A stretch of 64,000 nt of DNA from NCBI RefSeq assembly GCF_000817735.3, contig NZ_JTJC03000002.1:318242-382241 (forward strand), given 5' to 3'. Both the position numbers and the translations under genes were made by a program. The notes below the pieces were generated by a model that was not told the origin of the DNA, ran no database searches, and saw only the letters and a list, made by a program, of their open reading frames with translations. Of this stretch, positions 1 to 64,000 are shown piece after piece. Numbering within the stretch: position 1 is the first letter of the stretch; each line of letters starts with the position of its first letter. This DNA is from Scytonema millei VB511283 (lineage in GTDB: Bacteria; Cyanobacteriota; Cyanobacteriia; Cyanobacteriales; Chroococcidiopsidaceae).

Positions 1-84
1 GTGTGGGGTGTGGGGTGTGGGGTGTGGGGTGTGGGGTGTGGGGTGTGGGGTGTGGGGTGTGGGGTGTGGGGTGTGGGGTGTGGG
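1..84. repeat. TGTGGGG heptamer satellite
   Basis: About twelve head-to-tail copies of TGTGGGG with no visible variation, running off the window start, followed by degraded copies to about 107. The G-rich strand has regularly spaced GGGG runs, so G-quadruplex formation is possible. It is non-coding. Confidence 0.95.
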
Positions 85-107
85 AAGTGTGGGAGGTGCG
101 GGGTGTA

Positions 108-192
108 GTGGATTGTTAACTGGTTACTGGTCACCGGTCACTGGTTACTGGTCACTAGCCACTAGCCACTAGTCACTGATAACTGCTCCCGA
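108..192. repeat. ACTGGTC/ACTAGCC heptamer repeats
   Basis: Degenerate seven-base repeats (variants of GGTTACT, GGTCACT, AGCCACT and GATAACT) downstream of the AIM24 cluster. They belong to the same family that fills most gaps in this window. Confidence 0.85.
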
Positions 193-204
193 CTCCCCCA
201 CAGT

Positions 205-897
205 TTAATCGCTACTCTTAGTGGGACGAAAAGCGTCTAAAAAATTGAGTAAATTATACATTTGACGAGATTGAATCCAAAGCTTGCCTTTACCTCGGAA
301 GCGACAAACCAATCCTTCCCCGCCTAAAAGTCCCGTTCTCAGATTCCTAAATGATAGACCGCCGATCGTTTCTACGTGATAACTGAGTGAATCTTCAAAA
401 GCAACCACGTAACCCGTATCCACCACATAATCTCCCTCTACGGGAATCTCAATAATCGCACCGTAGGAGCTAAACCACAGATCGCCCTTACCAGTAACTC
501 GTAACAAAAATAAAGACTCACCGCTAAAAAAACCTCGAAATCCTTGAAATGAAGGATCGATTTCCACTGTATGACTTGCTGCCACAAATCCCGAAGATTG
601 CAGCATTAAACCGTTACCATCTAGATAATAATGCTGAATATCTCCTGGCACTCCAGGGGAAAGAAATAACTGTCCGGCTCGTCCTTCAGCGGTAAATTCG
701 CTCATAAATAAAGACTCGCCTCCTACCATTCTGCCTATTCCTTTCATCAATCCCCCTTTCATTTTGGACTTCATTTTTATCCAAGAGTCCATCGCCGCCA
801 TTGCTCCAGATTCAACCAATACAGTTTCATTTGCCCTCAAATCGAGTTGCAAAGAAGCATAAGCAGGAGAATGTTCAATTTTATAAGTGATATTCAT
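205..897 (-). CDS. AIM24/TIGR00266 family protein (copy 3 of 3)
   Basis: A 230-residue protein of the AIM24 (TIGR00266) family, beta-rich proteins of uncertain function named after a yeast mitochondrial biogenesis factor. Family signatures are visible: an early ESGAMAAMD segment, GGESLFMSEF near residue 60, a GFFSGESLFLLRVTG repeat in the middle, VVDTGYVVAFE, and a late GLLGGEGLVCRFRGKG. It is the last of three tandem paralogues reading the same way, separated by short heptamer-repeat gaps. No signal peptide or membrane segment is seen, so a cytosolic or membrane-peripheral protein is likely. Family assignment is firm; function is unknown. Confidence 0.9.
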   Translation of the reverse strand: MNITYKIEHSPAYASLQLDLRANETVLVESGAMAAMDSWIKMKSKMKGGLMKGIGRMVGGESLFMSEFTAEGRAGQLFLSPGVPGDIQHYYLDGNGLMLQSSGFVAASHTVEIDPSFQGFRGFFSGESLFLLRVTGKGDLWFSSYGAIIEIPVEGDYVVDTGYVVAFEDSLSYHVETIGGLSFRNLRTGLLGGEGLVCRFRGKGKLWIQSRQMYNLLNFLDAFRPTKSSD

Positions 898-917
898 AAT
901 TGGTAAGAGGTAAGAAG

Positions 918-955
918 TTACTGATAACTGATAACTGATAACTGATAACTGATTC
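918..955. repeat. AACTGAT heptamer array
   Basis: About five tandem copies of the AACTGAT unit in the gap between two AIM24 genes. Confidence 0.9.
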
Positions 956-957
956 CC

Positions 958-1635
958 TCATTTTGCAGGTAATTGCGAGCCAACTAATTGACCGAAGGCA
1001 TTAGCGTTATGCGTTTGACAAAATAATCTACCTTTTCCTTGAAACCGACAGGCTAATCCTTCTCCACCTAAAAATGCTCCGATTAAACTAGAGCCGACTT
1101 TTGTAATGCTGAAATTTAAGCTTTTTTCAAAAGCTACAATATGCCCAGTGTCAACGATATACTCGCCATCCACATAAATTTCGTAGATTGCTCCAAAAGA
1201 TGTCAAGAGAACTTGACCGGAACCACCTATATCTAACCAAAAAATTGATTCTCCAGAGAAGAACGATCGAAATCCTTGAAACCCGACGTTAATATCGACA
1301 TTTGCTTCGCTAGCTAAATAAGAAGTCGCTTGAACGACTAGCCCAACGGGTGTCATTTGATAAGTCAAAATATCACCCATTAATTTAGGGGCTAAAAAGA
1401 CTTCACCGTCATGTGTGGGAGAACGAAATATACTCAAAAACAAAGACTCTCCCGCTACCATCCGTTTGAGTCCGCCCAAGATTCCACCACTTTTTCCTTG
1501 TCTGAGGGCAGTACTAGCATTGATATAACTACTCATAGCAATCATACTGCCTGCTTCCGCCACTAACTCCTCGCCAGCACTCATCGTGATATGAGCGATC
1601 GCGCTATCGGGTTGATGTAAGATATCTATGTTCAT
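958..1635 (-). CDS. AIM24/TIGR00266 family protein (copy 2 of 3)
   Basis: A 225-residue AIM24-family paralogue starting MNIDILHQ. It carries the EAGSMIAMS, GGLKRMVAGESLFLS, GFRSFFSGESIFWLD, VDTGHIVAFE and FLGGEGLACRFQGKG blocks at the same spacing as its two neighbours. A TTG three codons upstream (1644) also opens the frame, but the ATG at 1635 lines up with the start of the 205-897 protein and is preferred. It lies in the middle of the three-gene tandem array, which is probably one transcription unit read from 2355 to 205. Role unknown. Confidence 0.9.
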   Translation of the reverse strand: MNIDILHQPDSAIAHITMSAGEELVAEAGSMIAMSSYINASTALRQGKSGGILGGLKRMVAGESLFLSIFRSPTHDGEVFLAPKLMGDILTYQMTPVGLVVQATSYLASEANVDINVGFQGFRSFFSGESIFWLDIGGSGQVLLTSFGAIYEIYVDGEYIVDTGHIVAFEKSLNFSITKVGSSLIGAFLGGEGLACRFQGKGRLFCQTHNANAFGQLVGSQLPAK

Positions 1636-1659
1636 AGAAGTCAAAAGTTAAAATTCAAA

Positions 1660-1692
1660 ACTGATAACTGATAACTGATAACTGCCAACTGA
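1660..1692. repeat. AACTGAT heptamer array
   Basis: Four to five copies of the AACTGAT repeat between AIM24 copies 1 and 2. Confidence 0.9.
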
Positions 1693-2355
1693 CTATTTAA
1701 CTTGCGATCGCAAATATCTAACTAATCCATCAATACTGCGAGATTGTAAATAAATATCGCCTGTACCAGAAAGACGATTGACTAATCCTTCGCCAGAGGT
1801 GACGGAACCAACTAAGCCACCAGCTAATCCAATGCTCATTTTAAGTTTTGGTTCGTAGGCAACTAAGTGTCCGCTATCGACAACAAATTCTCCTTGAATC
1901 TGCTTTTTTGTAATCCCGCCATAGCAGCCAAAAAATGCCCTACCACTACCACTGAGTTTCAGTTTAAATAATCCTTCTCCTGCCAACCAACTTTTAATTC
2001 CCGCCCATTGTAAGCCCATTTTCACTCCTGCACTATGGGCAACAAATGCCCCTGGTTGCAAGCAAATATCTCCCTGACTCAAATCGATTCTGCCAATATC
2101 GCCAATCGTTGATTGGGTTAAAACTAATCTCAGAGATTGTTGAGTTCGATTGGTAAAAGTATTCACGAATAACGATTCGCCACCCAAAAACTTTTTCAGT
2201 AAGGCAGGAATTAAACCACCAGAAAATTTAGTTTGGATTGATAACTGGGCATCCATGCTTGTCATTGCCCCAGCTTCAGCAGTAATACTCTCCCCAGGAT
2301 CGAGCGTGACGAAAATAGCAGCAAAGGCTGGTTTGTAGCGAATATCGTATTTCAA
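1693..2355 (-). CDS. AIM24/TIGR00266 family protein (copy 1 of 3)
   Basis: A 220-residue AIM24-family protein starting MKYDIRYKPAF, the first gene of the tandem array. It has the conserved EAGAMTSMD, KFLGGESLFVNTF, WLAGEGLFKLKLSG, VVDSGHLVAYE and SGEGLVNRLSGTG blocks. In the mid block it reads AGEGLF where the two paralogues read SGES, so the copies have clearly diverged. This argues for an old triplication with different roles, not a recent duplication. Function unknown. Confidence 0.9.
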   Translation of the reverse strand: MKYDIRYKPAFAAIFVTLDPGESITAEAGAMTSMDAQLSIQTKFSGGLIPALLKKFLGGESLFVNTFTNRTQQSLRLVLTQSTIGDIGRIDLSQGDICLQPGAFVAHSAGVKMGLQWAGIKSWLAGEGLFKLKLSGSGRAFFGCYGGITKKQIQGEFVVDSGHLVAYEPKLKMSIGLAGGLVGSVTSGEGLVNRLSGTGDIYLQSRSIDGLVRYLRSQVK

Positions 2356-2494
2356 AGCCCTAATTCCTACTCTCGATAATGCACTTAATATGGAGCAGGA
2401 AATGAGCGATCGTCCAGATTTTTTGAAGAATTAATAAGATTTTGCTAAATTATTTACGATCTGTGCTGATGGTTAATGCACAAAATCCAAAATT

Positions 2495-2524
2495 GGTAGG
2501 GTGCGTTGATTAACGCACCCTACC
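2495..2524. terminator. 13-bp perfect hairpin between convergently spaced genes
   Basis: Arms GGTAGGGTGCGTT and AACGCACCCTACC are perfectly complementary around a four-base loop. It lies three bases after the stop of the alpha/beta hydrolase (2527) and upstream of the AIM24 array. GTAGGGTGCGTT-type hairpins are common dispersed bacterial repeats. A transcription-end role is inferred; there is no strong T run. Confidence 0.6.
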
Positions 2525-2526
2525 CA

Positions 2527-3459
2527 TTACGCACAAATCGACAGAATCCAATCTTTCAGCAATGAATTTACCTGTTCGGGAACTTCATCATGGGGACAGT
2601 GACCTGCTTTCAGAAAGTATTCTTGTAATTGTGGATAGTATTGACGAAACTTTGGACTGCGCCCTCTAGCATTCATCCACGGGTCGCCCTCACCCCACAA
2701 TAACAGCAACGGGCAAGTCAATTGTTGTAGCAATATATCAACTTTTTCCCCTTGAGGAGTGCTGAAAACTGAAGCAAATACATCCACTGCACCAGGATCG
2801 CACGCCGGACGATAAATGTCTTCTACTAACTGGTCTGTAATGGCACTTTTATCAAGATAGACTTTCTCTAGAGTTTGTCGGATCACCCACGGTTGGCGAA
2901 TGTATTGAAATAACAGAAACCGCGCCCAAGGCTGCTGAAACATCCACTTCGTCACGTCGCCAAATAATTTTTGCCATAAGTCCGGTTGGCGTGGTGGTTG
3001 AACTTCAGTTTGCACTGATTCTGATTCAATGCTGGGTTGTTCTTCGCTAAAAGGACCAGCACTATTCAGTAATACTAACCCTGCTGCGGCATCTGGACGC
3101 TGGGCAGCAACGCATAAACTCGCATATCCACCTAATGAATTACCCGCTAGTACCGCAGGTTGTCCGATAACTTCGGTGATAAAATCATGCAGTTGGTCGC
3201 GCCACAAGTCGCCACTATATTGCAGTTTAGCTTTAGCAGAGCGTCCGAAACCAATCAGATCGATCGCGTAAACTTGAAAATCGTTTTGCAGTTCGGCAAT
3301 ATTCTTGCGCCAGTGGTCGGTAGAAGCACCAAATCCATGTACTAATAGTAGAGGTGGACGCTGAGGGTAAAGCGTTCCCGCTTTGACATAGTAAATCGAA
3401 TGCCCGCGCCACTGCCAGTACTTACCAGAAACCGAGGTTGTAGAAGCTGTTGTTTGCAC
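2527..3459 (-). CDS. alpha/beta fold hydrolase
   Basis: A 310-residue alpha/beta hydrolase. Visible family features are the oxyanion-side HGFGAS (residues 41-46), the nucleophile elbow GNSLGG with Ser108, an acid in WGEGDPW, and the catalytic His in AGHCPHDE near the C-terminus. There is no signal peptide. The cyanobacterial/plastid relatives include chlorophyll dephytylase-like and epoxide-hydrolase-like enzymes, but the substrate cannot be read from the sequence. The 24019-24975 gene is a second member with the same layout, including the motif AGH/CPHDE-EVN at the end. It is probably monocistronic. Confidence 0.9.
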   Translation of the reverse strand: MQTTASTTSVSGKYWQWRGHSIYYVKAGTLYPQRPPLLLVHGFGASTDHWRKNIAELQNDFQVYAIDLIGFGRSAKAKLQYSGDLWRDQLHDFITEVIGQPAVLAGNSLGGYASLCVAAQRPDAAAGLVLLNSAGPFSEEQPSIESESVQTEVQPPRQPDLWQKLFGDVTKWMFQQPWARFLLFQYIRQPWVIRQTLEKVYLDKSAITDQLVEDIYRPACDPGAVDVFASVFSTPQGEKVDILLQQLTCPLLLLWGEGDPWMNARGRSPKFRQYYPQLQEYFLKAGHCPHDEVPEQVNSLLKDWILSICA

Positions 3460-3587
3460 GATCGCGTTTTGTTAAGTTACATTACCAATTTTAATCTAGC
3501 CATCAGTTGCTAGTGAGGGCGGCTTTTACCATATTTGAATGCGGGAAGCAGGCTAATCTCGGTCACCCTACTAAGAATTTTCTGGTT

Positions 3588-4073
3588 TTATCTAGGAATT
3601 CCTCTAGCAGATATAAGTAAAATAATTAGGCAGAAATTGAGAAAATAATAAATCATTCTATTCAAAAAAATAATAGAATAAGGAACCCAGACTGTGCTTT
3701 CTACTCCTTCTTCCCATAAATTATTTTTAGATACTAATTGTTGAATAAAGTTATAATTGCCAAGACTATCGCCGCGATCGTTCCAGTTTATTAATAAAGC
3801 TACAATCTGAAATAATAAAATTAATGCGATCGCTACCAAAAAAGTTTTTTTAGGAATGTATTTTTCATGGCTCCATAATGCAGAAATTAAGAGAATCAAC
3901 CACATTATCGGTAATATCTAGCCAAAATAAAAAACTTCAAAAATCTGTACCCATCCATTTGAGGTGTAAAGGAAGAGAATTTGACTGATAGCTATGTATA
4001 CTAAGTAAAGAATAACAGCATAATACAAAGAGATGTGAAAAAATCCATCGCATCCTCGATCTATTTGTAAGTT
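3588..4073 (-). pseudogene. decayed polytopic membrane protein gene with in-frame TAG
   Basis: The minus strand stays open in one frame for 162 codons from 4073 to the stop at 3588-3590, except for a single TAG at 3918-3920. The upstream part (readable as ...GFFHISLYYAVILYLVY...) and the downstream part (105 residues from an ATG at 3905: MWLILLISALWSHEKYIP...) are both rich in hydrophobic helices and join without a gap. A TGA at 4074-4076 closes the frame at the 5' side and no start is seen before it. This fits the remnant of a larger membrane protein with three to four membrane segments. I do not recognise the family. The downstream 105-residue part could still be translated on its own. Confidence 0.55.
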
Positions 4074-4220
4074 TCAATATAGTGTTAAGTGCATTATAAA
4101 CTTTATACTATTAACTCATGGCTCCGGTTTTTTGACAAAATATCTATTTCTTGTCTGTTACTTACCAGCAATAAAATTAGTTAGTAGTCGAGTTTTACTT
4201 GAAAGCTGTAAAGACAGGCG
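4074..4220. other. AT-rich gap upstream of DUF6883 gene
   Basis: AT-rich sequence between the membrane-protein remnant and the plus-strand genes. It probably holds the promoter of the 4221 gene, but no confident -35/-10 pair is called. Confidence 0.3.
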
Positions 4221-4553
4221 ATGCAAATTCCGAACGCAGAAAACGCAGTAGTCGATATTCGTAAACTACGAGACTACTGCCTGAGTTTAGAACATGAAAA
4301 AGGAAAACATAAAGCTCGACTCTTTTTATCAGCGTTAGGTATAACAGCCGACAACGCTGAAGAATTACGTCAACTTCTTTTGGAAGCTGTCAAGATACAC
4401 AAAGCTCAATTGGGACGGCAAGATGAATTTGGACAACGCTACACTCTCGATTTTCCACTTGAATGGCAGAATAGAAGTGCGATCGTTCGGAGTGGTTGGA
4501 TCGTTGAACCTGATTCCAAGATTCCAAAATTAACAACCTGCTACCCTCTATAG
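4221..4553 (+). CDS. DUF6883 domain protein
   Basis: A 110-residue soluble protein whose layout (MQIPNAENAVVDIRKLRDYCL..., then HKARLFLSALGI, then ELRQLLLEAV, ending in a short strand-rich WIVEP segment) matches the DUF6883 family, of unknown function. It precedes a DUF4926 gene by 19 bases. This two-gene pair recurs in cyanobacteria and has the size and spacing of a toxin-antitoxin-like module, but no biochemical role is known to me. Reads into aroE. Confidence 0.75.
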   Translation: MQIPNAENAVVDIRKLRDYCLSLEHEKGKHKARLFLSALGITADNAEELRQLLLEAVKIHKAQLGRQDEFGQRYTLDFPLEWQNRSAIVRSGWIVEPDSKIPKLTTCYPL

Positions 4554-4572
4554 TGCTTGGAGGCGACACGAA

Positions 4573-4818
4573 ATGACCGCAAACACAGTTAAATTACTAG
4601 ATGTAGTAGCACTAACCGTCGATCTTCCTGAGTATAGGTTGTGGCGCGGGCAAGTCGGTACAGTGGTTGAAATATTGGCTAATGGTGCTGCTTATGAAGT
4701 GGAATTCAGCGATCGCAATGGGCGCACTTACGAATCAATTGGACTGCGCCCAAATCAGATTATGGTGTTACACTTCGAGCCAGCGTCCCCTTACCTTACT
4801 CCCCATTCTCCCACTTGA
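4573..4818 (+). CDS. DUF4926 domain protein
   Basis: An 81-residue protein with the DUF4926 pattern: LLDVVALTVDLPEYRLWRG, then QVGTVVEIL, AYEVEFSDRNGRTY and a final LRPNQIMVL. The fold is probably a small SH3-like barrel (inference from the short strand pattern). It is the partner of the DUF6883 gene. Its last nine residues (YLTPHSPT region) come from repeat-like sequence, and its TGA overlaps the TTG start of aroE by three bases, so translation of the two is likely coupled. Confidence 0.75.
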   Translation: MTANTVKLLDVVALTVDLPEYRLWRGQVGTVVEILANGAAYEVEFSDRNGRTYESIGLRPNQIMVLHFEPASPYLTPHSPT

Positions 4819-5753
4819 TAACAGGTAAAACAAAACTACTTGGCGTAATCGGACATCCGGTGGAACATTCTCTTTCACCCGCGATGCACAACGCCGCGAT
4901 CGCCCATTTAGGATTAGATTATGTCTATCTCCCCTTACCCGTAAAACCAGAAGATTTAGCTGCTGCACTCCAAGGTTTTGCGGCAATTGGCTTAGTCGGT
5001 TTTAACGCCACCATTCCTCACAAACAGGCGATTTTACCCTTTCTATCAGAAGTCTCTCCCGTAGCGCAAGCAGTAGGCGCAGTCAATACTGTTTGGCGCA
5101 CAGATAGCGGATGGGCGGGAACTAATACTGACGTGGAAGGATTTCTCGCACCACTGGAAAAGTCAAAAGTCAAAAGTCAAAAGTCAAAAGTTGAAACTAA
5201 CTCACCAACTACCAACCACCAATTACCCATTACCGACTCCCGACTCCCGACTCCTGACTCCCGACTCTCCACAGCGGTCATTCTCGGTAATGGTGGCGCA
5301 GCTAGGGCTGTCGTAGCGGGTTGCTCTCAACTAGGTTGCGCAGAAATTTGTGTCGTAGGGCGTAATGAGGTAAAGTTACAGGAGTTTTACACGAGTTGGG
5401 ATAATTCTCAAGTTCAAGCTAATTTGCAAGTTTATACTTGGGATAAGCTACCGGATTTAATTGCCCGTGCCGATTTACTGGTGAATACAACGCCCATCGG
5501 TATGTATCCTCATGTCGATCGATCGCCTTTGAGTCTAGCTGAGATGGCAGTGTTAAAACAAGGTGCGATCGCCTACGATTTAATTTATACTCCTCGTCCA
5601 ACCTTATTTTTAAAACAAGCACAACAACAAGGTGCGATGACTATTGATGGCTTAGAAATGCTAGTACAACAAGGCGCAGCTGCTTTACACATCTGGTTAC
5701 AGCAGCTCGTTCCTGTAGAGATTATGCGCCAAGCACTGCAACAACAACTGTAA
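4815..5753 (+). CDS. aroE: shikimate 5-dehydrogenase
   Basis: Reduces 3-dehydroshikimate to shikimate with NADPH in aromatic amino acid synthesis. Visible motifs: GHPVEHSLSPAMHN at the shikimate site (residues 13-26), NATIPHK with the catalytic Lys70, NTD with Asp106, the dinucleotide loop GNGGAARAVV (158-167), NTTPIGMYP and YDLIYTPRPT. The TTG at 4815 is preferred as start because it gives the usual ITGKTKLLGVIGHP opening; it overlaps the upstream stop (TTGA). Odd: residues 115-153 are an in-frame insertion made of intergenic heptamer repeats (SKVKSQKSK..., then TDSRLPTPDSRL), between the substrate and NADP domains. The insert sits in a surface linker, so activity is probably kept. Confidence 0.95.
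   Translation: MITGKTKLLGVIGHPVEHSLSPAMHNAAIAHLGLDYVYLPLPVKPEDLAAALQGFAAIGLVGFNATIPHKQAILPFLSEVSPVAQAVGAVNTVWRTDSGWAGTNTDVEGFLAPLEKSKVKSQKSKVETNSPTTNHQLPITDSRLPTPDSRLSTAVILGNGGAARAVVAGCSQLGCAEICVVGRNEVKLQEFYTSWDNSQVQANLQVYTWDKLPDLIARADLLVNTTPIGMYPHVDRSPLSLAEMAVLKQGAIAYDLIYTPRPTLFLKQAQQQGAMTIDGLEMLVQQGAAALHIWLQQLVPVEIMRQALQQQL
5157..5273. repeat. heptamer repeats inserted in frame inside aroE
   Basis: Four copies of AAAAGTC followed by ACCAACC/CAATTACC units and five copies of the GACTCCC type, the same units seen in intergenic gaps, here inside the aroE frame without breaking it (117 bases, 39 codons). Confidence 0.9.
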
Positions 5754-5784
5754 AAAAACTTTGACAACTACTTGCAACTCACTT

Positions 5785-6270
5785 TTAAACAGCTTCAAAA
5801 GTAGCTCGTTTCATACCCTTAGCATACAAGTGCATAAATAAATTCTGATTTTGCCAATCTTCATCAAATTCAATCTCTATTTTCATGTCAGGATCTATTG
5901 GTCTAAATTTAGTTGGGGTAAAAGAATAAATTGGGAAGTCAAAGTTAGGTACGTTTATTGTTAGGCGATTTTGCTTAAAAGCCAGCGACCAAATAGTACT
6001 AGTTTTTCGATTAATCAGAGTGATTGGTTCGGGTTCTATTTTCAGATTACCAAGTAGATTTTCTACCTGAATAAACTTAATCGTCAGGCAAACTGGCTTG
6101 TGAAAGACTTCGCTTACCAGCTTTTTTTGATCTAAATTAAGTTTTTGCCAACCACTACCCCAAGATGCTATCAGATCGTTTTCATTTTCTACCTGTCCTT
6201 GCAAACTACTTAAGTGAGACATGAAAAATTGTTTAAGACCTGTCATGATTCTGCTTACATAGATTGCCAA
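5785..6270 (-). CDS. hypothetical protein
   Basis: A 161-residue protein I do not recognise. It has no signal peptide and no long hydrophobic run. The C-terminal half alternates strands (LTINVPNFDFPIYSF, MKIEIEFDEDW), suggesting a small beta-rich domain. ATG codons at residues 1, 9 (6246) and 17 all could start it. It is convergent with aroE, 31 bases beyond the aroE stop, and stands alone. Confidence 0.6.
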   Translation of the reverse strand: MAIYVSRIMTGLKQFFMSHLSSLQGQVENENDLIASWGSGWQKLNLDQKKLVSEVFHKPVCLTIKFIQVENLLGNLKIEPEPITLINRKTSTIWSLAFKQNRLTINVPNFDFPIYSFTPTKFRPIDPDMKIEIEFDEDWQNQNLFMHLYAKGMKRATFEAV

Positions 6271-6538
6271 TTAAAAAATAAAACTATATTGTTCTATTTC
6301 GCAACCAGCTTGAGGGAGAAAAACAATTCAAATTAGCAGTAGCTATTACAACATTAACTACTGAGTTAAAAATGTTACGTCAAATTTTAGTAATATCTAT
6401 GTATTGTAATTTGCTATCAAATAATATCGTTCAACTATCTATAGATTTTATAGTTAGGCGAGCAATGCCTACCCTACTCACTGGCTTTAAAAAAATAGTT
6501 ATGTGGGCATTGCCCACCGTACTCGCTACTCGCTAACT
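6271..6538. other. gap with GGGCATTGCCC-type repeats
   Basis: No gene seen. Around 6450-6535 there are two related copies of short dispersed repeats (GCGAGCAATGCC and GTGGGCATTGCCCACC); the second can form a hairpin next to the 3' end of the 6539 gene and may end its transcript. Confidence 0.4.
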
Positions 6539-6751
6539 TTAAAAAAGGGAATTGTTAGAAATCTGACACTCAATCCATGCTGAATATAAGTCTTCTTCTA
6601 TGGCTCCTCGCTTACCAATAATTTCAGTATCATGCACTAATACTTTAAGCGTTGTTATATAAACGCCATTGAGTATTTGGTGTCCGTAACCGATTACCCT
6701 ACCCATCTGTCCCGTATTCTGATGAACTACATAGTCTCCTACGTCGAACAT
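6539..6751 (-). CDS. small SH3/KOW-like protein, unknown function
   Basis: A 70-residue protein starting MFDVGDYVVHQNTGQMGRVIGYG. The alternating hydrophobic/glycine pattern (VGDYVVH, GQMGRVIGY, VYITTLKVLVHD) looks like a small SH3-type barrel similar to CarD-N or KOW modules. No catalytic motif is visible. Start is the only ATG near the domain's beginning. Function not known. Confidence 0.6.
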   Translation of the reverse strand: MFDVGDYVVHQNTGQMGRVIGYGHQILNGVYITTLKVLVHDTEIIGKRGAIEEDLYSAWIECQISNNSLF

Positions 6752-6986
6752 AATTTTCTCGCTCGATCGAAGTACATAGAAACTGTATCATAGCCGCGAT
6801 CGCCACAAGTTACTAATAAGATAATTTCAGTCTTATAGCTGAGTTTGCTAATACTTGTGACAGAGTTTAATGTCAATCCACTATGTTTATTTGAATACAA
6901 AAAAGAGCGATTTTTTTATTAAAATTAGTACCAGGTCGGCGTATCTGTTAATTTTTATGAAAACTGTTGGCTTAAATGAGGCTAGA
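6752..6986. other. gap before IS200/IS605 element
   Basis: AT-rich sequence with no gene. I looked here for the missing tail of the TonB receptor interrupted by the IS and could not find a convincing one. Confidence 0.3.
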
Positions 6987-7556
6987 AGCGTACGTGAGTA
7001 CGCTCTAAGTTTTACCAGCCAATCGAGTATTTAATCTCTGCGGGTCAAATTCCCCGCCGCTCTGCGGCGTAAAATGTGAGGAATGAGCGAATATATTCAT
7101 AAAAGTCATAACGTTACGGTGTTGCTTTACCATTTGGTGTTTCCCGCAAAGTATAGACGAGCTGTGTTCGACGAACAGGTAGATGCAGTTTTGAGGGAGG
7201 TGTGTTTAGAGATTGAGAAACGCTATGAAATCAAGTTTGTCGAAATTGGTGTGGACAAAGACCATGTGCATTTCTTAGTACAGTCAGTGCCAACTTATAG
7301 TGTGACCAAGCTGGTAACAATGCTCAAAAGTCTCACAGCCAGAGAAGTATTTAAACGCTGTCCGCAAGTGAAACAACAGCTGTGGGGCGGCGAGTTTTGG
7401 AGTGATGGGTATTTTGCGAGTACAGTTGGAAAACATGGTGATGAAGGGATGATTGCCAGGTATGTGAAAAAACAGGGGAATGACTATCTCAAATTGCATC
7501 GAGATGAGCAATTATCTCTCTTTTGATTCTGATACCCCGTCCGCTTGCGGCGGGGT
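6987..7556 (+). mobile_element. IS200/IS605-family insertion sequence (tnpA only)
   Basis: A short element encoding only TnpA, flanked by subterminal hairpins as expected for this family, which lacks terminal inverted repeats. The left hairpin is at 6987-7004 (AGCGTAC/GTACGCT, loop GTGA). A second, CGCCGC/GCGGCG, is at 7055-7069 just before the transposase start. The right hairpin, 7534-7556, has an ACCCCG/CGGGGT stem with an inner CCGC/GCGG. Exact cleavage points are not determined; coordinates run from hairpin to hairpin. It is inserted at the 3' end of the TonB receptor gene. No TnpB is present. Confidence 0.85.
7083..7526 (+). CDS. tnpA: IS200/IS605-family transposase TnpA
   Basis: A 147-residue Y1-type HUH single-strand transposase. 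The metal-binding HVHFLV motif (residues about 61-66) and a downstream Tyr in IARYVKKQGNDY are visible, and the length is normal for an intact TnpA. It transposes single-stranded DNA by a 5'-phosphotyrosine intermediate, usually at replication forks. The hairpin at 7055-7069 sits just upstream of its start and may limit translation, as described for IS200 (inference). The gene looks intact. Confidence 0.93.
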   Translation: MSEYIHKSHNVTVLLYHLVFPAKYRRAVFDEQVDAVLREVCLEIEKRYEIKFVEIGVDKDHVHFLVQSVPTYSVTKLVTMLKSLTAREVFKRCPQVKQQLWGGEFWSDGYFASTVGKHGDEGMIARYVKKQGNDYLKLHRDEQLSLF

Positions 7557-7564
7557 AGTTCATT

Positions 7565-10120
7565 GCTAACAGTTCTCCGTCTAGCGGCAGAATAAGCCGA
7601 ATCGTTAGCTTGAATTTGGGAAACAATCGGGAAATATTGATTGTCGAACAAGTTTTCTACTCCTATTTGTAAAGTTCCAGCATCTCCTAGTTGAATACTG
7701 CTGATGTAGTCTACAGTTGAGTAACTCTCTACTTCCCTTCTGCCAAAAGCAACGCTGTCACCAAAAACATCGCGATCGCCAGAAAATAGTGCTTGGAAAC
7801 GATTGCGCCAACCTGGAGAAGTTTCATTCTCGACATAAGCTATAACCTTTAAAGGTGGAATCCGAAAACTATCCAAAGCTGTATACTCTCCATCATCAGC
7901 CAGATCGATTTCACCCCCTTGTAAAGTAACGGAACCACCAAGTTGCCAGCGATCGCTCGGTTGCACGTATACAGCAGCTTCTACACCATAAATCCGTTCT
8001 GGGGCGCGGAGTACGGTTCCTGGTGCAGTAAAGGTCGTACCTAACTCTGACTCGTTATAGAAAGCAGATAAAGACCCTTGGATCGTCTCCCACTGTCCGC
8101 GCAAACCAATTTCATAACTATCAACCCGCTGTGGTTCTGGATTGAGTGACTCGACATCGAATCCTAGCTGAGCATTTCTTAAAACTAAGCCGATATCTGC
8201 TAGCGAAAAGCCTTGGGCGAAATTCGCAAATACGTTGATTTCGTCAGTCAGAAAAAACACCGTACCGATATTGAACAGCGTTGCGTCAAAATTGAGATCG
8301 CCGCCAGGAATCACCGTATCGGGGTTGGCTAAAGTCGTGAAGTCATCGACGCTGACATCGGCATTTTCGTAGCGCACGCCGCCATTGATGATAAAGCGCT
8401 CGCTCACATCCCAGGTTAACTGCGCAAATAAACCCAAACTATTGAGTTCTAGCGGTGGTGTCCAAGTTCGTTCGCCTGTAGCGAGAAAATCTAAACCTCC
8501 ACTGGCTTCAAAAGCAGCGCGATCGAAGGTTGTCACGGGTTGGACGGTATCTTCGTTAAAGTAGTCTACACCCCATAACAGCCTTGCTGCCCCTTTGTTA
8601 AATAGAGGCGTTTCAATTTGCAAGCGTCCGCCAAACCTTTCCGATTCCACCCGCGATTGATAAATTTGGTTGCCCAAGTTGCTGAAATTTCTGCCGTCAA
8701 ATGGAAAGAACTCAGTCAGGTAGTCTCGATAGTACAACTGAGCCTGCACGTTGCTACCCAACAAGTTTTCGTGGCTGTACTATAAATTTAGCAGCGTGTT
8801 TCGAGTACCTGGAAGTTCGTCTAAGTTCAATCCTTCCAAAGTGCGGGCTTTTTGTCTGCCTGGTAGCAAATTGACGCTAGGCTCGGTAGTAAAGTCTGTA
8901 TCTTGGCTGTCGTCGAAGTGGTTGAACGTCAACTGAAGGCGCTGTTGCTCGTCTAAATTCACGCCTAACTTACCAAAAAAGTTGAGTGTCTCAGCATCAG
9001 AAAAACCACCTTGGGCATTCGGATCGGGAGGAATGCGATCGCCCTCAGCATCAAAAAAACCGCCTGTAGTCGTCAGCGAACCACTCACGGCAAAATCGAA
9101 ATTATCCTCAGTTCCAGAAATTGCATGTTGCAGGTTATAACCTAAACTATCGCCTGATAAATCTCCCAAAGCTCCACTTATGCCAATTTGACTCTGAGAA
9201 GCTAACCTCTCCTCGCTCGCCGTGCGCGTGATGATATTGATGACACCACCCGTTCCGCCATCTCCATAAATCGCACTGGGTCCCCTTACTACTTCAATTC
9301 GTTCGATTGCCGAAGGATCGATCGTGCGCAAATCGCGCTGAGCATTTCGCGAAGTCGATTGCGGCACACCATCAATCAAAACTTGCACGTTGCGCCCCCG
9401 TAGAGTTTGCCCAAAGTTACTGCTGCTTTGAGTTGGAACTGCTAAGCCAGGAACTAACTTACCGAGAATTTCCCCTACATTTTGGGACAGTCTTGTTTGT
9501 TGTTCAATTTGTTCGCGATTAATTATCGTCACCGATCGCGGTACGTCCTGCGGTTCTTCTGCCGTCCGCGTTGCCGTCACGGTAATTTCCTGTGCTGGCT
9601 CGCCTTCTGTAGTCGCTTCTGACTCTGCTGGGGTTTGCGCTGTTGGTGCGGCGGTTACAGGCGCAACGGTGACAACCAAGCCGTTTTGACTTGGTACAAC
9701 TTCTGCTGTGGGTGTTGCTGTCTCTCCCACGAGTTGAACTCTGACACGATTAGCATCAATTTGAGTCACTGTAACGAGACTGATTCCCTGGGCTGGGTTT
9801 TCTGCCCGATAATCTCCCTCTGGTAACGCCAGCCTTGCTTGAGGGATGTCTGCTATCCAATTATTATCGTCAATCGTGGGCGTAGCTGCTGGCAATTGCT
9901 GTCCGCCTGCCGTTTCCAGGATGAGTTCCAGCCCTTGAGGAGTCGAATTCAGTCTTACACCCGTTACCTCGATTACCTTCTCTGCATCGCTACGCTGCTC
10001 TTGGGGCGCGTTTTGAGTATAAGTGGATACTGATGTAAGTTGCGCTTGAGCGATCGCGGGGACGAACGTGGCGATCGCGCTGACTAAGCTTAGTACAGAC
10101 AGTAATTGCAAATTTGACAC
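7565..10120 (-). pseudogene. AMIN-domain TonB-dependent siderophore receptor, broken by TAG and IS
   Basis: An outer-membrane ferric-siderophore-type receptor gene. From 10120: signal peptide (LSLVSAIATFVPAIAQA), an AMIN domain (residues about 48-145), a low-complexity linker, a plug domain (VTATRTAEEPQDVPRSV..., IERIEVVRGPSAIYGDGGTGGVINIIT) and barrel strands. The frame stops at a TAG (8780-8782) after residue 446 and continues in the same frame at once (YSHENLLGSNVQAQ...) to near the barrel end, VENLFDNQYFPIVS. The last strand is lost where the IS200/IS605 element enters: after RRRTVS the frame runs into IS sequence and stops at 7484. So there are two independent lesions. An iron uptake role for the ancestor is inferred from AMIN-receptor relatives. 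Confidence 0.9.
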
Positions 10121-10363
10121 AATAACTCCTCACTCACAAATCATCATGCGACTTGCTAATTTACTCCTATGGAGAGATGCAAGATTCGATTTCGCGTTAT
10201 TTTGAAGTAAATACTCGCTTTTTAGTCAGTAAATTTACTGAAACCAATTTTCAATAATACTACTCAAGTAATAAAAATCAGCAAGAAAATTTCTCAATAA
10301 AATTCCCCCCTTTTTAAGGGGGGTTAGGAGGGATCGAGATCTCAAACTTCCAGCGCGTAACTC
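10121..10363. promoter_or_regulatory. upstream region of the TonB receptor
   Basis: A 243-base gap before the receptor start, AT-rich (TTTTCAATAATACTACTC and similar). A Fur-type operator would be expected here, but I see no convincing 19-base Fur box. It also contains the candidate terminator of the upstream gene. Confidence 0.3.
10305..10323. terminator. CCCCCC-TTTTTAA-GGGGGG hairpin
   Basis: Stem CCCCCCTT/AAGGGGGG with a three-base loop, 41 bases past the stop of the HCF173-like gene. The same unit follows infC (25864-25882). It is likely a dispersed repeat acting as a transcription terminator. Confidence 0.6.
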
Positions 10364-11848
10364 TCAATCGCGCTTTAAACGAGCCAACAAATTCTGCCAA
10401 TTAGCAGCAAAAGCACCGTAGTTCGGATCGGCTTTGACTTCAAAAGTCAAGTTAGCATCCTGGGGTTGCTCCACGACTCGAACGCAGAGTTCCGCAATCG
10501 AATCGCGGCTGACTTTACCTTTAATATTATCTCCCTGGTCGAAAACCAAAGGCTGTATCCCAGGTTCTTCTGTCAGCGCACACGGTCTGATAATTGTATA
10601 AGGAACGCCACTTTCTCTCACAGCTTCTTCACCACGCCATTTCCAAGTTAGAATTCCTCCCAATTGGTTATTTAAACGCACGGCTGGCGGTTCTTCCTCT
10701 AAATTAATTCCTGGGCGATTGGGACGAGTGACACCAGCAGAACTGACTAAAATAAACTGAGGTTTTGCACTACCGTACGCGCCAATTGACTCGACTTGCA
10801 AAGCAAATCCACCAGGAGAAAACTGCGGATTGAGTTCGCCGTTGTATTCAAATTTGCTCAACATTAACTGCAACGAGCGAATTTTGCTAGTATCGATCGC
10901 TGGAGCATCTGATATTGTTTTTGCCCGAAATACGGCTGTTAATTGGTTAAATGGAATTCGTACCGTTATCCACTCGTTAGCGACGGTATCAAAAGAATAG
11001 GAATAAGCCATTCCATCCCAACTCGATTCCGTGCGGAGGAAAAACTTGTAGCGCTTACCGTCTCCCCTAACTCGCAGTGTCACGCCTTCGTAGCCGGATA
11101 AATCTAATGGCGAAGTGAAATTTTTCGTCCTGACAGAAGCAAAGCCGCCAGAGTTGGCTGTAGAAACATTACCCGTAAATAAAGCCGTACCTTCAATAAA
11201 GCGGATCTCGCTTTGACTGACACCACCCATGACGACATCATCAACAGCACCCCAAATTTGCTGTAATTGAGGAGTTGGTTGAGTAAAATCAAAGACGATT
11301 TTTTCGCCACTGGGGTTCTGTTGCCAATATTGAGTCGCCGCTTGGACTAAATTTTTTACTCCCAAATATTCCACCCGTTCTGGAGTATCGCCGACGATTT
11401 CGGGTTGATAGAACTTCACGCCTTGATTGTATTTTTCTCTATCTGGGGTATCGCCGCCCACTGGTTGCACCCGCACCGCCGTACAGCAAATGACAACGCG
11501 GACGTTTGCCATCATTTCTGGTGTCAGGGTTTCTGGCTGGGTAATGTCGCCGACATAGATTTCTACATCACCCAAAATCGATCTTGCTTTATCTTTGTCT
11601 CGAACGAGCGATCGCACCTGATATCCTCTTTCTAGCAACCGTTGTACGACTCGCTTACCTACACCACCCGTTGCGCCAGCGACTAGGATAACTCCCACTT
11701 GCTTACCTCCAGATAAATAATTTTCGGGTTTGTCAGCCACACCTGGGAGTATCTGTTTTAACCAACTCCAGCCAGGAATCGCCTCGAAATAGGCTAAAGT
11801 GCGGATGAATCTACCTGCATCCCAGCCAGCACGATTTTTTTCTGTCAT
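10364..11848 (-). CDS. HCF173-like SDR protein with inserted CIA30 domain
   Basis: A 494-residue atypical short-chain dehydrogenase. An N-terminal Rossmann segment (VAGATGGVGKRVVQRLL, residues 56-72, then YVGDIT) is interrupted by a CIA30 domain (about 185-365: WGAVDDVVMGGVSQS..., FTGNVSTANSGGFASVRTK, VRGDGKRYKFFLRT). The SDR fold resumes at ILVSSAGVTRPNRPG. This architecture is that of plant HCF173, needed for translation of psbA mRNA, so a role in photosystem II synthesis is likely for the cyanobacterial homologue (inference). No membrane segment is obvious. It appears to be monocistronic, with the hairpin at 10305 after it. Confidence 0.85.
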   Translation of the reverse strand: MTEKNRAGWDAGRFIRTLAYFEAIPGWSWLKQILPGVADKPENYLSGGKQVGVILVAGATGGVGKRVVQRLLERGYQVRSLVRDKDKARSILGDVEIYVGDITQPETLTPEMMANVRVVICCTAVRVQPVGGDTPDREKYNQGVKFYQPEIVGDTPERVEYLGVKNLVQAATQYWQQNPSGEKIVFDFTQPTPQLQQIWGAVDDVVMGGVSQSEIRFIEGTALFTGNVSTANSGGFASVRTKNFTSPLDLSGYEGVTLRVRGDGKRYKFFLRTESSWDGMAYSYSFDTVANEWITVRIPFNQLTAVFRAKTISDAPAIDTSKIRSLQLMLSKFEYNGELNPQFSPGGFALQVESIGAYGSAKPQFILVSSAGVTRPNRPGINLEEEPPAVRLNNQLGGILTWKWRGEEAVRESGVPYTIIRPCALTEEPGIQPLVFDQGDNIKGKVSRDSIAELCVRVVEQPQDANLTFEVKADPNYGAFAANWQNLLARLKRD

Positions 11849-12006
11849 AGCTTGTTCCTAGTCAGATCGCGAGCAGCTATCTCTATTTTGGTAACAAATC
11901 GCGCCGAGATGATTCAGCCTTTGGTACAAATCTTGAATGGAGTAGGGCGATCGCGGTATTTGTATGAGGATGAAGACTGTAATTACACAGCAACAAGAGT
12001 TCAATT

Positions 12007-12756
12007 ATGCCTATAGACATTCAAGAACAAAACTGGAATAACTTTTGCGATCGCCATTTACATGATTGGCATGGAATTTGGACGAGTTATTCTGCTCAAG
12101 GAGAGGTCAAAGATTCGTTTCAAAGTTTGAGAAGTTTTCGCGCTAACTCAGAAAAAACTCAAATTACACATACAAATCGATATATTTATGCAGATGGTAA
12201 CATCGAGGAAAAAACTTGGCAGTTACAAAAGCCATTTCTTAGATCGATCTTTTTTCCTCAAGGTGCTGGTACTTTTCATGCTGAGAAACTAGTAGCCGAC
12301 TCTTTTTTTGCAGTAGAATTCTTTTTCATTCACAAAAACTTACGCCATAGCGCGATCGCTGCTTATGCTAATGGCAAGAATTTGACGGGAATATGGAGTA
12401 TTCGTGAAGACTCCACAGGCTTTCCCAGTCAACATTGGTCTAGCAATCTCGATCTAGTCTCGGAAAGAAGTCTGAGTGAAAATTGGACGGGAACTTCAGT
12501 GACAATGACACCCGATCTAAAAGTTTCACCTGCGGTTCCAGCTAATTTAAATTGGCAGATAGAAGGGAATGAATTGTTCTTCTTTCCTGACGAGATTTCT
12601 TTAAGTTGTCCCAAGCAAGTTGAGTTGGGAAAACAAATTGCGCTCGCTGCTACTTGGTTAGTTCATTCAAGTTATATGCAACAAATTACAATTGAATATA
12701 ACGAATTAGGAGGCTTTCAAAGCTTGAAATTTGCGGAATTTACCTGTGAAGTATAG
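12007..12756 (+). CDS. DUF3598 family protein
   Basis: A 249-residue cyanobacterial protein of the DUF3598 type: it opens with EQNWNNFCDRHLHDWHGIWTSY and continues as beta-strand-rich sequence, with an FFPDEISLSCP segment near residue 195. This family is thought to adopt a lipocalin-like barrel related to phycobilin lyases (family knowledge; not provable here). No signal peptide. It is convergent with the SDR gene at 12759, leaving only two bases between the stops. Confidence 0.7.
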   Translation: MPIDIQEQNWNNFCDRHLHDWHGIWTSYSAQGEVKDSFQSLRSFRANSEKTQITHTNRYIYADGNIEEKTWQLQKPFLRSIFFPQGAGTFHAEKLVADSFFAVEFFFIHKNLRHSAIAAYANGKNLTGIWSIREDSTGFPSQHWSSNLDLVSERSLSENWTGTSVTMTPDLKVSPAVPANLNWQIEGNELFFFPDEISLSCPKQVELGKQIALAATWLVHSSYMQQITIEYNELGGFQSLKFAEFTCEV

Positions 12757-12758
12757 TC

Positions 12759-13595
12759 CTAAATCAAAACTTCTGGGTGAATAAAACTGTATCCTGCGGT
12801 TTTGAGTTTTCGATTCGATACCCTGGCATTGTAAGGACGGGTTTCCGATAACTCAGGATTCCACAACACTTGAGGTAGGTTATGGCGATCGCACAAATTT
12901 TGCAATAAATTGCGAGACAATGGCGGTTCATCGTCTACCAAATTATAAATTCCCTCTAATTGCCGTTCTGCGGCAAAGGCGATCGCACTGACAATATCAT
13001 CAAGGTGAATCCAATTCGTATAGGTTTTCCCGTTCCCTGGACGAGTCGTACCAAATGCACGACTGAAGATTTTTGTCAATTCCCGCCCTTCACCGTAAAT
13101 TCCTCCCAGGCGTAAGATACAGACTTTCAATTTGTCACTCGCAGCGCAGAGCAATACTTCTTCTGTCTCTGCCAAAACTTGTCCGTTCTGATTCGCTGGC
13201 GTTAAAGGTGATTCTTCGTCTACCCATGCCCCATTTTTATCGCCGTAAACAGAATAACTCCCCGTATAAATAATTTGTTTAACAGCAGTTTGTGGCAAAA
13301 CTTGAATTAAATTCTTGGCGGTTTGTAGGTAAGTAGATTCGTAGCTATTGGCTGCAAAAGATTTAGGCGCAATACTCAGAATGACAATATCTCGATCTTG
13401 GATAGCTGGCAAAAGAGTAGCTATATCATCTCCTTTAGCTATGACAACTTGCTGAGCTAATTGTTCTAACTCGCTTATCCGTGCTTGAGTTGTTGTGGTT
13501 GCGGTAATCTGATACTTACCATCCTGCTGCCAATGACGCGCGATCGCCTTACCGACATAACCACAGCCTAGAATTGCTACCTTTACAGTTTGCAT
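12759..13595 (-). CDS. NAD-dependent epimerase/SDR family protein
   Basis: A 278-residue extended-SDR protein. The NAD loop GCGYVGKAIARHW (residues 10-22), the active-site-like TGSYSVYGD with Tyr near 118, and TNWIHLDDIVSAI typical of sugar epimerase relatives are seen. The YxxxK lysine is not obvious; the region after SVYGDKNGAW contains no K at the usual spacing, so catalysis may be altered. Its start overlaps the untranslated region of the divergent hydrolase gene. Substrate unknown. Confidence 0.8.
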   Translation of the reverse strand: MQTVKVAILGCGYVGKAIARHWQQDGKYQITATTTTQARISELEQLAQQVVIAKGDDIATLLPAIQDRDIVILSIAPKSFAANSYESTYLQTAKNLIQVLPQTAVKQIIYTGSYSVYGDKNGAWVDEESPLTPANQNGQVLAETEEVLLCAASDKLKVCILRLGGIYGEGRELTKIFSRAFGTTRPGNGKTYTNWIHLDDIVSAIAFAAERQLEGIYNLVDDEPPLSRNLLQNLCDRHNLPQVLWNPELSETRPYNARVSNRKLKTAGYSFIHPEVLI

Positions 13596-13607
13596 TTTAC
13601 CTCTCTA

Positions 13608-13640
13608 GAAAGTCAAAAATCAAAAGTCAAAAGTCAAAAT
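13608..13640. repeat. AAAAGTC heptamer repeats
   Basis: Four copies of the AAAAGTC-type unit between the divergent SDR and hydrolase genes. Confidence 0.85.
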
Positions 13641-13673
13641 GCCGAAATCAAGCGCGTTCAAAATCAAACTGAC

Positions 13674-14567
13674 ATGAATCAATTTCAGCCCCCTGGCTTT
13701 GGAAAACAGGCGATCGCCACCTCTTTAGGATCGATGACTTACTACACCCAGGTAGCCGCACCTTGGCTATCCTCATCCAGTTATGAATTACCTCGCCTAG
13801 TCTTTCTACACTGCTTTGGTGGCGGTGCTTCAGCTTACGAATGGTCTAAAGTTTACCCTGCATTTGCCAGCGAATACCAGATTCTTGCAGCCGACTTAAT
13901 TGGTTGGGGCGAATCAGCGCATCCCGTACGAGAATATCAAATTGCCGACTATCTCACTACAATCGCTGAATTTATTCAAGCTTGCCATCCTCCCGTCAAG
14001 GTAGTTGCCTCTTCTTTAACAGCAGCATTAGTCATTCGCCTTGCCGTTCAGCGTCCCGAATTATTTCAATCACTCTTTCTCGTTTGTCCCTCTGGGTTTG
14101 ACGACTTCGGCGAAGGTGCGGGACGCAGACTACCGCTACAGTTAATTAGTACGCCCTTACTCGATCGCCTAATTTATGCTCTGGGTGCAGAAAACGAAGT
14201 TTCCGTGCGTAACTTTCTCCAACAATTTCTCTTTGCCAAACCAGAACGAGTCACGCCAGAAATGGTAGCAGCCTATCTCGCTTCTGCCCAAAAACCCAAC
14301 GCCGAATACGCCGCTCTTGCTTTTCTCAAGGCTAATCTCTATTTTGACTTGGCTTTGTACGTACCGCAGCTAACCGTACCCACAGCGATCTTATGGGGAG
14401 AACAAGCACAATTTACCAAAATAGGCTTAGGCAGACGCTTAGCAAAGCTGAATCCGCGATCGATTATTGCATTTGAGGCGATCGCCCATGCTGGCGTTCT
14501 ACCGCATCTAGAAACCCCAGAAATCGCGATTGGCTTGTTACAGAAGTATTTATCAGTTAACAGTTAA
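13674..14567 (+). CDS. alpha/beta hydrolase with unusual nucleophile elbow
   Basis: A 297-residue alpha/beta hydrolase-like protein. The frame is open from 13590, but the first 28 codons are heptamer-repeat sequence; the ATG at 13674 (MNQFQPPGFGKQ) is the likely start. LHCFGGGASAYEW replaces the usual HGFG region, the elbow reads VVASSLTAAL instead of GxSxG, the usual Asp after ILWGE is absent (ILWGEQAQFTK), while a final His is present in IAHAGVLPHLETPE. The triad is therefore incomplete or rearranged and the protein may be a non-hydrolytic relative. It is probably a single-gene unit. Confidence 0.8.
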   Translation: MNQFQPPGFGKQAIATSLGSMTYYTQVAAPWLSSSSYELPRLVFLHCFGGGASAYEWSKVYPAFASEYQILAADLIGWGESAHPVREYQIADYLTTIAEFIQACHPPVKVVASSLTAALVIRLAVQRPELFQSLFLVCPSGFDDFGEGAGRRLPLQLISTPLLDRLIYALGAENEVSVRNFLQQFLFAKPERVTPEMVAAYLASAQKPNAEYAALAFLKANLYFDLALYVPQLTVPTAILWGEQAQFTKIGLGRRLAKLNPRSIIAFEAIAHAGVLPHLETPEIAIGLLQKYLSVNS

Positions 14568-14645
14568 CAGTTATCAGTTACCAGCGATCGCGTATCAACC
14601 GTCAACAGTCAACAGTCAGCCGTCAACTACCAACTACCAACGACC
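14552..14645. repeat. mixed heptamer repeats
   Basis: Units of AACAGTT, ATCAGTT, CAACAGT and CAACTAC follow the hydrolase stop; the first copies overlap its last codons. Confidence 0.85.
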
Positions 14646-14784
14646 ACTTGCAATATTTATTTACAGAGTCAACAAAATATCATAGAGATATGCCTATTTA
14701 TAAAATTGCTTCCCCCCAATTAGGGAAAAACCGAAAAAGAGGCTTACTAAAGTCAACAGCCAGACAAAGGAGAGTCAGCAGCTT

Positions 14785-15462
14785 GTGCTTGAAAGGTTGA
14801 AACAGGATCTAAAAAATGACCTGATTGCAGGATTATTGGTCGTCATTCCCTTAGCTACGACAATCTGGCTGACGATCGCCGTTGCTAGTTGGACGATCGA
14901 ATTTCTGACACGGATTCCCAAACAACTGAATCCGTTAGATGAAATGAATCCCTTCCTGGTGAATCTCATTAACTTAGCAGTAGGTCTAACAGTACCGCTG
15001 CTGTGCATTTTAGCGATCGGCTTAATGGCACGCAATATCGCCGGACGCTGGCTGCTCGATGTCGGAGAACAATTATTACAAGCCATTCCCCTAGCAGGAG
15101 CAGTCTACAAAACCTTAAAACAATTGCTCGAAACCCTGCTCAAAGATTCTAATGGGAAGTTTCGCCGCGTTATTCTAATAGAGTATCCTCGGCGGGGTGT
15201 ATGGGCGATCGCCTTTGTCACTGGGATTATGAGTCATGAAATTCAATCTCACATGAATCGTCCCATGCTGAGCGTATTTATTCCCACAACCCCCAACCCA
15301 ACCACCGGATGGTATGCCATTGTTCCAGCAGACGAAGCGATCGACCTATCTATGTCCGTTGAAGATGCCTTTAAAGTCATTATCTCTGGTGGTATTGTTT
15401 CCCCCAATGCGCCCTTACCCCCACTTTTGCTAGATCGCCAAGGACAAGCGATTAATCAGTGA
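14785..15462 (+). CDS. DUF502 family membrane protein
   Basis: A 225-residue protein starting at a GTG. Two membrane segments are seen: [26 protein letters not shown] (residues about 12-38) and [22 protein letters not shown] (about 61-82). Then the conserved DUF502 block [51 protein letters not shown] and [12 protein letters not shown] follows. The family is related to the plant LCV/COV1 proteins and has no settled function. It is followed 115 bases on by nusB and ftsY in the same direction; the three often sit together in cyanobacteria. Confidence 0.9.
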
Positions 15463-15572
15463 CAGTTATCAGTTATCAGTTGTCAGTTATCAGTTGTCAG
15501 TAACCGCCGAGCAACTACCAACTACCAACTACCAACTACCAACCACCAACTACCAACTACCAATTACCCTTC
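15463..15572. repeat. ATCAGTT and CAACTAC heptamer arrays
   Basis: About five ATCAGTT/GTCAGTT units followed by about eight CAACTAC/CAACCAC units fill the whole gap before nusB; an open frame runs through them but the nusB domain starts only at 15578. Confidence 0.9.
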
Positions 15573-15577
15573 CAATA

Positions 15578-16249
15578 ATGAAAGCACGAAGTATTGCTCG
15601 CGAATTGGCTCTGCTTAGTTTGAGCCAACTGCCTAATTCCTCAGAAAAATTGGAAGCGCAACAACTATCTAATTTGTTAGTTGCAGCCGTCAGAACTTTG
15701 ACAACGGAAGTAGAAGATGCTCTAGAGACGGCTTCTGGAGAAGTTCAGCGGGCAAACGATCGCCTCTTGACGAGCGAAACCCGTGCTAACGATGTCCAAA
15801 CAGCCAGAGCTATGTTGCAGGATGGGATTCAATTGACTCAAAGTGCAATTAATCGCCTTGCTACAGCCATGCAACTACCAGAAATGATTCAATCAGCCAC
15901 GGCAGCAGAACCAAATTTTGATGTCCGCCGTTACGCGCTAACACTTATAAATACAGTCAATCAAAACCGAGCTGAAATTGATGAAATTTTAGAACAGGCT
16001 TTAGTAGACTGGCAATTAAATCGACTGGCGCGGATCGATCGCGATATCCTGCGGATTGCAGTAGCCGAAATTGAGTTTTTAGGTTTTCAAGATCGGGTTA
16101 GTGTGGCGATCGATGAAGCAGTAGAACTCGCAAAGCGGTACAGTGGAGACGAAGGATACAAATTTATCAACGGCGTTTTGCGCCGCGTCACCGATCGCTT
16201 GAAACAAAAAGCAGTCGGAAGTCGGAAGTCGGAAGTCAGAAGTAACTGA
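15578..16249 (+). CDS. nusB: transcription antitermination factor NusB
   Basis: A 223-residue NusB, an all-helical RNA-binding partner of NusE (S10) in rRNA antitermination. It opens [19 protein letters not shown], and the C-terminal half has the conserved [48 protein letters not shown]. The frame is open from 15494 over repeats, but the ATG at 15578 begins the conserved domain. The last eleven residues (after KQKAV) are encoded by GGAAGTC repeats, so the C-terminal tail is repeat-derived. It lies upstream of ftsY, with only an AACTGAT array between. Confidence 0.93.
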
Positions 16250-16300
16250 TAACTGATAACTGATAACTGATAACTGATAACTGATAACTGATAACTGACA
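16212..16300. repeat. GGAAGTC and AACTGAT heptamer arrays
   Basis: Four GGAAGTC-type units end the nusB frame, then eight AACTGAT units fill the nusB-ftsY gap. Confidence 0.92.
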
Positions 16301-17923
16301 ATGCCTTTTAACTGGTTCCGCCGCAAACACGATGAATCTTCTACCCCACAAGAGGAGCAACCTGCTACTCCAGCACCGGAGCAGCCAGCAGATGTATCCC
16401 AGGAACAACCGGCTCCAGATGCAGCAGTAGATTACCTCAGCTTTGCCAAAGCAGCTTATAAAAGTATTCAAGAAAGGCAGCAGGCTCCTGAGAAGGGAGT
16501 TGAGGAAGCTGAGGGAGCTGAGGGAGCTGAGGAGGCTGAGGTTGTAGAAGAAGCGGCTGCCGAGTTAGCGGAATCTGAAGCAGAGTCTTCGACTCCACAA
16601 GTGGAGCCACTTGTCAATATAGAAGAACCAGTTACAGCAGAATCGATCGCAACTGAGGAAATAGCCACAATAGAAGCATCAGCGATCGCAGAGGAAACTA
16701 CCACAGCAGAAACACCAATAGAGACAACTGCACCAGAGGAAACAACACCAGAGGAAACAGCGAGCGTACCTTTTTGGGCAAGAGCAGAAGCAGATCGTCA
16801 GGCAAGGTTGGAGAGGCTAAAGGCAACTGCGATCGAGGAACCAGAACCAGAAGTATTACAGCCAGTTGCGGCAACAGAAGTTACACCTACAGCCGATACT
16901 GACTTAGCTCCTGACTTTGCTTTTGATGAAGGATTTTTGTGGTCGGCGGAGGTTCTGGCGGCGCAAGGACGGCGACCGGAAGATATTTCGCTAGAAGAGA
17001 TTACTTGGTTGAAAAAGCTACGGCAGGGTTTAGGCAAAACGCGCCGTAATATTGTCAACCAGTTAAAATCAATTGTCGGTCAAGGACCGCTGAACCAAGC
17101 AGCAGTGATGGAAATTGAAGCCCTGCTGTTGCAAGCTGATGTTGGGGTAGAGGCGACGGATTACATCATCGAAGCCTTGCAAAATCAGATCAAGCAAGCA
17201 GCCTTACCCCCAGATGCCGCGATCGCTTATCTGAAAAAGATTCTCCGAGATATGCTCGATCGCCCCCTGCAAAATTGCAGCTCTGTTTTTGTTCCAGAAA
17301 AAGATCAACTCAATATTTGGTTAATTACCGGAGTCAATGGGGCAGGTAAGACCACAACTATCGGTAAACTTGCCCATATCGCTCAAAAATCCGGCTACAA
17401 CTGCTTAATTGGGGCAGCAGATACTTTCCGCGCCGCTGCCGTGGAACAAGTGAAGGTATGGGGCGCAAGGAGCAATGTCGAAGTGATTGCCAACCCTGGT
17501 AAAAATACCGATCCAGCCGCAGTAGTATTTGATGCGATCGCTGCCGCACAAGCACGCCACACGGAATTACTGCTTGTCGATACGGCTGGAAGATTGCAAA
17601 ACAAGAAAAACTTGATGGACGAACTGAGTAAAATTCGCCGCATCGTCGATAAAAAAGCCTCTGATGCCCGTGTAGAATCCCTACTAGTTCTCGATGCTAC
17701 CCTGGGACAAAACGGCTTGCGACAGGCAGAAGTGTTTGCCCAAGCCGCTCAACTCAGTGGTGTCGTCTTAACTAAACTTGATGGTACGGCTAAGGGGGGC
17801 GTGGCTTTAGCAGTCGTGCAGCAACTCAATCTCCCAATTCGCTTCATCGGCGCTGGAGAAGGCATTGAAGATCTGCGTCCTTTTTCTAGCTACGAATTTG
17901 TAGAAGCACTGATCGGAACGTAA
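16301..17923 (+). CDS. ftsY: signal recognition particle receptor FtsY
   Basis: A 540-residue SRP receptor GTPase that docks ribosome-SRP complexes at the membrane. The first 200 residues are the acidic A region (Glu/Ala rich). The N domain begins about 225 (FLWSAEVLAAQGRRPEDI...). The G domain has GVNGAGKTTTIGKLA (P loop), DTFRAAA, DTAGRLQNKKNLM, TKLDGTAKGG and the closing GEGIEDLRPF. Part of the acidic linker (residues about 68-80, EEAEGAEGAEEAE) is coded by GAGCTGAGG-type repeats like those in the gaps near 47.1 and 49.6 kb. The family assignment is certain. Confidence 0.97.
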   Translation: MPFNWFRRKHDESSTPQEEQPATPAPEQPADVSQEQPAPDAAVDYLSFAKAAYKSIQERQQAPEKGVEEAEGAEGAEEAEVVEEAAAELAESEAESSTPQVEPLVNIEEPVTAESIATEEIATIEASAIAEETTTAETPIETTAPEETTPEETASVPFWARAEADRQARLERLKATAIEEPEPEVLQPVAATEVTPTADTDLAPDFAFDEGFLWSAEVLAAQGRRPEDISLEEITWLKKLRQGLGKTRRNIVNQLKSIVGQGPLNQAAVMEIEALLLQADVGVEATDYIIEALQNQIKQAALPPDAAIAYLKKILRDMLDRPLQNCSSVFVPEKDQLNIWLITGVNGAGKTTTIGKLAHIAQKSGYNCLIGAADTFRAAAVEQVKVWGARSNVEVIANPGKNTDPAAVVFDAIAAAQARHTELLLVDTAGRLQNKKNLMDELSKIRRIVDKKASDARVESLLVLDATLGQNGLRQAEVFAQAAQLSGVVLTKLDGTAKGGVALAVVQQLNLPIRFIGAGEGIEDLRPFSSYEFVEALIGT

Positions 17924-18071
17924 CTAGGGGCTAGGGGAAGAAAGAGAAAACTAAGGGACAAGGAAGACAAGGAAGAATTCACCTGTTCGTTCCCTACTCC
18001 CTACTCCCTCTAAATTCAGTAATACTTCGACAGCAATTGTATTGAATTTTAAGTTAAGATATCTCAACTTA
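17924..18071. other. gap before IS982 with near-palindromic target
   Basis: Repeat-derived A/G-rich sequence, then at 18051-18070 a near-perfect palindrome around GATATC (AAGTTAAGATATCTCAACTT). The IS982 element entered at its right edge. Confidence 0.5.
18065..18071. repeat. IS982 target-site duplication, left copy
   Basis: CAACTTA directly before the left inverted repeat; the identical heptamer follows the right inverted repeat at 19083-19089. Confidence 0.8.
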
Positions 18072-19082
18072 ACGTGAGTTCGACGGTGGGAGATGAGCCA
18101 AAAAGAAAAAAGAGACCTATGCTCAAAATACACAGCGCTCGGCCTCAGTTATGAATAGCACCATTGTATCTCGCCTAGATGTGACGCAAATTTTTTGTGA
18201 GGTAGACGACTTCTATCAAACCTTTGAACGACATTGGCAGCAACAGATGCTATTGACGGCAAGTTGTGGAGAACGCTTGTGTCGCTCTCGTTTAAGTCTG
18301 AGTGAGGTGATGACGATAGTAATTGCTTTTCATGGCTCGGGATATCGTACTTTTAAAGAATTCTACACGCTACAAGTCCTACCAGGCTGGCGTCAAGCTT
18401 TTCCTCATCTAGTCAGCTATACTCGTTTTGTCGAATTGATGCCTTGGTCGTTGATGCTGTTATGCTGCTTTGTACAGACCCGTAAGGGAGAAGTCACTGG
18501 CATTTCATTCATTGATTCAACTCCGATTGAGGTGTGTCATCCAAAACGTTCTAGAAGCCATCGTGTGTTTGAAGGCATGGTGGGTTGGAGCAAAAATTCG
18601 GTCGGGTGGCACTATGGGTTTAAGCTGCACCTAATTATCAATGACCGAGGCGAGTTGCTAGCTTTTAAGCTGACCCCTGGCAATGTAGATGACCGCAAGC
18701 CTGTGCCGGACTTAACCCAAGACCTAATTGGTAAGCTATTTGGCGATCGTGGTTATATATCTCAGGAATTGTTTGAGCAACTCTATCAGCAAGGCTTGGA
18801 GTTAATTACACGGCGTAAGAAGAAGATGAAGCAACAGTTGGTCAAGTTGATCGACAAAATTCTCTTACGTAAGCGAGCCTTAATTGAAACAGTTTATGAC
18901 CAACTGAAGAACATTTCTCAAATCGAGCATTCCCGACATAGAAGCATCTGGAATTTCCTGGTCAACTTGTTAGCTGGATTAACAGCTTATACTTATTTGC
19001 CCCGAAAACCTTCTCTCGATTTAGAACCCAAAGGCTTACCTGCTCTTCCTCCTGCTGTCTTTTAACCCCGTCGAACTCACGT
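18072..19082 (+). mobile_element. IS982-family insertion sequence, complete
   Basis: A 1011-base element bounded by inverted repeats (ACGTGAGTTCGACGG at the left, its complement at the right end), flanked by 7-base direct repeats CAACTTA. Size, inverted repeats and one intact transposase fit IS982. With full inverted repeats, an undamaged transposase frame and an intact target duplication, the insertion is probably recent. Confidence 0.92.
18151..19065 (+). CDS. IS982-family transposase
   Basis: A 304-residue DDE transposase. The catalytic acids can be placed in FIDSTPIEVCHPKRS (first D), GKLFGDRGYISQ (second D) and KRALIETVYDQLKNISQIEHSRHRS (E); the last block is diagnostic for IS982. Full length and uninterrupted, so probably active. 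It starts 79 bases inside the left end of the element. Confidence 0.95.
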   Translation: MNSTIVSRLDVTQIFCEVDDFYQTFERHWQQQMLLTASCGERLCRSRLSLSEVMTIVIAFHGSGYRTFKEFYTLQVLPGWRQAFPHLVSYTRFVELMPWSLMLLCCFVQTRKGEVTGISFIDSTPIEVCHPKRSRSHRVFEGMVGWSKNSVGWHYGFKLHLIINDRGELLAFKLTPGNVDDRKPVPDLTQDLIGKLFGDRGYISQELFEQLYQQGLELITRRKKKMKQQLVKLIDKILLRKRALIETVYDQLKNISQIEHSRHRSIWNFLVNLLAGLTAYTYLPRKPSLDLEPKGLPALPPAVF

Positions 19083-19089
19083 CAACTTA
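19083..19089. repeat. IS982 target-site duplication, right copy
   Basis: CAACTTA immediately after the right inverted repeat, matching 18065-18071. Confidence 0.8.
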
Positions 19090-19365
19090 ACACTATCGAT
19101 CCTGCCTATGCGTAGAAGCCCACAAAATGCAGCAACTGCGTATTTTTAGTAAAATCCAAAATTAAAATTAAAATTTTTTCAGCAACTTTGTTGTCAAAGA
19201 ATCTATACTAACAGGAGCAAAAGGGGGTAAAACACACTTTTTTTAGTGTACCTGTAGGTATATCCTTCAAAAGACATTGCTAAACTACTTAGCTATTGGT
19301 TCTATGACTCTTATTGCCTAACTTGATGGCTCACGACTACTCTCTAACATAATAAAACTAAACCC
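19090..19365. other. gap upstream of the SpoIIE phosphatase
   Basis: AT-rich, no gene seen; it must hold the promoter of the 19366 gene. Confidence 0.3.
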
Positions 19366-20763
19366 GTGTCTGTGCCTCAACCGCCCTTCCAACCCACCGA
19401 TCGAACTAGCAGCGCCGCTACTGATGTTAACCCAGTTGTAGCGCTCAAAGAACTAGTGGCGCGCCTGTATCGGGAACAGAATAAGGTACAAGATTTGCTA
19501 AGTTCCTTGGGATTTGCCCTCAGGAGCTTCAATAATTTGAATCAGTTTCTCGAACTAATTCCGTTAATAGCAACACGGGTAACGGATGCTGACGGTGGGG
19601 TATTGTTCCTCTACAAATCTAACGGTCAGGTGAGCTTGGAAAAGCTACATTGCCAAGATATTCACCAACGCAAACAAATCCGTAAAGCTTTAGAAACAGC
19701 CACGAGTGCCGTCACCACTGCACTTGCAACAGCCCAAATCGTTCCTGCTACGGCAACTTTAGATGCTCAAGTCAGCCATCACTTAGGATCGCAAATACAG
19801 TTATTTGGTACGACAATTTTAGTCAAGCAGGCAGAACGAGGAAGATTATACGTCTTTAGCAGCGATCCCGAATATACTTGGACGGAAACCAGACAGAAGT
19901 TAGTCCGACTTGTTGCCGACCAAACAGCAGTAGCAATTGAAAATGACGAACTCAAAGTAGAACTACGCAAAAAAGAGCGTCTAGACCGCGAGTTAGAAAT
20001 TGGAGCAGAAATTCAATTACGACTTTTACCTCGCCAATGTCCTAACGTCCCTGGGGTATCTCTAGCGGCGAGATGTCAGCCAGCCAACCGCGTTGGCGGA
20101 GATTACTACGACTTCATCCCAATCGAACGCAACTTGAGTCAAGCAGACGGCAAAAGTAGCAATCCCGATAGTTGCTGGGGCTTAGTAATTGGTGATGTGA
20201 TGGGCAAAGGGGTTCCAGCCGGACTCATCATGACTATGACGCGGGGAATGTTGCGCGCTGAGGCATTAAACGAACATTCTCCAGCTCGAATTTTGCAGCA
20301 TTTGAATCGGGTCATGTATACCGATTTAGAAAATTCCCATCGTTTTGTCACTTTATTCTATTCAGAATACAACCCACAGACGCGCAGGCTGACTTACAGC
20401 AATGCAGCCCATCATCCGCCCTTATTATGGCAAGCAGCTACAAAAACAGTGAAGCGCTTAGATACTTTAGAGGGCATGTTGATCGGGCTTGAAGCTCATA
20501 GCAATTACGAAGATGCTCAAGTCCAGTTAGATCCAGGAGACACAATTATTTACTATACAGACGGGTTTACTGATGCTGCCAATCAAAGAGGCGATCGCTT
20601 TGACGAAGAAAGGCTAGAACGCGAATTTAAATTTGCTTGTCGTCACTGTCAAGACCCCCAAGCAATTCTCGAATATCTTTTCGCTCAAGTTCACAAATTC
20701 ATCAGTGGCGCAACTAACCAAAATAGAGACGATATGACATTAGTAGTCATGCGAATCAACTAG
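19366..20763 (+). CDS. GAF-domain PP2C/SpoIIE-type Ser/Thr phosphatase
   Basis: A 465-residue cytosolic signalling phosphatase starting with GTG. A GAF domain covers residues about 45-200 (LIPLIATRVTDADGGVLFLY..., LVADQTAVAIENDEL), followed by a short coil (LKVELRKKERLDRELEIGAEIQ) and an SpoIIE/PP2C domain. Metal-binding acids are in RVGGDYYDF, VIGDVMGKGVPAGLIM, YYTDGFTDAAN and NRDDMTLVVMRI. Such proteins dephosphorylate anti-sigma-factor antagonists in partner-switching pathways; no partner gene lies nearby, so the target is unknown. Confidence 0.93.
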   Translation: MSVPQPPFQPTDRTSSAATDVNPVVALKELVARLYREQNKVQDLLSSLGFALRSFNNLNQFLELIPLIATRVTDADGGVLFLYKSNGQVSLEKLHCQDIHQRKQIRKALETATSAVTTALATAQIVPATATLDAQVSHHLGSQIQLFGTTILVKQAERGRLYVFSSDPEYTWTETRQKLVRLVADQTAVAIENDELKVELRKKERLDRELEIGAEIQLRLLPRQCPNVPGVSLAARCQPANRVGGDYYDFIPIERNLSQADGKSSNPDSCWGLVIGDVMGKGVPAGLIMTMTRGMLRAEALNEHSPARILQHLNRVMYTDLENSHRFVTLFYSEYNPQTRRLTYSNAAHHPPLLWQAATKTVKRLDTLEGMLIGLEAHSNYEDAQVQLDPGDTIIYYTDGFTDAANQRGDRFDEERLEREFKFACRHCQDPQAILEYLFAQVHKFISGATNQNRDDMTLVVMRIN

Positions 20764-20926
20764 TAGTTGGTAGTCGCTCAGCAAAGTCGTAATTCGTAAG
20801 TCGTAATTCGTAAGTCGTAAGTGAGAATCAACTGATAACTGGTCACTACAAATTCTATGTGTTACGACAGTCATGAACTTATGCTGCCTTTAGAAGGCAA
20901 ATACTCAGCTAGGAGATTGACTCGTT

Positions 20927-21175
20927 ATGGTTGTCGGTTCAGTTCTTCCACTCACTACTTGGTTTTCCCACTACACTCAAGTTTTGAGTTCTATATCTCA
21001 AATACTTTGGCACTTGCCTTGGCATAGTCCGCTAGCTCAAAGTATCAAAGATCCAGATCTGCTAGGTCAATGGCAGAAAGCTTTCGATCACTTTATCCAA
21101 ACAGGGCAAGTATGGGCTTTGCTAATCGGGATTTTTATTGGCTTTTTAGTCAAAAGCATGACTAGCTTTGGTTAA
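20927..21175 (+). CDS. small membrane protein, unknown
   Basis: An 82-residue protein preceded by an AGGAG ribosome-binding site. The N-terminus is moderately hydrophobic and a clear membrane segment lies near the C-terminus (VWALLIGIFIGFLV, residues about 61-74). The middle DPDLLGQWQKAFDHFIQTGQ is likely helical. No family is recognised. Its stop is followed at once by AACAGTT/ATCAGTT repeats. Confidence 0.65.
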   Translation: MVVGSVLPLTTWFSHYTQVLSSISQILWHLPWHSPLAQSIKDPDLLGQWQKAFDHFIQTGQVWALLIGIFIGFLVKSMTSFG

Positions 21176-21280
21176 CAGTTAACAGTTAGCAGTTATCAGT
21201 TATCAGTCACAACTAAGCTTTCTGTAAAGAACAAAAACCTGATTTTTACTGATAACCTCGATTACTGACACAGTGTAAAA

Positions 21281-21312
21281 GTGTAAAAATGTTACATGTA
21301 ACGTCTTTACAC
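21281..21312. repeat. inverted repeat around GTTACATGTAAC
   Basis: Outer arms GTGTAAA and TTTACAC surround a perfect 12-base palindrome GTTACATGTAAC. A closely related palindrome sits at 58413-58436 after purN. This copy lies between two convergent genes, so a bidirectional terminator or a small dispersed repeat is the likely identity. Confidence 0.65.
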
Positions 21313-21345
21313 TGGTCACTGATAACTGATAACTGTTAACTGGTC

Positions 21346-21504
21346 TTAGTTACTAGCTGCTGTATCCTCATCTTCCTCAGCTTGAGGTTGAGGTTGATTT
21401 CTACGATTCTGCATCCGACCCGTAGTTGCACGTTTACGAAACTTACGGGCATATGCCTGATTCCGTAGCGCCTTTTCTTTTTTTTGGTTACGGCGCTTAG
21501 CCAT
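21346..21504 (-). CDS. small basic conserved cyanobacterial protein
   Basis: A 52-residue protein starting MAKRRNQKKEKALRNQAYARKFRK, strongly basic in the first 40 residues with an acidic Glu/Asp tail. The frame is open upstream to 21576, but an AGGTG site lies just before the ATG at 21504, and the conserved part starts there. The composition suggests RNA or ribosome binding (inference). Such MAKRRN... proteins are widespread in cyanobacteria without assigned function. Confidence 0.75.
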   Translation of the reverse strand: MAKRRNQKKEKALRNQAYARKFRKRATTGRMQNRRNQPQPQAEEDEDTAASN

Positions 21505-21930
21505 GTTCACCTCATTATTTGTAGACAACAAAACACCACCCCTAGAGTTCCTAGAGGCGATTGGACTCACCGACATCAGCGGTATTTTCCCAGCTTAGCG
21601 GATTAATGTCATAAGTATAAACCAATCGGACTGTAGTAGTCAGCTAATTCCAACTTAGCACGCGCGATCGCTAACGGCGTTAGCAGTAGGCAGAAGCGAT
21701 CGCCACCATTTGCATTAAGAAACATTAATGAATCTCAATAGTTAATGTCGGAAAAAAGCTATAGCTAAATACAGCTCTGGGCATAGTTTTGAGTTGTAGA
21801 TCGATAAATGATAAGATGAAATTAAACTATATTAAGACATTATCAAAAGCTGGGATAGACTATCTGTCTGAGGTTTCACCGAATTTTTTCAGCATATGAA
21901 AATTTATAAATTTTAACTAACGGTTAAATA
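21505..21930. promoter_or_regulatory. divergent promoter region
   Basis: A 426-base gap between divergent genes, with two HIP1-type sites (about 21665 and 21696) and AT-rich stretches such as GATAAATGATAAGATG near 21805. No open frame worth calling. It should hold promoters for both the small basic protein and the Nudix gene. Confidence 0.4.
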
Positions 21931-22422
21931 GTGATTTTTTCTAGTTTTAAGGCGATCGCCCAACCCCTACGCCGCTGGTGGCGATTTATTCAAACTGTCA
22001 TCGGCATCATATTTCGTCATCCCGTCCCAGGCACGAGTATTATTCCCATCTTGCCTGATGGTCGTATCGTTTTGATTCGCCGTCGTGATAATGGGCTGTG
22101 GTCGCTACCAGGAGGGATGGTAGATTGGGGTGAGGATGTGGCTACGGCAGTCAAACGAGAATTAGCCGAGGAAACGGGGCTGGATTTAGTCAAAATTCGG
22201 CGACTGGTAGGAGTTTATTCCGCACCCGATCGCGATCCCCGCATCCATTCGATTTGTATTGTAGTTGAGGCAGATGTCACAGGCAGGATGAAAGTCCGCG
22301 ATCCATTAGAAGTGATGGAAGTTCGTGCATTTCCTCCTGGTGCTTTACCTCCCGGTCAACTTGCTCACGACCACAGCCAACAATTGCAGGACTATTTTGC
22401 AGGATTGACGACTTTAGCCTAG
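21931..22422 (+). CDS. Nudix hydrolase
   Basis: A 163-residue Nudix enzyme starting with GTG. The Nudix box is intact: GGMVDWGEDVATAVKRELAEETGLDL (GX5EX7REUXEEXGU, residues about 67-92). It hydrolyses a nucleoside-diphosphate-linked substrate with Mg; which one cannot be read. A short N-terminal stretch (RRWWRFIQTVIGIIF) is basic and hydrophobic and may touch the membrane. Probably single. Confidence 0.9.
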   Translation: MIFSSFKAIAQPLRRWWRFIQTVIGIIFRHPVPGTSIIPILPDGRIVLIRRRDNGLWSLPGGMVDWGEDVATAVKRELAEETGLDLVKIRRLVGVYSAPDRDPRIHSICIVVEADVTGRMKVRDPLEVMEVRAFPPGALPPGQLAHDHSQQLQDYFAGLTTLA

Positions 22423-22430
22423 CTATAGTC

Positions 22431-22527
22431 AAAAGTCAAAAGTTAAAAGTCAAACTTATCATGCCACTAGCTACCAGCAACTAACCTCTAGCCCCTGATA
22501 ACTGATAACTGATAACTGATAACTGAC
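22431..22527. repeat. AAAGTCA and AACTGAT heptamer arrays
   Basis: AAAAGTC units, CTAGC-rich units, then four to five AACTGAT copies, filling the gap between convergent Nudix and ilvH genes. Confidence 0.9.
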
Positions 22528-23052
22528 TTACGAAACTTTCGCCTCGACTTGAGACTTGAGATATTCCGTATTGACTCCCGACTCTCGCACGAGGGCAATT
22601 TTACCTGTACGGGCGACCTCTCGCAGTCCAAACTTTTGTAATAACTGCACGATCGCGACAATCTTACCAGGGTCGCCGACAACCTCTAAGGTAAGGGAGT
22701 CTTCAGCCACATCAACCACTCTGGCGCGAAAGATCTGAGCAATTTCAATCACTTCCGAGCGATTAGAGCTGGTAGCACTCACTTTAATCAACATCAATTC
22801 CCGCTCGACACAAGGAACTTCAGTGATATCTTGGACTTTGAGGACGTGGACGAGCTTATATAACTGCTTGGTCAGCTGTTCGATGACGCGATCGTCCCCA
22901 GGGACTACCATTGTAATTCGAGAGACTCCGTTTTGCTCCGCTTGACCGACAGCAAGGCTTTCAATGTTAAAGCCACGACGGGCAAATAAACCCGCAATGC
23001 GGGTTAGTACCCCCGCTTCATCTTCCACTAGAACTGAAAGGGTGTGTTTCAT
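22528..23052 (-). CDS. ilvH: acetolactate synthase small (regulatory) subunit
   Basis: A 174-residue regulatory subunit of acetohydroxyacid synthase, which carries the valine feedback site in branched-chain amino acid synthesis. The N-terminal ACT domain opens [36 protein letters not shown], and the second half has [32 protein letters not shown] and the closing [17 protein letters not shown]. Length and motifs are normal. The large subunit is not in this window. Confidence 0.96.
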
Positions 23053-23622
23053 GTTTAATGGTTGATGGTTGATGGTTGATGGTTGATAGTCGATGGTTTA
23101 CGGTTGCGACTCACTGCTCCCTGCTTCCTATCTGATAACTAAATTCAATCTGTTCAGCCTTATATTCTATCTCGATCTATCTCGTCTTTCGCTCTCGTAG
23201 CGGTTTTCATTTGGGGAAAACACACGATCGCGGGCGCACAACTGTGCGCCCCTACAAATGTCACGCACGCAGTCGAGAATTGCTATCAACAAATTTTTTC
23301 CTAGCTGAAAAAAATGCATGTGTTGTTGCAGGAGTTAAGCACTGAAAGCTAGAGATCTCGATTCCTCTTGCCCTCCTTGAAAAAGGAAATTCAAAGCCTC
23401 CTTTTTAAGGGTTTAGGGAATTGCCGAGTAGATAGTGAGGCTTATGGCGCGATTCTAGGTTAAAAATTAACGAAAAAAATTAAATTTAACTTAATTAAAC
23501 TTCAATTCGTGAGTTTACTCTTAAGATTATCAACTTGTGACTATATCTTCTTTCAGATAGGTGTGGCGATCGCTACGCAAACTTACACTGAGAGCAGTTA
23601 ATTACTGAAGGAGAAAAAATTT
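23053..23622. other. 570-base gap with repeats and hairpins
   Basis: No gene seen. It holds five GGTTGAT-type units (about 23056-23095), a perfect hairpin GGGCGCAC/GTGCGCCC (23232-23251), a degraded TCCTTTTTAAGGG unit (about 23390-23412), and an AT-rich tract with the probable promoter of the BON-domain gene. Confidence 0.5.
23232..23251. repeat. GGGCGCAC hairpin repeat
   Basis: Eight-base perfect arms around AACT followed by CCTAC, the shape of the GGGCGC...GCGCCCCTAC dispersed repeats of cyanobacteria. Confidence 0.6.
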
Positions 23623-23961
23623 ATGGGTTGGTTACAAAGACTGTTTGGCATGGAAAAACCGCAAAACGCTCAAGTTAATCCTACGCCACAGGCTGCTGCT
23701 GCCACTGAATCAGTTCCTCCCGAGCGTCTAGGATTGAATGGAGAATACGATCAGAGTGGTTTAGCTAAGCGTGTTGCTTTGGCATTTGATGAAGACCAAA
23801 GCTTAACTGACGTTGATACTCTCTACGTAGCTCAAACGGGCAGTACCGTGGTTTTAAAAGGTAAGGTTCCCAGCCAAGATATTTTGCAAAAAATGGTTTC
23901 TGTTGCCAGAAACGTTCAAGGCGCAACTGACGTAACTACCGATCAAGTCAGTATCGGATAA
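23623..23961 (+). CDS. BON-domain protein
   Basis: A 112-residue protein preceded by an AAGGAG site. After a short amphipathic start (MGWLQRLFGMEKP) and an Ala/Pro-rich linker, a BON domain covers residues about 50-112 (LAKRVALAFDEDQSLTDVDTLYVAQTGSTVVLKGKVPSQ..., NVQGATDVTTDQVSI). BON domains bind membranes or ligands in stress-related envelope proteins such as OsmY. There is no signal peptide, so it is probably cytoplasmic and membrane-associated (inference). Confidence 0.85.
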   Translation: MGWLQRLFGMEKPQNAQVNPTPQAAAATESVPPERLGLNGEYDQSGLAKRVALAFDEDQSLTDVDTLYVAQTGSTVVLKGKVPSQDILQKMVSVARNVQGATDVTTDQVSIG

Positions 23962-24018
23962 AAACTGATGGCTGATTGTTAATGGTTAATGGCGATACAA
24001 ACAATTAACCATTAACAA

Positions 24019-24975
24019 CTAATTATTAACTTTGTATAGAGCAAGATCGGGACGGGCAAGGAAAGAGTCTATCCAGTCCAAGACTGCTTGGTTGACTTCT
24101 TCAGGACACTCATCATGAGCGAAATGTCCTGCATTCTCTAAAATTAGAAGCTGCACGTTAGGATTGTAAGCAGCAAACTTGGGGGCGAAAGCGGGTGGAA
24201 TCATGCGGTCTTGCTGTCCCCAAATCAGTAGGATAGGAATGTTTAGATTTGACAAGATGCTCTTGACTGAAGGATCGAATTGAGAATCCAACATAGCTTT
24301 TAGCGTGGCATAGAAAGCTTGTGCCGAACCTCGGTCTTGAGCTGGTCCCAACAAAATATCTACTAATTCATCAGTTACGGCTTCAGAATTAGCATAAGCA
24401 ATGCCAGCCCAACGCTTTACCACTTGGGGGCGGCGGACAATGCGAAAAATGGTTTTAATTAATAGGGGTGAGGTGAAGAGATTTTCGATCGCGGCGATCG
24501 CAGGACGTAAAATCTTAGGTATGGCTTCCTGTCGGATCGATAGATCGGGAAGGCTAAGCATCACGATACCCTGCACCATATCGGGATGCATAGCTGCCGC
24601 TCTCAGCGACACTAGCGATCCGATAGAATTTCCAACTAAGACGACTGGATGCTGAATAAACGTGCGCCAGAAATCGTAGACTTGTTCTACCCACAGTTCT
24701 ACCTTATAGCTCACTGGAGCTTTTTCCGACGCACCAAAGCCTAACATATCCACCGCATAAACTGTGTGCTGTTCCCCTAGCACGGCTAAGTTTTGTCGCC
24801 AATGACCGATTGACGTGCCAAAGCCATGCAGTAAAATTATCGGTGTTGTCTGCGGCTGGGGTTGTTCTGGGCGAATAAAAGTATAGCGAGTCTGCCAGCC
24901 ACGCCAAATCCAGTCTCTTTGACTGCCAACCCGTTGCTGCCAGTGTAATAAGGTGTCCACGCTTGTTTTGGTCAA
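24019..24975 (-). CDS. alpha/beta fold hydrolase
   Basis: A 318-residue alpha/beta hydrolase with HGFGTSIGHWRQN (residues 50-62), the nucleophile elbow GNSIGS with Ser117, LIWGQQDRMIPP holding the acid, and AGHFAHDECPEEVN with the His. It resembles the 2527-3459 protein along its length (HGFG-S--HWR-N, GNS-GS/G, AGH--HDE-PE-VN), so the two are paralogues. Substrate unknown; chlorophyll- or lipid-ester hydrolases occur in this group. Confidence 0.9.
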   Translation of the reverse strand: MTKTSVDTLLHWQQRVGSQRDWIWRGWQTRYTFIRPEQPQPQTTPIILLHGFGTSIGHWRQNLAVLGEQHTVYAVDMLGFGASEKAPVSYKVELWVEQVYDFWRTFIQHPVVLVGNSIGSLVSLRAAAMHPDMVQGIVMLSLPDLSIRQEAIPKILRPAIAAIENLFTSPLLIKTIFRIVRRPQVVKRWAGIAYANSEAVTDELVDILLGPAQDRGSAQAFYATLKAMLDSQFDPSVKSILSNLNIPILLIWGQQDRMIPPAFAPKFAAYNPNVQLLILENAGHFAHDECPEEVNQAVLDWIDSFLARPDLALYKVNN

Positions 24976-25316
24976 GTTGAATAAAGTTATAAAATCTCTA
25001 AATTATTTTAACAATTGAGATGTTTTGATGGGAGGCGATCGCGTCTATCCTGAGAAGTTAAGGTGAGCTTAACAAATGCATGGCGATCGGAGTTCGCAAA
25101 TAGAGGAATTTCCCTACCCCTAACCAGCAGAAAAAAGTGTTATCGTGAATTGCAAGTACCAAGAAAGCCTGCTGTTTGCAATGGATTGAAGACTCTAAAT
25201 TTCCGTTCCCGAAAGCCGAGTGGTTGGTGTGAAGGTATACATAGTTGTCTTAGTCTAATAGTTGCTCAAGCTGGATTCATCCCAGTTATCTAACAAACAG
25301 TTGCTAATAATCCTAT
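24976..25316 (+). promoter_or_regulatory. infC upstream/leader region
   Basis: A 341-base gap before infC. An open frame at 25063-25293 shows no family features and is not called. Leaders of infC operons often carry regulatory structure; I see GGTTGGTGTGAAGG-type sequence around 25220 but no structure I can name. Confidence 0.35.
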
Positions 25317-25853
25317 ATGCCTGTGATTGAAAAAAGAAGACCCACAAAAGATTTACCCCAAATTAACGAACGCATTCGCTTCCCTAAGATTCGAGTCATC
25401 GATACCGATGGCAGTCAGATGGGAATTTTAACTCCCTACGAAGCACTGCAAATCGCAGAGGAAAAAGAATTAGACCTGGTTCTCCTCAGCGATAAAGCTG
25501 ACCCGCCTGTGTGCCGAATTATGGATTACGGCAAGTATAAATTCGAGCAGGAGAAGAAGGCACGGGAAGCTCGGAAGAAGCAGCATACGGCTGACGTGAA
25601 AGAAGTGAAGATGCGCTACAAGATTGAGGAACATGACTATCGAGTGCGCGTCAATCAAGCCGAACGCTTCTTGAAAGATGGCGATAAGGTGAAAGCAACT
25701 GTGATGTTCCGAGGTCGGGAAATTCAACACAGCGATTTGGCAGAAACCTTACTCAAGCGTATGGCAACGGATCTGCAAGAGGTGGGAGAGCTACAACAAG
25801 CGCCGAAGAAGGAAGGGCGCAATATGATGATGTTGATTTCTCCGAAGAAATAG
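25317..25853 (+). CDS. infC: translation initiation factor IF-3
   Basis: A 178-residue IF-3, which binds the 30S subunit, blocks premature 50S joining and proofreads the start codon. The N domain reads [29 protein letters not shown] and is followed by [20 protein letters not shown], the basic linker and the C domain [23 protein letters not shown]. Length is normal. It begins with ATG, although IF-3 genes in many bacteria use AUU. A strong hairpin follows the stop. Confidence 0.97.
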
Positions 25854-25863
25854 ATCCCCCCAA

Positions 25864-25882
25864 CCCCCCTTTTTAAGGGGGG
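25864..25882 (+). terminator. CCCCCC-TTTTTAA-GGGGGG hairpin after infC
   Basis: Stem CCCCCCTT/AAGGGGGG beginning 11 bases after the infC stop, followed by CTTTTG. The same unit is at 10305-10323. Likely rho-independent terminator, or a dispersed repeat used as one. Confidence 0.7.
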
Positions 25883-26221
25883 CTTTTGATTTGCGATCGC
25901 ATTTTCGTTTTAGCATGGGACGCAGGCGCAAGATAGAGATTATGAGTTCGCTATGGTAGTTTGTGGAATGAGTGTTTAGAAATACTCCAAACAGGAAAAA
26001 TATAAGCTCGTAAATTCTAAACGGCATATATTGAAAAATTCCTAGAAAAAATTTTATTTTTTGTTATTGCAGACATAATCAATAATCCGCTCTAGCAGAA
26101 AAACGTAAAATGTCACTGTACTAGGACAAATCTACTAAATCCGTACCTTCCGCGATCGCTTTTTACTGGCTAAACCTGAAAGTATTCCCTGTGGTGCGCC
26201 AAGAAAGAGGAAGTTGCAAGG
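25883..26221. other. gap between infC and the EamA gene
   Basis: Non-coding AT-rich sequence; presumably contains the promoter of the 26222-27957 pair. No strong motif. Confidence 0.3.
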
Positions 26222-27121
26222 GTGAAACAAAATCAAAAAATTCGCGGCATCGATCCTGAATTATTGGGATCGATCTATGGCTTTGTGGGCGTATTTGGCT
26301 TTAGCTTGACACTACCAGCAACTCGCGCCGCCGTCACCGATTTCGACCCCAATTTTGTTGGTTTAGGAAGGGCGATTGTCGCAGCATTTTTGGCAATGTT
26401 GGTTTTACGAACAACTCGTCAACCCTTACCCAAGCGCCGTTACTGGAAAAGTATAGCGATTGTCGCTGCCGGAGTCGTTTTAGGATTTCCCCTACTCTCA
26501 GCTTGGGCAATGCAACAGCTACCAGCTGCCCACGGCGGAGTTGTTCTAGGACTGATGCCTTTAGCAACGGCATTAGCAGGTGCATGGCGATTAGGGGAAC
26601 GCCCCAGTTTCGGTTTCTGGATTGCTAGTATTGCTGGTAGTATTACTGTTGTACTATTCGCGATCGCTTCGGGTGCAGGACAAATGCACTGGGCAGATGC
26701 GATCTTACTCGTTGCAGGTTTAGCTGCTGCTGTGAGTTATGCCGAAGGCGGACGTTTGGCAAGAGATTTAGGCGGCTGGCAGGTGATTTGTTGGGCATTA
26801 GTATTTACAGCACCAATATTAATCATACCAAGCGCGATCGCAGTTTATCAACATGGTTTAATAGCTTCCCCTTCAGCTTGGATGGGGTTTGCTTATGTCA
26901 GTATTGTCAGTCAATTGCTTGCCTTTTTCCCTTGGTATCGCGGACTAGCTTTAGGTGGTGTTGCTAGAGTCGGGCAGATTCAACTTTTACAACCATTTTT
27001 GACAATTTTCACCTCAGCAATCTTACTTGGCGAGACAATTACACCTCTAACTCTAGGTGCTGCAACTATGGTATTGATAACAGTGGCATTAGGTAAAAAG
27101 GCAACAATTCGCAGGAAGTAG
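26222..27121 (+). CDS. EamA/DMT-family transporter
   Basis: A 299-residue drug/metabolite transporter with about ten hydrophobic helices in two EamA repeats (first GSIYGFVGVFGFSLTLPATRAAV..., LGLMPLATALAGAWRLGERPS; second YAEGGRLARDLGGWQVICWAL..., LLQPFLTIFTSAILLGETITP). The two ends of each repeat show the GE motif at the expected place. It starts with GTG. It is followed five bases later by a methyltransferase gene, so the two form an operon; substrate unknown. Confidence 0.9.
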   Translation: MKQNQKIRGIDPELLGSIYGFVGVFGFSLTLPATRAAVTDFDPNFVGLGRAIVAAFLAMLVLRTTRQPLPKRRYWKSIAIVAAGVVLGFPLLSAWAMQQLPAAHGGVVLGLMPLATALAGAWRLGERPSFGFWIASIAGSITVVLFAIASGAGQMHWADAILLVAGLAAAVSYAEGGRLARDLGGWQVICWALVFTAPILIIPSAIAVYQHGLIASPSAWMGFAYVSIVSQLLAFFPWYRGLALGGVARVGQIQLLQPFLTIFTSAILLGETITPLTLGAATMVLITVALGKKATIRRK

Positions 27122-27126
27122 GTAAG

Positions 27127-27957
27127 ATGAGAGAAGCCCAGCCTAGAGATCGCAAACAACAAGTTACATTTGGGTTCAATCTTGCTGCCCCAGGTTACGA
27201 TTCACCAGCACTGAGATTTCTTCCAGCCTGTGCAAATCGTGTAGTAGAAATAGCAAACTTACAGCCAGGACAACGAGTTTTAGATATTGCCACAGGAACC
27301 GGAACAGCCGCGATCGCATCTGCTCGAAAAGTCGGCTCGAAAGGTCAAGTTGTCGGCATAGATTTATCTCAAAATATGCTAGAACAAGCACGACAAAAGA
27401 TTGCTAATACAGATTTAAATAATATTAACCTCCGACAAGAGGACGCAGAAAAATTTAGCTTCGGCGATAACAGTTTCGACACTGCAATTTGTGCTTCTGG
27501 CATCTTTTTCTTATCTGACATGCTAGCTGGACTGCGAGAATGGTGGCGTGTCATCAAACCAGGTGGAACAGTCGTATTGTCAAGTTTTAGTAAGATGGCA
27601 TTTGAACCAATGGCAGAAACAATTTCTGCACAAATTCAAGCATACGAAGTACCGAGTCCATCTAGCCGCGAACAAATCGACACGCCAGAAAAATGTTTCA
27701 ATATAATGCAAGCAGCAAGCTTTGAAAAGATTGAATTACAAATCGAACAACTAGGATATTTTCTCAGCAGTTTAGACGAGTGGTGGGAATTAGTTTGGAA
27801 TGCAGGCTTTCGGATTCGCCTCTCTCAAATTCCAACTGAGAAAATAGAACAGTTTAAAGTAGAGCATTTAGCTGCAATTGCTAAATTCATGACAGACAAA
27901 GGAATTTGGTTAGATGTAGAGACGATATTTGTCAAGGGGAAAAAGCCAAACTTATAA
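27127..27957 (+). CDS. class I SAM-dependent methyltransferase (UbiE/MenG-like)
   Basis: A 276-residue methyltransferase with motif I VLDIATGTGTAAIASA (residues about 54-69), motif II VVGIDLSQNMLEQAR and motif III/post I DNSFDTAICASGIFFLSD, then an RVIKPGGTVVLSSF loop. The fold matches ubiquinone/menaquinone-type C-methyltransferases, but no substrate is indicated. It lies in one transcript with the EamA transporter, five bases upstream, which suggests a shared small-molecule substrate (inference). Confidence 0.88.
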   Translation: MREAQPRDRKQQVTFGFNLAAPGYDSPALRFLPACANRVVEIANLQPGQRVLDIATGTGTAAIASARKVGSKGQVVGIDLSQNMLEQARQKIANTDLNNINLRQEDAEKFSFGDNSFDTAICASGIFFLSDMLAGLREWWRVIKPGGTVVLSSFSKMAFEPMAETISAQIQAYEVPSPSSREQIDTPEKCFNIMQAASFEKIELQIEQLGYFLSSLDEWWELVWNAGFRIRLSQIPTEKIEQFKVEHLAAIAKFMTDKGIWLDVETIFVKGKKPNL

Positions 27958-28119
27958 AAGTTAAACGTTATGGAAATTCAGCGTTTAGCCAATTGTCCAG
28001 CAGTACAGTGCAACTAGAAGGCAGACCAGTATCAGTTATCATGCAAAAGAATTTATGGTATTAACTAGCGCTTCACAGTTCGCTGTCAACCGTTAACTGT
28101 CAACCGTCAACTACCAACT

Positions 28120-29109
28120 ATGAAAGCCCAAGCGATCGCCTCTTTCGGCGAACCAAATGTATTCCAAACCATAGATCTACCGAAGCCAGAAGTTATTCCC
28201 GGTCATGTCTTAATTCGAGTTGCAGCTACCAGCGTCAACCCAGTTGATTTTAAACTGCGACGGGGAGCCATGCCCGCGATCGCGCCTGAATTTCCTGCCG
28301 TGTTGCATGGAGATGTCGCAGGGGTAGTAGAAGCAGTAGGCGAAGGAGTCACTACCTTTAAACCTGGGGATGAAGTCTACGGATGTGCGGGCGGATTCAA
28401 AGGTATGGGTGGTGCTTTGGCAGAATATATGCTAGCTGATGCCGATTTACTTGCATTAAAGCCCAAATCTCTTTCGATGAAAGAATCTGCTGCCCTACCC
28501 TTAGTAGCAATTACAGCCTGGGAAAGTTTAATTTATCGTGCCAAAATCCAGCCAGGGCAAAACGTATTGGTTCATGCTGCAACTGGAGGAGTCGGTCATA
28601 TTGGCATCCAATTAGCAAAATGGGCGGGGGCAAAAGTTTATACTACAGTTTCTAACGAAGAAAAAAAGGCGATCGCCCGCGATTTGGGAGCGGATGTTGT
28701 CATCAATTATCGTCAGCAAACTGTAGAAGAATATGTCGCAGAACACACTTCAGGCAAAGGCTTTGACGTAGTTTTCGATACAGTTGGTAAAGACAACCTC
28801 GATCGCTCTTTCGCTGCGGCAGCAATGCACGGTACGGTAGTTTCCATCTCTACCCGTTCTACCCACGACCTCAGCCCCCTCCATGCCAAAGGATTAACCT
28901 TACACGTCGTTTTCATGCTTCTACGTATGCTATACGGCACGGAAAGAGCAGAACATGGCAAAATCCTCTTTAACGTCGCCAAACTCGTAGACCAAGGCAC
29001 AATTCACCCTTTACTCGACTCCAAATCCTTTCGTCTCTCCGAAGTCGCAGAAGCCCACCGCTACGCCGAATCAGGTCAAGCAATCGGAAAAATCCTGTTG
29101 GAACAATAG
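28120..29109 (+). CDS. NAD(P)H quinone oxidoreductase-like MDR protein
   Basis: A 329-residue zinc-independent medium-chain reductase of the quinone-oxidoreductase type. The start MKAQAIASFGEPNVFQTIDLPKPEV and HGDVAGVVEAVGEGVTTFKPGDEVYGC are typical; the nucleotide site is VLVHAATGGVGHIGIQLAKWAGAKVYTT (residues about 149-176), and the catalytic zinc cysteines of alcohol dehydrogenases are absent. The substrate is probably a quinone or an alkenal. No operon partner. Confidence 0.9.
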   Translation: MKAQAIASFGEPNVFQTIDLPKPEVIPGHVLIRVAATSVNPVDFKLRRGAMPAIAPEFPAVLHGDVAGVVEAVGEGVTTFKPGDEVYGCAGGFKGMGGALAEYMLADADLLALKPKSLSMKESAALPLVAITAWESLIYRAKIQPGQNVLVHAATGGVGHIGIQLAKWAGAKVYTTVSNEEKKAIARDLGADVVINYRQQTVEEYVAEHTSGKGFDVVFDTVGKDNLDRSFAAAAMHGTVVSISTRSTHDLSPLHAKGLTLHVVFMLLRMLYGTERAEHGKILFNVAKLVDQGTIHPLLDSKSFRLSEVAEAHRYAESGQAIGKILLEQ

Positions 29110-29125
29110 AAAGGGCGAGGGAAAT

Positions 29126-29253
29126 TCGGAATTCGGAATTCAGAATTCGGAATTCGGAATTAACTCCTGACTCAACCAACTACCAACTACCACTGACAAC
29201 TGACAACTGATAACTGACAACTGACAACTGATAACTGATAACTGATAACTGAT
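29126..29253. repeat. GAATTCG and AACTGAC/AACTGAT arrays
   Basis: Five GGAATTC-type units, CAACTAC units and about ten AACTGAC/AACTGAT units fill the gap between convergent genes. Confidence 0.9.
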
Positions 29254-30237
29254 TTAATCCGTAAACCCCACCACAACTTTATTTTCCACAATTAAATCTG
29301 GCAGTCCTTCAAGCTTTTCTGCGGCTGAGGGTGGGGCTGCTTCCTTTGGGACAAAAATCGTCAGTCCATCGGGAATGCATTTAACATCAATTGGTGTCTC
29401 ACCAATGATTTCGCCATCTAAAACAACTTTTTGCGGCGGATCGGTGCGAATTTTGACTCGTTCGGCGCGTAAATATCCTACGTCATCTCGTTCGGCTGCA
29501 TTCTCGTTCAAAGCTGTAGAGAGTAAGTGAAAAGAAGCCGCAATCGCCCCTGCGCGAGTTGTAGATGAAACTACGGTAACATCTAATAGTCCGTCATCAA
29601 ATACTACTCCGTCTGGACCTTGAGCTAAGACCGAGGTAGGTGGTGCGGCGTTAGCTACGGTAATTGCGGCAGCCGTGACGTTGATAATTCTGTCTTCTGT
29701 CTCAATTTCTGCTGTAAAGCTTTCCAATTCGCGCAACTGTTGCAGTCCAGCCATGACGTAAGCTAGCATTCCAAACCGCTTTTTCGCCTGACGATCTGCT
29801 TTTTCTACCGTTTCCGCCTCAAACCCAATACCAGCTAGCAATACCATCGGGCGATCGTTACACAAAGCCGCATCAACTTTGCGCGTTACTCCCCCTAAAA
29901 TCATCTGACAAGCAGATTCAATTGTATCTGGTAATTCCAAAGCTGCTGCGAAAGCGTTAGCCGTACCGCGAGATATGACACCTAAAGGAATATCCGTTCC
30001 CACTACGGCATCAGCCGCCGCCGAAAGAGTGCCGTCGCCGCCAGATGCGATAATAACTTTTGCCCCATCTGCGATCGCTTCTCTAGCGATTTCATCTGCG
30101 TCCTTTTCCGCTGTTGTCATCCGAATATCTAGGTCGAATTCCGGCTCTAACAGCGATCTAATTTGTGCTAAATCTTGTTCGGGGTTACTTTGACCAGCCA
30201 CGGGGTTAAATACTAAGCAAGCTGTCTTTCGGGTCAT
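29254..30237 (-). CDS. YegS/BmrU-type lipid (diacylglycerol/ceramide) kinase family protein
   Basis: A 327-residue DAGK-catalytic-domain protein. NPVAGQSNPEQDLAQI opens the fold, IIASGGDGTLSAAADAVVGTDIPLGVISRGTANAFA carries the GGDGT nucleotide motif, and the C-terminal beta sandwich ends with VVLDGEIIGETPIDVKCIP, where the DGE motif lies. It phosphorylates a lipid with ATP in the membrane; the lipid is not determined. Its start is divergent from crr7 with about 110 bases between. Confidence 0.92.
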   Translation of the reverse strand: MTRKTACLVFNPVAGQSNPEQDLAQIRSLLEPEFDLDIRMTTAEKDADEIAREAIADGAKVIIASGGDGTLSAAADAVVGTDIPLGVISRGTANAFAAALELPDTIESACQMILGGVTRKVDAALCNDRPMVLLAGIGFEAETVEKADRQAKKRFGMLAYVMAGLQQLRELESFTAEIETEDRIINVTAAAITVANAAPPTSVLAQGPDGVVFDDGLLDVTVVSSTTRAGAIAASFHLLSTALNENAAERDDVGYLRAERVKIRTDPPQKVVLDGEIIGETPIDVKCIPDGLTIFVPKEAAPPSAAEKLEGLPDLIVENKVVVGFTD

Positions 30238-30348
30238 AAAGTCTTCCGATTCGGCATTCAGATAGTTGCGTTTTCTTTTAAGCTATGATTTTAAATTAGC
30301 AGCTGAAATACCTATTCTGTCACTATATCCTAAGTTACAATTTCAGTC

Positions 30349-30606
30349 ATGACAGATCCTTTAATGTATCAAGAAGATCACTTTGTTGTTCTAGAACCCA
30401 ACCAGCCAGAACAGTTTCTTACGGCTGCCGAATTGTTTGAAAAGCTGAAAGACGTGTTGAGTCAGAGGCAACATAACTTGCCTTCTGAGTTGCAAAATTT
30501 CAACTCTATCGAAGCTCAGGCAAAGTATTTAATCGATACGAGTTGCGATTTGAATTTAGAGCCAGGGCAATTTTTACAGTGGTACGCCGTGCGGTTGGAG
30601 AAGTGA
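30349..30606 (+). CDS. CRR7-like NDH-1 accessory protein
   Basis: An 85-residue cyanobacterial protein: MYQEDHFVVLEPNQPEQFLTAAELFEKLKDVLSQ... ending in a conserved FLQWYAVRLEK. The pattern matches the CRR7 (CHLORORESPIRATORY REDUCTION 7) family, which in plants is needed to accumulate the chloroplast NDH complex for cyclic electron flow. The role here is inferred from that family. Small, soluble, no membrane segment. Confidence 0.75.
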   Translation: MTDPLMYQEDHFVVLEPNQPEQFLTAAELFEKLKDVLSQRQHNLPSELQNFNSIEAQAKYLIDTSCDLNLEPGQFLQWYAVRLEK

Positions 30607-30643
30607 TATTTGTGGTTTTGAGGTGAGGGTGCGATCGCATTAT

Positions 30644-30856
30644 TTATCTTAATTTATCAAACTCTTCTTCAGTAATACCTAATTGCTTCAGAATTTCATA
30701 GAATAACCAACTACCAATTTCCCCATTACTATGAATTGGAATGGTTGTAGATCGTCCATCTGAATGTTGCCAACGAGCGTGACTACCCCTTTGCCGTACC
30801 TTTTCAAAACCTAATTTCCGAGCTACTCTTTCGAGATCTCTTATTTTAGCTGGCAT
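30644..30856 (-). CDS. hicA: type II toxin HicA (locus 1)
   Basis: A 70-residue HicA mRNA interferase with a dsRBD-like fold. MPAKIRDLERVARKLGFEKVRQRGSHARWQHSDGRSTTIPIHS shows the essential His in GSHARW; the end KQLGITEEEFDKLR is typical. It overlaps hicB by 11 bases (hicB is upstream here), the B-then-A order. Intact, so the pair is likely functional. Confidence 0.92.
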   Translation of the reverse strand: MPAKIRDLERVARKLGFEKVRQRGSHARWQHSDGRSTTIPIHSNGEIGSWLFYEILKQLGITEEEFDKLR

Positions 30857-31067
30857 TGGCGATCGTTAATTCAACATCATTTGGTAAAAAGCGTCCTTGT
30901 TCTGCATATTCTTCTTGAATCATTTCAAACACAAATACAAGTTCATTACGCGCTTCATCTGGTGTTTGTCCCCAAGCATGACAGCCAGAAATCGCTGGAA
31001 CATAGGCAACAAATGTACCATTATCATCGGGACGAATAACAATAGTGTAGTTTTGTAGCAACTTCAT
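30846..31067 (-). CDS. hicB: type II antitoxin HicB (locus 1)
   Basis: A 73-residue antitoxin with the partial RNase-H-like fold of HicB: NYTIVIRPDDNGTFVAYVPAISGCHAWGQTPDEARNELVFVFEMIQEEYAEQG. The usual C-terminal DNA-binding part is very short or missing, so autoregulation may be weak. First gene of the hicBA pair, overlapping hicA by 11 bases. Confidence 0.9.
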   Translation of the reverse strand: MKLLQNYTIVIRPDDNGTFVAYVPAISGCHAWGQTPDEARNELVFVFEMIQEEYAEQGRFLPNDVELTIANAS

Positions 31068-31178
31068 AAGTCTATGAATAGATAGGTTGATACTTCTAGT
31101 TTAGGCTAGCGATCGCATTTGTGGTGAAGAGGGTGCGATCGCGTTTTTAGTACTATGACAAAATTATTTAGCTAATAT

Positions 31179-31685
31179 TTACTCAAATAGTGGCAGGCTG
31201 GGAGTGAGTTTATGCTCGTAGCCAGTATCAGCCGGTAAATCCTTTTGTTGAGCAGCCATCACAGCCAATCTATCACAACGTTCGTTTTCTGGATTACCTG
31301 CATGACCTCTTACCCAGGTAAACTCAACTTCATGTTGAGTACATAGTTCTAGTAATTGTTCCCATAAATCAAAATTTATCGCTATTTGTTTCTTATTTCG
31401 CCTCCAATTATTTACTTGCCATTGCTTTGCCCAACCTTTCATAATTGCATCGACTAAGTATTGTGAATCGCTGTATAGTGTTACAGTACATTTTTGCTTT
31501 AAAGTACGTATTCCAATAATAGCAGCCATTATTTCCATACGATTATTTGTTGTTAATCGAAACCCGCCTGATATTTCTTTGCGGTACTTATCATATAGCA
31601 TTACAATACCGTAGCCGCCAGATCCTGGATTACCTATACATGCCCCATCTGTATAAATAGCAACATGTTTAAGTTCATTGCCCAT
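31179..31685 (-). CDS. rnhA: ribonuclease HI
   Basis: A 168-residue RNase H cutting RNA of RNA-DNA hybrids. Catalytic residues are visible in order: Asp in YTDGACIGNPGSGGYG, Glu in TTNNRMEIMAAI, Asp in TLYSDSQYLVDAI and Asp in ERCDRLAVMAA, plus WVRGHAG with the assisting His. An AGGA site lies before the ATG at 31685 (MGNELKHV); an upstream ATG at 31703 adds only six residues and is less likely. It sits between two hicBA loci. Confidence 0.95.
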   Translation of the reverse strand: MGNELKHVAIYTDGACIGNPGSGGYGIVMLYDKYRKEISGGFRLTTNNRMEIMAAIIGIRTLKQKCTVTLYSDSQYLVDAIMKGWAKQWQVNNWRRNKKQIAINFDLWEQLLELCTQHEVEFTWVRGHAGNPENERCDRLAVMAAQQKDLPADTGYEHKLTPSLPLFE

Positions 31686-31810
31686 AATTCCTAAAACTTC
31701 CAATAAAAAATTTTTACTTTAGGAGCGATTTTAGCTCTTATACTTTCCTAACAATAGAGTTTCTTGCGCTTAAGAAATCTCTATCTAATTTAGGTTTAAA
31801 AAATTTATAT

Positions 31811-32048
31811 TTACTTTAGAATGCTTTCAATTTCCTCGTTATTAAAGCCGAATTGCCTAAGAATACGCAACACATAAGCAGGTGACATTTCTCCCGCACC
31901 CATATCTATAGGCACGATTCTCTTTTGCTCCTGAAAATCACAAATATATAAGCAATGGTCGCCTTTTTCTTCTCGGTAAACTACAGCCTCCTTTTTCCAG
32001 GATTCTAATTAACTCTCTTGGTTTGAGAGCTGGTATATTTTTAGGCAT
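31811..32048 (-). pseudogene. hicA: frameshifted hicA toxin gene (locus 2)
   Basis: From an ATG at 32048 the minus strand reads MPKNIPALKPRELIRILEKGGC, a normal HicA start, then soon meets a stop. One base further the reading continues as VYREEKGDHCLYICDFQEQKR... to LRQFGFNNEEIESILK and a TAA at 31811-31813, which are the rest of a HicA. So the toxin has a one- or two-base frameshift near 31976-31992 (a run TTTTCTTCTCGG / GTAAACTACAGCC). The gene overlaps its hicB by eight bases, the normal arrangement. The toxin is probably dead while its antitoxin survives. Confidence 0.85.
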
Positions 32049-32307
32049 ATACTTTTCTTAATTCATAAATCTCAGAAGTCGTTTCTCGATCTTCTACAGT
32101 TAAAAACTCGTGTAGTTCTTCTATAGAAATTGGGGCAGTATAAATATTTGTTTCAGTTTCATATATAGCTTGAAATGAATCAATCGCATCTTTCAGCTTG
32201 TCAACGGCGTTTTCTTGAGTATTTCCTTGTCCTACTATTCCATTTTCTAAGCACAAAGCTACCCAATAACCTGCGCTTTGTCGAAGTACAACCGTGTAAA
32301 AGCCCAT
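32041..32307 (-). CDS. hicB: type II antitoxin HicB (locus 2)
   Basis: An 88-residue HicB-like antitoxin: MGFYTVVLRQSAGYWVALCLENGIVGQGNTQENAVDKLKDAID... It is intact and overlaps the frameshifted hicA at 32041-32048. It is not closely similar to the HicB of locus 1, so this is an independent acquisition. With no toxin left it may persist as a repressor or an antidote to related toxins (inference). Confidence 0.85.
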   Translation of the reverse strand: MGFYTVVLRQSAGYWVALCLENGIVGQGNTQENAVDKLKDAIDSFQAIYETETNIYTAPISIEELHEFLTVEDRETTSEIYELRKVYA

Positions 32308-32332
32308 TAATGTATACCCAAAAGTGAAATTA

Positions 32333-32349
32333 GGTGGGCAACGCCCACC
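32333..32349. terminator. GGTGGGC-AAC-GCCCACC hairpin
   Basis: Perfect seven-base arms, followed by CTACAATTATG and the acnB stop on the minus strand. A copy of the GTGGGCAATGCCCACC dispersed-repeat family; probable terminator of acnB. Confidence 0.6.
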
Positions 32350-32355
32350 CTACAA

Positions 32356-34968
32356 TTATGACTTACTAGCAGCCGTAGGCATTCCTAAAATGTCTTCAAT
32401 CCGAGGCATTTCTTCTAAAGGAATCACCCTTCCTTCATCCTCAAAACCTGCGATTTGATCGAAGTTCAAGTAGCGATACAAATCGCCAGCAAAAGGATGA
32501 ATTTTGTGTGCCACAATATCCATATATTCCTGTACGGAAGGTAGACGACCGAGTAACGCGCAAACAGCAGCTAATTCCGCCGAACCAAGGTAAACTTGTG
32601 CATCTTTACCCATGCGATTATTAAAGTTGCGCGTAGAAGTAGAAAACACCGTTACGCCATCTTCAACTCGCGCCTGATTACCCATACATAAACTGCAACC
32701 AGGCATTTCTGTCCTTGCACCAGCCGCACCAAACACACCGTAAACTCCCTCTTCTTTGAGTTGTTTTTCATCCATGCGGGTAGGGGGGCAAATCCACAAA
32801 CGGGTTTTCACAGCGCCAGCACCTTCTAATACCTTTGCGGTTGCCCGATAATGTCCAATATTGGTCATACAAGAACCAACAAAAACTTCCTGTACCGGAT
32901 CGTTTTCTACTTCCGATAACAACTTCACGTTATCAGGATCGTTAGGTGCGGCAACAATTGGTTCCTTAATTTCGTTCAAATCAATTTCGATGATTTCCGC
33001 ATACTCTGCATCAGCATCACCTTCCATTAATACAGGATTTGCTAACCATTCTTCCATCTTGGCAACGCGCCGCATGATGGTTTTAGCATCCTGATAACCC
33101 CGCGCTACCATATTTTTCATCAGCGCGACGTTAGAACGCAAATATTCAGAAACAGTTTCGATACTCAACTTGATGGTACAACCCGCACAAGATCTTTCTG
33201 CTGTCGCATCGGTGAGTTCAAAAGCTTGTTCGACTTTTAAATCTGGCAAGCCTTCGATTTCCATAATCCGTCCAGAAAAGATGTTTTTCTTATTCTGTTT
33301 GGCTACCGTCAACAATCCTTTTTGGATAGCAACATAGGGAATAGCGTTGACGATATCCCGCAGCGTGACTCCTGGCTGTAACTCACCTTTGAATCTGACT
33401 AAAACAGATTCCGGCATATCTAAAGGCATAACACCTAAAGCCGCTGCAAATGCTACCAACCCAGAACCAGCAGGAAAGGAAATTCCCAAGGGAAAACGAG
33501 TGTGAGAATCGCCACCAGTCCCGACAGTATCCGGTAATAACATCCGATTTAACCAGGAGTGGATGATACCATCCCCAGGACGCAAGGCAACACCAGCGCG
33601 AGAAGACATGAAATCGGGGAGTTCGTGATGAACTTTCACATCTACAGGTTTGGGATAAGCTGCCGTGTGACAGAAACTTTGCATCACCAAATCCGCACTG
33701 AAACCCAAACAAGCAAGTTCTTTCAACTCGTCGCGGGTCATAGGTCCCGTGGTATCCTGGGAACCAACAGTAGTCATCATCGGTTCGCAGTAAGTTCCAG
33801 GACGGACACCAGCTAAACCGCAAGCTTTACCCACCATTTTTTGTGCTAACGTGAAGCCTTTACCCGTATCGGCGGGTTGTTTGGGACGAGTAAAGATTGG
33901 ACTGGGTTCTAATCCCAAAGCCGTGCGAGTTTTATCTGTCAGTGTACGTCCAATTAATAAGGGGATGCGTCCACCTGCACGAACTTCATCTAAAATCGTA
34001 TCGGGTTTGAGAGTGAAGGTAGAGATAACCTCGCCTGCTTCGTTGGTAATTTCCCCTTTATATGGATGGATAGTAATTACCATCCCCGTTTCCATCTGGG
34101 TGACATCGCACTGAATCGGCAATGCACCCGCATCCTCGGCAGTATTGAAGAAAATCGGCGCGATCGCACTTCCTAAAATATACCCCCCTGCCCGCTTGTT
34201 GGGAATGCAGGGAATATCTTGTCCGATGTGCCACAACACCGAGTTAATTGCCGACTTACGGGAAGAACCCGTACCGACAACATCGCCAACATAAGCTACA
34301 GGATGTCCTTTTTGCTTTAACTGGGCGATCGCTTCTAGACTACCAGGTTGCCGCGATTCCAACATCACCAAGGCGTGTAAGGGAATATCGGGGCGAGTGG
34401 TAGCATGGGGTGCAGGAGATAAATCGTCCGTGTTCGTCTCCCCAGGCACTTTAAATACAGTTACAGTGATGGCTTCAGGTAAAGTCGGGCGAGAAGTGAA
34501 CCACTCAGCATTTGCCCAAGAGTCAACCACCTGCTTGGCGTAAGGATTGCCTTCACTTGACAAATCCAAGACATCGTGGTAGGACTCATAAACTAGAGCG
34601 ATCTTACTCAAAGCCTTGGCTGCTGCTTCTGCTAAAGTTGTTTCAGCACTGAGAAGGTCAATCAGCGATCGCACGTTATAACCGCCTACCATCGTCCCCA
34701 ATAAAGCGATCGCATCAGTAGGAGAAACAAGGGGACTCGTCACGTCACCTTTAGCCACAGCCGTTAAAAACCCAGCCTTAACATAAGCCGCCGGATCGAC
34801 ACCAGGAGGAATGCGATCGCGCAACAGGTGCAGCAATGTCTCCTCTTCCCCAGCAGGCGGGTGTTTCAGCAATTCACACAAATCCGATGTTTGTGCCGCA
34901 TCCAATGGTAACGGCGGAATACCTAAAGCCCCGCGTTCTGCCACTTGCTGCCGATATTGTTCCAGCAT
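32356..34968 (-). CDS. acnB: bifunctional aconitase B / 2-methylisocitrate dehydratase
   Basis: An 870-residue AcnB that interconverts citrate and isocitrate in the (incomplete) TCA cycle, with a [4Fe-4S] cluster. It has the AcnB-specific N-terminal helical domain, then swivel and catalytic domains ([55 protein letters not shown], and [14 protein letters not shown] with two cluster cysteines). Length and order are standard for B-type aconitase. Confidence 0.97.
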
Positions 34969-35027
34969 TCTCTACCTCTTTAAGATCTCCAGTATTTTTA
35001 CTCCTACTTCCAGCTTAGTGCTAGCAA

Positions 35028-35160
35028 GAGACAGTTATCAGTTATCAGTTAACAGTTATCAGTGGTTAGTGGCTGGTGGCTAGTGGCTAGATAAAGATTC
35101 GGTGACTAGCTACTCACATAACAACCAATGACAAATGACAAATGACAAATGACTTAAAAA
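35028..35160. repeat. AGTTATC and ATGACAA repeats
   Basis: Four to five AGTTATC units, GTGGCTA units and four ATGACAA units upstream of acnB and the ferredoxin gene. Confidence 0.85.
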
Positions 35161-35204
35161 GCAGATTGTACAAGATAAAATAACCTGTGAGCGATTTACA
35201 ATGA

Positions 35205-35555
<351 letters not shown>

Positions 35556-35560
35556 AATTA

Positions 35561-35595
35561 AAGTCGTAAGTCGTAAGTCGTAAGTCGTAAGTCAA
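35561..35595. repeat. GTCGTAA heptamer array
   Basis: About five copies of GTCGTAA between the ferredoxin and the next small gene. Confidence 0.9.
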
Positions 35596-35638
35596 AACTA
35601 TGGTTCTGACTTTTCCTATTCCCTACTCCCGTTCTTCC

Positions 35639-35809
35639 ATGACTACTCAATTCGTGACTCTAGAAATCAATCTTCAGGAATCGCCAGCCCAATTACTGCA
35701 AGCAATTGAGACGGGATTACGCTTATCAGGAGAACCGTTGCGATGGGCAATTACCGATGTAGATCTTTCCCGCCAAAAAGCAATTGTTGAAGCAATTGTT
35801 ATCAGTTAA
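35639..35809 (+). CDS. small conserved cyanobacterial protein
   Basis: A 56-residue protein starting MTTQFVTLEINLQESPAQLLQAIETGLRLSGEPLRWAITDVDLSRQKAIVEAIVIS. It looks like a small alpha/beta domain: a strand, an amphipathic helix and a final strand pair (LRWAITDVD, AIVEAIVI). Upstream sequence to 35600 is also open but repeat-derived. No function known to me. Confidence 0.65.
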   Translation: MTTQFVTLEINLQESPAQLLQAIETGLRLSGEPLRWAITDVDLSRQKAIVEAIVIS

Positions 35810-36085
35810 GAGTTATCAGTTATCAGTTATCAGGGAGACAATACAATTCAAATTACAACCACAGGCTACTCAATTTTGACTTTTGACTTGTGTAAGGGCG
35901 AGTTTACCAAAAAAGTTATTTGTTCTGTTACTGGGATCTTCTAAAAACCCGCCCCTACGAATTTTTCACGGTTGTCCGAGCGGGTTTTGGATAATCATCT
36001 TTGTTAATTGGTAAGGATTCTAGTTAAACCGGCCCCTACGAACCCTACGAATTTTTGACTTTTAACTTTTGACTTTTGACTTTAT
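35810..36085. other. gap with AACCCGCCCCTAC repeats
   Basis: AGTTATC and TTTTGAC heptamers plus two copies of the AACCCGCCCCTAC(GAA) unit (about 35948-35963 and 36025-36040), half-copies of the hairpin at 39390-39443. No gene. Confidence 0.5.
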
Positions 36086-37150
36086 ATGAATCGTCCCTAC
36101 ACAGCCCTCTTAATCGTCCCTACTGGCATTGGGGCAGCTATTGGTGGTTATGCTGGTGACGCGATGCCTGTTGCTAGAACACTCGCCTCGGTATGCGATC
36201 GCCTGATTACTCACCCTAACGTCCTTAATGGCGCACAATTATACTGGTCTTTACCTAATGCTTTCTACGTCGAAGGCTATGGACTTGACAAATTCGCCGT
36301 AGGATGCTGGGGTTTACGTCCGGTACATCAAAATCGCGTGGGTTTAATTCTTGACAAAGGAATAGAATCAGATCTGCGGCTGCGACATCTCCAAGCTGCG
36401 GATGCGGCTAGGGCGACACTAGGACTAAATTTAACCGACTATGTTATTACCGACGCACCTTTGAATGTGGAATTGCGGACTGCTGCTTCTGGGGCGAGTT
36501 GGGGAACAATTGGCAATCCAGATAGTTTGTTACGGGCGGCGGAAGTATTGATAAGTAAAGCTGGGGCAGAAGCGATCGCAGTGGTTGCCCGTTTCCCTGA
36601 TGATGTTGGTAGCGAGGCGTTGCAAAACTATCGCCACGGGCAGGGAGTCGATCCGCTAGCGGGTGCGGAAGCGATTATCAGCCATTTAATTGTCAAAACT
36701 TTTCAAATTCCCTGCGCCCATTCTCCCGCGTTATCATCTTTACCCCTCGATCCCGATTTGTCTCCTCGTTCGGCGGCGGAAGAATTGGGATATACATTTT
36801 TGCCTAGCGTTTTAGTTGGGTTAAGTCGCGCCCCCCAATTTGTGGTAGACAAACCCCAACATCTAGAAGAGATTTGGGCAAACCAAGTCAATGCTGTCAT
36901 CATCCCCGCCACCGCTTGTGGTAGTAGTGCTGTCCTGAGTTTGAGTCAATCCCAGGCGCAAATTATTACTGTGGCAGAAAATCAAACCACGATGCAAGTG
37001 CCACCCGCACCACTGGGAATTAAAGCGATCGCAGTAAACTCGTATTTAGAGGCTATTGGTGTCATCGCTGCCCACAAAGCAGGTGTGAATCCAACTGTCC
37101 TTTGTGGGGCGATCGCAAATTTACATTGCTTATCTACCACAGATGACTAG
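36086..37150 (+). CDS. DUF3326 domain protein
   Basis: A 354-residue cyanobacterial/plastid-type protein of the DUF3326 family: MNRPYTALLIVPTGIGAAIGGYAGDAMPVARTLASVCDRLITHPNVLNGA..., with many short Gly/Ala-rich strands and ELGYTFLPSVLVGLSRAP near residue 230. Function unknown. Its stop codon overlaps the start of the CPBP protease gene (37143-37150), so the two are translated from one message. Confidence 0.88.
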   Translation: MNRPYTALLIVPTGIGAAIGGYAGDAMPVARTLASVCDRLITHPNVLNGAQLYWSLPNAFYVEGYGLDKFAVGCWGLRPVHQNRVGLILDKGIESDLRLRHLQAADAARATLGLNLTDYVITDAPLNVELRTAASGASWGTIGNPDSLLRAAEVLISKAGAEAIAVVARFPDDVGSEALQNYRHGQGVDPLAGAEAIISHLIVKTFQIPCAHSPALSSLPLDPDLSPRSAAEELGYTFLPSVLVGLSRAPQFVVDKPQHLEEIWANQVNAVIIPATACGSSAVLSLSQSQAQIITVAENQTTMQVPPAPLGIKAIAVNSYLEAIGVIAAHKAGVNPTVLCGAIANLHCLSTTDD

Positions 37151-37778
37151 CCGTAGCCCTATACTATCACTAACCCCTAACCGCCCTGCCATTTCCGTGA
37201 GTCAGCAGCAAGATCCGAGTCTTCAACCTTTGTCGCGCCTCCAAATTTTAATGTTGATGGGTGTGACTGCTGTAGTATTTTTAATAATCTCAAAACTCTG
37301 GTTAAGATTTGGTTCCGTGTCCCTCTTAAGTGTTAGTTGGGATGCCGGATCTATACTTACAGGCATTGGTCTAGGACTCATTATTACTTCTGCTAGCTTT
37401 GTAGTTTATCGATTATGGCCCGCATATCGTCGTAGTTCGGACTTTTACCTAGAATTTGTCCTCAAGCCATTGTTACTACCAGATATTATCTGGGTAGGAT
37501 TACTACCAGGACTGAGTGAGGAATTACTCTTTCGGGGTGTTATGTTGCCAGCACTTGGCTTAAATGCTACTGGCATTGCCATATCAAGTCTATGCTTCGG
37601 TGCTTTACATCTGAGTGGTTCTCAGCAATGGTCTTACGTTATTTGGGCAACTATAGTAGGTGTATTGTTAGGATTCAGTGCTGTAGTCACGCACAATTTA
37701 CTAGTACCAATTGTAGCTCATACATTTACTAATTTAATTTCCAGTTACCTCTGGAAATTGGGACAGTCTAATTCGTAA
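37143..37778 (+). CDS. CPBP family intramembrane metalloprotease
   Basis: A 211-residue membrane protein. Abi/CPBP motif 1 is LSEELLFRGVMLPAL (EExxxR) and motif 2 is FGALHLSG, with a later VAHTFTNLI. Six to seven hydrophobic helices are seen. The ATG at 37143 overlaps the previous gene by eight bases; the longer frame from 37104 lies inside that gene and is not chosen. Family roles include prenyl-protein processing and bacteriocin immunity; substrate here unknown. Confidence 0.9.
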   Translation: MTSRSPILSLTPNRPAISVSQQQDPSLQPLSRLQILMLMGVTAVVFLIISKLWLRFGSVSLLSVSWDAGSILTGIGLGLIITSASFVVYRLWPAYRRSSDFYLEFVLKPLLLPDIIWVGLLPGLSEELLFRGVMLPALGLNATGIAISSLCFGALHLSGSQQWSYVIWATIVGVLLGFSAVVTHNLLVPIVAHTFTNLISSYLWKLGQSNS

Positions 37779-37815
37779 ATAGGAGCGTACAGTTGTGCTT
37801 TTCCTGCGTTTTACA

Positions 37816-38469
37816 TCAAAAAACAACTTTACGGCAGTAAAAAGCCTCTGCGTATTTTCCTGGTGCGTTCGATTCAATTCCTCGCAGCCGCAAGATTGAT
37901 AAGAAAGTCTCTTCCGTAAACCACTGCTTTCCCACCTGAGTCTGAAAACTGTTGAGAATATGCTGAGTCTTAGTTCGACAAATTGACGGTTCTAAATGCA
38001 CGAAAAAGTTGGGATTTCCTAAATCGCCGTCATATTTGGGAATTTCATATTCTAAAATGAGATGATTTCTGAAGGTATTCCAAGTTAAATCGGAAATTAA
38101 TCGATGATCTTGATGTAGATCGTGACGGTAATGAGTCAAAATTAGATCGGGCTGAAATTCTTCTTTTAAGCTCTCAAAAAGTTCTTTAACTTCGATCGCC
38201 ATGAAAGGTAAAAATCCATCCCGAAAATTTGCGATCGCAATATTTTTAACTTCCGCACCTTTCAAAAACTGTTTGGCACTCTCGTAGGCTTCTTTTTCCC
38301 TTTGCGAACTCGAGCTAAATACCACCCAATAAAATACAAGATTCTGATATCTTTCTATCAGTTTTAAAATCGTACCTCCACACCCAATTTCAATATCATC
38401 GCAGTGCGCTCCCAAACACAAAATATTATAAGGCGAATCGCTTTTCTCCTCCAAGTTAAATTTCAGCAT
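37816..38469 (-). CDS. PIG-L family LmbE-type deacetylase
   Basis: A 217-residue zinc deacetylase of the PIG-L/LmbE family. The metal site is in CLGAHCDDIEIGCGGTILKL (AHxDDxE, residues about 20-30) and HQDHRLISD. Family members remove acetyl groups from N-acetyl sugars. It ends the minus-strand sugar arm, only five bases after the nucleotidyltransferase. A role in modifying an N-acetylated sugar of the surface polysaccharide is inferred. Confidence 0.9.
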   Translation of the reverse strand: MLKFNLEEKSDSPYNILCLGAHCDDIEIGCGGTILKLIERYQNLVFYWVVFSSSSQREKEAYESAKQFLKGAEVKNIAIANFRDGFLPFMAIEVKELFESLKEEFQPDLILTHYRHDLHQDHRLISDLTWNTFRNHLILEYEIPKYDGDLGNPNFFVHLEPSICRTKTQHILNSFQTQVGKQWFTEETFLSILRLRGIESNAPGKYAEAFYCRKVVF

Positions 38470-38474
38470 CCAGT

Positions 38475-39320
38475 CTATCTCCCAATCTGATATGCTAAGC
38501 TGAATGTTTTCGATTCATTAGTTTCCCAGCAATATTCTGACTGAGTAGATTTCCATACCTGCCAAGGTGCTTTCCCTTGGCAATACAAATCGTCTAACTG
38601 CTGCTGTTCTTTGAAGGTATCCATGCACGCCCAAAAACCATCGTATTTATAAGCAGTGAGTTGATTTAACTTCATCAATCTTTGAAATGGTTCGCAAACT
38701 AACTCCTCACCTTCATTAATGTATTGATAAATCTCTCGTTTAAAAAGAAAATATCCTCCGTTAATCCGAATTCCTGCTTCTTTCACATCTTTAATATCGC
38801 TGACTAAACCATCGTCTGTAGCAGAAACAAGATGAAAACTATGGGAAGGTTTAACGCATAAAAAACAAGCTATCCTATCTTTTTGATAAAAATCATCAAT
38901 AAATTTTGGTAAATTCAGATCGGTCAACCCATCGCTATAATTCGCTAAAAATACCTCTTCACCTTCCAGATACTTTTCTACCGCTTTAAACCTTTGCCCA
39001 ATACTAGAATGCAAACCTGTATCGACAAAAGTTATTTTCCAATCTTCGATATCACTATTGGATAGTTGAATAGTTTTTCCACCATTCAATAATGTAAAGT
39101 CATTAGATAAACATTCATTGTAATGTAAGAAATAGTTCTTTATAGCATCAGCTTTGTAACCAAGACACAAAATAAAATCTTTATGTCCATAGTAGGCATA
39201 ATACTTCATAATGTGCCATAAAATTGGTCGGTAGCCAATATGAACCATTGGTTTAGGTAAATTTGTAGCAGCTTCTCTCAATCGCGTTCCTAAACCACCG
39301 CAAAATAGCACAACTTTCAT
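38475..39320 (-). CDS. sugar-1-phosphate nucleotidyltransferase (RfbF-like)
   Basis: A 281-residue NTP-transferase. The nucleotide motif VLFCGGLGTRLREAATNLPKPMVHIGYRPILWHIM is at the N-terminus; RfbF-type features (YYAYYGHKDFILCLGYKADAIKNYF, DTGLHSSIGQRF, GYFLFKREIYQYI) point to glucose-1-phosphate cytidylyltransferase, which opens the CDP-deoxyhexose pathway. The next gene of that pathway (CDP-glucose dehydratase) is not in the window. It is part of the minus-strand sugar arm with the deacetylase and a C-methyltransferase. Confidence 0.87.
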   Translation of the reverse strand: MKVVLFCGGLGTRLREAATNLPKPMVHIGYRPILWHIMKYYAYYGHKDFILCLGYKADAIKNYFLHYNECLSNDFTLLNGGKTIQLSNSDIEDWKITFVDTGLHSSIGQRFKAVEKYLEGEEVFLANYSDGLTDLNLPKFIDDFYQKDRIACFLCVKPSHSFHLVSATDDGLVSDIKDVKEAGIRINGGYFLFKREIYQYINEGEELVCEPFQRLMKLNQLTAYKYDGFWACMDTFKEQQQLDDLYCQGKAPWQVWKSTQSEYCWETNESKTFSLAYQIGR

Positions 39321-39389
39321 GGATTTTCTCCTATTTATTTTCTATGTCGCGATCGTTCGCAATCGATCTACCTAACCGTATTCTCGGAA

Positions 39390-39443
39390 GGGCGGGTTTG
39401 TTAAGATCGTCGTAGAATAAATGAATTGTCGATAAACCCGCCC
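39390..39443. repeat. GGGCGGGTTT inverted repeat
   Basis: Ten-base perfect arms GGGCGGGTTT (39390-39399) and AAACCCGCCC (39434-39443) around 34 bases, followed by CCTAC. It lies between two minus-strand sugar genes. Compact versions are at 44022-44048 and 47038-47059 (the latter inside a gene). Confidence 0.7.
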
Positions 39444-39496
39444 CTACAATTTGACCGATGATGAATGACAAATGACAAACGACAAATGACACATTA

Positions 39497-40729
39497 TTAA
39501 TAAACAGTTACTTCAGGTATTGGTACAACAAACTTACCACCCCAATCACGAATATATGCCATTTGCTCCATGATTTCATTCTGAAGATTCCAAGGCAAAA
39601 TTAAAAGATAGTCTGGCTTTGTCTCCAAAATTTTGTTGGGGTTAAAAATAGGAATGCGAGTTCCTGGTAATAATTTACCTTGTTTAAAAGAACTGCGATC
39701 GACAGTATAATCAATAAAATCCGTGCGAATTCCACAATAATTCAAGAGCGTGTTGCCTTTGCCTGGAGCGCCATAACCAACAATAGATTTGCCTTGCTTT
39801 TTCGCTGTAATTAAAAAATCTAATAGCTTAAACTTGGTTTCTTTAACCTTTTGGGCAAAAGAGAAATAATGCTCTAGAGTTGTAAATCCAGTAACTTTCT
39901 CTTCAGATCTTAACGCCTTCACTTGTTGACTAATCGATTTTGACGTGTCTTCAGCATGACTGACATAAATTCTGAGGGAACCGCCGTGAGTTGATAACTG
40001 TTCTACATCAAAAATGGTTAATCCGTGGGTAGCAAAAACTTTCTCAACCGTGAGAAAGGAAAGATAAGAAAAGTGTTCGTGGTAAATAGTATCAAACTGA
40101 TTTCCCTCCATTAACCGCATTAAATGAGGGAATTCCATTGTAATAACTCCCTCTGGCTTGAGCAAAATTTTCATTCCAGCCACAAAATCATTTAAATCGG
40201 GTACGTGAGCTAACACGTTATTACCTAAAAGTAAATCGGCTTGTTTTCCCTTTGCTGCTAACTCTCGCGCTGTATGTTGCCCAAAAAACTTGACAACTGT
40301 AGAAATACCTTTTTCCTGTGCTACTTTAGCTACATTTACTGCTGGTTCTATGCCTAAAACAGGTATCCCTTGAGCCACAAAGTATTGCAGTAAATAACCA
40401 TCATTACTCGCAATTTCCACAACTTGGCTCTGTTCGTGCAATCCCCAACGTCCTATCATTTTATCAGTGTAATCTCGAACGTGTTGCAGCCAGGTATCGG
40501 AGTAGGACGAGAAGTATGCATAGTGACTGAAGATGTCACTCGGACTGACATACTCTAGAAGCTGGACTAAAAAACAGCGATCGCATACGTACACATGCAG
40601 TGGGTAAAATGGCTCCATCTGGTTGAGCTGAGCAGGTGTTATGTAGCTCTCGCACAATGGTGACATTCCTAGATCGACAAAGCTATGTCTCAGCAAGGAG
40701 CCACAGAAACGACAGCACGAGCTATTCAT
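39497..40729 (-). CDS. deoxysugar C-methyltransferase (zinc-finger N-domain type)
   Basis: A 410-residue SAM-dependent methyltransferase of the TylC3/NovU kind. The N-terminal metal-binding module has CCRFCG and CDRCF pairs. The SAM domain begins VVEIASNDGYLLQYFVAQGIPVLGIEPAVNVAKVAQ (residues about 105-140), and the C-terminal domain has GYGAPGKGNTLLNYCGIRTDFIDYTVDRS... and LILPWNLQNEIMEQM. Such enzymes methylate the C3 or C5 of NDP-keto-deoxysugars. It begins the sugar arm read leftwards from the divergent regulatory region. Confidence 0.9.
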   Translation of the reverse strand: MNSSCCRFCGSLLRHSFVDLGMSPLCESYITPAQLNQMEPFYPLHVYVCDRCFLVQLLEYVSPSDIFSHYAYFSSYSDTWLQHVRDYTDKMIGRWGLHEQSQVVEIASNDGYLLQYFVAQGIPVLGIEPAVNVAKVAQEKGISTVVKFFGQHTARELAAKGKQADLLLGNNVLAHVPDLNDFVAGMKILLKPEGVITMEFPHLMRLMEGNQFDTIYHEHFSYLSFLTVEKVFATHGLTIFDVEQLSTHGGSLRIYVSHAEDTSKSISQQVKALRSEEKVTGFTTLEHYFSFAQKVKETKFKLLDFLITAKKQGKSIVGYGAPGKGNTLLNYCGIRTDFIDYTVDRSSFKQGKLLPGTRIPIFNPNKILETKPDYLLILPWNLQNEIMEQMAYIRDWGGKFVVPIPEVTVY

Positions 40730-41392
40730 TGTTAGATTTTGGTTATATTTTGCTATGCCTAAAACTTAACTATGTCCGAACCAACTAGCTGGCACTAGTC
40801 GCTAATGCAACTTAAGATTTATTGCAATTTAAGACTTGGCTTTGAATACTCACTTTCCCTCTAAACTGGATACTACACACTTAATTCGAGCGTGTCAACC
40901 CCATATTTGCAAACACCGAGTTCGAGACATTTGTGCAAATTTTGCACAAACTTGAGGATACTTGCAAAAACAGGTTCGGATTCCAGACGCGCGATTGAAG
41001 GACTGTTTTGCAAAAATCTGAAATTCAAAGGGAGCAGGGAAACCCATACTTTATTCACTCCAAATTAGCTACAAGCAAGAGACAACAACTAATAGAGAGA
41101 AAATATCGACCAATTATCCTGAGTTGAAAATAGGGCATTGTGTTACAAGTTACCAAAAAAACTCGATTGTCTAGTTGACACTTGTAATTAACTTTGGTAA
41201 GAGTGTAGCTTATGACTAGGTTTTGATAGAAACTAATTTTTGCCTTAATTAACGATTGCGATCGCGGTCGTTCGCGCTCTGCCACATGCGTGAGGGGCAG
41301 TACTCCTGTGTTGTATCTCGACACAAGCGGCAAGAATTAAGTATCGAGATTTAAAAATTTAGAAATTTGAACTATGAGGAGCGGAATCCTGC
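40730..41392. promoter_or_regulatory. divergent regulatory region with TTTGCAAA-type palindromes
   Basis: A 663-base gap between the two arms of the polysaccharide cluster without a credible gene (two minus-strand open frames are weak). Between 40906 and 41015 there are four TGCAAA-type elements: TTTGCAAA (40906-40913), the 21-base element 40930-40950, TTGCAAAAA (about 40962) and TTTTGCAAAA (41006-41015). The clustering suggests binding by one regulator of the flanking sugar genes (inference). Confidence 0.55.
40930..40950. promoter_or_regulatory. palindrome TTTGTGCAAA-t-TTTGCACAAA
   Basis: Ten-base perfect arms with a one-base centre. The core GTGCAAA/TTTGCAC is shared with 58523-58539. Candidate operator. 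Confidence 0.6.
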
Positions 41393-43936
41393 ATGAGTCT
41401 GCCGTGTTCTAGCTTCAGTTATGCACCGCTGGTCACCAGGGAAGCAGTCACAGCTCAGGGTAAGTTTTTATACGTTAACGATCGCAAGTTTTTTCTCAAA
41501 GGAGTGAGTTACGGTCCCTTCTCTCAGGCAACTCACGGCACTCCCTTTCCTGAAAAACAGGTTGTCGAGAAAGACTTTGCCTTGATGGTAGAACTAGGAG
41601 CGAACTGTATCCGCACGTATACCGTTCCCCCTGTATGGCTGTTGGATCTGGCAGCAGCTTACGGTCTGAGGATCGTGGTCGGTATTCCTTGGGCTGAGCA
41701 TATCTGTTTTTTGAGTTCCTCTGCCGTCCGAGCAGAGATTCGAGGCGCGATCGCTGATGGCGTGCGAGCCTGTCGTGACAGCCCTGCTACATTTGCCTAT
41801 CTAGTCGGTAACGAGATCCCGCCAGATGTCGTTCGCTGGCATGGAGCTAAGCAAGTTCGAGCTTTCCTGAGAGATTTGGTTTCGGTTGCCAAGGATGGAG
41901 ATCCAACCGCACTTGTTAGTTATGCTAACTACCCCTGTACTGAGTATTTAGATATTGACTTCACTGATTTTTTATCCTTCAACGTCTATCTACACAAGGA
42001 AAAAGACTTTCGCAGTTACCTAGCGCGGCTGCACAATCTAGCAGAAGATAAGCCACTAGTACTAAGCGAGTTCGGCATCGATTCTATCCGCGAGGGTGTA
42101 GAGGGGCAAGCTCAGATTCTCGATCGCAAATTGGCATCGAGTTTCAAAACCGGAGCAGCAGGCACGATTGTCTTTTCTTGGACAGACGAGTGGTTTACTG
42201 GCGGGTTTGCGATTCAAGACTGGGCGTTCGGTTTAGTCGATCGCGATCGGCACAAAAAGCCAGCATTCTATAGCGTGCAGCAGTATTATCAATCGCTGCT
42301 ACCACCACAACTACTTGAATATCCCAAAGTCTCGGTGGTTGTCTGTACTTACAATGCCGAACGAACTCTAGACAGTTGCCTCGCCTCGCTAGAGCGGCTC
42401 AATTACCCTAATTATGAAGTGATTGTGGTTAATGATGGATCTACAGACGCTAGCTTAGAAATTGCTCGGAAATATGACTATATTCGTTTAATTACTCAAG
42501 AAAACAAGGGATTGAGTGTCGCTCGCAATGTCGGGATCGCCGCTGCTGAAGGCGAAATTATTGCCTATACTGATTCTGATTGCGTTGCCGACCCAGACTG
42601 GTTAATTTACCTGGTAGATAAATTTCTCAGTTCAGGACTTTCAGCCGTTGGTGGTCCCAACTTGCCCCCACCAGAAGATGCTTTAATCCCTGCTTGTGTG
42701 GCAGTGTCTCCTGGTGGTCCTACCCATGTCTTACTGAACGATGAAGTAGCAGAACATATTGCTGGCTGTAACATGGCTTTTCGCCGAGCAGCGCTAGCGG
42801 AAATTGGCGGTTTCGATCCGTTGTTTCACGCTGCTGGCGATGATGTCGATCTGTGCTGGCGGTTACAAGACCAAGGCTATACGATTGGCTTTAGTCCCGC
42901 CGCGATCGTCTGGCACTTTCGCCGCAATACCGTAGCCGCTTATTTAAAACAACAACGAGGCTATGGCAAGGCAGAAGCTCTAGTCTACTTCAAACACCCC
43001 TATCGCTTTAATCTGTTGGGACAACCCCGTTGGTTCGGCAGAATTTACGGCGGACTTTACTCCACTTTTCTCATCGGTCAACCGACTATTTATTCAGGAG
43101 TGTTCGGTCGCGGCTTTTTTCAGATGTTGTATCAACCTCCAGCCTCTCTGTTTGGCTATCTCCCTCTAACTTTAGAGTGGAACCTAGCGATCGCCCTCTT
43201 TGGTGCTTTATCGCTGTTATCCAGTCACTTCCCTTGGGTTGCCATCGTCATGCTGTTAATTTCCTGGGGTTGGTCTGTGGCTGCTGCCGTACAAGCACCA
43301 ATTGATTCCCGTTTTCAGGGCATAAAAGCGCGTTTGTTGGTCGCAACGTTAATTTACTTAGGTCCACTGGTTCGCAGTCTAGAGAGGTATCGCTGGCGGT
43401 TTAAGGGACTAACTCAGATGGATGCGATCGAGTGCGATCGCCTCACGCAAAAACCCGAAGTTGTTTGGCACAAGTCTGCCTTTTACTTGTCCTATTGGAC
43501 GGAAGCCGGGATGGAGAAAGAAAGTTTGCTGTTGGGGGCGATGGAACTGCTTGGATCTCGCAAGTACTTTATCATTCCCGATCGCGGTTGGAGCAGTTGG
43601 GACTTGGAAGTTTATCGAGGCATCTGGTCGAAGGCTCAGATCAAAGTTTGTACCGAAAACCACGGTAGCGGTAAACGGCTGCTGCGCGTACGGTGTGGAT
43701 TGAAGCTGACGCAGCTCGCTAAAATGACAGCGATCGCCTGTATCTCACTAGCAGTTGCCGCGATCGCCCTCGGCAGGACTGAACTGGGGGCGATCGCAAC
43801 GATCGCGAGTACGATTACTGCTACTACAATTCTGTATCAACACATCCGCCTCGGTCGCATTCTCTACTACGTCATGGAGAGCGTAGCACAAAGGCTTTAT
43901 TTATTGCCAACATCAAACATGGACGATGGGCAATAG
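41393..43936 (+). CDS. bifunctional glycosidase-GT2 glycosyltransferase membrane protein
   Basis: An 847-residue fusion. Residues 20-305 form a TIM-barrel glycosidase-like domain of GH2/GH5 type, with FLKGVSYGPF, LVGNEIPP (Asn140-Glu141 as likely acid) and LSEFG (Glu226 as likely nucleophile). Residues 312-560 are a GT2 domain (VVVCTYNAERTLDSCL, NDGSTDAS, DSDCVADPDWL, GGFDPLFHAAGDDVDLC, the usual QxxRW-like RGYGKAEAL). Membrane segments follow at about 590-660, a soluble part, then two more at about 780-825. It starts from an ATG with GAGGAGCG before it. First gene of the plus-strand polysaccharide arm; likely makes and trims or binds a polymer at the membrane (inference). Confidence 0.88.
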   Translation: MSLPCSSFSYAPLVTREAVTAQGKFLYVNDRKFFLKGVSYGPFSQATHGTPFPEKQVVEKDFALMVELGANCIRTYTVPPVWLLDLAAAYGLRIVVGIPWAEHICFLSSSAVRAEIRGAIADGVRACRDSPATFAYLVGNEIPPDVVRWHGAKQVRAFLRDLVSVAKDGDPTALVSYANYPCTEYLDIDFTDFLSFNVYLHKEKDFRSYLARLHNLAEDKPLVLSEFGIDSIREGVEGQAQILDRKLASSFKTGAAGTIVFSWTDEWFTGGFAIQDWAFGLVDRDRHKKPAFYSVQQYYQSLLPPQLLEYPKVSVVVCTYNAERTLDSCLASLERLNYPNYEVIVVNDGSTDASLEIARKYDYIRLITQENKGLSVARNVGIAAAEGEIIAYTDSDCVADPDWLIYLVDKFLSSGLSAVGGPNLPPPEDALIPACVAVSPGGPTHVLLNDEVAEHIAGCNMAFRRAALAEIGGFDPLFHAAGDDVDLCWRLQDQGYTIGFSPAAIVWHFRRNTVAAYLKQQRGYGKAEALVYFKHPYRFNLLGQPRWFGRIYGGLYSTFLIGQPTIYSGVFGRGFFQMLYQPPASLFGYLPLTLEWNLAIALFGALSLLSSHFPWVAIVMLLISWGWSVAAAVQAPIDSRFQGIKARLLVATLIYLGPLVRSLERYRWRFKGLTQMDAIECDRLTQKPEVVWHKSAFYLSYWTEAGMEKESLLLGAMELLGSRKYFIIPDRGWSSWDLEVYRGIWSKAQIKVCTENHGSGKRLLRVRCGLKLTQLAKMTAIACISLAVAAIALGRTELGAIATIASTITATTILYQHIRLGRILYYVMESVAQRLYLLPTSNMDDGQ

Positions 43937-43939
43937 ACA

Positions 43940-44073
43940 GATGGTAATTGGTAATGGGTAATTGGTAGTTGCCTCCTTGTCTCCCTTGTCTCCCTTGTCC
44001 TCCTTGTCTTCCCGACTCTCGTACGGGCGGGTTTCCAAACCCACCCCTACCGACTCCCGACTCCCGACTCCCA
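43940..44073. repeat. CTCCTTGTC, GACTCCC and GGGCGGGTTT repeats
   Basis: Heptamers TAATTGG, C-rich CTCCTTGT units, a GGGCGGGTTT-CC-AAACCCACCC hairpin (44026-44048) and five GACTCCC units. An open frame continues upstream through them, giving a repeat-coded 35-residue extension before the ABC transporter start. Confidence 0.85.
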
Positions 44074-45849
44074 ATGATAATAATCCTCGCCCGTAAAACC
44101 TTACGCTACCTTCTGCCCTACCGCTTCCTATTTTTAGTGGCGATCGCGCAGGTGATTTTGCTGAATGCTTTAGAATTGCTGAAGCCTTGGCCCCTCAAGC
44201 TAATTATCGACAACGTACAGGTTGGCGGTCAGCCGCTACCGTGGGAATTTTTAAAAGGCTTGTCTCGCGAGCAGCTACTTTTGGCGATCTGTATCGGACT
44301 GGTGCTGATCTATCTACTTTGGGGCAGTCTGTCACTATTACATAACTACACGACTATTAGCATCGGTCAGCGCATGGTCAACGATCTGCGCGGCGACCTC
44401 TACAGCCACTTACAACGCCTTTCTCTAGCTTTTCACAATCGCCAACAAGTAGGAGATTTACTCTACCGCATCGCTACCGATACCTATGCAATTCAAAGCT
44501 TGACGATGAACACCGCGATCCCCATCCTCTCAGCAGTGGTGTTTTTGGTGGGGATGTTTGTCATCATGGTGCAGCTCGATCCGTTACTAACTTTCTTAGC
44601 GCTGAGCGTTTGTCCGGCTTTGTTTATCACGCTGTCGCTGTTAAATCGCCCGATCAACAAAGCAGCAACTCAATCTCACCAGCAAGAGAGCGTGGTTTAT
44701 TCGCTCGTGCAGCGGAATATCTCTGCCATGCGGATCATCCAGGCGTTTACCAAAGAAGATGAAGAACACAACAAGTTCATGGCGGCGAGTCGGGAGAGCT
44801 TAGCGGCACGATTGCGGCTTTACAATCTCCAAAGTCTCTACTCTGGGGTAGTCAGTTTAGTTAGCGCCGTGGGTACTGCCTTAGTCGTGTGGGTTGCTGC
44901 CAATCAAGTATTGGCTGGTGAATTGACGGTGGGCGAGTTGGTGTTGTTTACCTCTTACCTTGCCTCACTTTACGACCCAATTAATAGTATCAGTCAAACC
45001 TACGGAATGACTCAGTGGGCGCAGGTGGGCGTGATGCGAGTCTTTGAAATTTTGGATATCGAGCGAGATCTGCCAGAGGGAACTAAAACATTCCCTAGAG
45101 TTGGAGCTAAGGGGGAAATTGTTTGGGATAGTGTCAGTTTCGATTATCTGCCCAACCAGCCGACGTTGAAACACATTAATTTGCGCGTGCGAGCGGGGGA
45201 GAAAGTGGCAATTGTCGGTCCCACGGGAGCGGGAAAATCAACTTTAGTTAGTCTATTACCTCGCTTTTACGATCCGCAAGTCGGTCGAGTCACGATTGAT
45301 GGAGTTGACGTACGAGAGTTTCAACTGAAGTCCTTGCGCCGTCAGATTGGCATGGTGCTGCAACCGCCGATCGTTTTTCCCCTTAGCTTTCGGGAGAATA
45401 TCGCCTACGGTCGCCCCGATGCCGCGCTGTCAGAGGTTGTGTCTGCTGCCCGTCTTGCCCGAATTCACGATTTAATTGTCAGTACGCCCGAAGGATACGA
45501 CACGGTCGTAGGGGAGAGGGGAGCGACTCTTTCAGAAGGGGAAAGACAACGCTTGACGATCGCCCGGGCAATTTTACTAGACGCACCGATTTTAATCTTG
45601 GACGAACCCACCTCCTCAGTGGATGCCGAAACTGAAGCGCTGATTATGGAAGGATTAGACCGACTTACCGTCGGACGGACGACCTTAATTATTGCTCACC
45701 GACTCTCAACCGTGCGTCAGGCTGATTCGATTGTCGTGTTACGAGCTGGGCAGATTGTCGAACAAGGTACATTTGCCGAATTGATGAGTCAAAAGAGTGC
45801 ATTTGCGGCGCTCTACCGTACCCAGTTCAGTTTACAGGGGGAGAAATAA
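44074..45849 (+). CDS. ABC exporter, fused permease and ATPase
   Basis: A 591-residue half transporter. Six N-terminal membrane helices (from MIIILARKTLRYLLPYRFLFLVAIAQVILL) are followed by an ATPase with GPTGAGKST (Walker A), MVLQPPIVFPLSFRENIAYG (Q loop), LSEGERQR (signature) and ILILDEPTSSVD (Walker B), AHRLSTVRQAD (H loop). The frame is open from 43969 over repeats, but the ATG at 44074 starts the domain. It likely exports a lipid-linked sugar or polymer made by its neighbours; three bases separate it from the next gene. Confidence 0.94.
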   Translation: MIIILARKTLRYLLPYRFLFLVAIAQVILLNALELLKPWPLKLIIDNVQVGGQPLPWEFLKGLSREQLLLAICIGLVLIYLLWGSLSLLHNYTTISIGQRMVNDLRGDLYSHLQRLSLAFHNRQQVGDLLYRIATDTYAIQSLTMNTAIPILSAVVFLVGMFVIMVQLDPLLTFLALSVCPALFITLSLLNRPINKAATQSHQQESVVYSLVQRNISAMRIIQAFTKEDEEHNKFMAASRESLAARLRLYNLQSLYSGVVSLVSAVGTALVVWVAANQVLAGELTVGELVLFTSYLASLYDPINSISQTYGMTQWAQVGVMRVFEILDIERDLPEGTKTFPRVGAKGEIVWDSVSFDYLPNQPTLKHINLRVRAGEKVAIVGPTGAGKSTLVSLLPRFYDPQVGRVTIDGVDVREFQLKSLRRQIGMVLQPPIVFPLSFRENIAYGRPDAALSEVVSAARLARIHDLIVSTPEGYDTVVGERGATLSEGERQRLTIARAILLDAPILILDEPTSSVDAETEALIMEGLDRLTVGRTTLIIAHRLSTVRQADSIVVLRAGQIVEQGTFAELMSQKSAFAALYRTQFSLQGEK

Positions 45850-45851
45850 AT

Positions 45852-47144
45852 ATGTCGCTGCGGATTGCGATCGCTGGTTTAGCTGGGACATATCCCTTCG
45901 GGGGCATGTTTTGGCATTACTTACAATACTTACTCGGATTGCAACGGCTCGGTCACGATGTCCTATATATAGAAGATACGGGTAAATGGTGTTACGACCC
46001 AGTTGCAAAAACATTTGTTGAGGATGGGTCGAAAAACGCTGCCTTTTTAGCGCGAGAACTAGCCATTTTAGATGAGAGTTTGAGCGATCGCTGGTTTTTT
46101 CGCGACGTAACTGGTAAGACCTACGGTCGTCCTTGGCACGATGTTGTCGAGTTCTGCCGCAGTGCCGACCTGTTACTCCACATTTCTGCTGGGCATTGGA
46201 TGCGCGAAGAAAATTTTACCAATGCCAAAGTCATCTTAATCGATACCGATCCCTTATATACCCAAGCTGGACTGCTGACTGGTTCCCCTACGGAAGTCGC
46301 AGCCCGCGTTGCTTGGTGGCAGGAACATCACGACGTTTTCTTCAGCTTTGGCGAAAATATTGGCGCTGCTGATTGTCAAGTTCCCTGCGAATCATTTGAC
46401 TGGATACCCACACGCCAACCCATCGTATTAGATTGCTTCGACCGAGCAACCGTACCAGTCACAGAGCGGCGACCCGTGTTGACAACCGTTGCATCGTGGG
46501 AACCGAAAGAAAAGGGTCCGGTAGTCAACAGCGTTGCTTATACCGGAAAAAGTAGCGAATTCGAGCGCTACATGGATTTACCATCTCACAGTCCGCTACC
46601 ACTCGAATTAGCTTTGAGCGGTTCCGCCCCGGTCGAGAGGCTGCAAGAATCCGGTTGGATCGTGCGTGATGGCTACGAAGTTTCCCACAACCCTTGGGTC
46701 TACCGAGATTATCTCGCTCATTCCTTTGGCGAGTGGAGTATTGCCAAGAACGCTTACGTTGCCAGTCAAAGCGGCTGGTTTTCTTGTCGTACAGCCAGCT
46801 ACCTCGCCCTTGGCGTACCAGTCATTTTACAAGATACAGGATTTAGCAAAACCATTCCCACTGGAGAAGGGTTATTAACATTTACAACCACAGCTCAAGC
46901 AGCAGCGGCAATTGAGCAATTAAAAACCAACCCGCAGCGACACGCCAAAGCCGCCAGAGAAATCGCCCAAGAGTATTTTGACTCGGATAAGGTGCTGACA
47001 AATTTGCTCGAAAAAGCAGGGAATCGGGAGTCGGTAGGGGCGGGTTTGGAAACCCGCCCGTACGGGAGTCGGGGAGAGCTGGGGGAGCTGAGGGAGCTGA
47101 GGGAGCTGGGGGAGCAATTCCAGCCACCAGCCACTAGTCACTGA
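45852..47144 (+). CDS. glycosyltransferase-like protein, family pair member 1
   Basis: A 430-residue protein with a GT-B-like layout: LRIAIAGLAGTYPFGGMFWHYLQYLLGLQRLGHDVLYIEDTG at the start, DYLAHSFGEWSIAKNAYVAS and YLALGVPVILQDTGFSKTIPTGEGLL at the C-terminus, which is a nucleotide-sugar acceptor-type loop. It is paralogous to the 48374-49660 protein. Its last 45 residues (after KAGN) come from repeats, including a GGGCGGGTTTGG hairpin (47038-47059) in frame. Substrate unknown. Confidence 0.82.
   Translation: MSLRIAIAGLAGTYPFGGMFWHYLQYLLGLQRLGHDVLYIEDTGKWCYDPVAKTFVEDGSKNAAFLARELAILDESLSDRWFFRDVTGKTYGRPWHDVVEFCRSADLLLHISAGHWMREENFTNAKVILIDTDPLYTQAGLLTGSPTEVAARVAWWQEHHDVFFSFGENIGAADCQVPCESFDWIPTRQPIVLDCFDRATVPVTERRPVLTTVASWEPKEKGPVVNSVAYTGKSSEFERYMDLPSHSPLPLELALSGSAPVERLQESGWIVRDGYEVSHNPWVYRDYLAHSFGEWSIAKNAYVASQSGWFSCRTASYLALGVPVILQDTGFSKTIPTGEGLLTFTTTAQAAAAIEQLKTNPQRHAKAAREIAQEYFDSDKVLTNLLEKAGNRESVGAGLETRPYGSRGELGELRELRELGEQFQPPATSH
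47038..47059. repeat. GGGCGGGTTT-GG-AAACCCGCCC hairpin inside a gene
   Basis: Ten-base perfect arms around GG, inside the 3' end of the 45852 gene, followed by GTACGGG and then GGGAGCTGAGG units to about 47120. It is the same repeat family as 39390-39443. Confidence 0.85.
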
Positions 47145-47177
47145 TAACTGATAACTGTCAATCAACAACGCAATGTA

Positions 47178-48377
47178 ATGACCAAAGTTACCGTAGCACT
47201 AACCACATACAATCGATCGCAGTTACTCAAACTCAGTTTGGCAAGTGTCTTAGCTCAAGACTATCCAGACTTTGGGGTGATGGTTCTCGATAATGCTTCG
47301 ACAGACGATACTGAAGCAGTCGTGCGATCGCTTGCCGAAGGCGACGATCGCGTCACTTATATTCGTAATGAAACGAATATTGGCGGTTTAGGTAACTGGA
47401 ACCTAGCTATTGAATTAAATACTAGTCCTTATTTAACAATTTTGAGCGATGACGATTTGATGCTACCGGGGTTGATCGGCGCATCTGCCCGAGTCTTAGA
47501 CGAGCATCCGCAAGTGGGGTTTTCATTTGCAATGGTGAGACTGATCGATGCTGATGGTAACTCCCTAGACTTGCAGCACACGGGAAACATTTCTGGTGGT
47601 TTGGTCAAGGGTCTCGATTTTCTCGAACAGACGATTTCCTGGCAGGGTTGTCCGGTTTATACTTCTAGTTTATTTTTCCGCGCTTCAGCGCTGGCAGTCG
47701 TAGGACAGTTTGATAGTCCCCATTCCAAGCATACATTTGACTTGACGACGATCTATCGGCTGGCTGCCAAGTTCGACATCTTCTTTTTAGCCCGAGAACT
47801 CGCTCAAGTCCGCCTGCACCCAGGACAAATTACCGAAACAGACTGGCGCTTCGATCGCAACGGACCTATTGGTGTCATTGCTGAAATTATCGATGCGGTA
47901 GCTTATCTTTTACAAAGCGATCGCGCTAGGGACGAGAACTATCGCCAATGGCTTGCCGAGCGCTTCCTCGCCCTGCACGCACGTCAAAGCGAATACACGC
48001 AAATGGCTCTACCCCACATGCAACAAACTTGGGAAGAACGATTGCAATTAGCTACCCAGGAAATTGCTCGGTTAATCCCCCCAGAAGAAGCCTACATGCT
48101 TGTTGATGACGGTCAGTGGCAAGGGGAAGCGATCGCCTCTACACCAGCTATTCCTTTCCTTGAAAAAGACGGGCAGTACTGGGGCGCGCCACCAGATGAC
48201 GCAACGGCAATTCAAGAACTGGAACGGTGGCAAAGCAAAGGGGTGCAGTTTATCGTTTTTGGCTGGTCGGCGTTTTGGTGGTTCGATTACTATTCTGGAC
48301 TGGAACGTTACTTGCGCTCCCATTGCCACTGTGTATTGAAAAATACTCGCCTTGTTGTATATAGCCTTCAACCATGA
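47178..48377 (+). CDS. GT2 family glycosyltransferase
   Basis: A 399-residue soluble GT2 enzyme. The nucleotide-sugar site is VTVALTTYNRSQLLKLSLASVLAQDYPDFGVMVLDNASTDDTE, the metal site is SDDDLM (residues about 92-97), and the acceptor loop is WQGCPVYTSSLFF. The C-terminal 150 residues form an extra domain. It overlaps the next gene by four bases (ATGA), so the two are one transcription unit. It probably adds a sugar to the polymer of this cluster. Confidence 0.9.
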   Translation: MTKVTVALTTYNRSQLLKLSLASVLAQDYPDFGVMVLDNASTDDTEAVVRSLAEGDDRVTYIRNETNIGGLGNWNLAIELNTSPYLTILSDDDLMLPGLIGASARVLDEHPQVGFSFAMVRLIDADGNSLDLQHTGNISGGLVKGLDFLEQTISWQGCPVYTSSLFFRASALAVVGQFDSPHSKHTFDLTTIYRLAAKFDIFFLARELAQVRLHPGQITETDWRFDRNGPIGVIAEIIDAVAYLLQSDRARDENYRQWLAERFLALHARQSEYTQMALPHMQQTWEERLQLATQEIARLIPPEEAYMLVDDGQWQGEAIASTPAIPFLEKDGQYWGAPPDDATAIQELERWQSKGVQFIVFGWSAFWWFDYYSGLERYLRSHCHCVLKNTRLVVYSLQP

Positions 48378-49660
48378 TGCAAAAGTCAAAAGTCAAAAGT
48401 CAAAAGTCAAAAGTCAACATTCCCCGATTCCCAACTCCCGATCGCGCAAGTTGCTTACGAATCGTCGTCCTCGGCTACATCGTGCGCGGTCCTTTGGGTG
48501 GGATGACTTGGCATCCTTTGCAATACCTGATGGGTTTGGCAAACTTAGGTCACGATGTTTATTTCATCGAAGATAGCGATGATTATCCCTCTTGCTACGA
48601 CCCGACACGCGGCTATATGGATACCGATCCTACCTACGGTTTGAAATATGCTGCGAGTATCTTCGAGCGAGTTGGCTTGGGCGATCGCTGGGCGTATTAC
48701 GATGCCCACACGAGTTCGTGGTTGGGAGGTTGTGCTGACCGGATTGAGGAAATTTGCACTACTGCCGAGTTGTTACTCAATTTAGATGGAGTCAACCCGC
48801 TACGCCCTTGGCTGCTGCAAATTCCTAACCGTGCGTTAGTTGAGGGGGATTCAGTCTTTACTCAAATTCGCCACCTCACCGATGCTTATGCTTACGAACA
48901 AGCGCGACAGCATACAACTTTCTTTTCTTGTGCCGAAAATATCGGTCAGAGCAAATGTACTATCCCCGATGATGGTTTTCCCTGGCAACCCACGCGCCAA
49001 CCGATCGTTCTCGATGCCTGGTCGGTGACACCTTTACCTGATGCCTCAGCCAAATTTACGACAGTCATGCAATGGGAAAGTTACCCAGCGCGAGAATATA
49101 AAGGTATCCGCTATGGCTTAAAAGCGGATGCTTTTCCCCCTTACATAGATTTACCAAAGCGGGTAGGATCGATCCTGGAGCTAGCAGTGAGTGGAGGTAA
49201 TACACCCACCGAGCTACTAGCAACTAAAGGCTGGAGAGTACGAGAGCCGCCCACGCAAACACCCTGGACTTATCAGGAATACATTCAGCAATCGAAGGCA
49301 GAGTTTAGTATAACCAAGGATGCTTTTGCCGTGACTTATAGTGGTGTTTTTAGCGAACGCAGCGCTTGCTATCTCGCTAGCGGTCGTCCCGTGGTGATTC
49401 AAGACACGGGTTTTTCCAATTGGTTACCTACTGGTGCAGGCGCGATCGCATTTAGTAACCTAGAGGAGGCGATCGCGGGGATTGAAGCAATTAATAGCCG
49501 CTACGAATTCCACTGCCAAGCAGCAAGAGCGATCGCTCAAGAATATTTCGATGCCCGTCACGTCCTACCACCTTTACTTGAAGCCGCCATGAAAGGAGGA
49601 GTGAGGAGCGAGGAGCGAGGAGTAAGGGGAAAGAGAGCTGAGGGAGAGTTGCCCAGCTGA
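48374..49660 (+). CDS. glycosyltransferase-like protein, family pair member 2
   Basis: A 428-residue paralogue of 45852-47144: RIVVLGYIVRGPLGGMTWHPLQYLMGLANLGHDVYFIEDSDDYPSCYDP matches that protein's opening, and YLASGRPVVIQDTGFSNWLPTGAGAIAF matches its end. Both the first 28 residues (QKSKVKSQKSKVN...) and the last 24 (GGVRSEERGVRGK...) are coded by AAAAGTC and GAGGAGCGA repeats. The start ATG overlaps the previous stop. Substrate unknown. Confidence 0.82.
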   Translation: MMQKSKVKSQKSKVNIPRFPTPDRASCLRIVVLGYIVRGPLGGMTWHPLQYLMGLANLGHDVYFIEDSDDYPSCYDPTRGYMDTDPTYGLKYAASIFERVGLGDRWAYYDAHTSSWLGGCADRIEEICTTAELLLNLDGVNPLRPWLLQIPNRALVEGDSVFTQIRHLTDAYAYEQARQHTTFFSCAENIGQSKCTIPDDGFPWQPTRQPIVLDAWSVTPLPDASAKFTTVMQWESYPAREYKGIRYGLKADAFPPYIDLPKRVGSILELAVSGGNTPTELLATKGWRVREPPTQTPWTYQEYIQQSKAEFSITKDAFAVTYSGVFSERSACYLASGRPVVIQDTGFSNWLPTGAGAIAFSNLEEAIAGIEAINSRYEFHCQAARAIAQEYFDARHVLPPLLEAAMKGGVRSEERGVRGKRAEGELPS

Positions 49661-49752
49661 GGGAGAGAATTGACTCACCACTCACTACACCCTACACCCT
49701 ACACCCCATTCTTCACTGATAACTGATAACTGATAACTGATAACTGGTCAAT
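49600..49752. repeat. GAGGAGCGAG, CTACACC and AACTGAT repeats
   Basis: Repeats entering the end of the 48374 gene, then CCCTACA units and four to five AACTGAT units up to the next start. Confidence 0.88.
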
Positions 49753-49753
49753 C

Positions 49754-51001
49754 GTGAGCAGAAAACAGGGAAAGCACAAATTTCGTTCTGGTATGCAATG
49801 GCTAGCTTGGTCGGCGACTCTAGCCGGAATTTGCTTAGCTAGCGGGCTGGGTTACTTCCTAGTTTTCAATTCCACTGCCGAACCAGTGATGGTACAAATG
49901 GTAGCCGTAGAAACAGGAACCGTAGAAAATACAATTGATGAAAGCGGTACTGTAGAACTTCAGGGACAACGAACGATCAAGTCGCCTACTGAAGGTGCTG
50001 TCGATCGCGTCTTAGTACAGCCGGGAAATCAAGTGAAAGCCGATCAGGTACTCGTCATTCTCCGCTATCCCGAGCGCCAAACCGCTTTAGCTAACCAGCA
50101 ATTGAAAATACTAGAGGCGCAAGCTACTTTGGTACGCAATCGTCAAAAAATCTTGGAGGCTCAGGAACAGTTAATTGCTGATGAAAAAATTCGTAAAAAA
50201 CTAGACGCTTTGGCACAGGAAGGAGCCGTAGCGCAACAACAAGTCCAAGAGCTAGAGGATAAAGTGCGGCAAAATGAAGCTGACATCCGCAACGCTCAAT
50301 TAGAGGCTCAGAATGCGACAATCCAACTTCAGATCGAGCAACTTCAGCGTCAAAGCATTCAGCAAAAACTCCAAGATACATTAGTGCGATCGCCTTTAGA
50401 TGGAACAGTTTTGGGAGTCAGCGTCAAAAATGGTGATGGAGTTGAATTGCGTACCGATCTACTGACAGTTGGCGATCCGGCACAAGTGAAAATCAAACTT
50501 TTGCTTTCTCCCCTGAACGCCGCCCAAGTCAGAGTCAATCAAGTGGTTCGCGTCAGCGCGATCGCTCCTAACGCCAAAACGTTTACTGGTAAAATTCAAA
50601 GCGTATATCCCCAGGCAGTGACTCCCGAAGAAAGTCAAAAACAAAGCGGTCGTAGTGGTAGTAGCGAGCGATCGAATCAACCTAGAGTACCCGCAACTGT
50701 CAAACTCGACACCCCAACGCGATCGCTCATTCCTGGCAGCGGCGTAAACGTTGAGATCGTACTAGAGCAGCGGCGCAATGTCCTAGTCTTGAATTCAGAA
50801 GTGATTCAACGCACCGAACAGCGTCCTTTTGTTTGGGTAAAAGATAGTCAAAACAAAGCTCAGAAACGATATCTTAAATTAGGTTTAGAAGGATTACTCA
50901 CCGCCGAAATTGCTGCTGGACTGAACTTTGGCGAAAAAGTCATTTTACCCCCTGCCGAAACCACCCTAACCCCAGGAACGCCAGTTATCAGTGGTCAGTG
51001 A
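49754..51001 (+). CDS. HlyD/MacA-type periplasmic adaptor
   Basis: A 415-residue membrane-fusion protein starting at GTG. A single N-terminal membrane helix (WLAWSATLAGICLASGLGYFLVF) is followed by a lipoyl-like barrel half (VLVQPGNQVKADQVLVIL), long coiled coil (about residues 110-205; NRQKILEAQEQLI..., IQLQIEQLQRQSIQQKLQ) and a beta barrel (SPLDGTVLGVSVKNGDGV). It links an inner-membrane transporter to an outer-membrane channel. It precedes a MacB-type permease. Confidence 0.92.
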   Translation: MSRKQGKHKFRSGMQWLAWSATLAGICLASGLGYFLVFNSTAEPVMVQMVAVETGTVENTIDESGTVELQGQRTIKSPTEGAVDRVLVQPGNQVKADQVLVILRYPERQTALANQQLKILEAQATLVRNRQKILEAQEQLIADEKIRKKLDALAQEGAVAQQQVQELEDKVRQNEADIRNAQLEAQNATIQLQIEQLQRQSIQQKLQDTLVRSPLDGTVLGVSVKNGDGVELRTDLLTVGDPAQVKIKLLLSPLNAAQVRVNQVVRVSAIAPNAKTFTGKIQSVYPQAVTPEESQKQSGRSGSSERSNQPRVPATVKLDTPTRSLIPGSGVNVEIVLEQRRNVLVLNSEVIQRTEQRPFVWVKDSQNKAQKRYLKLGLEGLLTAEIAAGLNFGEKVILPPAETTLTPGTPVISGQ

Positions 51002-51002
51002 A

Positions 51003-51085
51003 CAGTTATCAGTGGTCAGTGACCGGTTATCAGTTGTCAGTTATCAGTTAATTCTCACTTACGAATTACGAATTACGAATTACGA
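51003..51085. repeat. AGTTATC/AGTGGTC and TACGAAT repeats
   Basis: Heptamers AACAGTT, GTGGTCA, TTATCAG and three TTACGAA units in the gap before the permease. Confidence 0.88.
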
Positions 51086-51093
51086 CTTATCCA

Positions 51094-52278
51094 ATGAGCC
51101 TTTCACCCATCGAACTACTAGTCCTCACCTTTTACTCTTTGCGTAGTAATCCCCTGCGTTCTGCTTTGACGGCGTTAGGCGTATTTATGGGTGTGGCAGC
51201 AGTTAGCGCTACGCTTCAAGTTGGCAGCATCAGCCGGATTGTGATTGCCCAGAGATTAGCAGAAAGAGACGCGCCTCAGATTATGGTAGGGCTAAATTGG
51301 CAAGCAGGCAGCGACTTGAGCGCTCAAATGAGCCTAGCAGATTTGGAATTTTTCCGCCAACGGCTCTCTGGCTTACGGGCAAGTAGCGGCGCAGCTTGGG
51401 TAGGCTCGGCTGAAACTATATTTCAAACTGAAGAAGCTAGTCCTCAGATGATGGCAGTGACCCCAGATTTTTTACTCACCTTGGGTAGACCGTTGGAAGC
51501 AGGACGGTTCTTTACTGCTGCTGATTTCGCCAACTATCGACCTGTGGTTGCGATCGATCGCTTTCTGGCGGATAAGCTATTCAAAGATGGTCAAGCAGTC
51601 GGACAACGCCTTTATGCTAACAATAGACCCTACGTAGTAGTGGGAGTCGTACCGACTAAAATGCAGGAAAACGCACCACCTGAAGGACAATTGTTAGTAC
51701 CGCTACCAGTTTATAGTTCTCTTACAGGTAGCCGTGCTGTCGATACAATTCAGCTTCGTCCTCGCCGGATTGAAGACCTTGAAGCTTTTGGCAACCAAGT
51801 ACAGCAACTCTTGGCACAACGTTTTCCAGGTAGAAGTTATTGGGCTTGGAACAATGTAGCAGACATCATTCAACAACAAAAAATCATGCAGCTAGCCTCT
51901 CAAGCGTTAACTGTAGTGGGTGCAATTTCCCTCCTCGTAGGAGGTGTGGGTATTGCCAATATTACGATCGCTTCAGTGATAGAACGCACGCCAGAAATCG
52001 GTTTGCGTCGGGCTTTGGGAGCAACTCAGCAAGATATTATGGCGCAATTTATTTTAGAAGTTGCGCTTTTAAGTTTAATCGGCGGGACGATCGCCATAGG
52101 GACGGTGCATGGGATTGCTGTTGCTGTCTCCGATACATTTGGCTTGCCCTACCAATTTGAACCCAGTACGGCAAGTCTAGCGCTAGCTTCAGCTTTACTA
52201 GTCGGTATGGGTGCTGGTTTTATTCCCGCTCTCCGTGCCAGCCAACTCGATCCAGTCAAAGCTTTGCGATCGGAATAA
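51094..52278 (+). CDS. MacB-type ABC permease (no ATPase domain)
   Basis: A 394-residue FtsX/MacB permease: N-terminal membrane helix (SALTALGVFMGVAAVSA), a MacB periplasmic core (about residues 50-260, with QVGSISRIVIAQ and GRFFTAADFANYRPVVAID), then three helices ending SALLVGMGAGFIPALRASQLDPVKALRSE. The usual EIGLRRALGATQQDI coupling segment contacts the ATPase. The adjoining HlyD protein is its adaptor, but no matching ATPase lies nearby, so it must use one from elsewhere. Confidence 0.93.
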   Translation: MSLSPIELLVLTFYSLRSNPLRSALTALGVFMGVAAVSATLQVGSISRIVIAQRLAERDAPQIMVGLNWQAGSDLSAQMSLADLEFFRQRLSGLRASSGAAWVGSAETIFQTEEASPQMMAVTPDFLLTLGRPLEAGRFFTAADFANYRPVVAIDRFLADKLFKDGQAVGQRLYANNRPYVVVGVVPTKMQENAPPEGQLLVPLPVYSSLTGSRAVDTIQLRPRRIEDLEAFGNQVQQLLAQRFPGRSYWAWNNVADIIQQQKIMQLASQALTVVGAISLLVGGVGIANITIASVIERTPEIGLRRALGATQQDIMAQFILEVALLSLIGGTIAIGTVHGIAVAVSDTFGLPYQFEPSTASLALASALLVGMGAGFIPALRASQLDPVKALRSE

Positions 52279-52284
52279 GCATCA

Positions 52285-52366
52285 ACAAAAGTCAAAAGTC
52301 AAAAGTCAAAAGTCAAAATCTTTTTACACCCGACTCCCGACTCCCTGCTCCCTGACAACTGATAAC
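52285..52366. repeat. AAAAGTC and GACTCCC repeats
   Basis: Four AAAAGTC units, then GACTCCC-type units, in the gap between convergent permease and ppk2 genes. Confidence 0.88.
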
Positions 52367-52368
52367 TG

Positions 52369-53304
52369 TCAATCAGGAATAATGATATTTTCTAAATCCT
52401 GCGCTGCTGCTGGATACTGTGGATTCATTGCTTCTAACGTATCGGCGATCGCTCGGGCAATGACTAAGTTTCTATACCACTTCTTATTCGCCGGGACGAC
52501 ATACCAAGGAGCATATTCTGTAGAGCAATAATTAATTGCATCTTCATAAGCTTGTTGGTAATCATCCCATAATTTCCGCTCGTTGACATCGTTAATAGAA
52601 AATTTCCATCGCTTATCTGGATCTTCCAGCCGCTTTTCTAATCTCCGCTTTTGTTCGTCTTTAGAAATATGTAGAAAAAACTTAATAATACTGACATTAT
52701 TCAAAACCAGCATTTGTTCAAATTCATTAATGCTGTGATATCTTTTCTGCCATACTGCTTCCGGGACGAGTTGTTTAACGCGCACGATTAATACATCTTC
52801 GTAGTGAGAACGATTAAAAATATTAATCATTCCTCTTTGCGGTGTCCGCTGATGGTATCGCCACAAAAAATCATGGCTCAATTCTTCTTGGCTGGGATTT
52901 TTAAAAGACCAAACTCGACAACCTTGAGGATTGATCCCCTGAAAAACATGTTTAATTGTGCCGTCTTTACCACCAGTATCCATTGCTTGCAATACAATGA
53001 GCAGACTGCGCTGCTGCTCGGCGTACAGGCGTTCTTGTAACAAACTCAAGCGATCGCGATAATACTCTAATTCCGCTTCTATTTCTTTTTTGCTCTGATA
53101 GCTTTCACAAGTATCTGGGTCGATTTGACTTAATTGAATTGGTTCGTTGGGAGTGACGCGATAGCGGGGATAATCGGGTTTTGGTGGTAACTCATCTGCT
53201 ACAACTGTCTCTGGAGACATAACGCGAGCAACTTTTGCTGTCTCTTTAGCTGTAGTTTTGTCAATATGAGCAGCAGACTTTTTTGCCGATTTTGAGTTTG
53301 CCAT
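52369..53304 (-). CDS. ppk2: polyphosphate kinase 2 family protein
   Basis: A 311-residue PPK2. It transfers phosphate between polyphosphate and nucleotides. Walker A is VLQAMDTGGKDGTIKHVF (residues about 110-127); FNRSHYEDVLIVRV, FFLHISKDEQKRRLEKRLEDPDKRWKFS and WYVVPANKKWYRN are the family's ATP/polyP contacts. The first 45 residues are Lys/Ala-rich and probably disordered. It is cytosolic and separate from the flanking operons. Confidence 0.94.
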   Translation of the reverse strand: MANSKSAKKSAAHIDKTTAKETAKVARVMSPETVVADELPPKPDYPRYRVTPNEPIQLSQIDPDTCESYQSKKEIEAELEYYRDRLSLLQERLYAEQQRSLLIVLQAMDTGGKDGTIKHVFQGINPQGCRVWSFKNPSQEELSHDFLWRYHQRTPQRGMINIFNRSHYEDVLIVRVKQLVPEAVWQKRYHSINEFEQMLVLNNVSIIKFFLHISKDEQKRRLEKRLEDPDKRWKFSINDVNERKLWDDYQQAYEDAINYCSTEYAPWYVVPANKKWYRNLVIARAIADTLEAMNPQYPAAAQDLENIIIPD

Positions 53305-53404
53305 AGTAACACTATCGCCAAGCTTTATCGAACTTATTTTTCGATTTTATGGCAAGAACCACAGCAGTGTTTCTCTCAAAAGATAGACTCATGTGTTTTG
53401 TTTT

Positions 53405-53575
53405 ACAGCAGTGAGGGGTAGTTGGTAGTTAGTTAACAGTTGACAGTTATCAGTGAAGAAAGGGTGTGGGGTGACAGTGACCAGCGACCAGCGACCAGTT
53501 AGTTATTTTATCTCCCTCAGCTCCGCGACTCTCTCTTCTCCCTACTCCCTACTCCCTACTCCCTATTATGATTAA
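53405..53575. repeat. AACAGTT, GACCAGC and CTACTCC repeats
   Basis: Mixed heptamers including four CTACTCC units directly before the next gene, with GGTGTGG satellite-like sequence near 53462. Confidence 0.85.
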
Positions 53576-53578
53576 CGA

Positions 53579-54064
53579 CTACAGCTTTGAATAACGCATA
53601 ATTGTTACAGGAACACCGATGTTCGTTGCCAAGACAGACAAAGCAAATTTAAGTTTGAGCGATCGCGGTAATTCTTTCCATGTAACTGCAACAAAACCAA
53701 AGCGAGTGTAAAACTCTGCTAGTTTACGCCCCAAGCATTCTAAATAAAGCGGCTGAGTTGCTTGTCCAATTAAATATTCCACCAAGTATGTTCCCAAACC
53801 TTTACCCCGCCAGTTAGAGGCAACCACTAAACTACCCAATTCTTGCGCCCCAGCAAAAGCCCGTAACTGCCCGCAAGCAACTACTCGTCCGTTGCATTCA
53901 ACGACTGAAAATTGTTGCCAGCGTAACTGCGTCGGGTCGAGTTTTGCCGATAGCACCAACTTCCGAATCGCCCAAGTATCCTTAGCATTGGCGGGGCGAA
54001 GATTGCATCCCGATGGTAGAGTAGACATTCGGTTGAAGTCTAAGTTTTCAAAATTAGATGACAA
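53579..54064 (-). CDS. GNAT-family N-acetyltransferase
   Basis: A 161-residue acetyltransferase. The acetyl-CoA loop is VVASNWRGKGLGTYLVEYLIG (residues about 77-97) and FYTRFGFVAVTWKELP follows. The TTG at 54064, immediately after the stop of the tetR gene, gives the longest product; the ATG at 54028 (MSTLPSGCNLRP) is an alternative. The target may be an amine antibiotic or a protein. Probably cotranscribed with the TetR gene. Confidence 0.85.
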   Translation of the reverse strand: MSSNFENLDFNRMSTLPSGCNLRPANAKDTWAIRKLVLSAKLDPTQLRWQQFSVVECNGRVVACGQLRAFAGAQELGSLVVASNWRGKGLGTYLVEYLIGQATQPLYLECLGRKLAEFYTRFGFVAVTWKELPRSLKLKFALSVLATNIGVPVTIMRYSKL

Positions 54065-54646
54065 CTACATTTTTACAACTAAACCAACAGCACGACGAAC
54101 GTATGCTTGATACGACTCATTTGCAGGTGGAAATACCAATCCATAAAGCATGATCCCACTAATGAGGTCGAAGACAAGATCGGCATCTATATCTGTGGCA
54201 ATTTCCTGTCTGCTTTTTGCTTGTGCGATGACAGCAGCAAAGGCTTGGCGACGGGGTTGGAGATATTTCGCCCAATAAACCTGAGCAAACTGGGGATTGT
54301 TAGATGCTGTACTGATGATTAAAGCCACAATTTGCCGTCCTAGAGGATCTAAGGTCATCTGGGTAGCACTGGCAATAATTAGATCGATATCGCTCCAAAA
54401 GTTTTTCGTATCGGGGATTTCTACGTCTTCTCTGCGGCTTTCGATCGCATCTGCCACCAGTTCTTCTTTTGAATTGTAGCGTCGGTAAATCGTGGTTTTT
54501 CCCACTCCTGCACGGCTAGCGATCGCCTCTATACTCATGCGGTCGTAACCTACCTCGGCTAAGAGTTCCAAGGTGGCTTTATGAATAGCGCGATCGGCTT
54601 CTACACTACGCGGTCTTCCAGGCTGATTTTTAATTTTTGCATTCAT
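54065..54646 (-). CDS. TetR-family transcriptional regulator
   Basis: A 193-residue repressor. The N-terminal helix-turn-helix reads ELLAEVGYDRMSIEAIASRAGVGKTTIYRRYNSKEELVADAIES (residues about 28-70); the rest is the all-helical ligand domain with a TetR_C end. It is followed directly by the GNAT gene (TAG then TTG), so the two are translated together. It probably controls itself and the GNAT gene. Ligand unknown. Confidence 0.92.
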   Translation of the reverse strand: MNAKIKNQPGRPRSVEADRAIHKATLELLAEVGYDRMSIEAIASRAGVGKTTIYRRYNSKEELVADAIESRREDVEIPDTKNFWSDIDLIIASATQMTLDPLGRQIVALIISTASNNPQFAQVYWAKYLQPRRQAFAAVIAQAKSRQEIATDIDADLVFDLISGIMLYGLVFPPANESYQAYVRRAVGLVVKM

Positions 54647-55005
54647 TATTGGTTCATTGCTCTTGGATCGTCATCTGGTGGTATCATCCGCTACCGCTAC
54701 GCAAATATAAGCGGCGTGTCTTAACGATGCATCCACCATTGTGATGTTCTTCGTTTAAATCTGCGATCGCCACAAGGCGATCGATGGATGTAGTACCCGT
54801 AATCTTCAAACCATCAGCTCTCTAAATCAAATGGGATGACTGTTGCTACTGGCGAGGATTAAATTAAGGAACGACTTCTAGTCTACCTAAAGGAGGAAAT
54901 TTAGTTAACAACTGAGTAACTTGAAAACCCTCTATCCACAGAACGATCTAGCAGATGAGTTAGTTGGAGTACTGTAAATGCTAAATCGTATAGAGATTGT
55001 ATCCG
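54647..55005. promoter_or_regulatory. divergent region between tetR and LEA-like gene
   Basis: A 359-base gap. It includes a hairpin CGATCGCC-ACAA-GGCGATCG (about 54765-54784) made of two HIP1 halves, a probable place for TetR operator and promoters. No gene. Confidence 0.45.
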
Positions 55006-55452
55006 ATGAAACTGACATATTTGAAGCAACAAGTTTCGACTTTGGGACGTTTTCTGGCAACAACGCTATTTTTTCTGTCTGCGATCGGCTTCGTATGGCA
55101 CTTTGCCTTGTTCTCAAACCCTGTAGCAATGGCTAGTCCCGCTCCGATTTCGCTCGCAGCGGCAGACTTAGGCGATCGAACTAAAGAAGCAGCCGACGAT
55201 GTTGCTAAAGGCTCCAAGAATTTGATCCGGGATACGGCAAACAAAGTTGAGCGAACTGCCAACAAAAATGCGGCTAAAGTCGATCGAGCTGACGACGAGG
55301 GTAGTGGCGTTGAGCGCAAAGCCAAGCGCGATCGGGATCGGATCGAACAAAGAGCTGAGGAAGATGCCGCTCGGACGGAAAAAGCAGTAGATAAAAACAT
55401 CAACGCTGTCAAGCGTACTGTTGATAGTATCAAGGACGCTTTTAGCAATTAG
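55006..55452 (+). CDS. LEA/apolipoprotein-like exported helical protein
   Basis: A 148-residue protein starting MKLTYLKQQVST at 55006 (a TTG at 54997 is less likely). After a signal-like helix (ATTLFFLSAIGFVWHFALF) it has a highly charged, Ala/Lys/Asp/Glu-rich helix of about 100 residues with an 11-residue spacing (KEAADDVAKGSKNLIRDTANKV..., KAKRDRDRIEQRAEEDAARTEKAVDKNINAVKRTVDSIKDA). Similar proteins bind membranes in stress. Function unproved. Confidence 0.75.
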   Translation: MKLTYLKQQVSTLGRFLATTLFFLSAIGFVWHFALFSNPVAMASPAPISLAAADLGDRTKEAADDVAKGSKNLIRDTANKVERTANKNAAKVDRADDEGSGVERKAKRDRDRIEQRAEEDAARTEKAVDKNINAVKRTVDSIKDAFSN

Positions 55453-55560
55453 AGCAGCAATTTGCTCGGTTAGTTGGGATATCGGTGGAGATCTGGGGCA
55501 GAAGATTTACATTTCCTCATAGTCTGCACGTAGAAGCCTAAACTAGAAAGCATAACTCAG

Positions 55561-55605
55561 AAAGCCTAAGTCAGGAAGATAATTTCTTGGCTTAGGCTTT
55601 TTCTT
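55561..55605 (+). terminator. intrinsic terminator after the LEA-like gene
   Basis: Arms AAAGCCTAAG (55561-55570) and CTTAGGCTTT (55591-55600) are exact complements around a 20-base loop and are followed by TTCTTT. A second partial copy (AGAAGCCTAAACTAG) lies at about 55530. Confidence 0.8.
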
Positions 55606-55865
55606 TGGAATGACGAGGGACGAGCGCCAAATATCGAGACCGAGCGTTTGCATGAGGCAAGTATGACTATTATGATGAAATTTACTGAAGCTTAAGGATT
55701 GATTAACCATACTAGCTCTCGAATTACAGTGTTAATCTCAAATGATGGGTGTTATATTACATCGCTTTTCCGTATGCACAAATTTTGCCAACAACTCAAA
55801 AAAATGACACTAGCCAATTAGTCAGTATGGGAGTAATGTAGTTGTCGAACATCTGAAATAAGCTA
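55606..55865. other. upstream region of the rhodopsin gene
   Basis: AT-rich non-coding sequence; no clear -35/-10, presumably holds the rhodopsin promoter. Confidence 0.3.
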
Positions 55866-55885
55866 AGCAAATGCTAGCATTTGCT
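55866..55885. promoter_or_regulatory. 20-base perfect palindrome before the rhodopsin start
   Basis: AGCAAATGCTAGCATTTGCT reads identically on both strands and ends 19 bases before the ATG at 55905. It could be an operator for a dimeric regulator or an RNA hairpin over the ribosome-binding region. Confidence 0.7.
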
Positions 55886-55904
55886 GGTAATTCTCATATA
55901 ACCA

Positions 55905-56666
55905 ATGGATCGCACTACTCAATGGAAAGTTACATGGCAAATTATAAGTTATAAAATTATGACATTTCTCTGGCAGTGGCTTGGTGTATTTGGTATGTCG
56001 TTCGGTGCGATCGTTTTTGGAATTGGCGCTCACAACGCAAAAAATCAGCGTTGGCAGATTTTGTATACGCTCAACTTCTTCGTTTGCGCGATCGCTGCTG
56101 GACTATATTTAATTATGGCTCTCGGTCAAGGAGTAGACTTTATTAACGGTCGTCCCATTTTTTGGATCAGATATGTTTCCTGGTTTATTTCCACACCTTT
56201 ATTGCTATTAATTCTCACATATCTTGGTAAAACTAGCATCACAACTACAGCTAGTTTAGTGGGAGCAAATGCTTATACTATTGCTGCTGGTTTTGTTGCT
56301 ACTATTTCACCCTATCCAGTTAATTATATTTGGTATATTGTCAGTTGTGCAGCTTACTGTGCTACTGTATATCTTCTCCTTCATCAATATCGCCCACAAG
56401 TAGAACGTACCTTCCCTAGAGTCATTCCAGCATTCCACAAATTGCTAAAAGTCCACTTGATAATATGGACATTTTACCCAATAGTCTGGATTCTTAGTCC
56501 CGCAGGTTTGAATTTCTTAAATATTAGCGTGGAAACAATGTTTGTTACTCTCCTCGATCTGGGTTCCAAGGTAGGTTTTGGTTTTCTTTCATTGCAAACC
56601 ATGACTGCCATAGAGAAAGCGAGACAGCAAGCAAAAACAGCATCTTCTTTAGTTGTATTTCGTTAA
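55905..56666 (+). CDS. microbial (type 1) rhodopsin with Ser-Ser-Ile motif
   Basis: A 253-residue seven-helix retinal protein. Helix C reads RYVSWFISTP and then LLLLIL; against bacteriorhodopsin RYADWLFTTP, the proton acceptor Asp85 is Ser92, Thr89 is Ser96, and the donor Asp96 is Ile103. Arg89, Trp93 and Pro98 are kept. In helix G, LLDLGSKVGFGF supplies Asp218 and the retinal lysine Lys222. With no carboxylate at 85 and 96 it should not pump protons; the resemblance to the TSx signature of halide pumps suggests an anion transporter or a sensor (inference). No retinal-synthesis or transducer gene is next to it. Confidence 0.93.
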   Translation: MDRTTQWKVTWQIISYKIMTFLWQWLGVFGMSFGAIVFGIGAHNAKNQRWQILYTLNFFVCAIAAGLYLIMALGQGVDFINGRPIFWIRYVSWFISTPLLLLILTYLGKTSITTTASLVGANAYTIAAGFVATISPYPVNYIWYIVSCAAYCATVYLLLHQYRPQVERTFPRVIPAFHKLLKVHLIIWTFYPIVWILSPAGLNFLNISVETMFVTLLDLGSKVGFGFLSLQTMTAIEKARQQAKTASSLVVFR

Positions 56667-56698
56667 TTTGTAGCAAAAAAAGTAGATATAGCGTGCTT

Positions 56699-57583
56699 CT
56701 ACTCTTCGTCCCAAGTTCGCAACTGAATATAAACTAAAACTAGCGCTACCAATAACAAAACTGTAGCCGCAGCCGCAGCGTAACCGAAATCAAATTGCCC
56801 AAACGCTTCTTGATAAATGTAATAAACTAAAATATTAGTAGAATTTAAAGGTCCTCCACCAGTCACGACATAAATTTGCTCGAAACCCCGCAAAGTAAAA
56901 ATTGCCGTTGTAATCGCAGCAAAGATTAACGTCGGTCTCAATCCTGGTAGAGTAATGTACCAAAATTGCTGCCAAGCATTTGCTCCATCTAATTCTGCCG
57001 CTTCATAACGACTGGGAGGAATTGCTTGCAATCCAGCTAGAAATACCACCATATTGAAGCCTAGCTGCTTCCAAATACTCAATAAAATGATGACTGGCAT
57101 TGCCCAAATATTACTACCTAGCCAGGGAATCGGAGAAATTCCAATTGCATTCAACCATATATTGACTGGTCCATCGGTTTGAAATAGCCAGCGAAATCCT
57201 AACCCAGCGGCGACAATAGACACAATTGAAGGGAGGAAGTAGGCGCTGCGTAATAATCCTCGCCAAGCTATAGTGCGGTTTAATAGTGCTGCCAAACCCA
57301 AAGGAATTACTAGGCTGGGAATTACTGTAGCAATGGTAAAATAGAGGGTATTACTGAGAACTTGCCAAAAATCAGGATTGAGAATTAGTCGTAAGTAATT
57401 GTTAAACCCCACCCAGCGCACGCCAGCAGCGGTAAAACTTCCTGTAGTGAAGCTAAGGTAAAACAGATAAGCAATGGGAAATATTAAGAATATTCCTAGC
57501 ATGAGCAGCGCTGGTGTTAGAAAAATCCATGCTGCGATCGCATCGTTATCTAGCAGTTGCTTGCGAGAACGCTCAGAAGCCAT
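56699..57583 (-). CDS. carbohydrate ABC transporter permease (MalF/UgpA type)
   Basis: A 294-residue inner-membrane permease with six hydrophobic helices (first LTPALLMLGIFLIFPIAYLFYLSF). The EAA loop that docks the ATPase is EAAELDGANAWQQFWYITLPGLRP (residues about 200-224). Its usual partners (second permease, binding protein, ATPase) are not adjacent, so it is an orphan in the window. Sugar substrate unknown. Confidence 0.92.
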   Translation of the reverse strand: MASERSRKQLLDNDAIAAWIFLTPALLMLGIFLIFPIAYLFYLSFTTGSFTAAGVRWVGFNNYLRLILNPDFWQVLSNTLYFTIATVIPSLVIPLGLAALLNRTIAWRGLLRSAYFLPSIVSIVAAGLGFRWLFQTDGPVNIWLNAIGISPIPWLGSNIWAMPVIILLSIWKQLGFNMVVFLAGLQAIPPSRYEAAELDGANAWQQFWYITLPGLRPTLIFAAITTAIFTLRGFEQIYVVTGGGPLNSTNILVYYIYQEAFGQFDFGYAAAAATVLLLVALVLVYIQLRTWDEE

Positions 57584-57700
57584 ACATTGTATTTTAACTT
57601 TGTAGGGCTATTTTACTCATTAAAGGGAGCAGGGAGCAGTTATCAGTTATCAGCAATTTTTCACGCCGGGGTGAGGCGATCGCGGCTCGAATGATGGATA

Positions 57701-58384
57701 ATGACTGAGTTAGCACCTTGCTCGATAAAATGCTGTATGACGATCCCAGCAACCACCGCCTCTACTGCCAGCCTAATTTCTCCGGTCGATCCCACTGATA
57801 TGTGGATACCAGGAGAACCAATTAAACTAGGTATACTTGCTTCTGGAAATGGCAGTAACTTTGAAGCTGTAGCAGAGGCGATCGCCCAAGGTAGACTTAA
57901 TGCTAAAATTCAAGTCTTAATTTACAACAACCCAGAAGCGAAAGTCGCAGTTCGAGCTGCAAATCGCGACGTACCAGCCGTTTTGCTCAATCATCGTCAT
58001 TTTCCCAGCCGTGAAGATCTAGATCGTCAAATTGTTCAAACTTTACATCAATATGACGTATCATGGGTTATAATGGCGGGCTGGATGCGAATCGTCACGC
58101 CAGTACTGATCGACGCTTTTGCCGAACGAATTATTAACATCCATCCCAGTTTATTACCTAGCTTTCGCGGCATTCAGGCAGTAGAACAAGCCCTTGCTGC
58201 TGGTGTAAAAATCGCAGGTTGTACGGTACACATAGTTGTTCCCGAAGTCGATAGCGGGCGCATTCTGCTCCAAGCTGCCGTACCCGTTTTACCCGACGAC
58301 ACCCCCCAAACTCTACACCAACGAATTCACCAACAAGAATATCGAATTTTACCCGCCGCGATCGCTCTTGCTGCAAGACAGTAA
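57701..58384 (+). CDS. purN: phosphoribosylglycinamide formyltransferase
   Basis: A 227-residue PurN, which transfers a formyl group from 10-formyl-THF to GAR in purine synthesis. The substrate loop is LASGNGSNFEAVAEAI (residues about 47-62), and the catalytic block is IINIHPSLLPSFRGIQAVEQAL with His, then GCTVHIVVPEVDSGRILLQ with the Asp. The first 35 residues are variable; an ATG at 57737 could be the real start. Single gene. Confidence 0.95.
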   Translation: MTELAPCSIKCCMTIPATTASTASLISPVDPTDMWIPGEPIKLGILASGNGSNFEAVAEAIAQGRLNAKIQVLIYNNPEAKVAVRAANRDVPAVLLNHRHFPSREDLDRQIVQTLHQYDVSWVIMAGWMRIVTPVLIDAFAERIINIHPSLLPSFRGIQAVEQALAAGVKIAGCTVHIVVPEVDSGRILLQAAVPVLPDDTPQTLHQRIHQQEYRILPAAIALAARQ

Positions 58385-58412
58385 GCAGTTGTCAGTTGTC
58401 AGTTATCAGTGT

Positions 58413-58436
58413 ACAGACGTTACATGTAACGTCTGT
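58413..58436. repeat. palindrome around GTTACATGTAAC after purN
   Basis: A perfect 24-base palindrome (ACAGACGTTACA and its complement), 28 bases after the purN stop. The central GTTACATGTAAC equals that at 21291-21302. Confidence 0.75.
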
Positions 58437-58522
58437 ATAAAGTAGTCAGTTATTAGTTGTCGGTCAACCGTCTTCACGGAGTTTAGCGCAGCGCTTACTG
58501 TCAAACAATGACGATTAAACCT

Positions 58523-58539
58523 CGTGCAAAATTTGCACG
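58523..58539. promoter_or_regulatory. palindrome CGTGCAAA-a-TTTGCACG
   Basis: Eight-base arms with a one-base centre, 12 bases past the end of the minus-strand glycosyltransferase gene. Its core GTGCAAAATTTGCAC is the reverse complement of the core of the 40930-40950 element, which regulates (if anything) another sugar cluster. Confidence 0.55.
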
Positions 58540-58550
58540 TCGTTTATAGA

Positions 58551-59357
58551 TTACCCGTAAGATTCAATCGGTTCGCTACCGTCAGGAGCAGGTGGCACAA
58601 ATTTTTTCCAACCGAGTAACTGAAAGCCAACATACCATAAATAAAGCGGATTGAGCAGGATATAGCGCCGCCACAAGCGTCTGGGTTCTTGTAGCAGACG
58701 AAATAACCACTCCAATCCCAAATCTTGCATTGTTTGCGGTGCTGGCGCTAGCCTACCAGCGTGAAAATCAAAGGCAGCACCCACAGCTAAGATGGGGATA
58801 CCTAGCATTTGGCGATATTCATAAGCCCAAACTTCTTGTCGAGGACAACCAAGACCGAGAAGTACGGCACTGGCTCCAGAGGCTTTAATTCGAGCCACTA
58901 ACTCTTTTCGTTCCTCTGAGGAGAGACGGCGAAATTTAGAAGGCTCCATGCCCGCAATTTGAAGCTGAGGAAAACGTTGCTGCAACTGACAAGCGAATTG
59001 CTGTAATACTTCTATTTGACTGCCATAGAGATAGACGCTCAATCCTTTTTCAGCAAAAGCTTGAGCGATTCTGAGCGTCAGCTTGGGACCGCAAACGCGA
59101 TCGGGTAATCCTTGCTTGTGCAGCCACCACAAAGCCCAGCGCACGGGTTGTCCGTCAGGAACTACGAGATCCATACCGTTTAATCGGCGGGCGTGAATAG
59201 GATCTAAAAATCCCGTCATCACGCCATGAACGGCTAACGCACTGACCGCATAGGGAACTCTCTTTTCAGCCGCAACAACAATTTTGTTGACAGCAAATTC
59301 GTAATCTATAGCGTGGATGTTAATCCCTAAGATGGAGTGTTTGCCTCGATTAATCAC
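58551..59357 (-). CDS. WecB/TagA/CpsF-type glycosyltransferase
   Basis: A 268-residue GT26 enzyme: [57 protein letters not shown], then [15 protein letters not shown] and a last [33 protein letters not shown], all typical. Such enzymes move an N-acetylaminosugar to a lipid-linked acceptor in wall or capsule synthesis. It overlaps the upstream epimerase gene by eight bases and ends the operon. Confidence 0.93.
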
Positions 59358-60423
59358 TGTACTTTAACCACCTTTCACAGTTTTGGGTATAAATCTCCCG
59401 CAAAATGTGCGGTACGTCGTATTTAATCGACCAATTTGGATACTTAGCTTTAAACTTTGATAAATCGCTGATGTACCAGATGTGGTCGCCACTGCGATTT
59501 TCATCGGTGTAAGAGTAGTTCAACTTTTTGCTAGCAATTTGTTCGCAATAAGCGATCGCCTCTAGCATCGAGCAATTACTCTCTCTACCACCGCCAATGT
59601 TGTAAACTTCAGCGATCCCAGGGTTGAGATAGAACTCGTAAAATGCTGAAATTAGGTCTGACGAGTGAATGTTATCGCGGACTTGTTTACCCTGATAACC
59701 ATAAATCGTGTAGGGATCGCCAGTCACGGTACATTTCATTAAGTAAGCGAGAAAGCCGTGTAATTTTGTTCCCGAATGGCTGGGTCCGGTCAAACAACCA
59801 CCCCGAAAGCAAACAGTAGGAATGCCAAAGTAATGACCGTACTCTTGTACCAGTACATCGGCTGCAACTTTAGAAGCTCCAAATAGAGAGTGCTTGCTGC
59901 GATCGATACTCATATCTTCAGCGATCCCCAAAGCATACTTATGAGCGGGATCGATTTCCCAACGGCGGTCTAACTCGACTAGGGGTAAAAAGTTGGGTAA
60001 GTCTCCGTAGACCTTGTTAGTGGAAGTGAAGATAAATGGGGTGTTCGGGCAATGTTGGCGCGTTGCTTGTAACAAGTTCAACGTACCGTTGGCATTGACC
60101 GAGAAATCAGAGAACGGATCGCGTGCAGCCCAATCGTGAGATGGCTGGGCTGCGGTATGAATGACAAGGGCAATGTCCTGTTTGTAGTACTGAAAAATGG
60201 CATCGAGGCGATCGCTATCTCGGATATCTACATCGTAGTGAGTGTACTCTTTAATCTGAGATTGCAAACGCCTAAGATTCCATTTTGTGGAAGCTTCCTC
60301 TCCAAAAAAAAAGCTACGCATATCGTTATCGATACCGACGACATGCATACCGAGAGCGCTAAAAAAACGTACTGCTTCCGAACCAATGAGACCAGCAGAG
60401 CCAGTAACGATCGCAACACTCAT
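59350..60423 (-). CDS. NAD-dependent sugar epimerase (CDP-paratose 2-epimerase type)
   Basis: A 357-residue extended [17 protein letters not shown] binds [25 protein letters not shown] is the CDP-tyvelose epimerase-like loop; [10 protein letters not shown] precedes the active-site Ser/Tyr region; then [16 protein letters not shown]. It interconverts nucleotide-linked deoxysugars. It overlaps the GT26 gene by eight bases, so the pair supplies and attaches a sugar. It looks complete. Confidence 0.9.
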
Positions 60424-61611
60424 GGCTTATTCTCAAGCTTTTTGTAATTTTTTCTATGCATTTTTTAGTATGCATTCCAGAGCTGCAATGACTGCCGGTA
60501 CTTTTGACAATACATGCGAACATCACGATCTATACTTGACCAGGCTAGAGCCGCCACACATGCTAATGCTCAGGCGATCGCGCGTCAAAAATTTGTCTGA
60601 CATTCGCTCGAATGCCTGCACCTCTGTCGCGAGAATCCTCAGACTGAAAATCTGCAATCTCTCGCTGACAATTTTGCAATACTCTGGATTGAAATTTGGT
60701 GTTCTACCACACAGGAACCTGCCAGCTACCGTAGATGGAAACTCCTCAAGATTTCAGCTGCTCTAGGAATTGTTAGAACTGCTTTTTTTCTTCGTCTCTC
60801 GGTCTAGATTGCCGTACCTGAGTCCGTAATCGTTAATAGACCAACAGACAATTGGAGTCTGCCGCAGCTACGGTACGAAAGGCGATTTTAATGTAGCCAG
60901 AGTCAATATACTCCAACTAAGTGGAATTACGCAACCCATTTTTCTTTCCATCTTGCGATCGCTTCATAAATACGTTTTTGTAGCTGTTGGTGTGACTTGT
61001 GCTATGTAGTTGTTGTTGAGCGCGAGGCGCAATCGCACTTAACCTGCAACTAGTATTTAGCCCTGAATGTAATCTATCCCTAAATGTTATGTCTAACTAT
61101 CTATTCGAGGGAACGGGCAACGGGTAACGGGGAAGAGCGATGAAATTGGTGCAGGATAGATCTTTGACTGCAACGTCGTTTGGATATTGTCAACCGTAAT
61201 TTCACGGATAATTTGTGACAACTTACCCCAACCTGGAGTCAATTTTCCGTAAAATTTCGCAAGCAATGAATTAAGAAAGATTCTTAACTTATCGTAACGT
61301 TTTCGATTTGATAAACCTAAACCCCCATAGTTAAGGCATAAAATGGTCGTCGTTAAATTCTTAGTATCGGTTTGTGCTAGCGATCTCTATCCATCGTCGG
61401 CTGAAAATTCTAAAATAAATTTAATGTCTATTTTTTCGCTTGAATTTTTAACTTATGTGTTTAAAACTTGCTTTCGACTTGACTTAGGTTTGTATCATTT
61501 TCTACAACAAAACTTGTAAAAAAGATCGCAACTAAGCGTCAATAAATTAATCGAAGGTCATGAACTCGGATCGACAAATGCAAGCCAAGCAAATCTAAAC
61601 AATCTAAACAA
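60424..61611. other. 1.2-kb gap upstream of the DUF3102 gene
   Basis: No gene I can support; the plus-strand frame 60287-60766 overlaps the epimerase antisense and shows no family features. The 61270-61600 part is AT-rich and probably the leader/promoter of the 61612 gene. I found no repeat array here, unlike most gaps. Confidence 0.4.
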
Positions 61612-62595
61612 ATGGAGCTAGAGCCAGGTTTCGATTACAAAGTTTTAAGTGAGAAAAACCGTTCGCTCGTTCAGCAAAGAACTAAAGAGCTGAAGGAGCG
61701 CTTGCAGCGTACAGCTCAAGATATATGGGAAATTGGCAAGAAATTAGTTGAGGTGAGAGCAGAACTGAAAGGACATGGCTACTTTGATGCTTGGCTGAGA
61801 GCTGAATTCGGGTGGAGTCGGCGCACGGCATACAACTTTATTTATGTATACGAAGCATTTCCTTATGCAAAATTTGCACAGATGATCATCGAACCATCTG
61901 CGCTCTATCGCTTAGCTTCGCCTTCGACTCCCGATGCAATCCGCGACAAATTCATCCAACAAGCTAATGCGGGTAGTAAAGTCAGTCATAAAGAAGTTTT
62001 GAAAGCCGTTACTGAAGAAAAGCTGAAGCAAATTCCCAATTCTCCCATCGAACATTCCCTCAAATCGGCAGCAGCTCAAGCAGAAGAAGATCCGTCCCTA
62101 AATATAGATAAAGAAGTTAAATCAGTCGTCTCAGAAATACAACAACCTCCCTATAAAGCTGCTTATAAAGCTAATCCAACAATTGTCACCCCACGTTTCC
62201 AGCAGTCGCATTGGTACACGTTGGGCATCAATCACCTATTATTTTGCGGCGATACTAACTCACCAGCATTTTTCGATCGCTTACCGGAAGCAGCTTTTGC
62301 TTTGGATATTGCGGCAAGTGGTACGTGGCAGCATGACTGGTTGATGTATAAAGCCCGCTCGGCGTTGATCCTCCATCCCCGCGAAAGACTCGATGGAGAG
62401 CGGATTAGGCAGCTACTATTGATGTTTTCGGAACGGGAAGATGCAATAATATTACCCTGCGCGCCCAGTGGAGAGGTGATTGCTACGATTGGTAGGCTCA
62501 AGCGTAAATTATTTGCTGGCTATCAGAATCGACAACAGTGCCAACAGGCGATCGCGGATTCGGGATTAAAAGCGCAAAAGGTTGAATTACCCTAG
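61612..62595 (+). CDS. DUF3102 protein with DNA-methylase-like C-terminal remnant
   Basis: A 327-residue protein. Residues about 20-100 are helical DUF3102-like (VQQRTKELKERLQRTAQDIWEIGKKLVEVRAELKGHGYFDAWLRAEFGWSRRTAYNFI), as in plasmid/phage regulators. The C-terminal half begins SHWYTLGINHLLFCGDTNSPAFFDRLPEAAFALDI, which resembles the WxLGxHxLxCGD entrance of ParB-associated DNA methylases, but the DPPY catalytic motif is absent. So a former methylase scaffold may now act as a regulator (inference). It is 237 bases upstream of a Wzc-like gene. Confidence 0.65.
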   Translation: MELEPGFDYKVLSEKNRSLVQQRTKELKERLQRTAQDIWEIGKKLVEVRAELKGHGYFDAWLRAEFGWSRRTAYNFIYVYEAFPYAKFAQMIIEPSALYRLASPSTPDAIRDKFIQQANAGSKVSHKEVLKAVTEEKLKQIPNSPIEHSLKSAAAQAEEDPSLNIDKEVKSVVSEIQQPPYKAAYKANPTIVTPRFQQSHWYTLGINHLLFCGDTNSPAFFDRLPEAAFALDIAASGTWQHDWLMYKARSALILHPRERLDGERIRQLLLMFSEREDAIILPCAPSGEVIATIGRLKRKLFAGYQNRQQCQQAIADSGLKAQKVELP

Positions 62596-62832
62596 TTGTA
62601 ATCCTAGTCGCAATTGTTACCCTGAAAGCAGATCGCATTTATGCTGATAATGGTATACTGCCAAGAAAGTCTCGTTCTCATTGACAGTTAAGGACAATTA
62701 AGTTCTTTGTTAGCGTGGCGATCGCGGCACAGTTCAACTAGCCACCCGCCCTATTCCCAGTAGCATTTGCGCCAGAAATATCTCCGGTCGCGAAACGTTC
62801 GCTCTCAATCAGCAGCAACTTACCATTAGCTT
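62596..62832. other. gap before the Wzz-type gene
   Basis: No coding features; HIP1 site near 62717. Presumed promoter or leader of the next gene. Confidence 0.3.
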
Positions 62833-64000
62833 ATGGAATCTAGAGTGGAATCTAGAGAAGCCGTAGACATCAACTTGCAAAACTTGCAGTTAGCCATCAA
62901 ACGGCGATGGTTCTCAGCAGCAGGGGTATTTGGCTTTGTCTTAGGACTCTCAACGCTCGCAGCCCTTTTGCAAGCGCCGCTATACCAAGCAGAAGGCAAG
63001 CTCTTGCTCAAAAAGCCCAGCGAGACTTCTAGTCTCAATCCTGAAAAGTACGAGCCGCGCTTGGAACCGCTTAGCGCTGAGAGCAATCCGGTGAGTACCG
63101 AGTCGGAAATCGTCAGTTCGATCCCGCTGGCACAGAAAACGATCGCCGCGCTCACCCTTAAAGACGAAGAAGGTAAGCCGCTCAAACCAACAGCACTGAT
63201 TAGTCAGTTGACACTGAAAAATATTCCCGCTACTGACGTGCTGCAAGTCGCATATGAAAGTAAAGATCCTCGGGAAGCAGCGGCAGTCGTCAATAAATTG
63301 ATGAGCGCTTATGTAGATTACAACATTCAAAGTAACCGCGCCGAAGCCTCAGCCGCAGAAGATTTTATCGTCAAGCAACTGCCGCAGACAGAAAGTACGG
63401 TGCGAGCAGCTGAAGCTAGTTTACGCCGTTTCAAGGAACGACATCAAATCGTCAGCCTAGAACACGAAGCCATCTCAGCTGTAGAAGTGCTGAAGGAACT
63501 GCAAGACCAAATCACGCTTGCAGAAGCAGCACTCGTACAAACTCAAGGTCGAGCGACAAAACTGCAAAAAGAGATTGCCCTCACTTCCCAAGATGCCGTA
63601 CCGATTAATTCTCTCAAAGAGTCCCCTGGCATACAGAAGACACTGGCAGAATTACAACGGGTAGAAGGCGACTTGGTTGTCCTTCAAACTCGTTTTGAAG
63701 ATACCTACCCCGAAGTCCAAAAATTACAACAAAAACGGGATGCCCTCAAACAGTTGTTAGAAGGACGCATAGGACAAATGTTGGGCAACTCGAAACAGGT
63801 ATCGAATCGCAATTTAGAAGCAGGCGAGTTACAACAAAAACTGGCTGAAGACTTGGTAAGAGCGGAAGTCGAACGCCTCAGTTTGTCTAATAGATTAAAC
63901 TTTTTAGCTCAAGCTAGAACGAACTACAGACAAAGAGCGAAGATTTTACCGCAATTAGAGCAGCAACAACGGGAGTTAGAGCGACAAGTCAGAGCCGCCC
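62833..64000 (+). CDS. polysaccharide chain-length/tyrosine-kinase (Wzc/Wzz) protein, truncated by window edge
   Basis: The frame from an ATG at 62833 is open to the window edge (389 codons seen). A membrane helix at residues about 33-52 (AAGVFGFVLGLSTLAALL) follows INLQNLQLAIKRRW, then a Wzz-type periplasmic part (YQAEGKLLLKK..., PVSTESEIVSSIPLAQKTI) and long coiled coil (RAAEASLRRFKERHQIVS..., LQKEIAL, LVVLQTRFEDTYPEVQKLQQKRDALKQLLEG). The second membrane helix and a Walker-type tyrosine kinase would lie beyond the edge. It controls polymer length and export of exopolysaccharide. Confidence 0.92.
   Translation, partial: MESRVESREAVDINLQNLQLAIKRRWFSAAGVFGFVLGLSTLAALLQAPLYQAEGKLLLKKPSETSSLNPEKYEPRLEPLSAESNPVSTESEIVSSIPLAQKTIAALTLKDEEGKPLKPTALISQLTLKNIPATDVLQVAYESKDPREAAAVVNKLMSAYVDYNIQSNRAEASAAEDFIVKQLPQTESTVRAAEASLRRFKERHQIVSLEHEAISAVEVLKELQDQITLAEAALVQTQGRATKLQKEIALTSQDAVPINSLKESPGIQKTLAELQRVEGDLVVLQTRFEDTYPEVQKLQQKRDALKQLLEGRIGQMLGNSKQVSNRNLEAGELQQKLAEDLVRAEVERLSLSNRLNFLAQARTNYRQRAKILPQLEQQQRELERQVRAA

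Follow-up and report, generated by a model that had tools for sequence, protein, structure and literature searches.

A rhodopsin with a natural Ser-Ser-Ile motif in Scytonema millei belongs to the cyanobacterial chloride-pump (CyHR) clade

We describe a rhodopsin gene of Scytonema millei VB511283, located in a 64,000-nucleotide stretch of genomic DNA (hereafter, the window), whose product carries Ser, Ser and Ile at the positions equivalent to residues 85, 89 and 96 of bacteriorhodopsin (BR). This SSI rhodopsin is a modest natural variant of the known cyanobacterial chloride-pump family (the CyHR clade) and not a new kind of protein; its distinctive feature is the Ser that replaces Thr at the first motif position. 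Judging by its clade, its residues, its predicted fold and the purifying selection on its gene, all of which were computed, the protein is very likely a CyHR-clade pump that uses light to move anions inward and binds them at a Ser-Ser site. The SSI rhodopsin is not mentioned in the literature that was searched, though key subscription papers fell outside that search, and as far as the excerpt of PMC12587747 goes, the SSI gene is not the subject of that paper on Chroococcidiopsis and rhodopsin.

The open reading frame at 55905..56666 (all features lie on the + strand, and residue numbers are counted from 55905) encodes 253 amino acids and matches the PF01036 Bac_rhodopsin profile with 155 bits; it is the sole PF01036 match at E <= 0.001 in the window's genome. 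The true start of the gene is probably at 55959, 18 codons after 55905, since the orthologue in another genome of the same genus (G002; locus L108, ORF 10046..10753) has no in-frame ATG, GTG or TTG upstream of the codon equivalent to M19. The N-termini of the two characterized CyHR proteins, SyHR of Synechocystis sp. PCC 7509 (PDB 7zou) and MrHR of Mastigocladopsis repens (PDB 6xl3 and 6k6i), coincide with M19 in the alignment, and the remaining two same-genus copies differ in length inside the 5' extension. The probable coding sequence, read from M19, occupies 55959..56666 and encodes 235 amino acids. The comparison with G002, SyHR and MrHR suggests that the in-frame 5' extension at 55905..55958 is probably untranslated, and model confidence is low there, with a pLDDT of 69 in the first and 77 in the second block of ten residues and a lower value only in the last block (63). 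A scan for promoters and terminators was uninformative: it returned 6 promoter-like sites against a shuffle mean of 4.0, and 1 terminator-like site against 1.0.

The motif assignment of the initial annotation holds. The helix C segment RYVSWFISTPLLLLI (56169..56213, R89 to I103) aligns to R71..D85 of SyHR and its MrHR counterpart without gaps, which places Ser92 (56178..56180) at SyHR T74 and BR D85, Ser96 (56190..56192) at SyHR S78 and BR T89, and Ile103 (56211..56213) at SyHR D85 and BR D96. In helix G the conserved Asp218 (56556..56558; SyHR D201, BR D212) and Lys222 (56568..56570; SyHR K205, BR K216, the retinal Schiff-base lysine) are both present, as had been noted. Two ways in which the triplet might have proved spurious were considered. 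A shifted alignment that hides an Asp belonging in the 85 slot is ruled out by the gap-free alignment, the helix C stretch being devoid of any Asp. A sequencing or assembly error in a protein whose homologues carry DTD or DTE is ruled out as well, because Ser is encoded in the window's genome and in both others of its genus: the G002 orthologue, 94% identical, is also SSI, the broken copy of the third genome (G001) has the codons TCT, TCC and ATT for the same Ser, Ser and Ile, and the CyHR relatives are of TSD, TSL and TSI type.

The closest solved proteins are MrHR and SyHR (312-320 bits), followed at a distance by the cyanorhodopsin CyR (6lm0, 148 bits) and bacteriorhodopsin (118 bits). The SSI rhodopsin shares 61-64% identity with the former two (61% with SyHR and 64% over the aligned model with MrHR). 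Its AlphaFold model, based on an alignment of 25 sequences, has a mean pLDDT of 89; its six best matches in the PDB are all MrHR or SyHR structures (rmsd 0.7 Å, TM normalized to the target 0.96-0.98), and CyR comes next with an rmsd of 1.4. The residue set of the clade, Arg at BR82, Ser at BR89, Asp at BR212 and Lys at BR216, is present. All of R71, S78, H167, E193, D201 and K205 of SyHR are kept, whereas T74 is replaced by Ser, D85 by Ile, T183 by Ala and Y197 by Val. Compared with MrHR, N63 and P118 are kept, while T74 is changed to Ser, D85 to Ile, E182 to Ala and Y196 to Val. Position BR85 is still occupied by a neutral hydroxyl residue, but this residue is Ser, whereas the described CyHR members examined have Thr. 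Two other classes of cyanobacterial rhodopsin were rejected. The proton-pumping cyanorhodopsins (CyR and CyR-II), with Asp at BR85, are ruled out by Ser92. The xenorhodopsin or Anabaena sensory rhodopsin type is marked by Asp at BR85 combined with Pro at BR212; it is ruled out by Ser92 together with Asp218, and the 12 rows with a DTA motif (Pro at BR212) make up a separate clade. G001 and G002 each carry, in addition, such a DTA (xenorhodopsin-like) gene (loci L031 and L023), and none was found in the window's genome.

The survey of rhodopsins comprised 107 loci from overlapping searches of 100, 388 and 388 cyanobacterial genomes (the second and third being samples of larger groups, with hits listed at E <= 1e-40) and from a genome_contigs scan for two peptide patterns, which gave 36 loci. 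Removal of 31 duplicate, broken or partial loci, and of L030, which had no match in the pooled search, left 75 distinct rows, or 76 with MrHR. Placed against other type-1 rhodopsins, as the initial annotation had proposed, the SSI protein falls within CyHR in each of two trees. The first, a quick tree of all 76 rows, unites the 58 CyHR sequences with an SH-aLRT support of 98 and sets them apart from the 12 DTA rows and from 6 whose BR85 residue is Asp. A more careful tree, built with the three motif columns omitted, separates CyHR from three DTD/DTE rows with 100/100 support, its bootstrap being not fully settled.

Within the clade, the motifs of the 58 rows are TSD (32), TSL (13), TSI (6), TSV (2), TST (2), TTV (1) and SSI (2), with L043 partial. 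The third residue thus varies between Asp, Leu, Ile, Val and Thr, and variants of TSV, TSL and TSI type in this clade have already been published (excerpts of PMC9617919 and PMC5877348), although the only members characterized as of 2022 were MrHR and SyHR, both TSD (PMC9617919, in excerpt). The TSD-type Asp at BR96, absent from the SSI rhodopsin, is therefore not a defining trait of CyHR, as 24 of the 56 other rows also lack it. The initial annotation had stressed that the protein has no proton acceptor or donor; the residues are indeed absent, but this is ordinary for a family in which BR85 is already neutral (Thr) and BR96 is variable. What sets the SSI pair apart is the first position: Thr occupies BR85 in every one of the other 56 rows, and among the cyanobacterial genomes sampled Ser there is confined to the window's genus and its three genomes. 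It is in this limited sense that the protein can be said to represent an unusual subgroup. Ser at BR89 is shared with 55 of the 56, the sole Thr being that of the TTV protein of L042 (G248), which sits on a long branch (0.83). Nearest in motif are the TSI and TSV proteins of Nodosilinea and relatives (L067, L064, L094), which belong to the same clade and share an aliphatic third residue but have Thr as the first. Five distinct broken CyHR copies were excluded from these counts (L008/L022; L009/L028/L080; L040; L078; L079), and at BR85 four of them have Thr and that of G001 has Ser. The search extended beyond cellular chromosomes: none of the 137 pattern matches obtained in viral_contigs was a relative, and nine plasmid records matched, all below 60% identity, the best place at 37.8%.

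The careful tree requires BR96 to have switched between Asp and another residue at least four times, and BR85 to have changed once. A single clade of all non-Asp rows is rejected (p-AU 0.017), and this was the only rejection among five groupings. The SSI pair could be joined with the TSI/TSV clade (p-AU 0.209), with those SyHR-like rows that belong to its own family (0.417) or with the MrHR group (0.138), or all CyHR rows other than SSI could form one clade (0.265). Since these four groupings of the five are not rejected (p-AU 0.138-0.417), Ile103 may or may not represent an independent loss of Asp.

The anion-transporting function put forward in the initial annotation is made probable by placement in the CyHR clade and by retention of residues of the anion site and the release path. 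In SyHR, chloride is bound by T74, S78 and a water molecule attached to the Schiff base and D201; its exit is thought to pass H167, and R71 and H167 are important for transport (excerpt of PMC11995866). Among these mechanism residues, together with D85, only T74 and D85 are altered in the SSI rhodopsin. The replacement of Thr by Ser at position 92 keeps the hydroxyl and removes one methyl group. Bacteriorhodopsin with Ser at position 85 has been described as a chloride-pumping mutant (PMC4585134, in excerpt), and BR(D85S) binds anions (PMC9385722, in excerpt); structures of this mutant (PDB 1jv6 and 1jv7) offer a type-1 rhodopsin with the same residue at this position, although it is engineered and archaeal, it keeps Asp96, and BR is about 31% identical to the SSI rhodopsin. 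The retained hydroxyl of Ser92 and the BR(D85S) precedent lead us to expect an inward anion pump, for which anion binding, direction and photocycle are taken by analogy from SyHR, MrHR and BR(D85S). Retinal would be attached to Lys222, and an anion, by default chloride, would be held between the protonated Schiff base, Ser92 and Ser96, position 92 being free of a carboxylate. The bound anion, Asp218 and Arg89 would together make up the complete counterion. Upon light-induced isomerization of retinal, the anion would be moved across the Schiff base and would leave to the cytoplasm through the region of His184 (56454..56456; SyHR H167), which is kept, while a replacement anion would enter from the extracellular basin. 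A proton donor at position 103 would be unnecessary in such a cycle. Some features speak against the pump reading. According to a hypothesis cited in PMC9617919 (in excerpt), Asp at BR96 blocks the backflow of chloride against its gradient, and this Asp is replaced by Ile here; furthermore, one genome of the three in this genus has only a broken copy, and the dN/dS of the gene exceeds that of five of its six syntenic neighbours, if barely so for one of them.

Two further replacements hint at an altered anion preference. Ala200 (56502..56504) lies at the extracellular gate, at the position of MrHR E182 and SyHR T183, where the other 56 rows have Thr (34), Glu (20), Ser (2) and never Ala, and Val214 (56544..56546) lies in the extracellular basin at SyHR Y197, where they have Tyr (55) or Phe (1). 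The MrHR mutant E182A has been reported to pump sulfate, and better than E182T (excerpt of PMC9617919), and the SSI rhodopsin has Ala at this position as its natural residue. It might be speculated that Ser92, Ala200 and Val214 favour larger anions, for example sulfate. However, Y197 is part of the modelled sulfate site in SyHR (PMC11995866, in excerpt), and Val at this position would speak against sulfate. Ala200 and Val214 would thus pull in opposite ways on the substrate, which, like the direction of transport, we infer. The concentration of changes on the anion path is not significant (the path holds 12 of 72 conserved sites and 3 of the 7 changes at such sites, hypergeometric P 0.085), so remodelling of the binding site is only a hint. 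We consider it rather doubtful that this is a natural anion pump whose site and basin have been jointly remodelled (T74S, Y197V, T183A/E182A, L6Q) for an anion other than chloride, such as sulfate or another oxyanion, and at the same time a case of CyHR pumping with no titratable cytoplasmic group. The interest of the protein lies in the same residues: three related genomes share a natural replacement of Thr by Ser where SyHR contacts its transported anion, and Ile replaces an Asp whose role in CyHR is unsettled (PMC9617919, in excerpt). The SSI protein bears on the effect of a one-methyl change on anion selectivity and on whether pumping can do without the cytoplasmic carboxylate, and also on natural sulfate pumping, given its Ala at the site of the reported E182A effect (same excerpt). 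Separately, Thr is the commonest residue at SyHR 183/MrHR 182 across the clade, contrary to the statement in the excerpt of PMC9617919 that Thr in place of Glu occurs only in SyHR; this bears on arguments about sulfate pumping.

The SSI pair sits on its own long stem, with 0.67 changes per column on the careful tree, and at 23 positions it has residues that none of the 56 other CyHR rows shows. Such divergence might be expected of a CyHR protein that no longer pumps efficiently and now acts in light sensing or regulation by way of an unlinked partner. Most of the transport-path residues are kept, however, and no transducer-like family was found among the eight neighbouring proteins scanned, which belong to the polyphosphate kinase 2, GNAT, TetR, ABC permease, formyltransferase, WecG and epimerase families or, in the case of one ORF of 151 amino acids, have no Pfam match. 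The signalling role offered as an alternative in the initial annotation thus finds no partner in the scanned neighbourhood, and we regard a sensor as quite unlikely.

The window and G002 copies differ by 31 synonymous and 11 non-synonymous codons out of 235 (dN 0.0215, dS 0.239), and because their dN/dS is 0.090, the rhodopsin is under purifying selection in these two genomes. The dN/dS values of six syntenic neighbours range from 0.013 to 0.174, five of them being below that of the rhodopsin, the ABC permease barely so (0.089 vs 0.090). The locus of G001 is syntenic, but its rhodopsin is broken: the probable coding sequence has undergone three changes of length and the 5' extension another two. 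This region (L109, 9770-12858) also has about 2.2 kb inserted just upstream of the gene, and the insert contains fragments of an ORF, presumably transposase-like, that is found complete elsewhere on the same stretch. In other cyanobacteria, four further CyHR copies contain stops or frameshifts, and loss of the CyHR gene may be recurrent. Taken together, the broken copies and the insertion could suggest a decaying gene whose Ser and Ile changes are due to drift. Against this stand the low dN/dS at a dS of about 0.24 between the two intact copies and the codons of the SSI triplet, Ala200 and Val214, which are present in all three same-genus copies. Since the broken G001 copy has the same codons, these residues probably predate the break, and we give decay even less credence than a sensor. 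Least probable of all is a light-gated anion channel in the manner of GtACR1, which has Ser (S97) at the carboxylate position and, by spacing, an aliphatic residue at BR96 (L108, which lines the tunnel; PMC6336409, in excerpt), because the SSI rhodopsin is placed in CyHR by sequence and predicted fold, with MrHR and SyHR as its nearest structures, and an aliphatic third residue is common among its TSL and TSI relatives.

The RPE65 oxygenase family has three matches in each of the three same-genus genomes. This family includes enzymes that do not make retinal; a supply of retinal in these genomes is possible. Within the same family of cyanobacteria as the window, locus L005 (G007), judged by eye, seems to carry SyHR itself.
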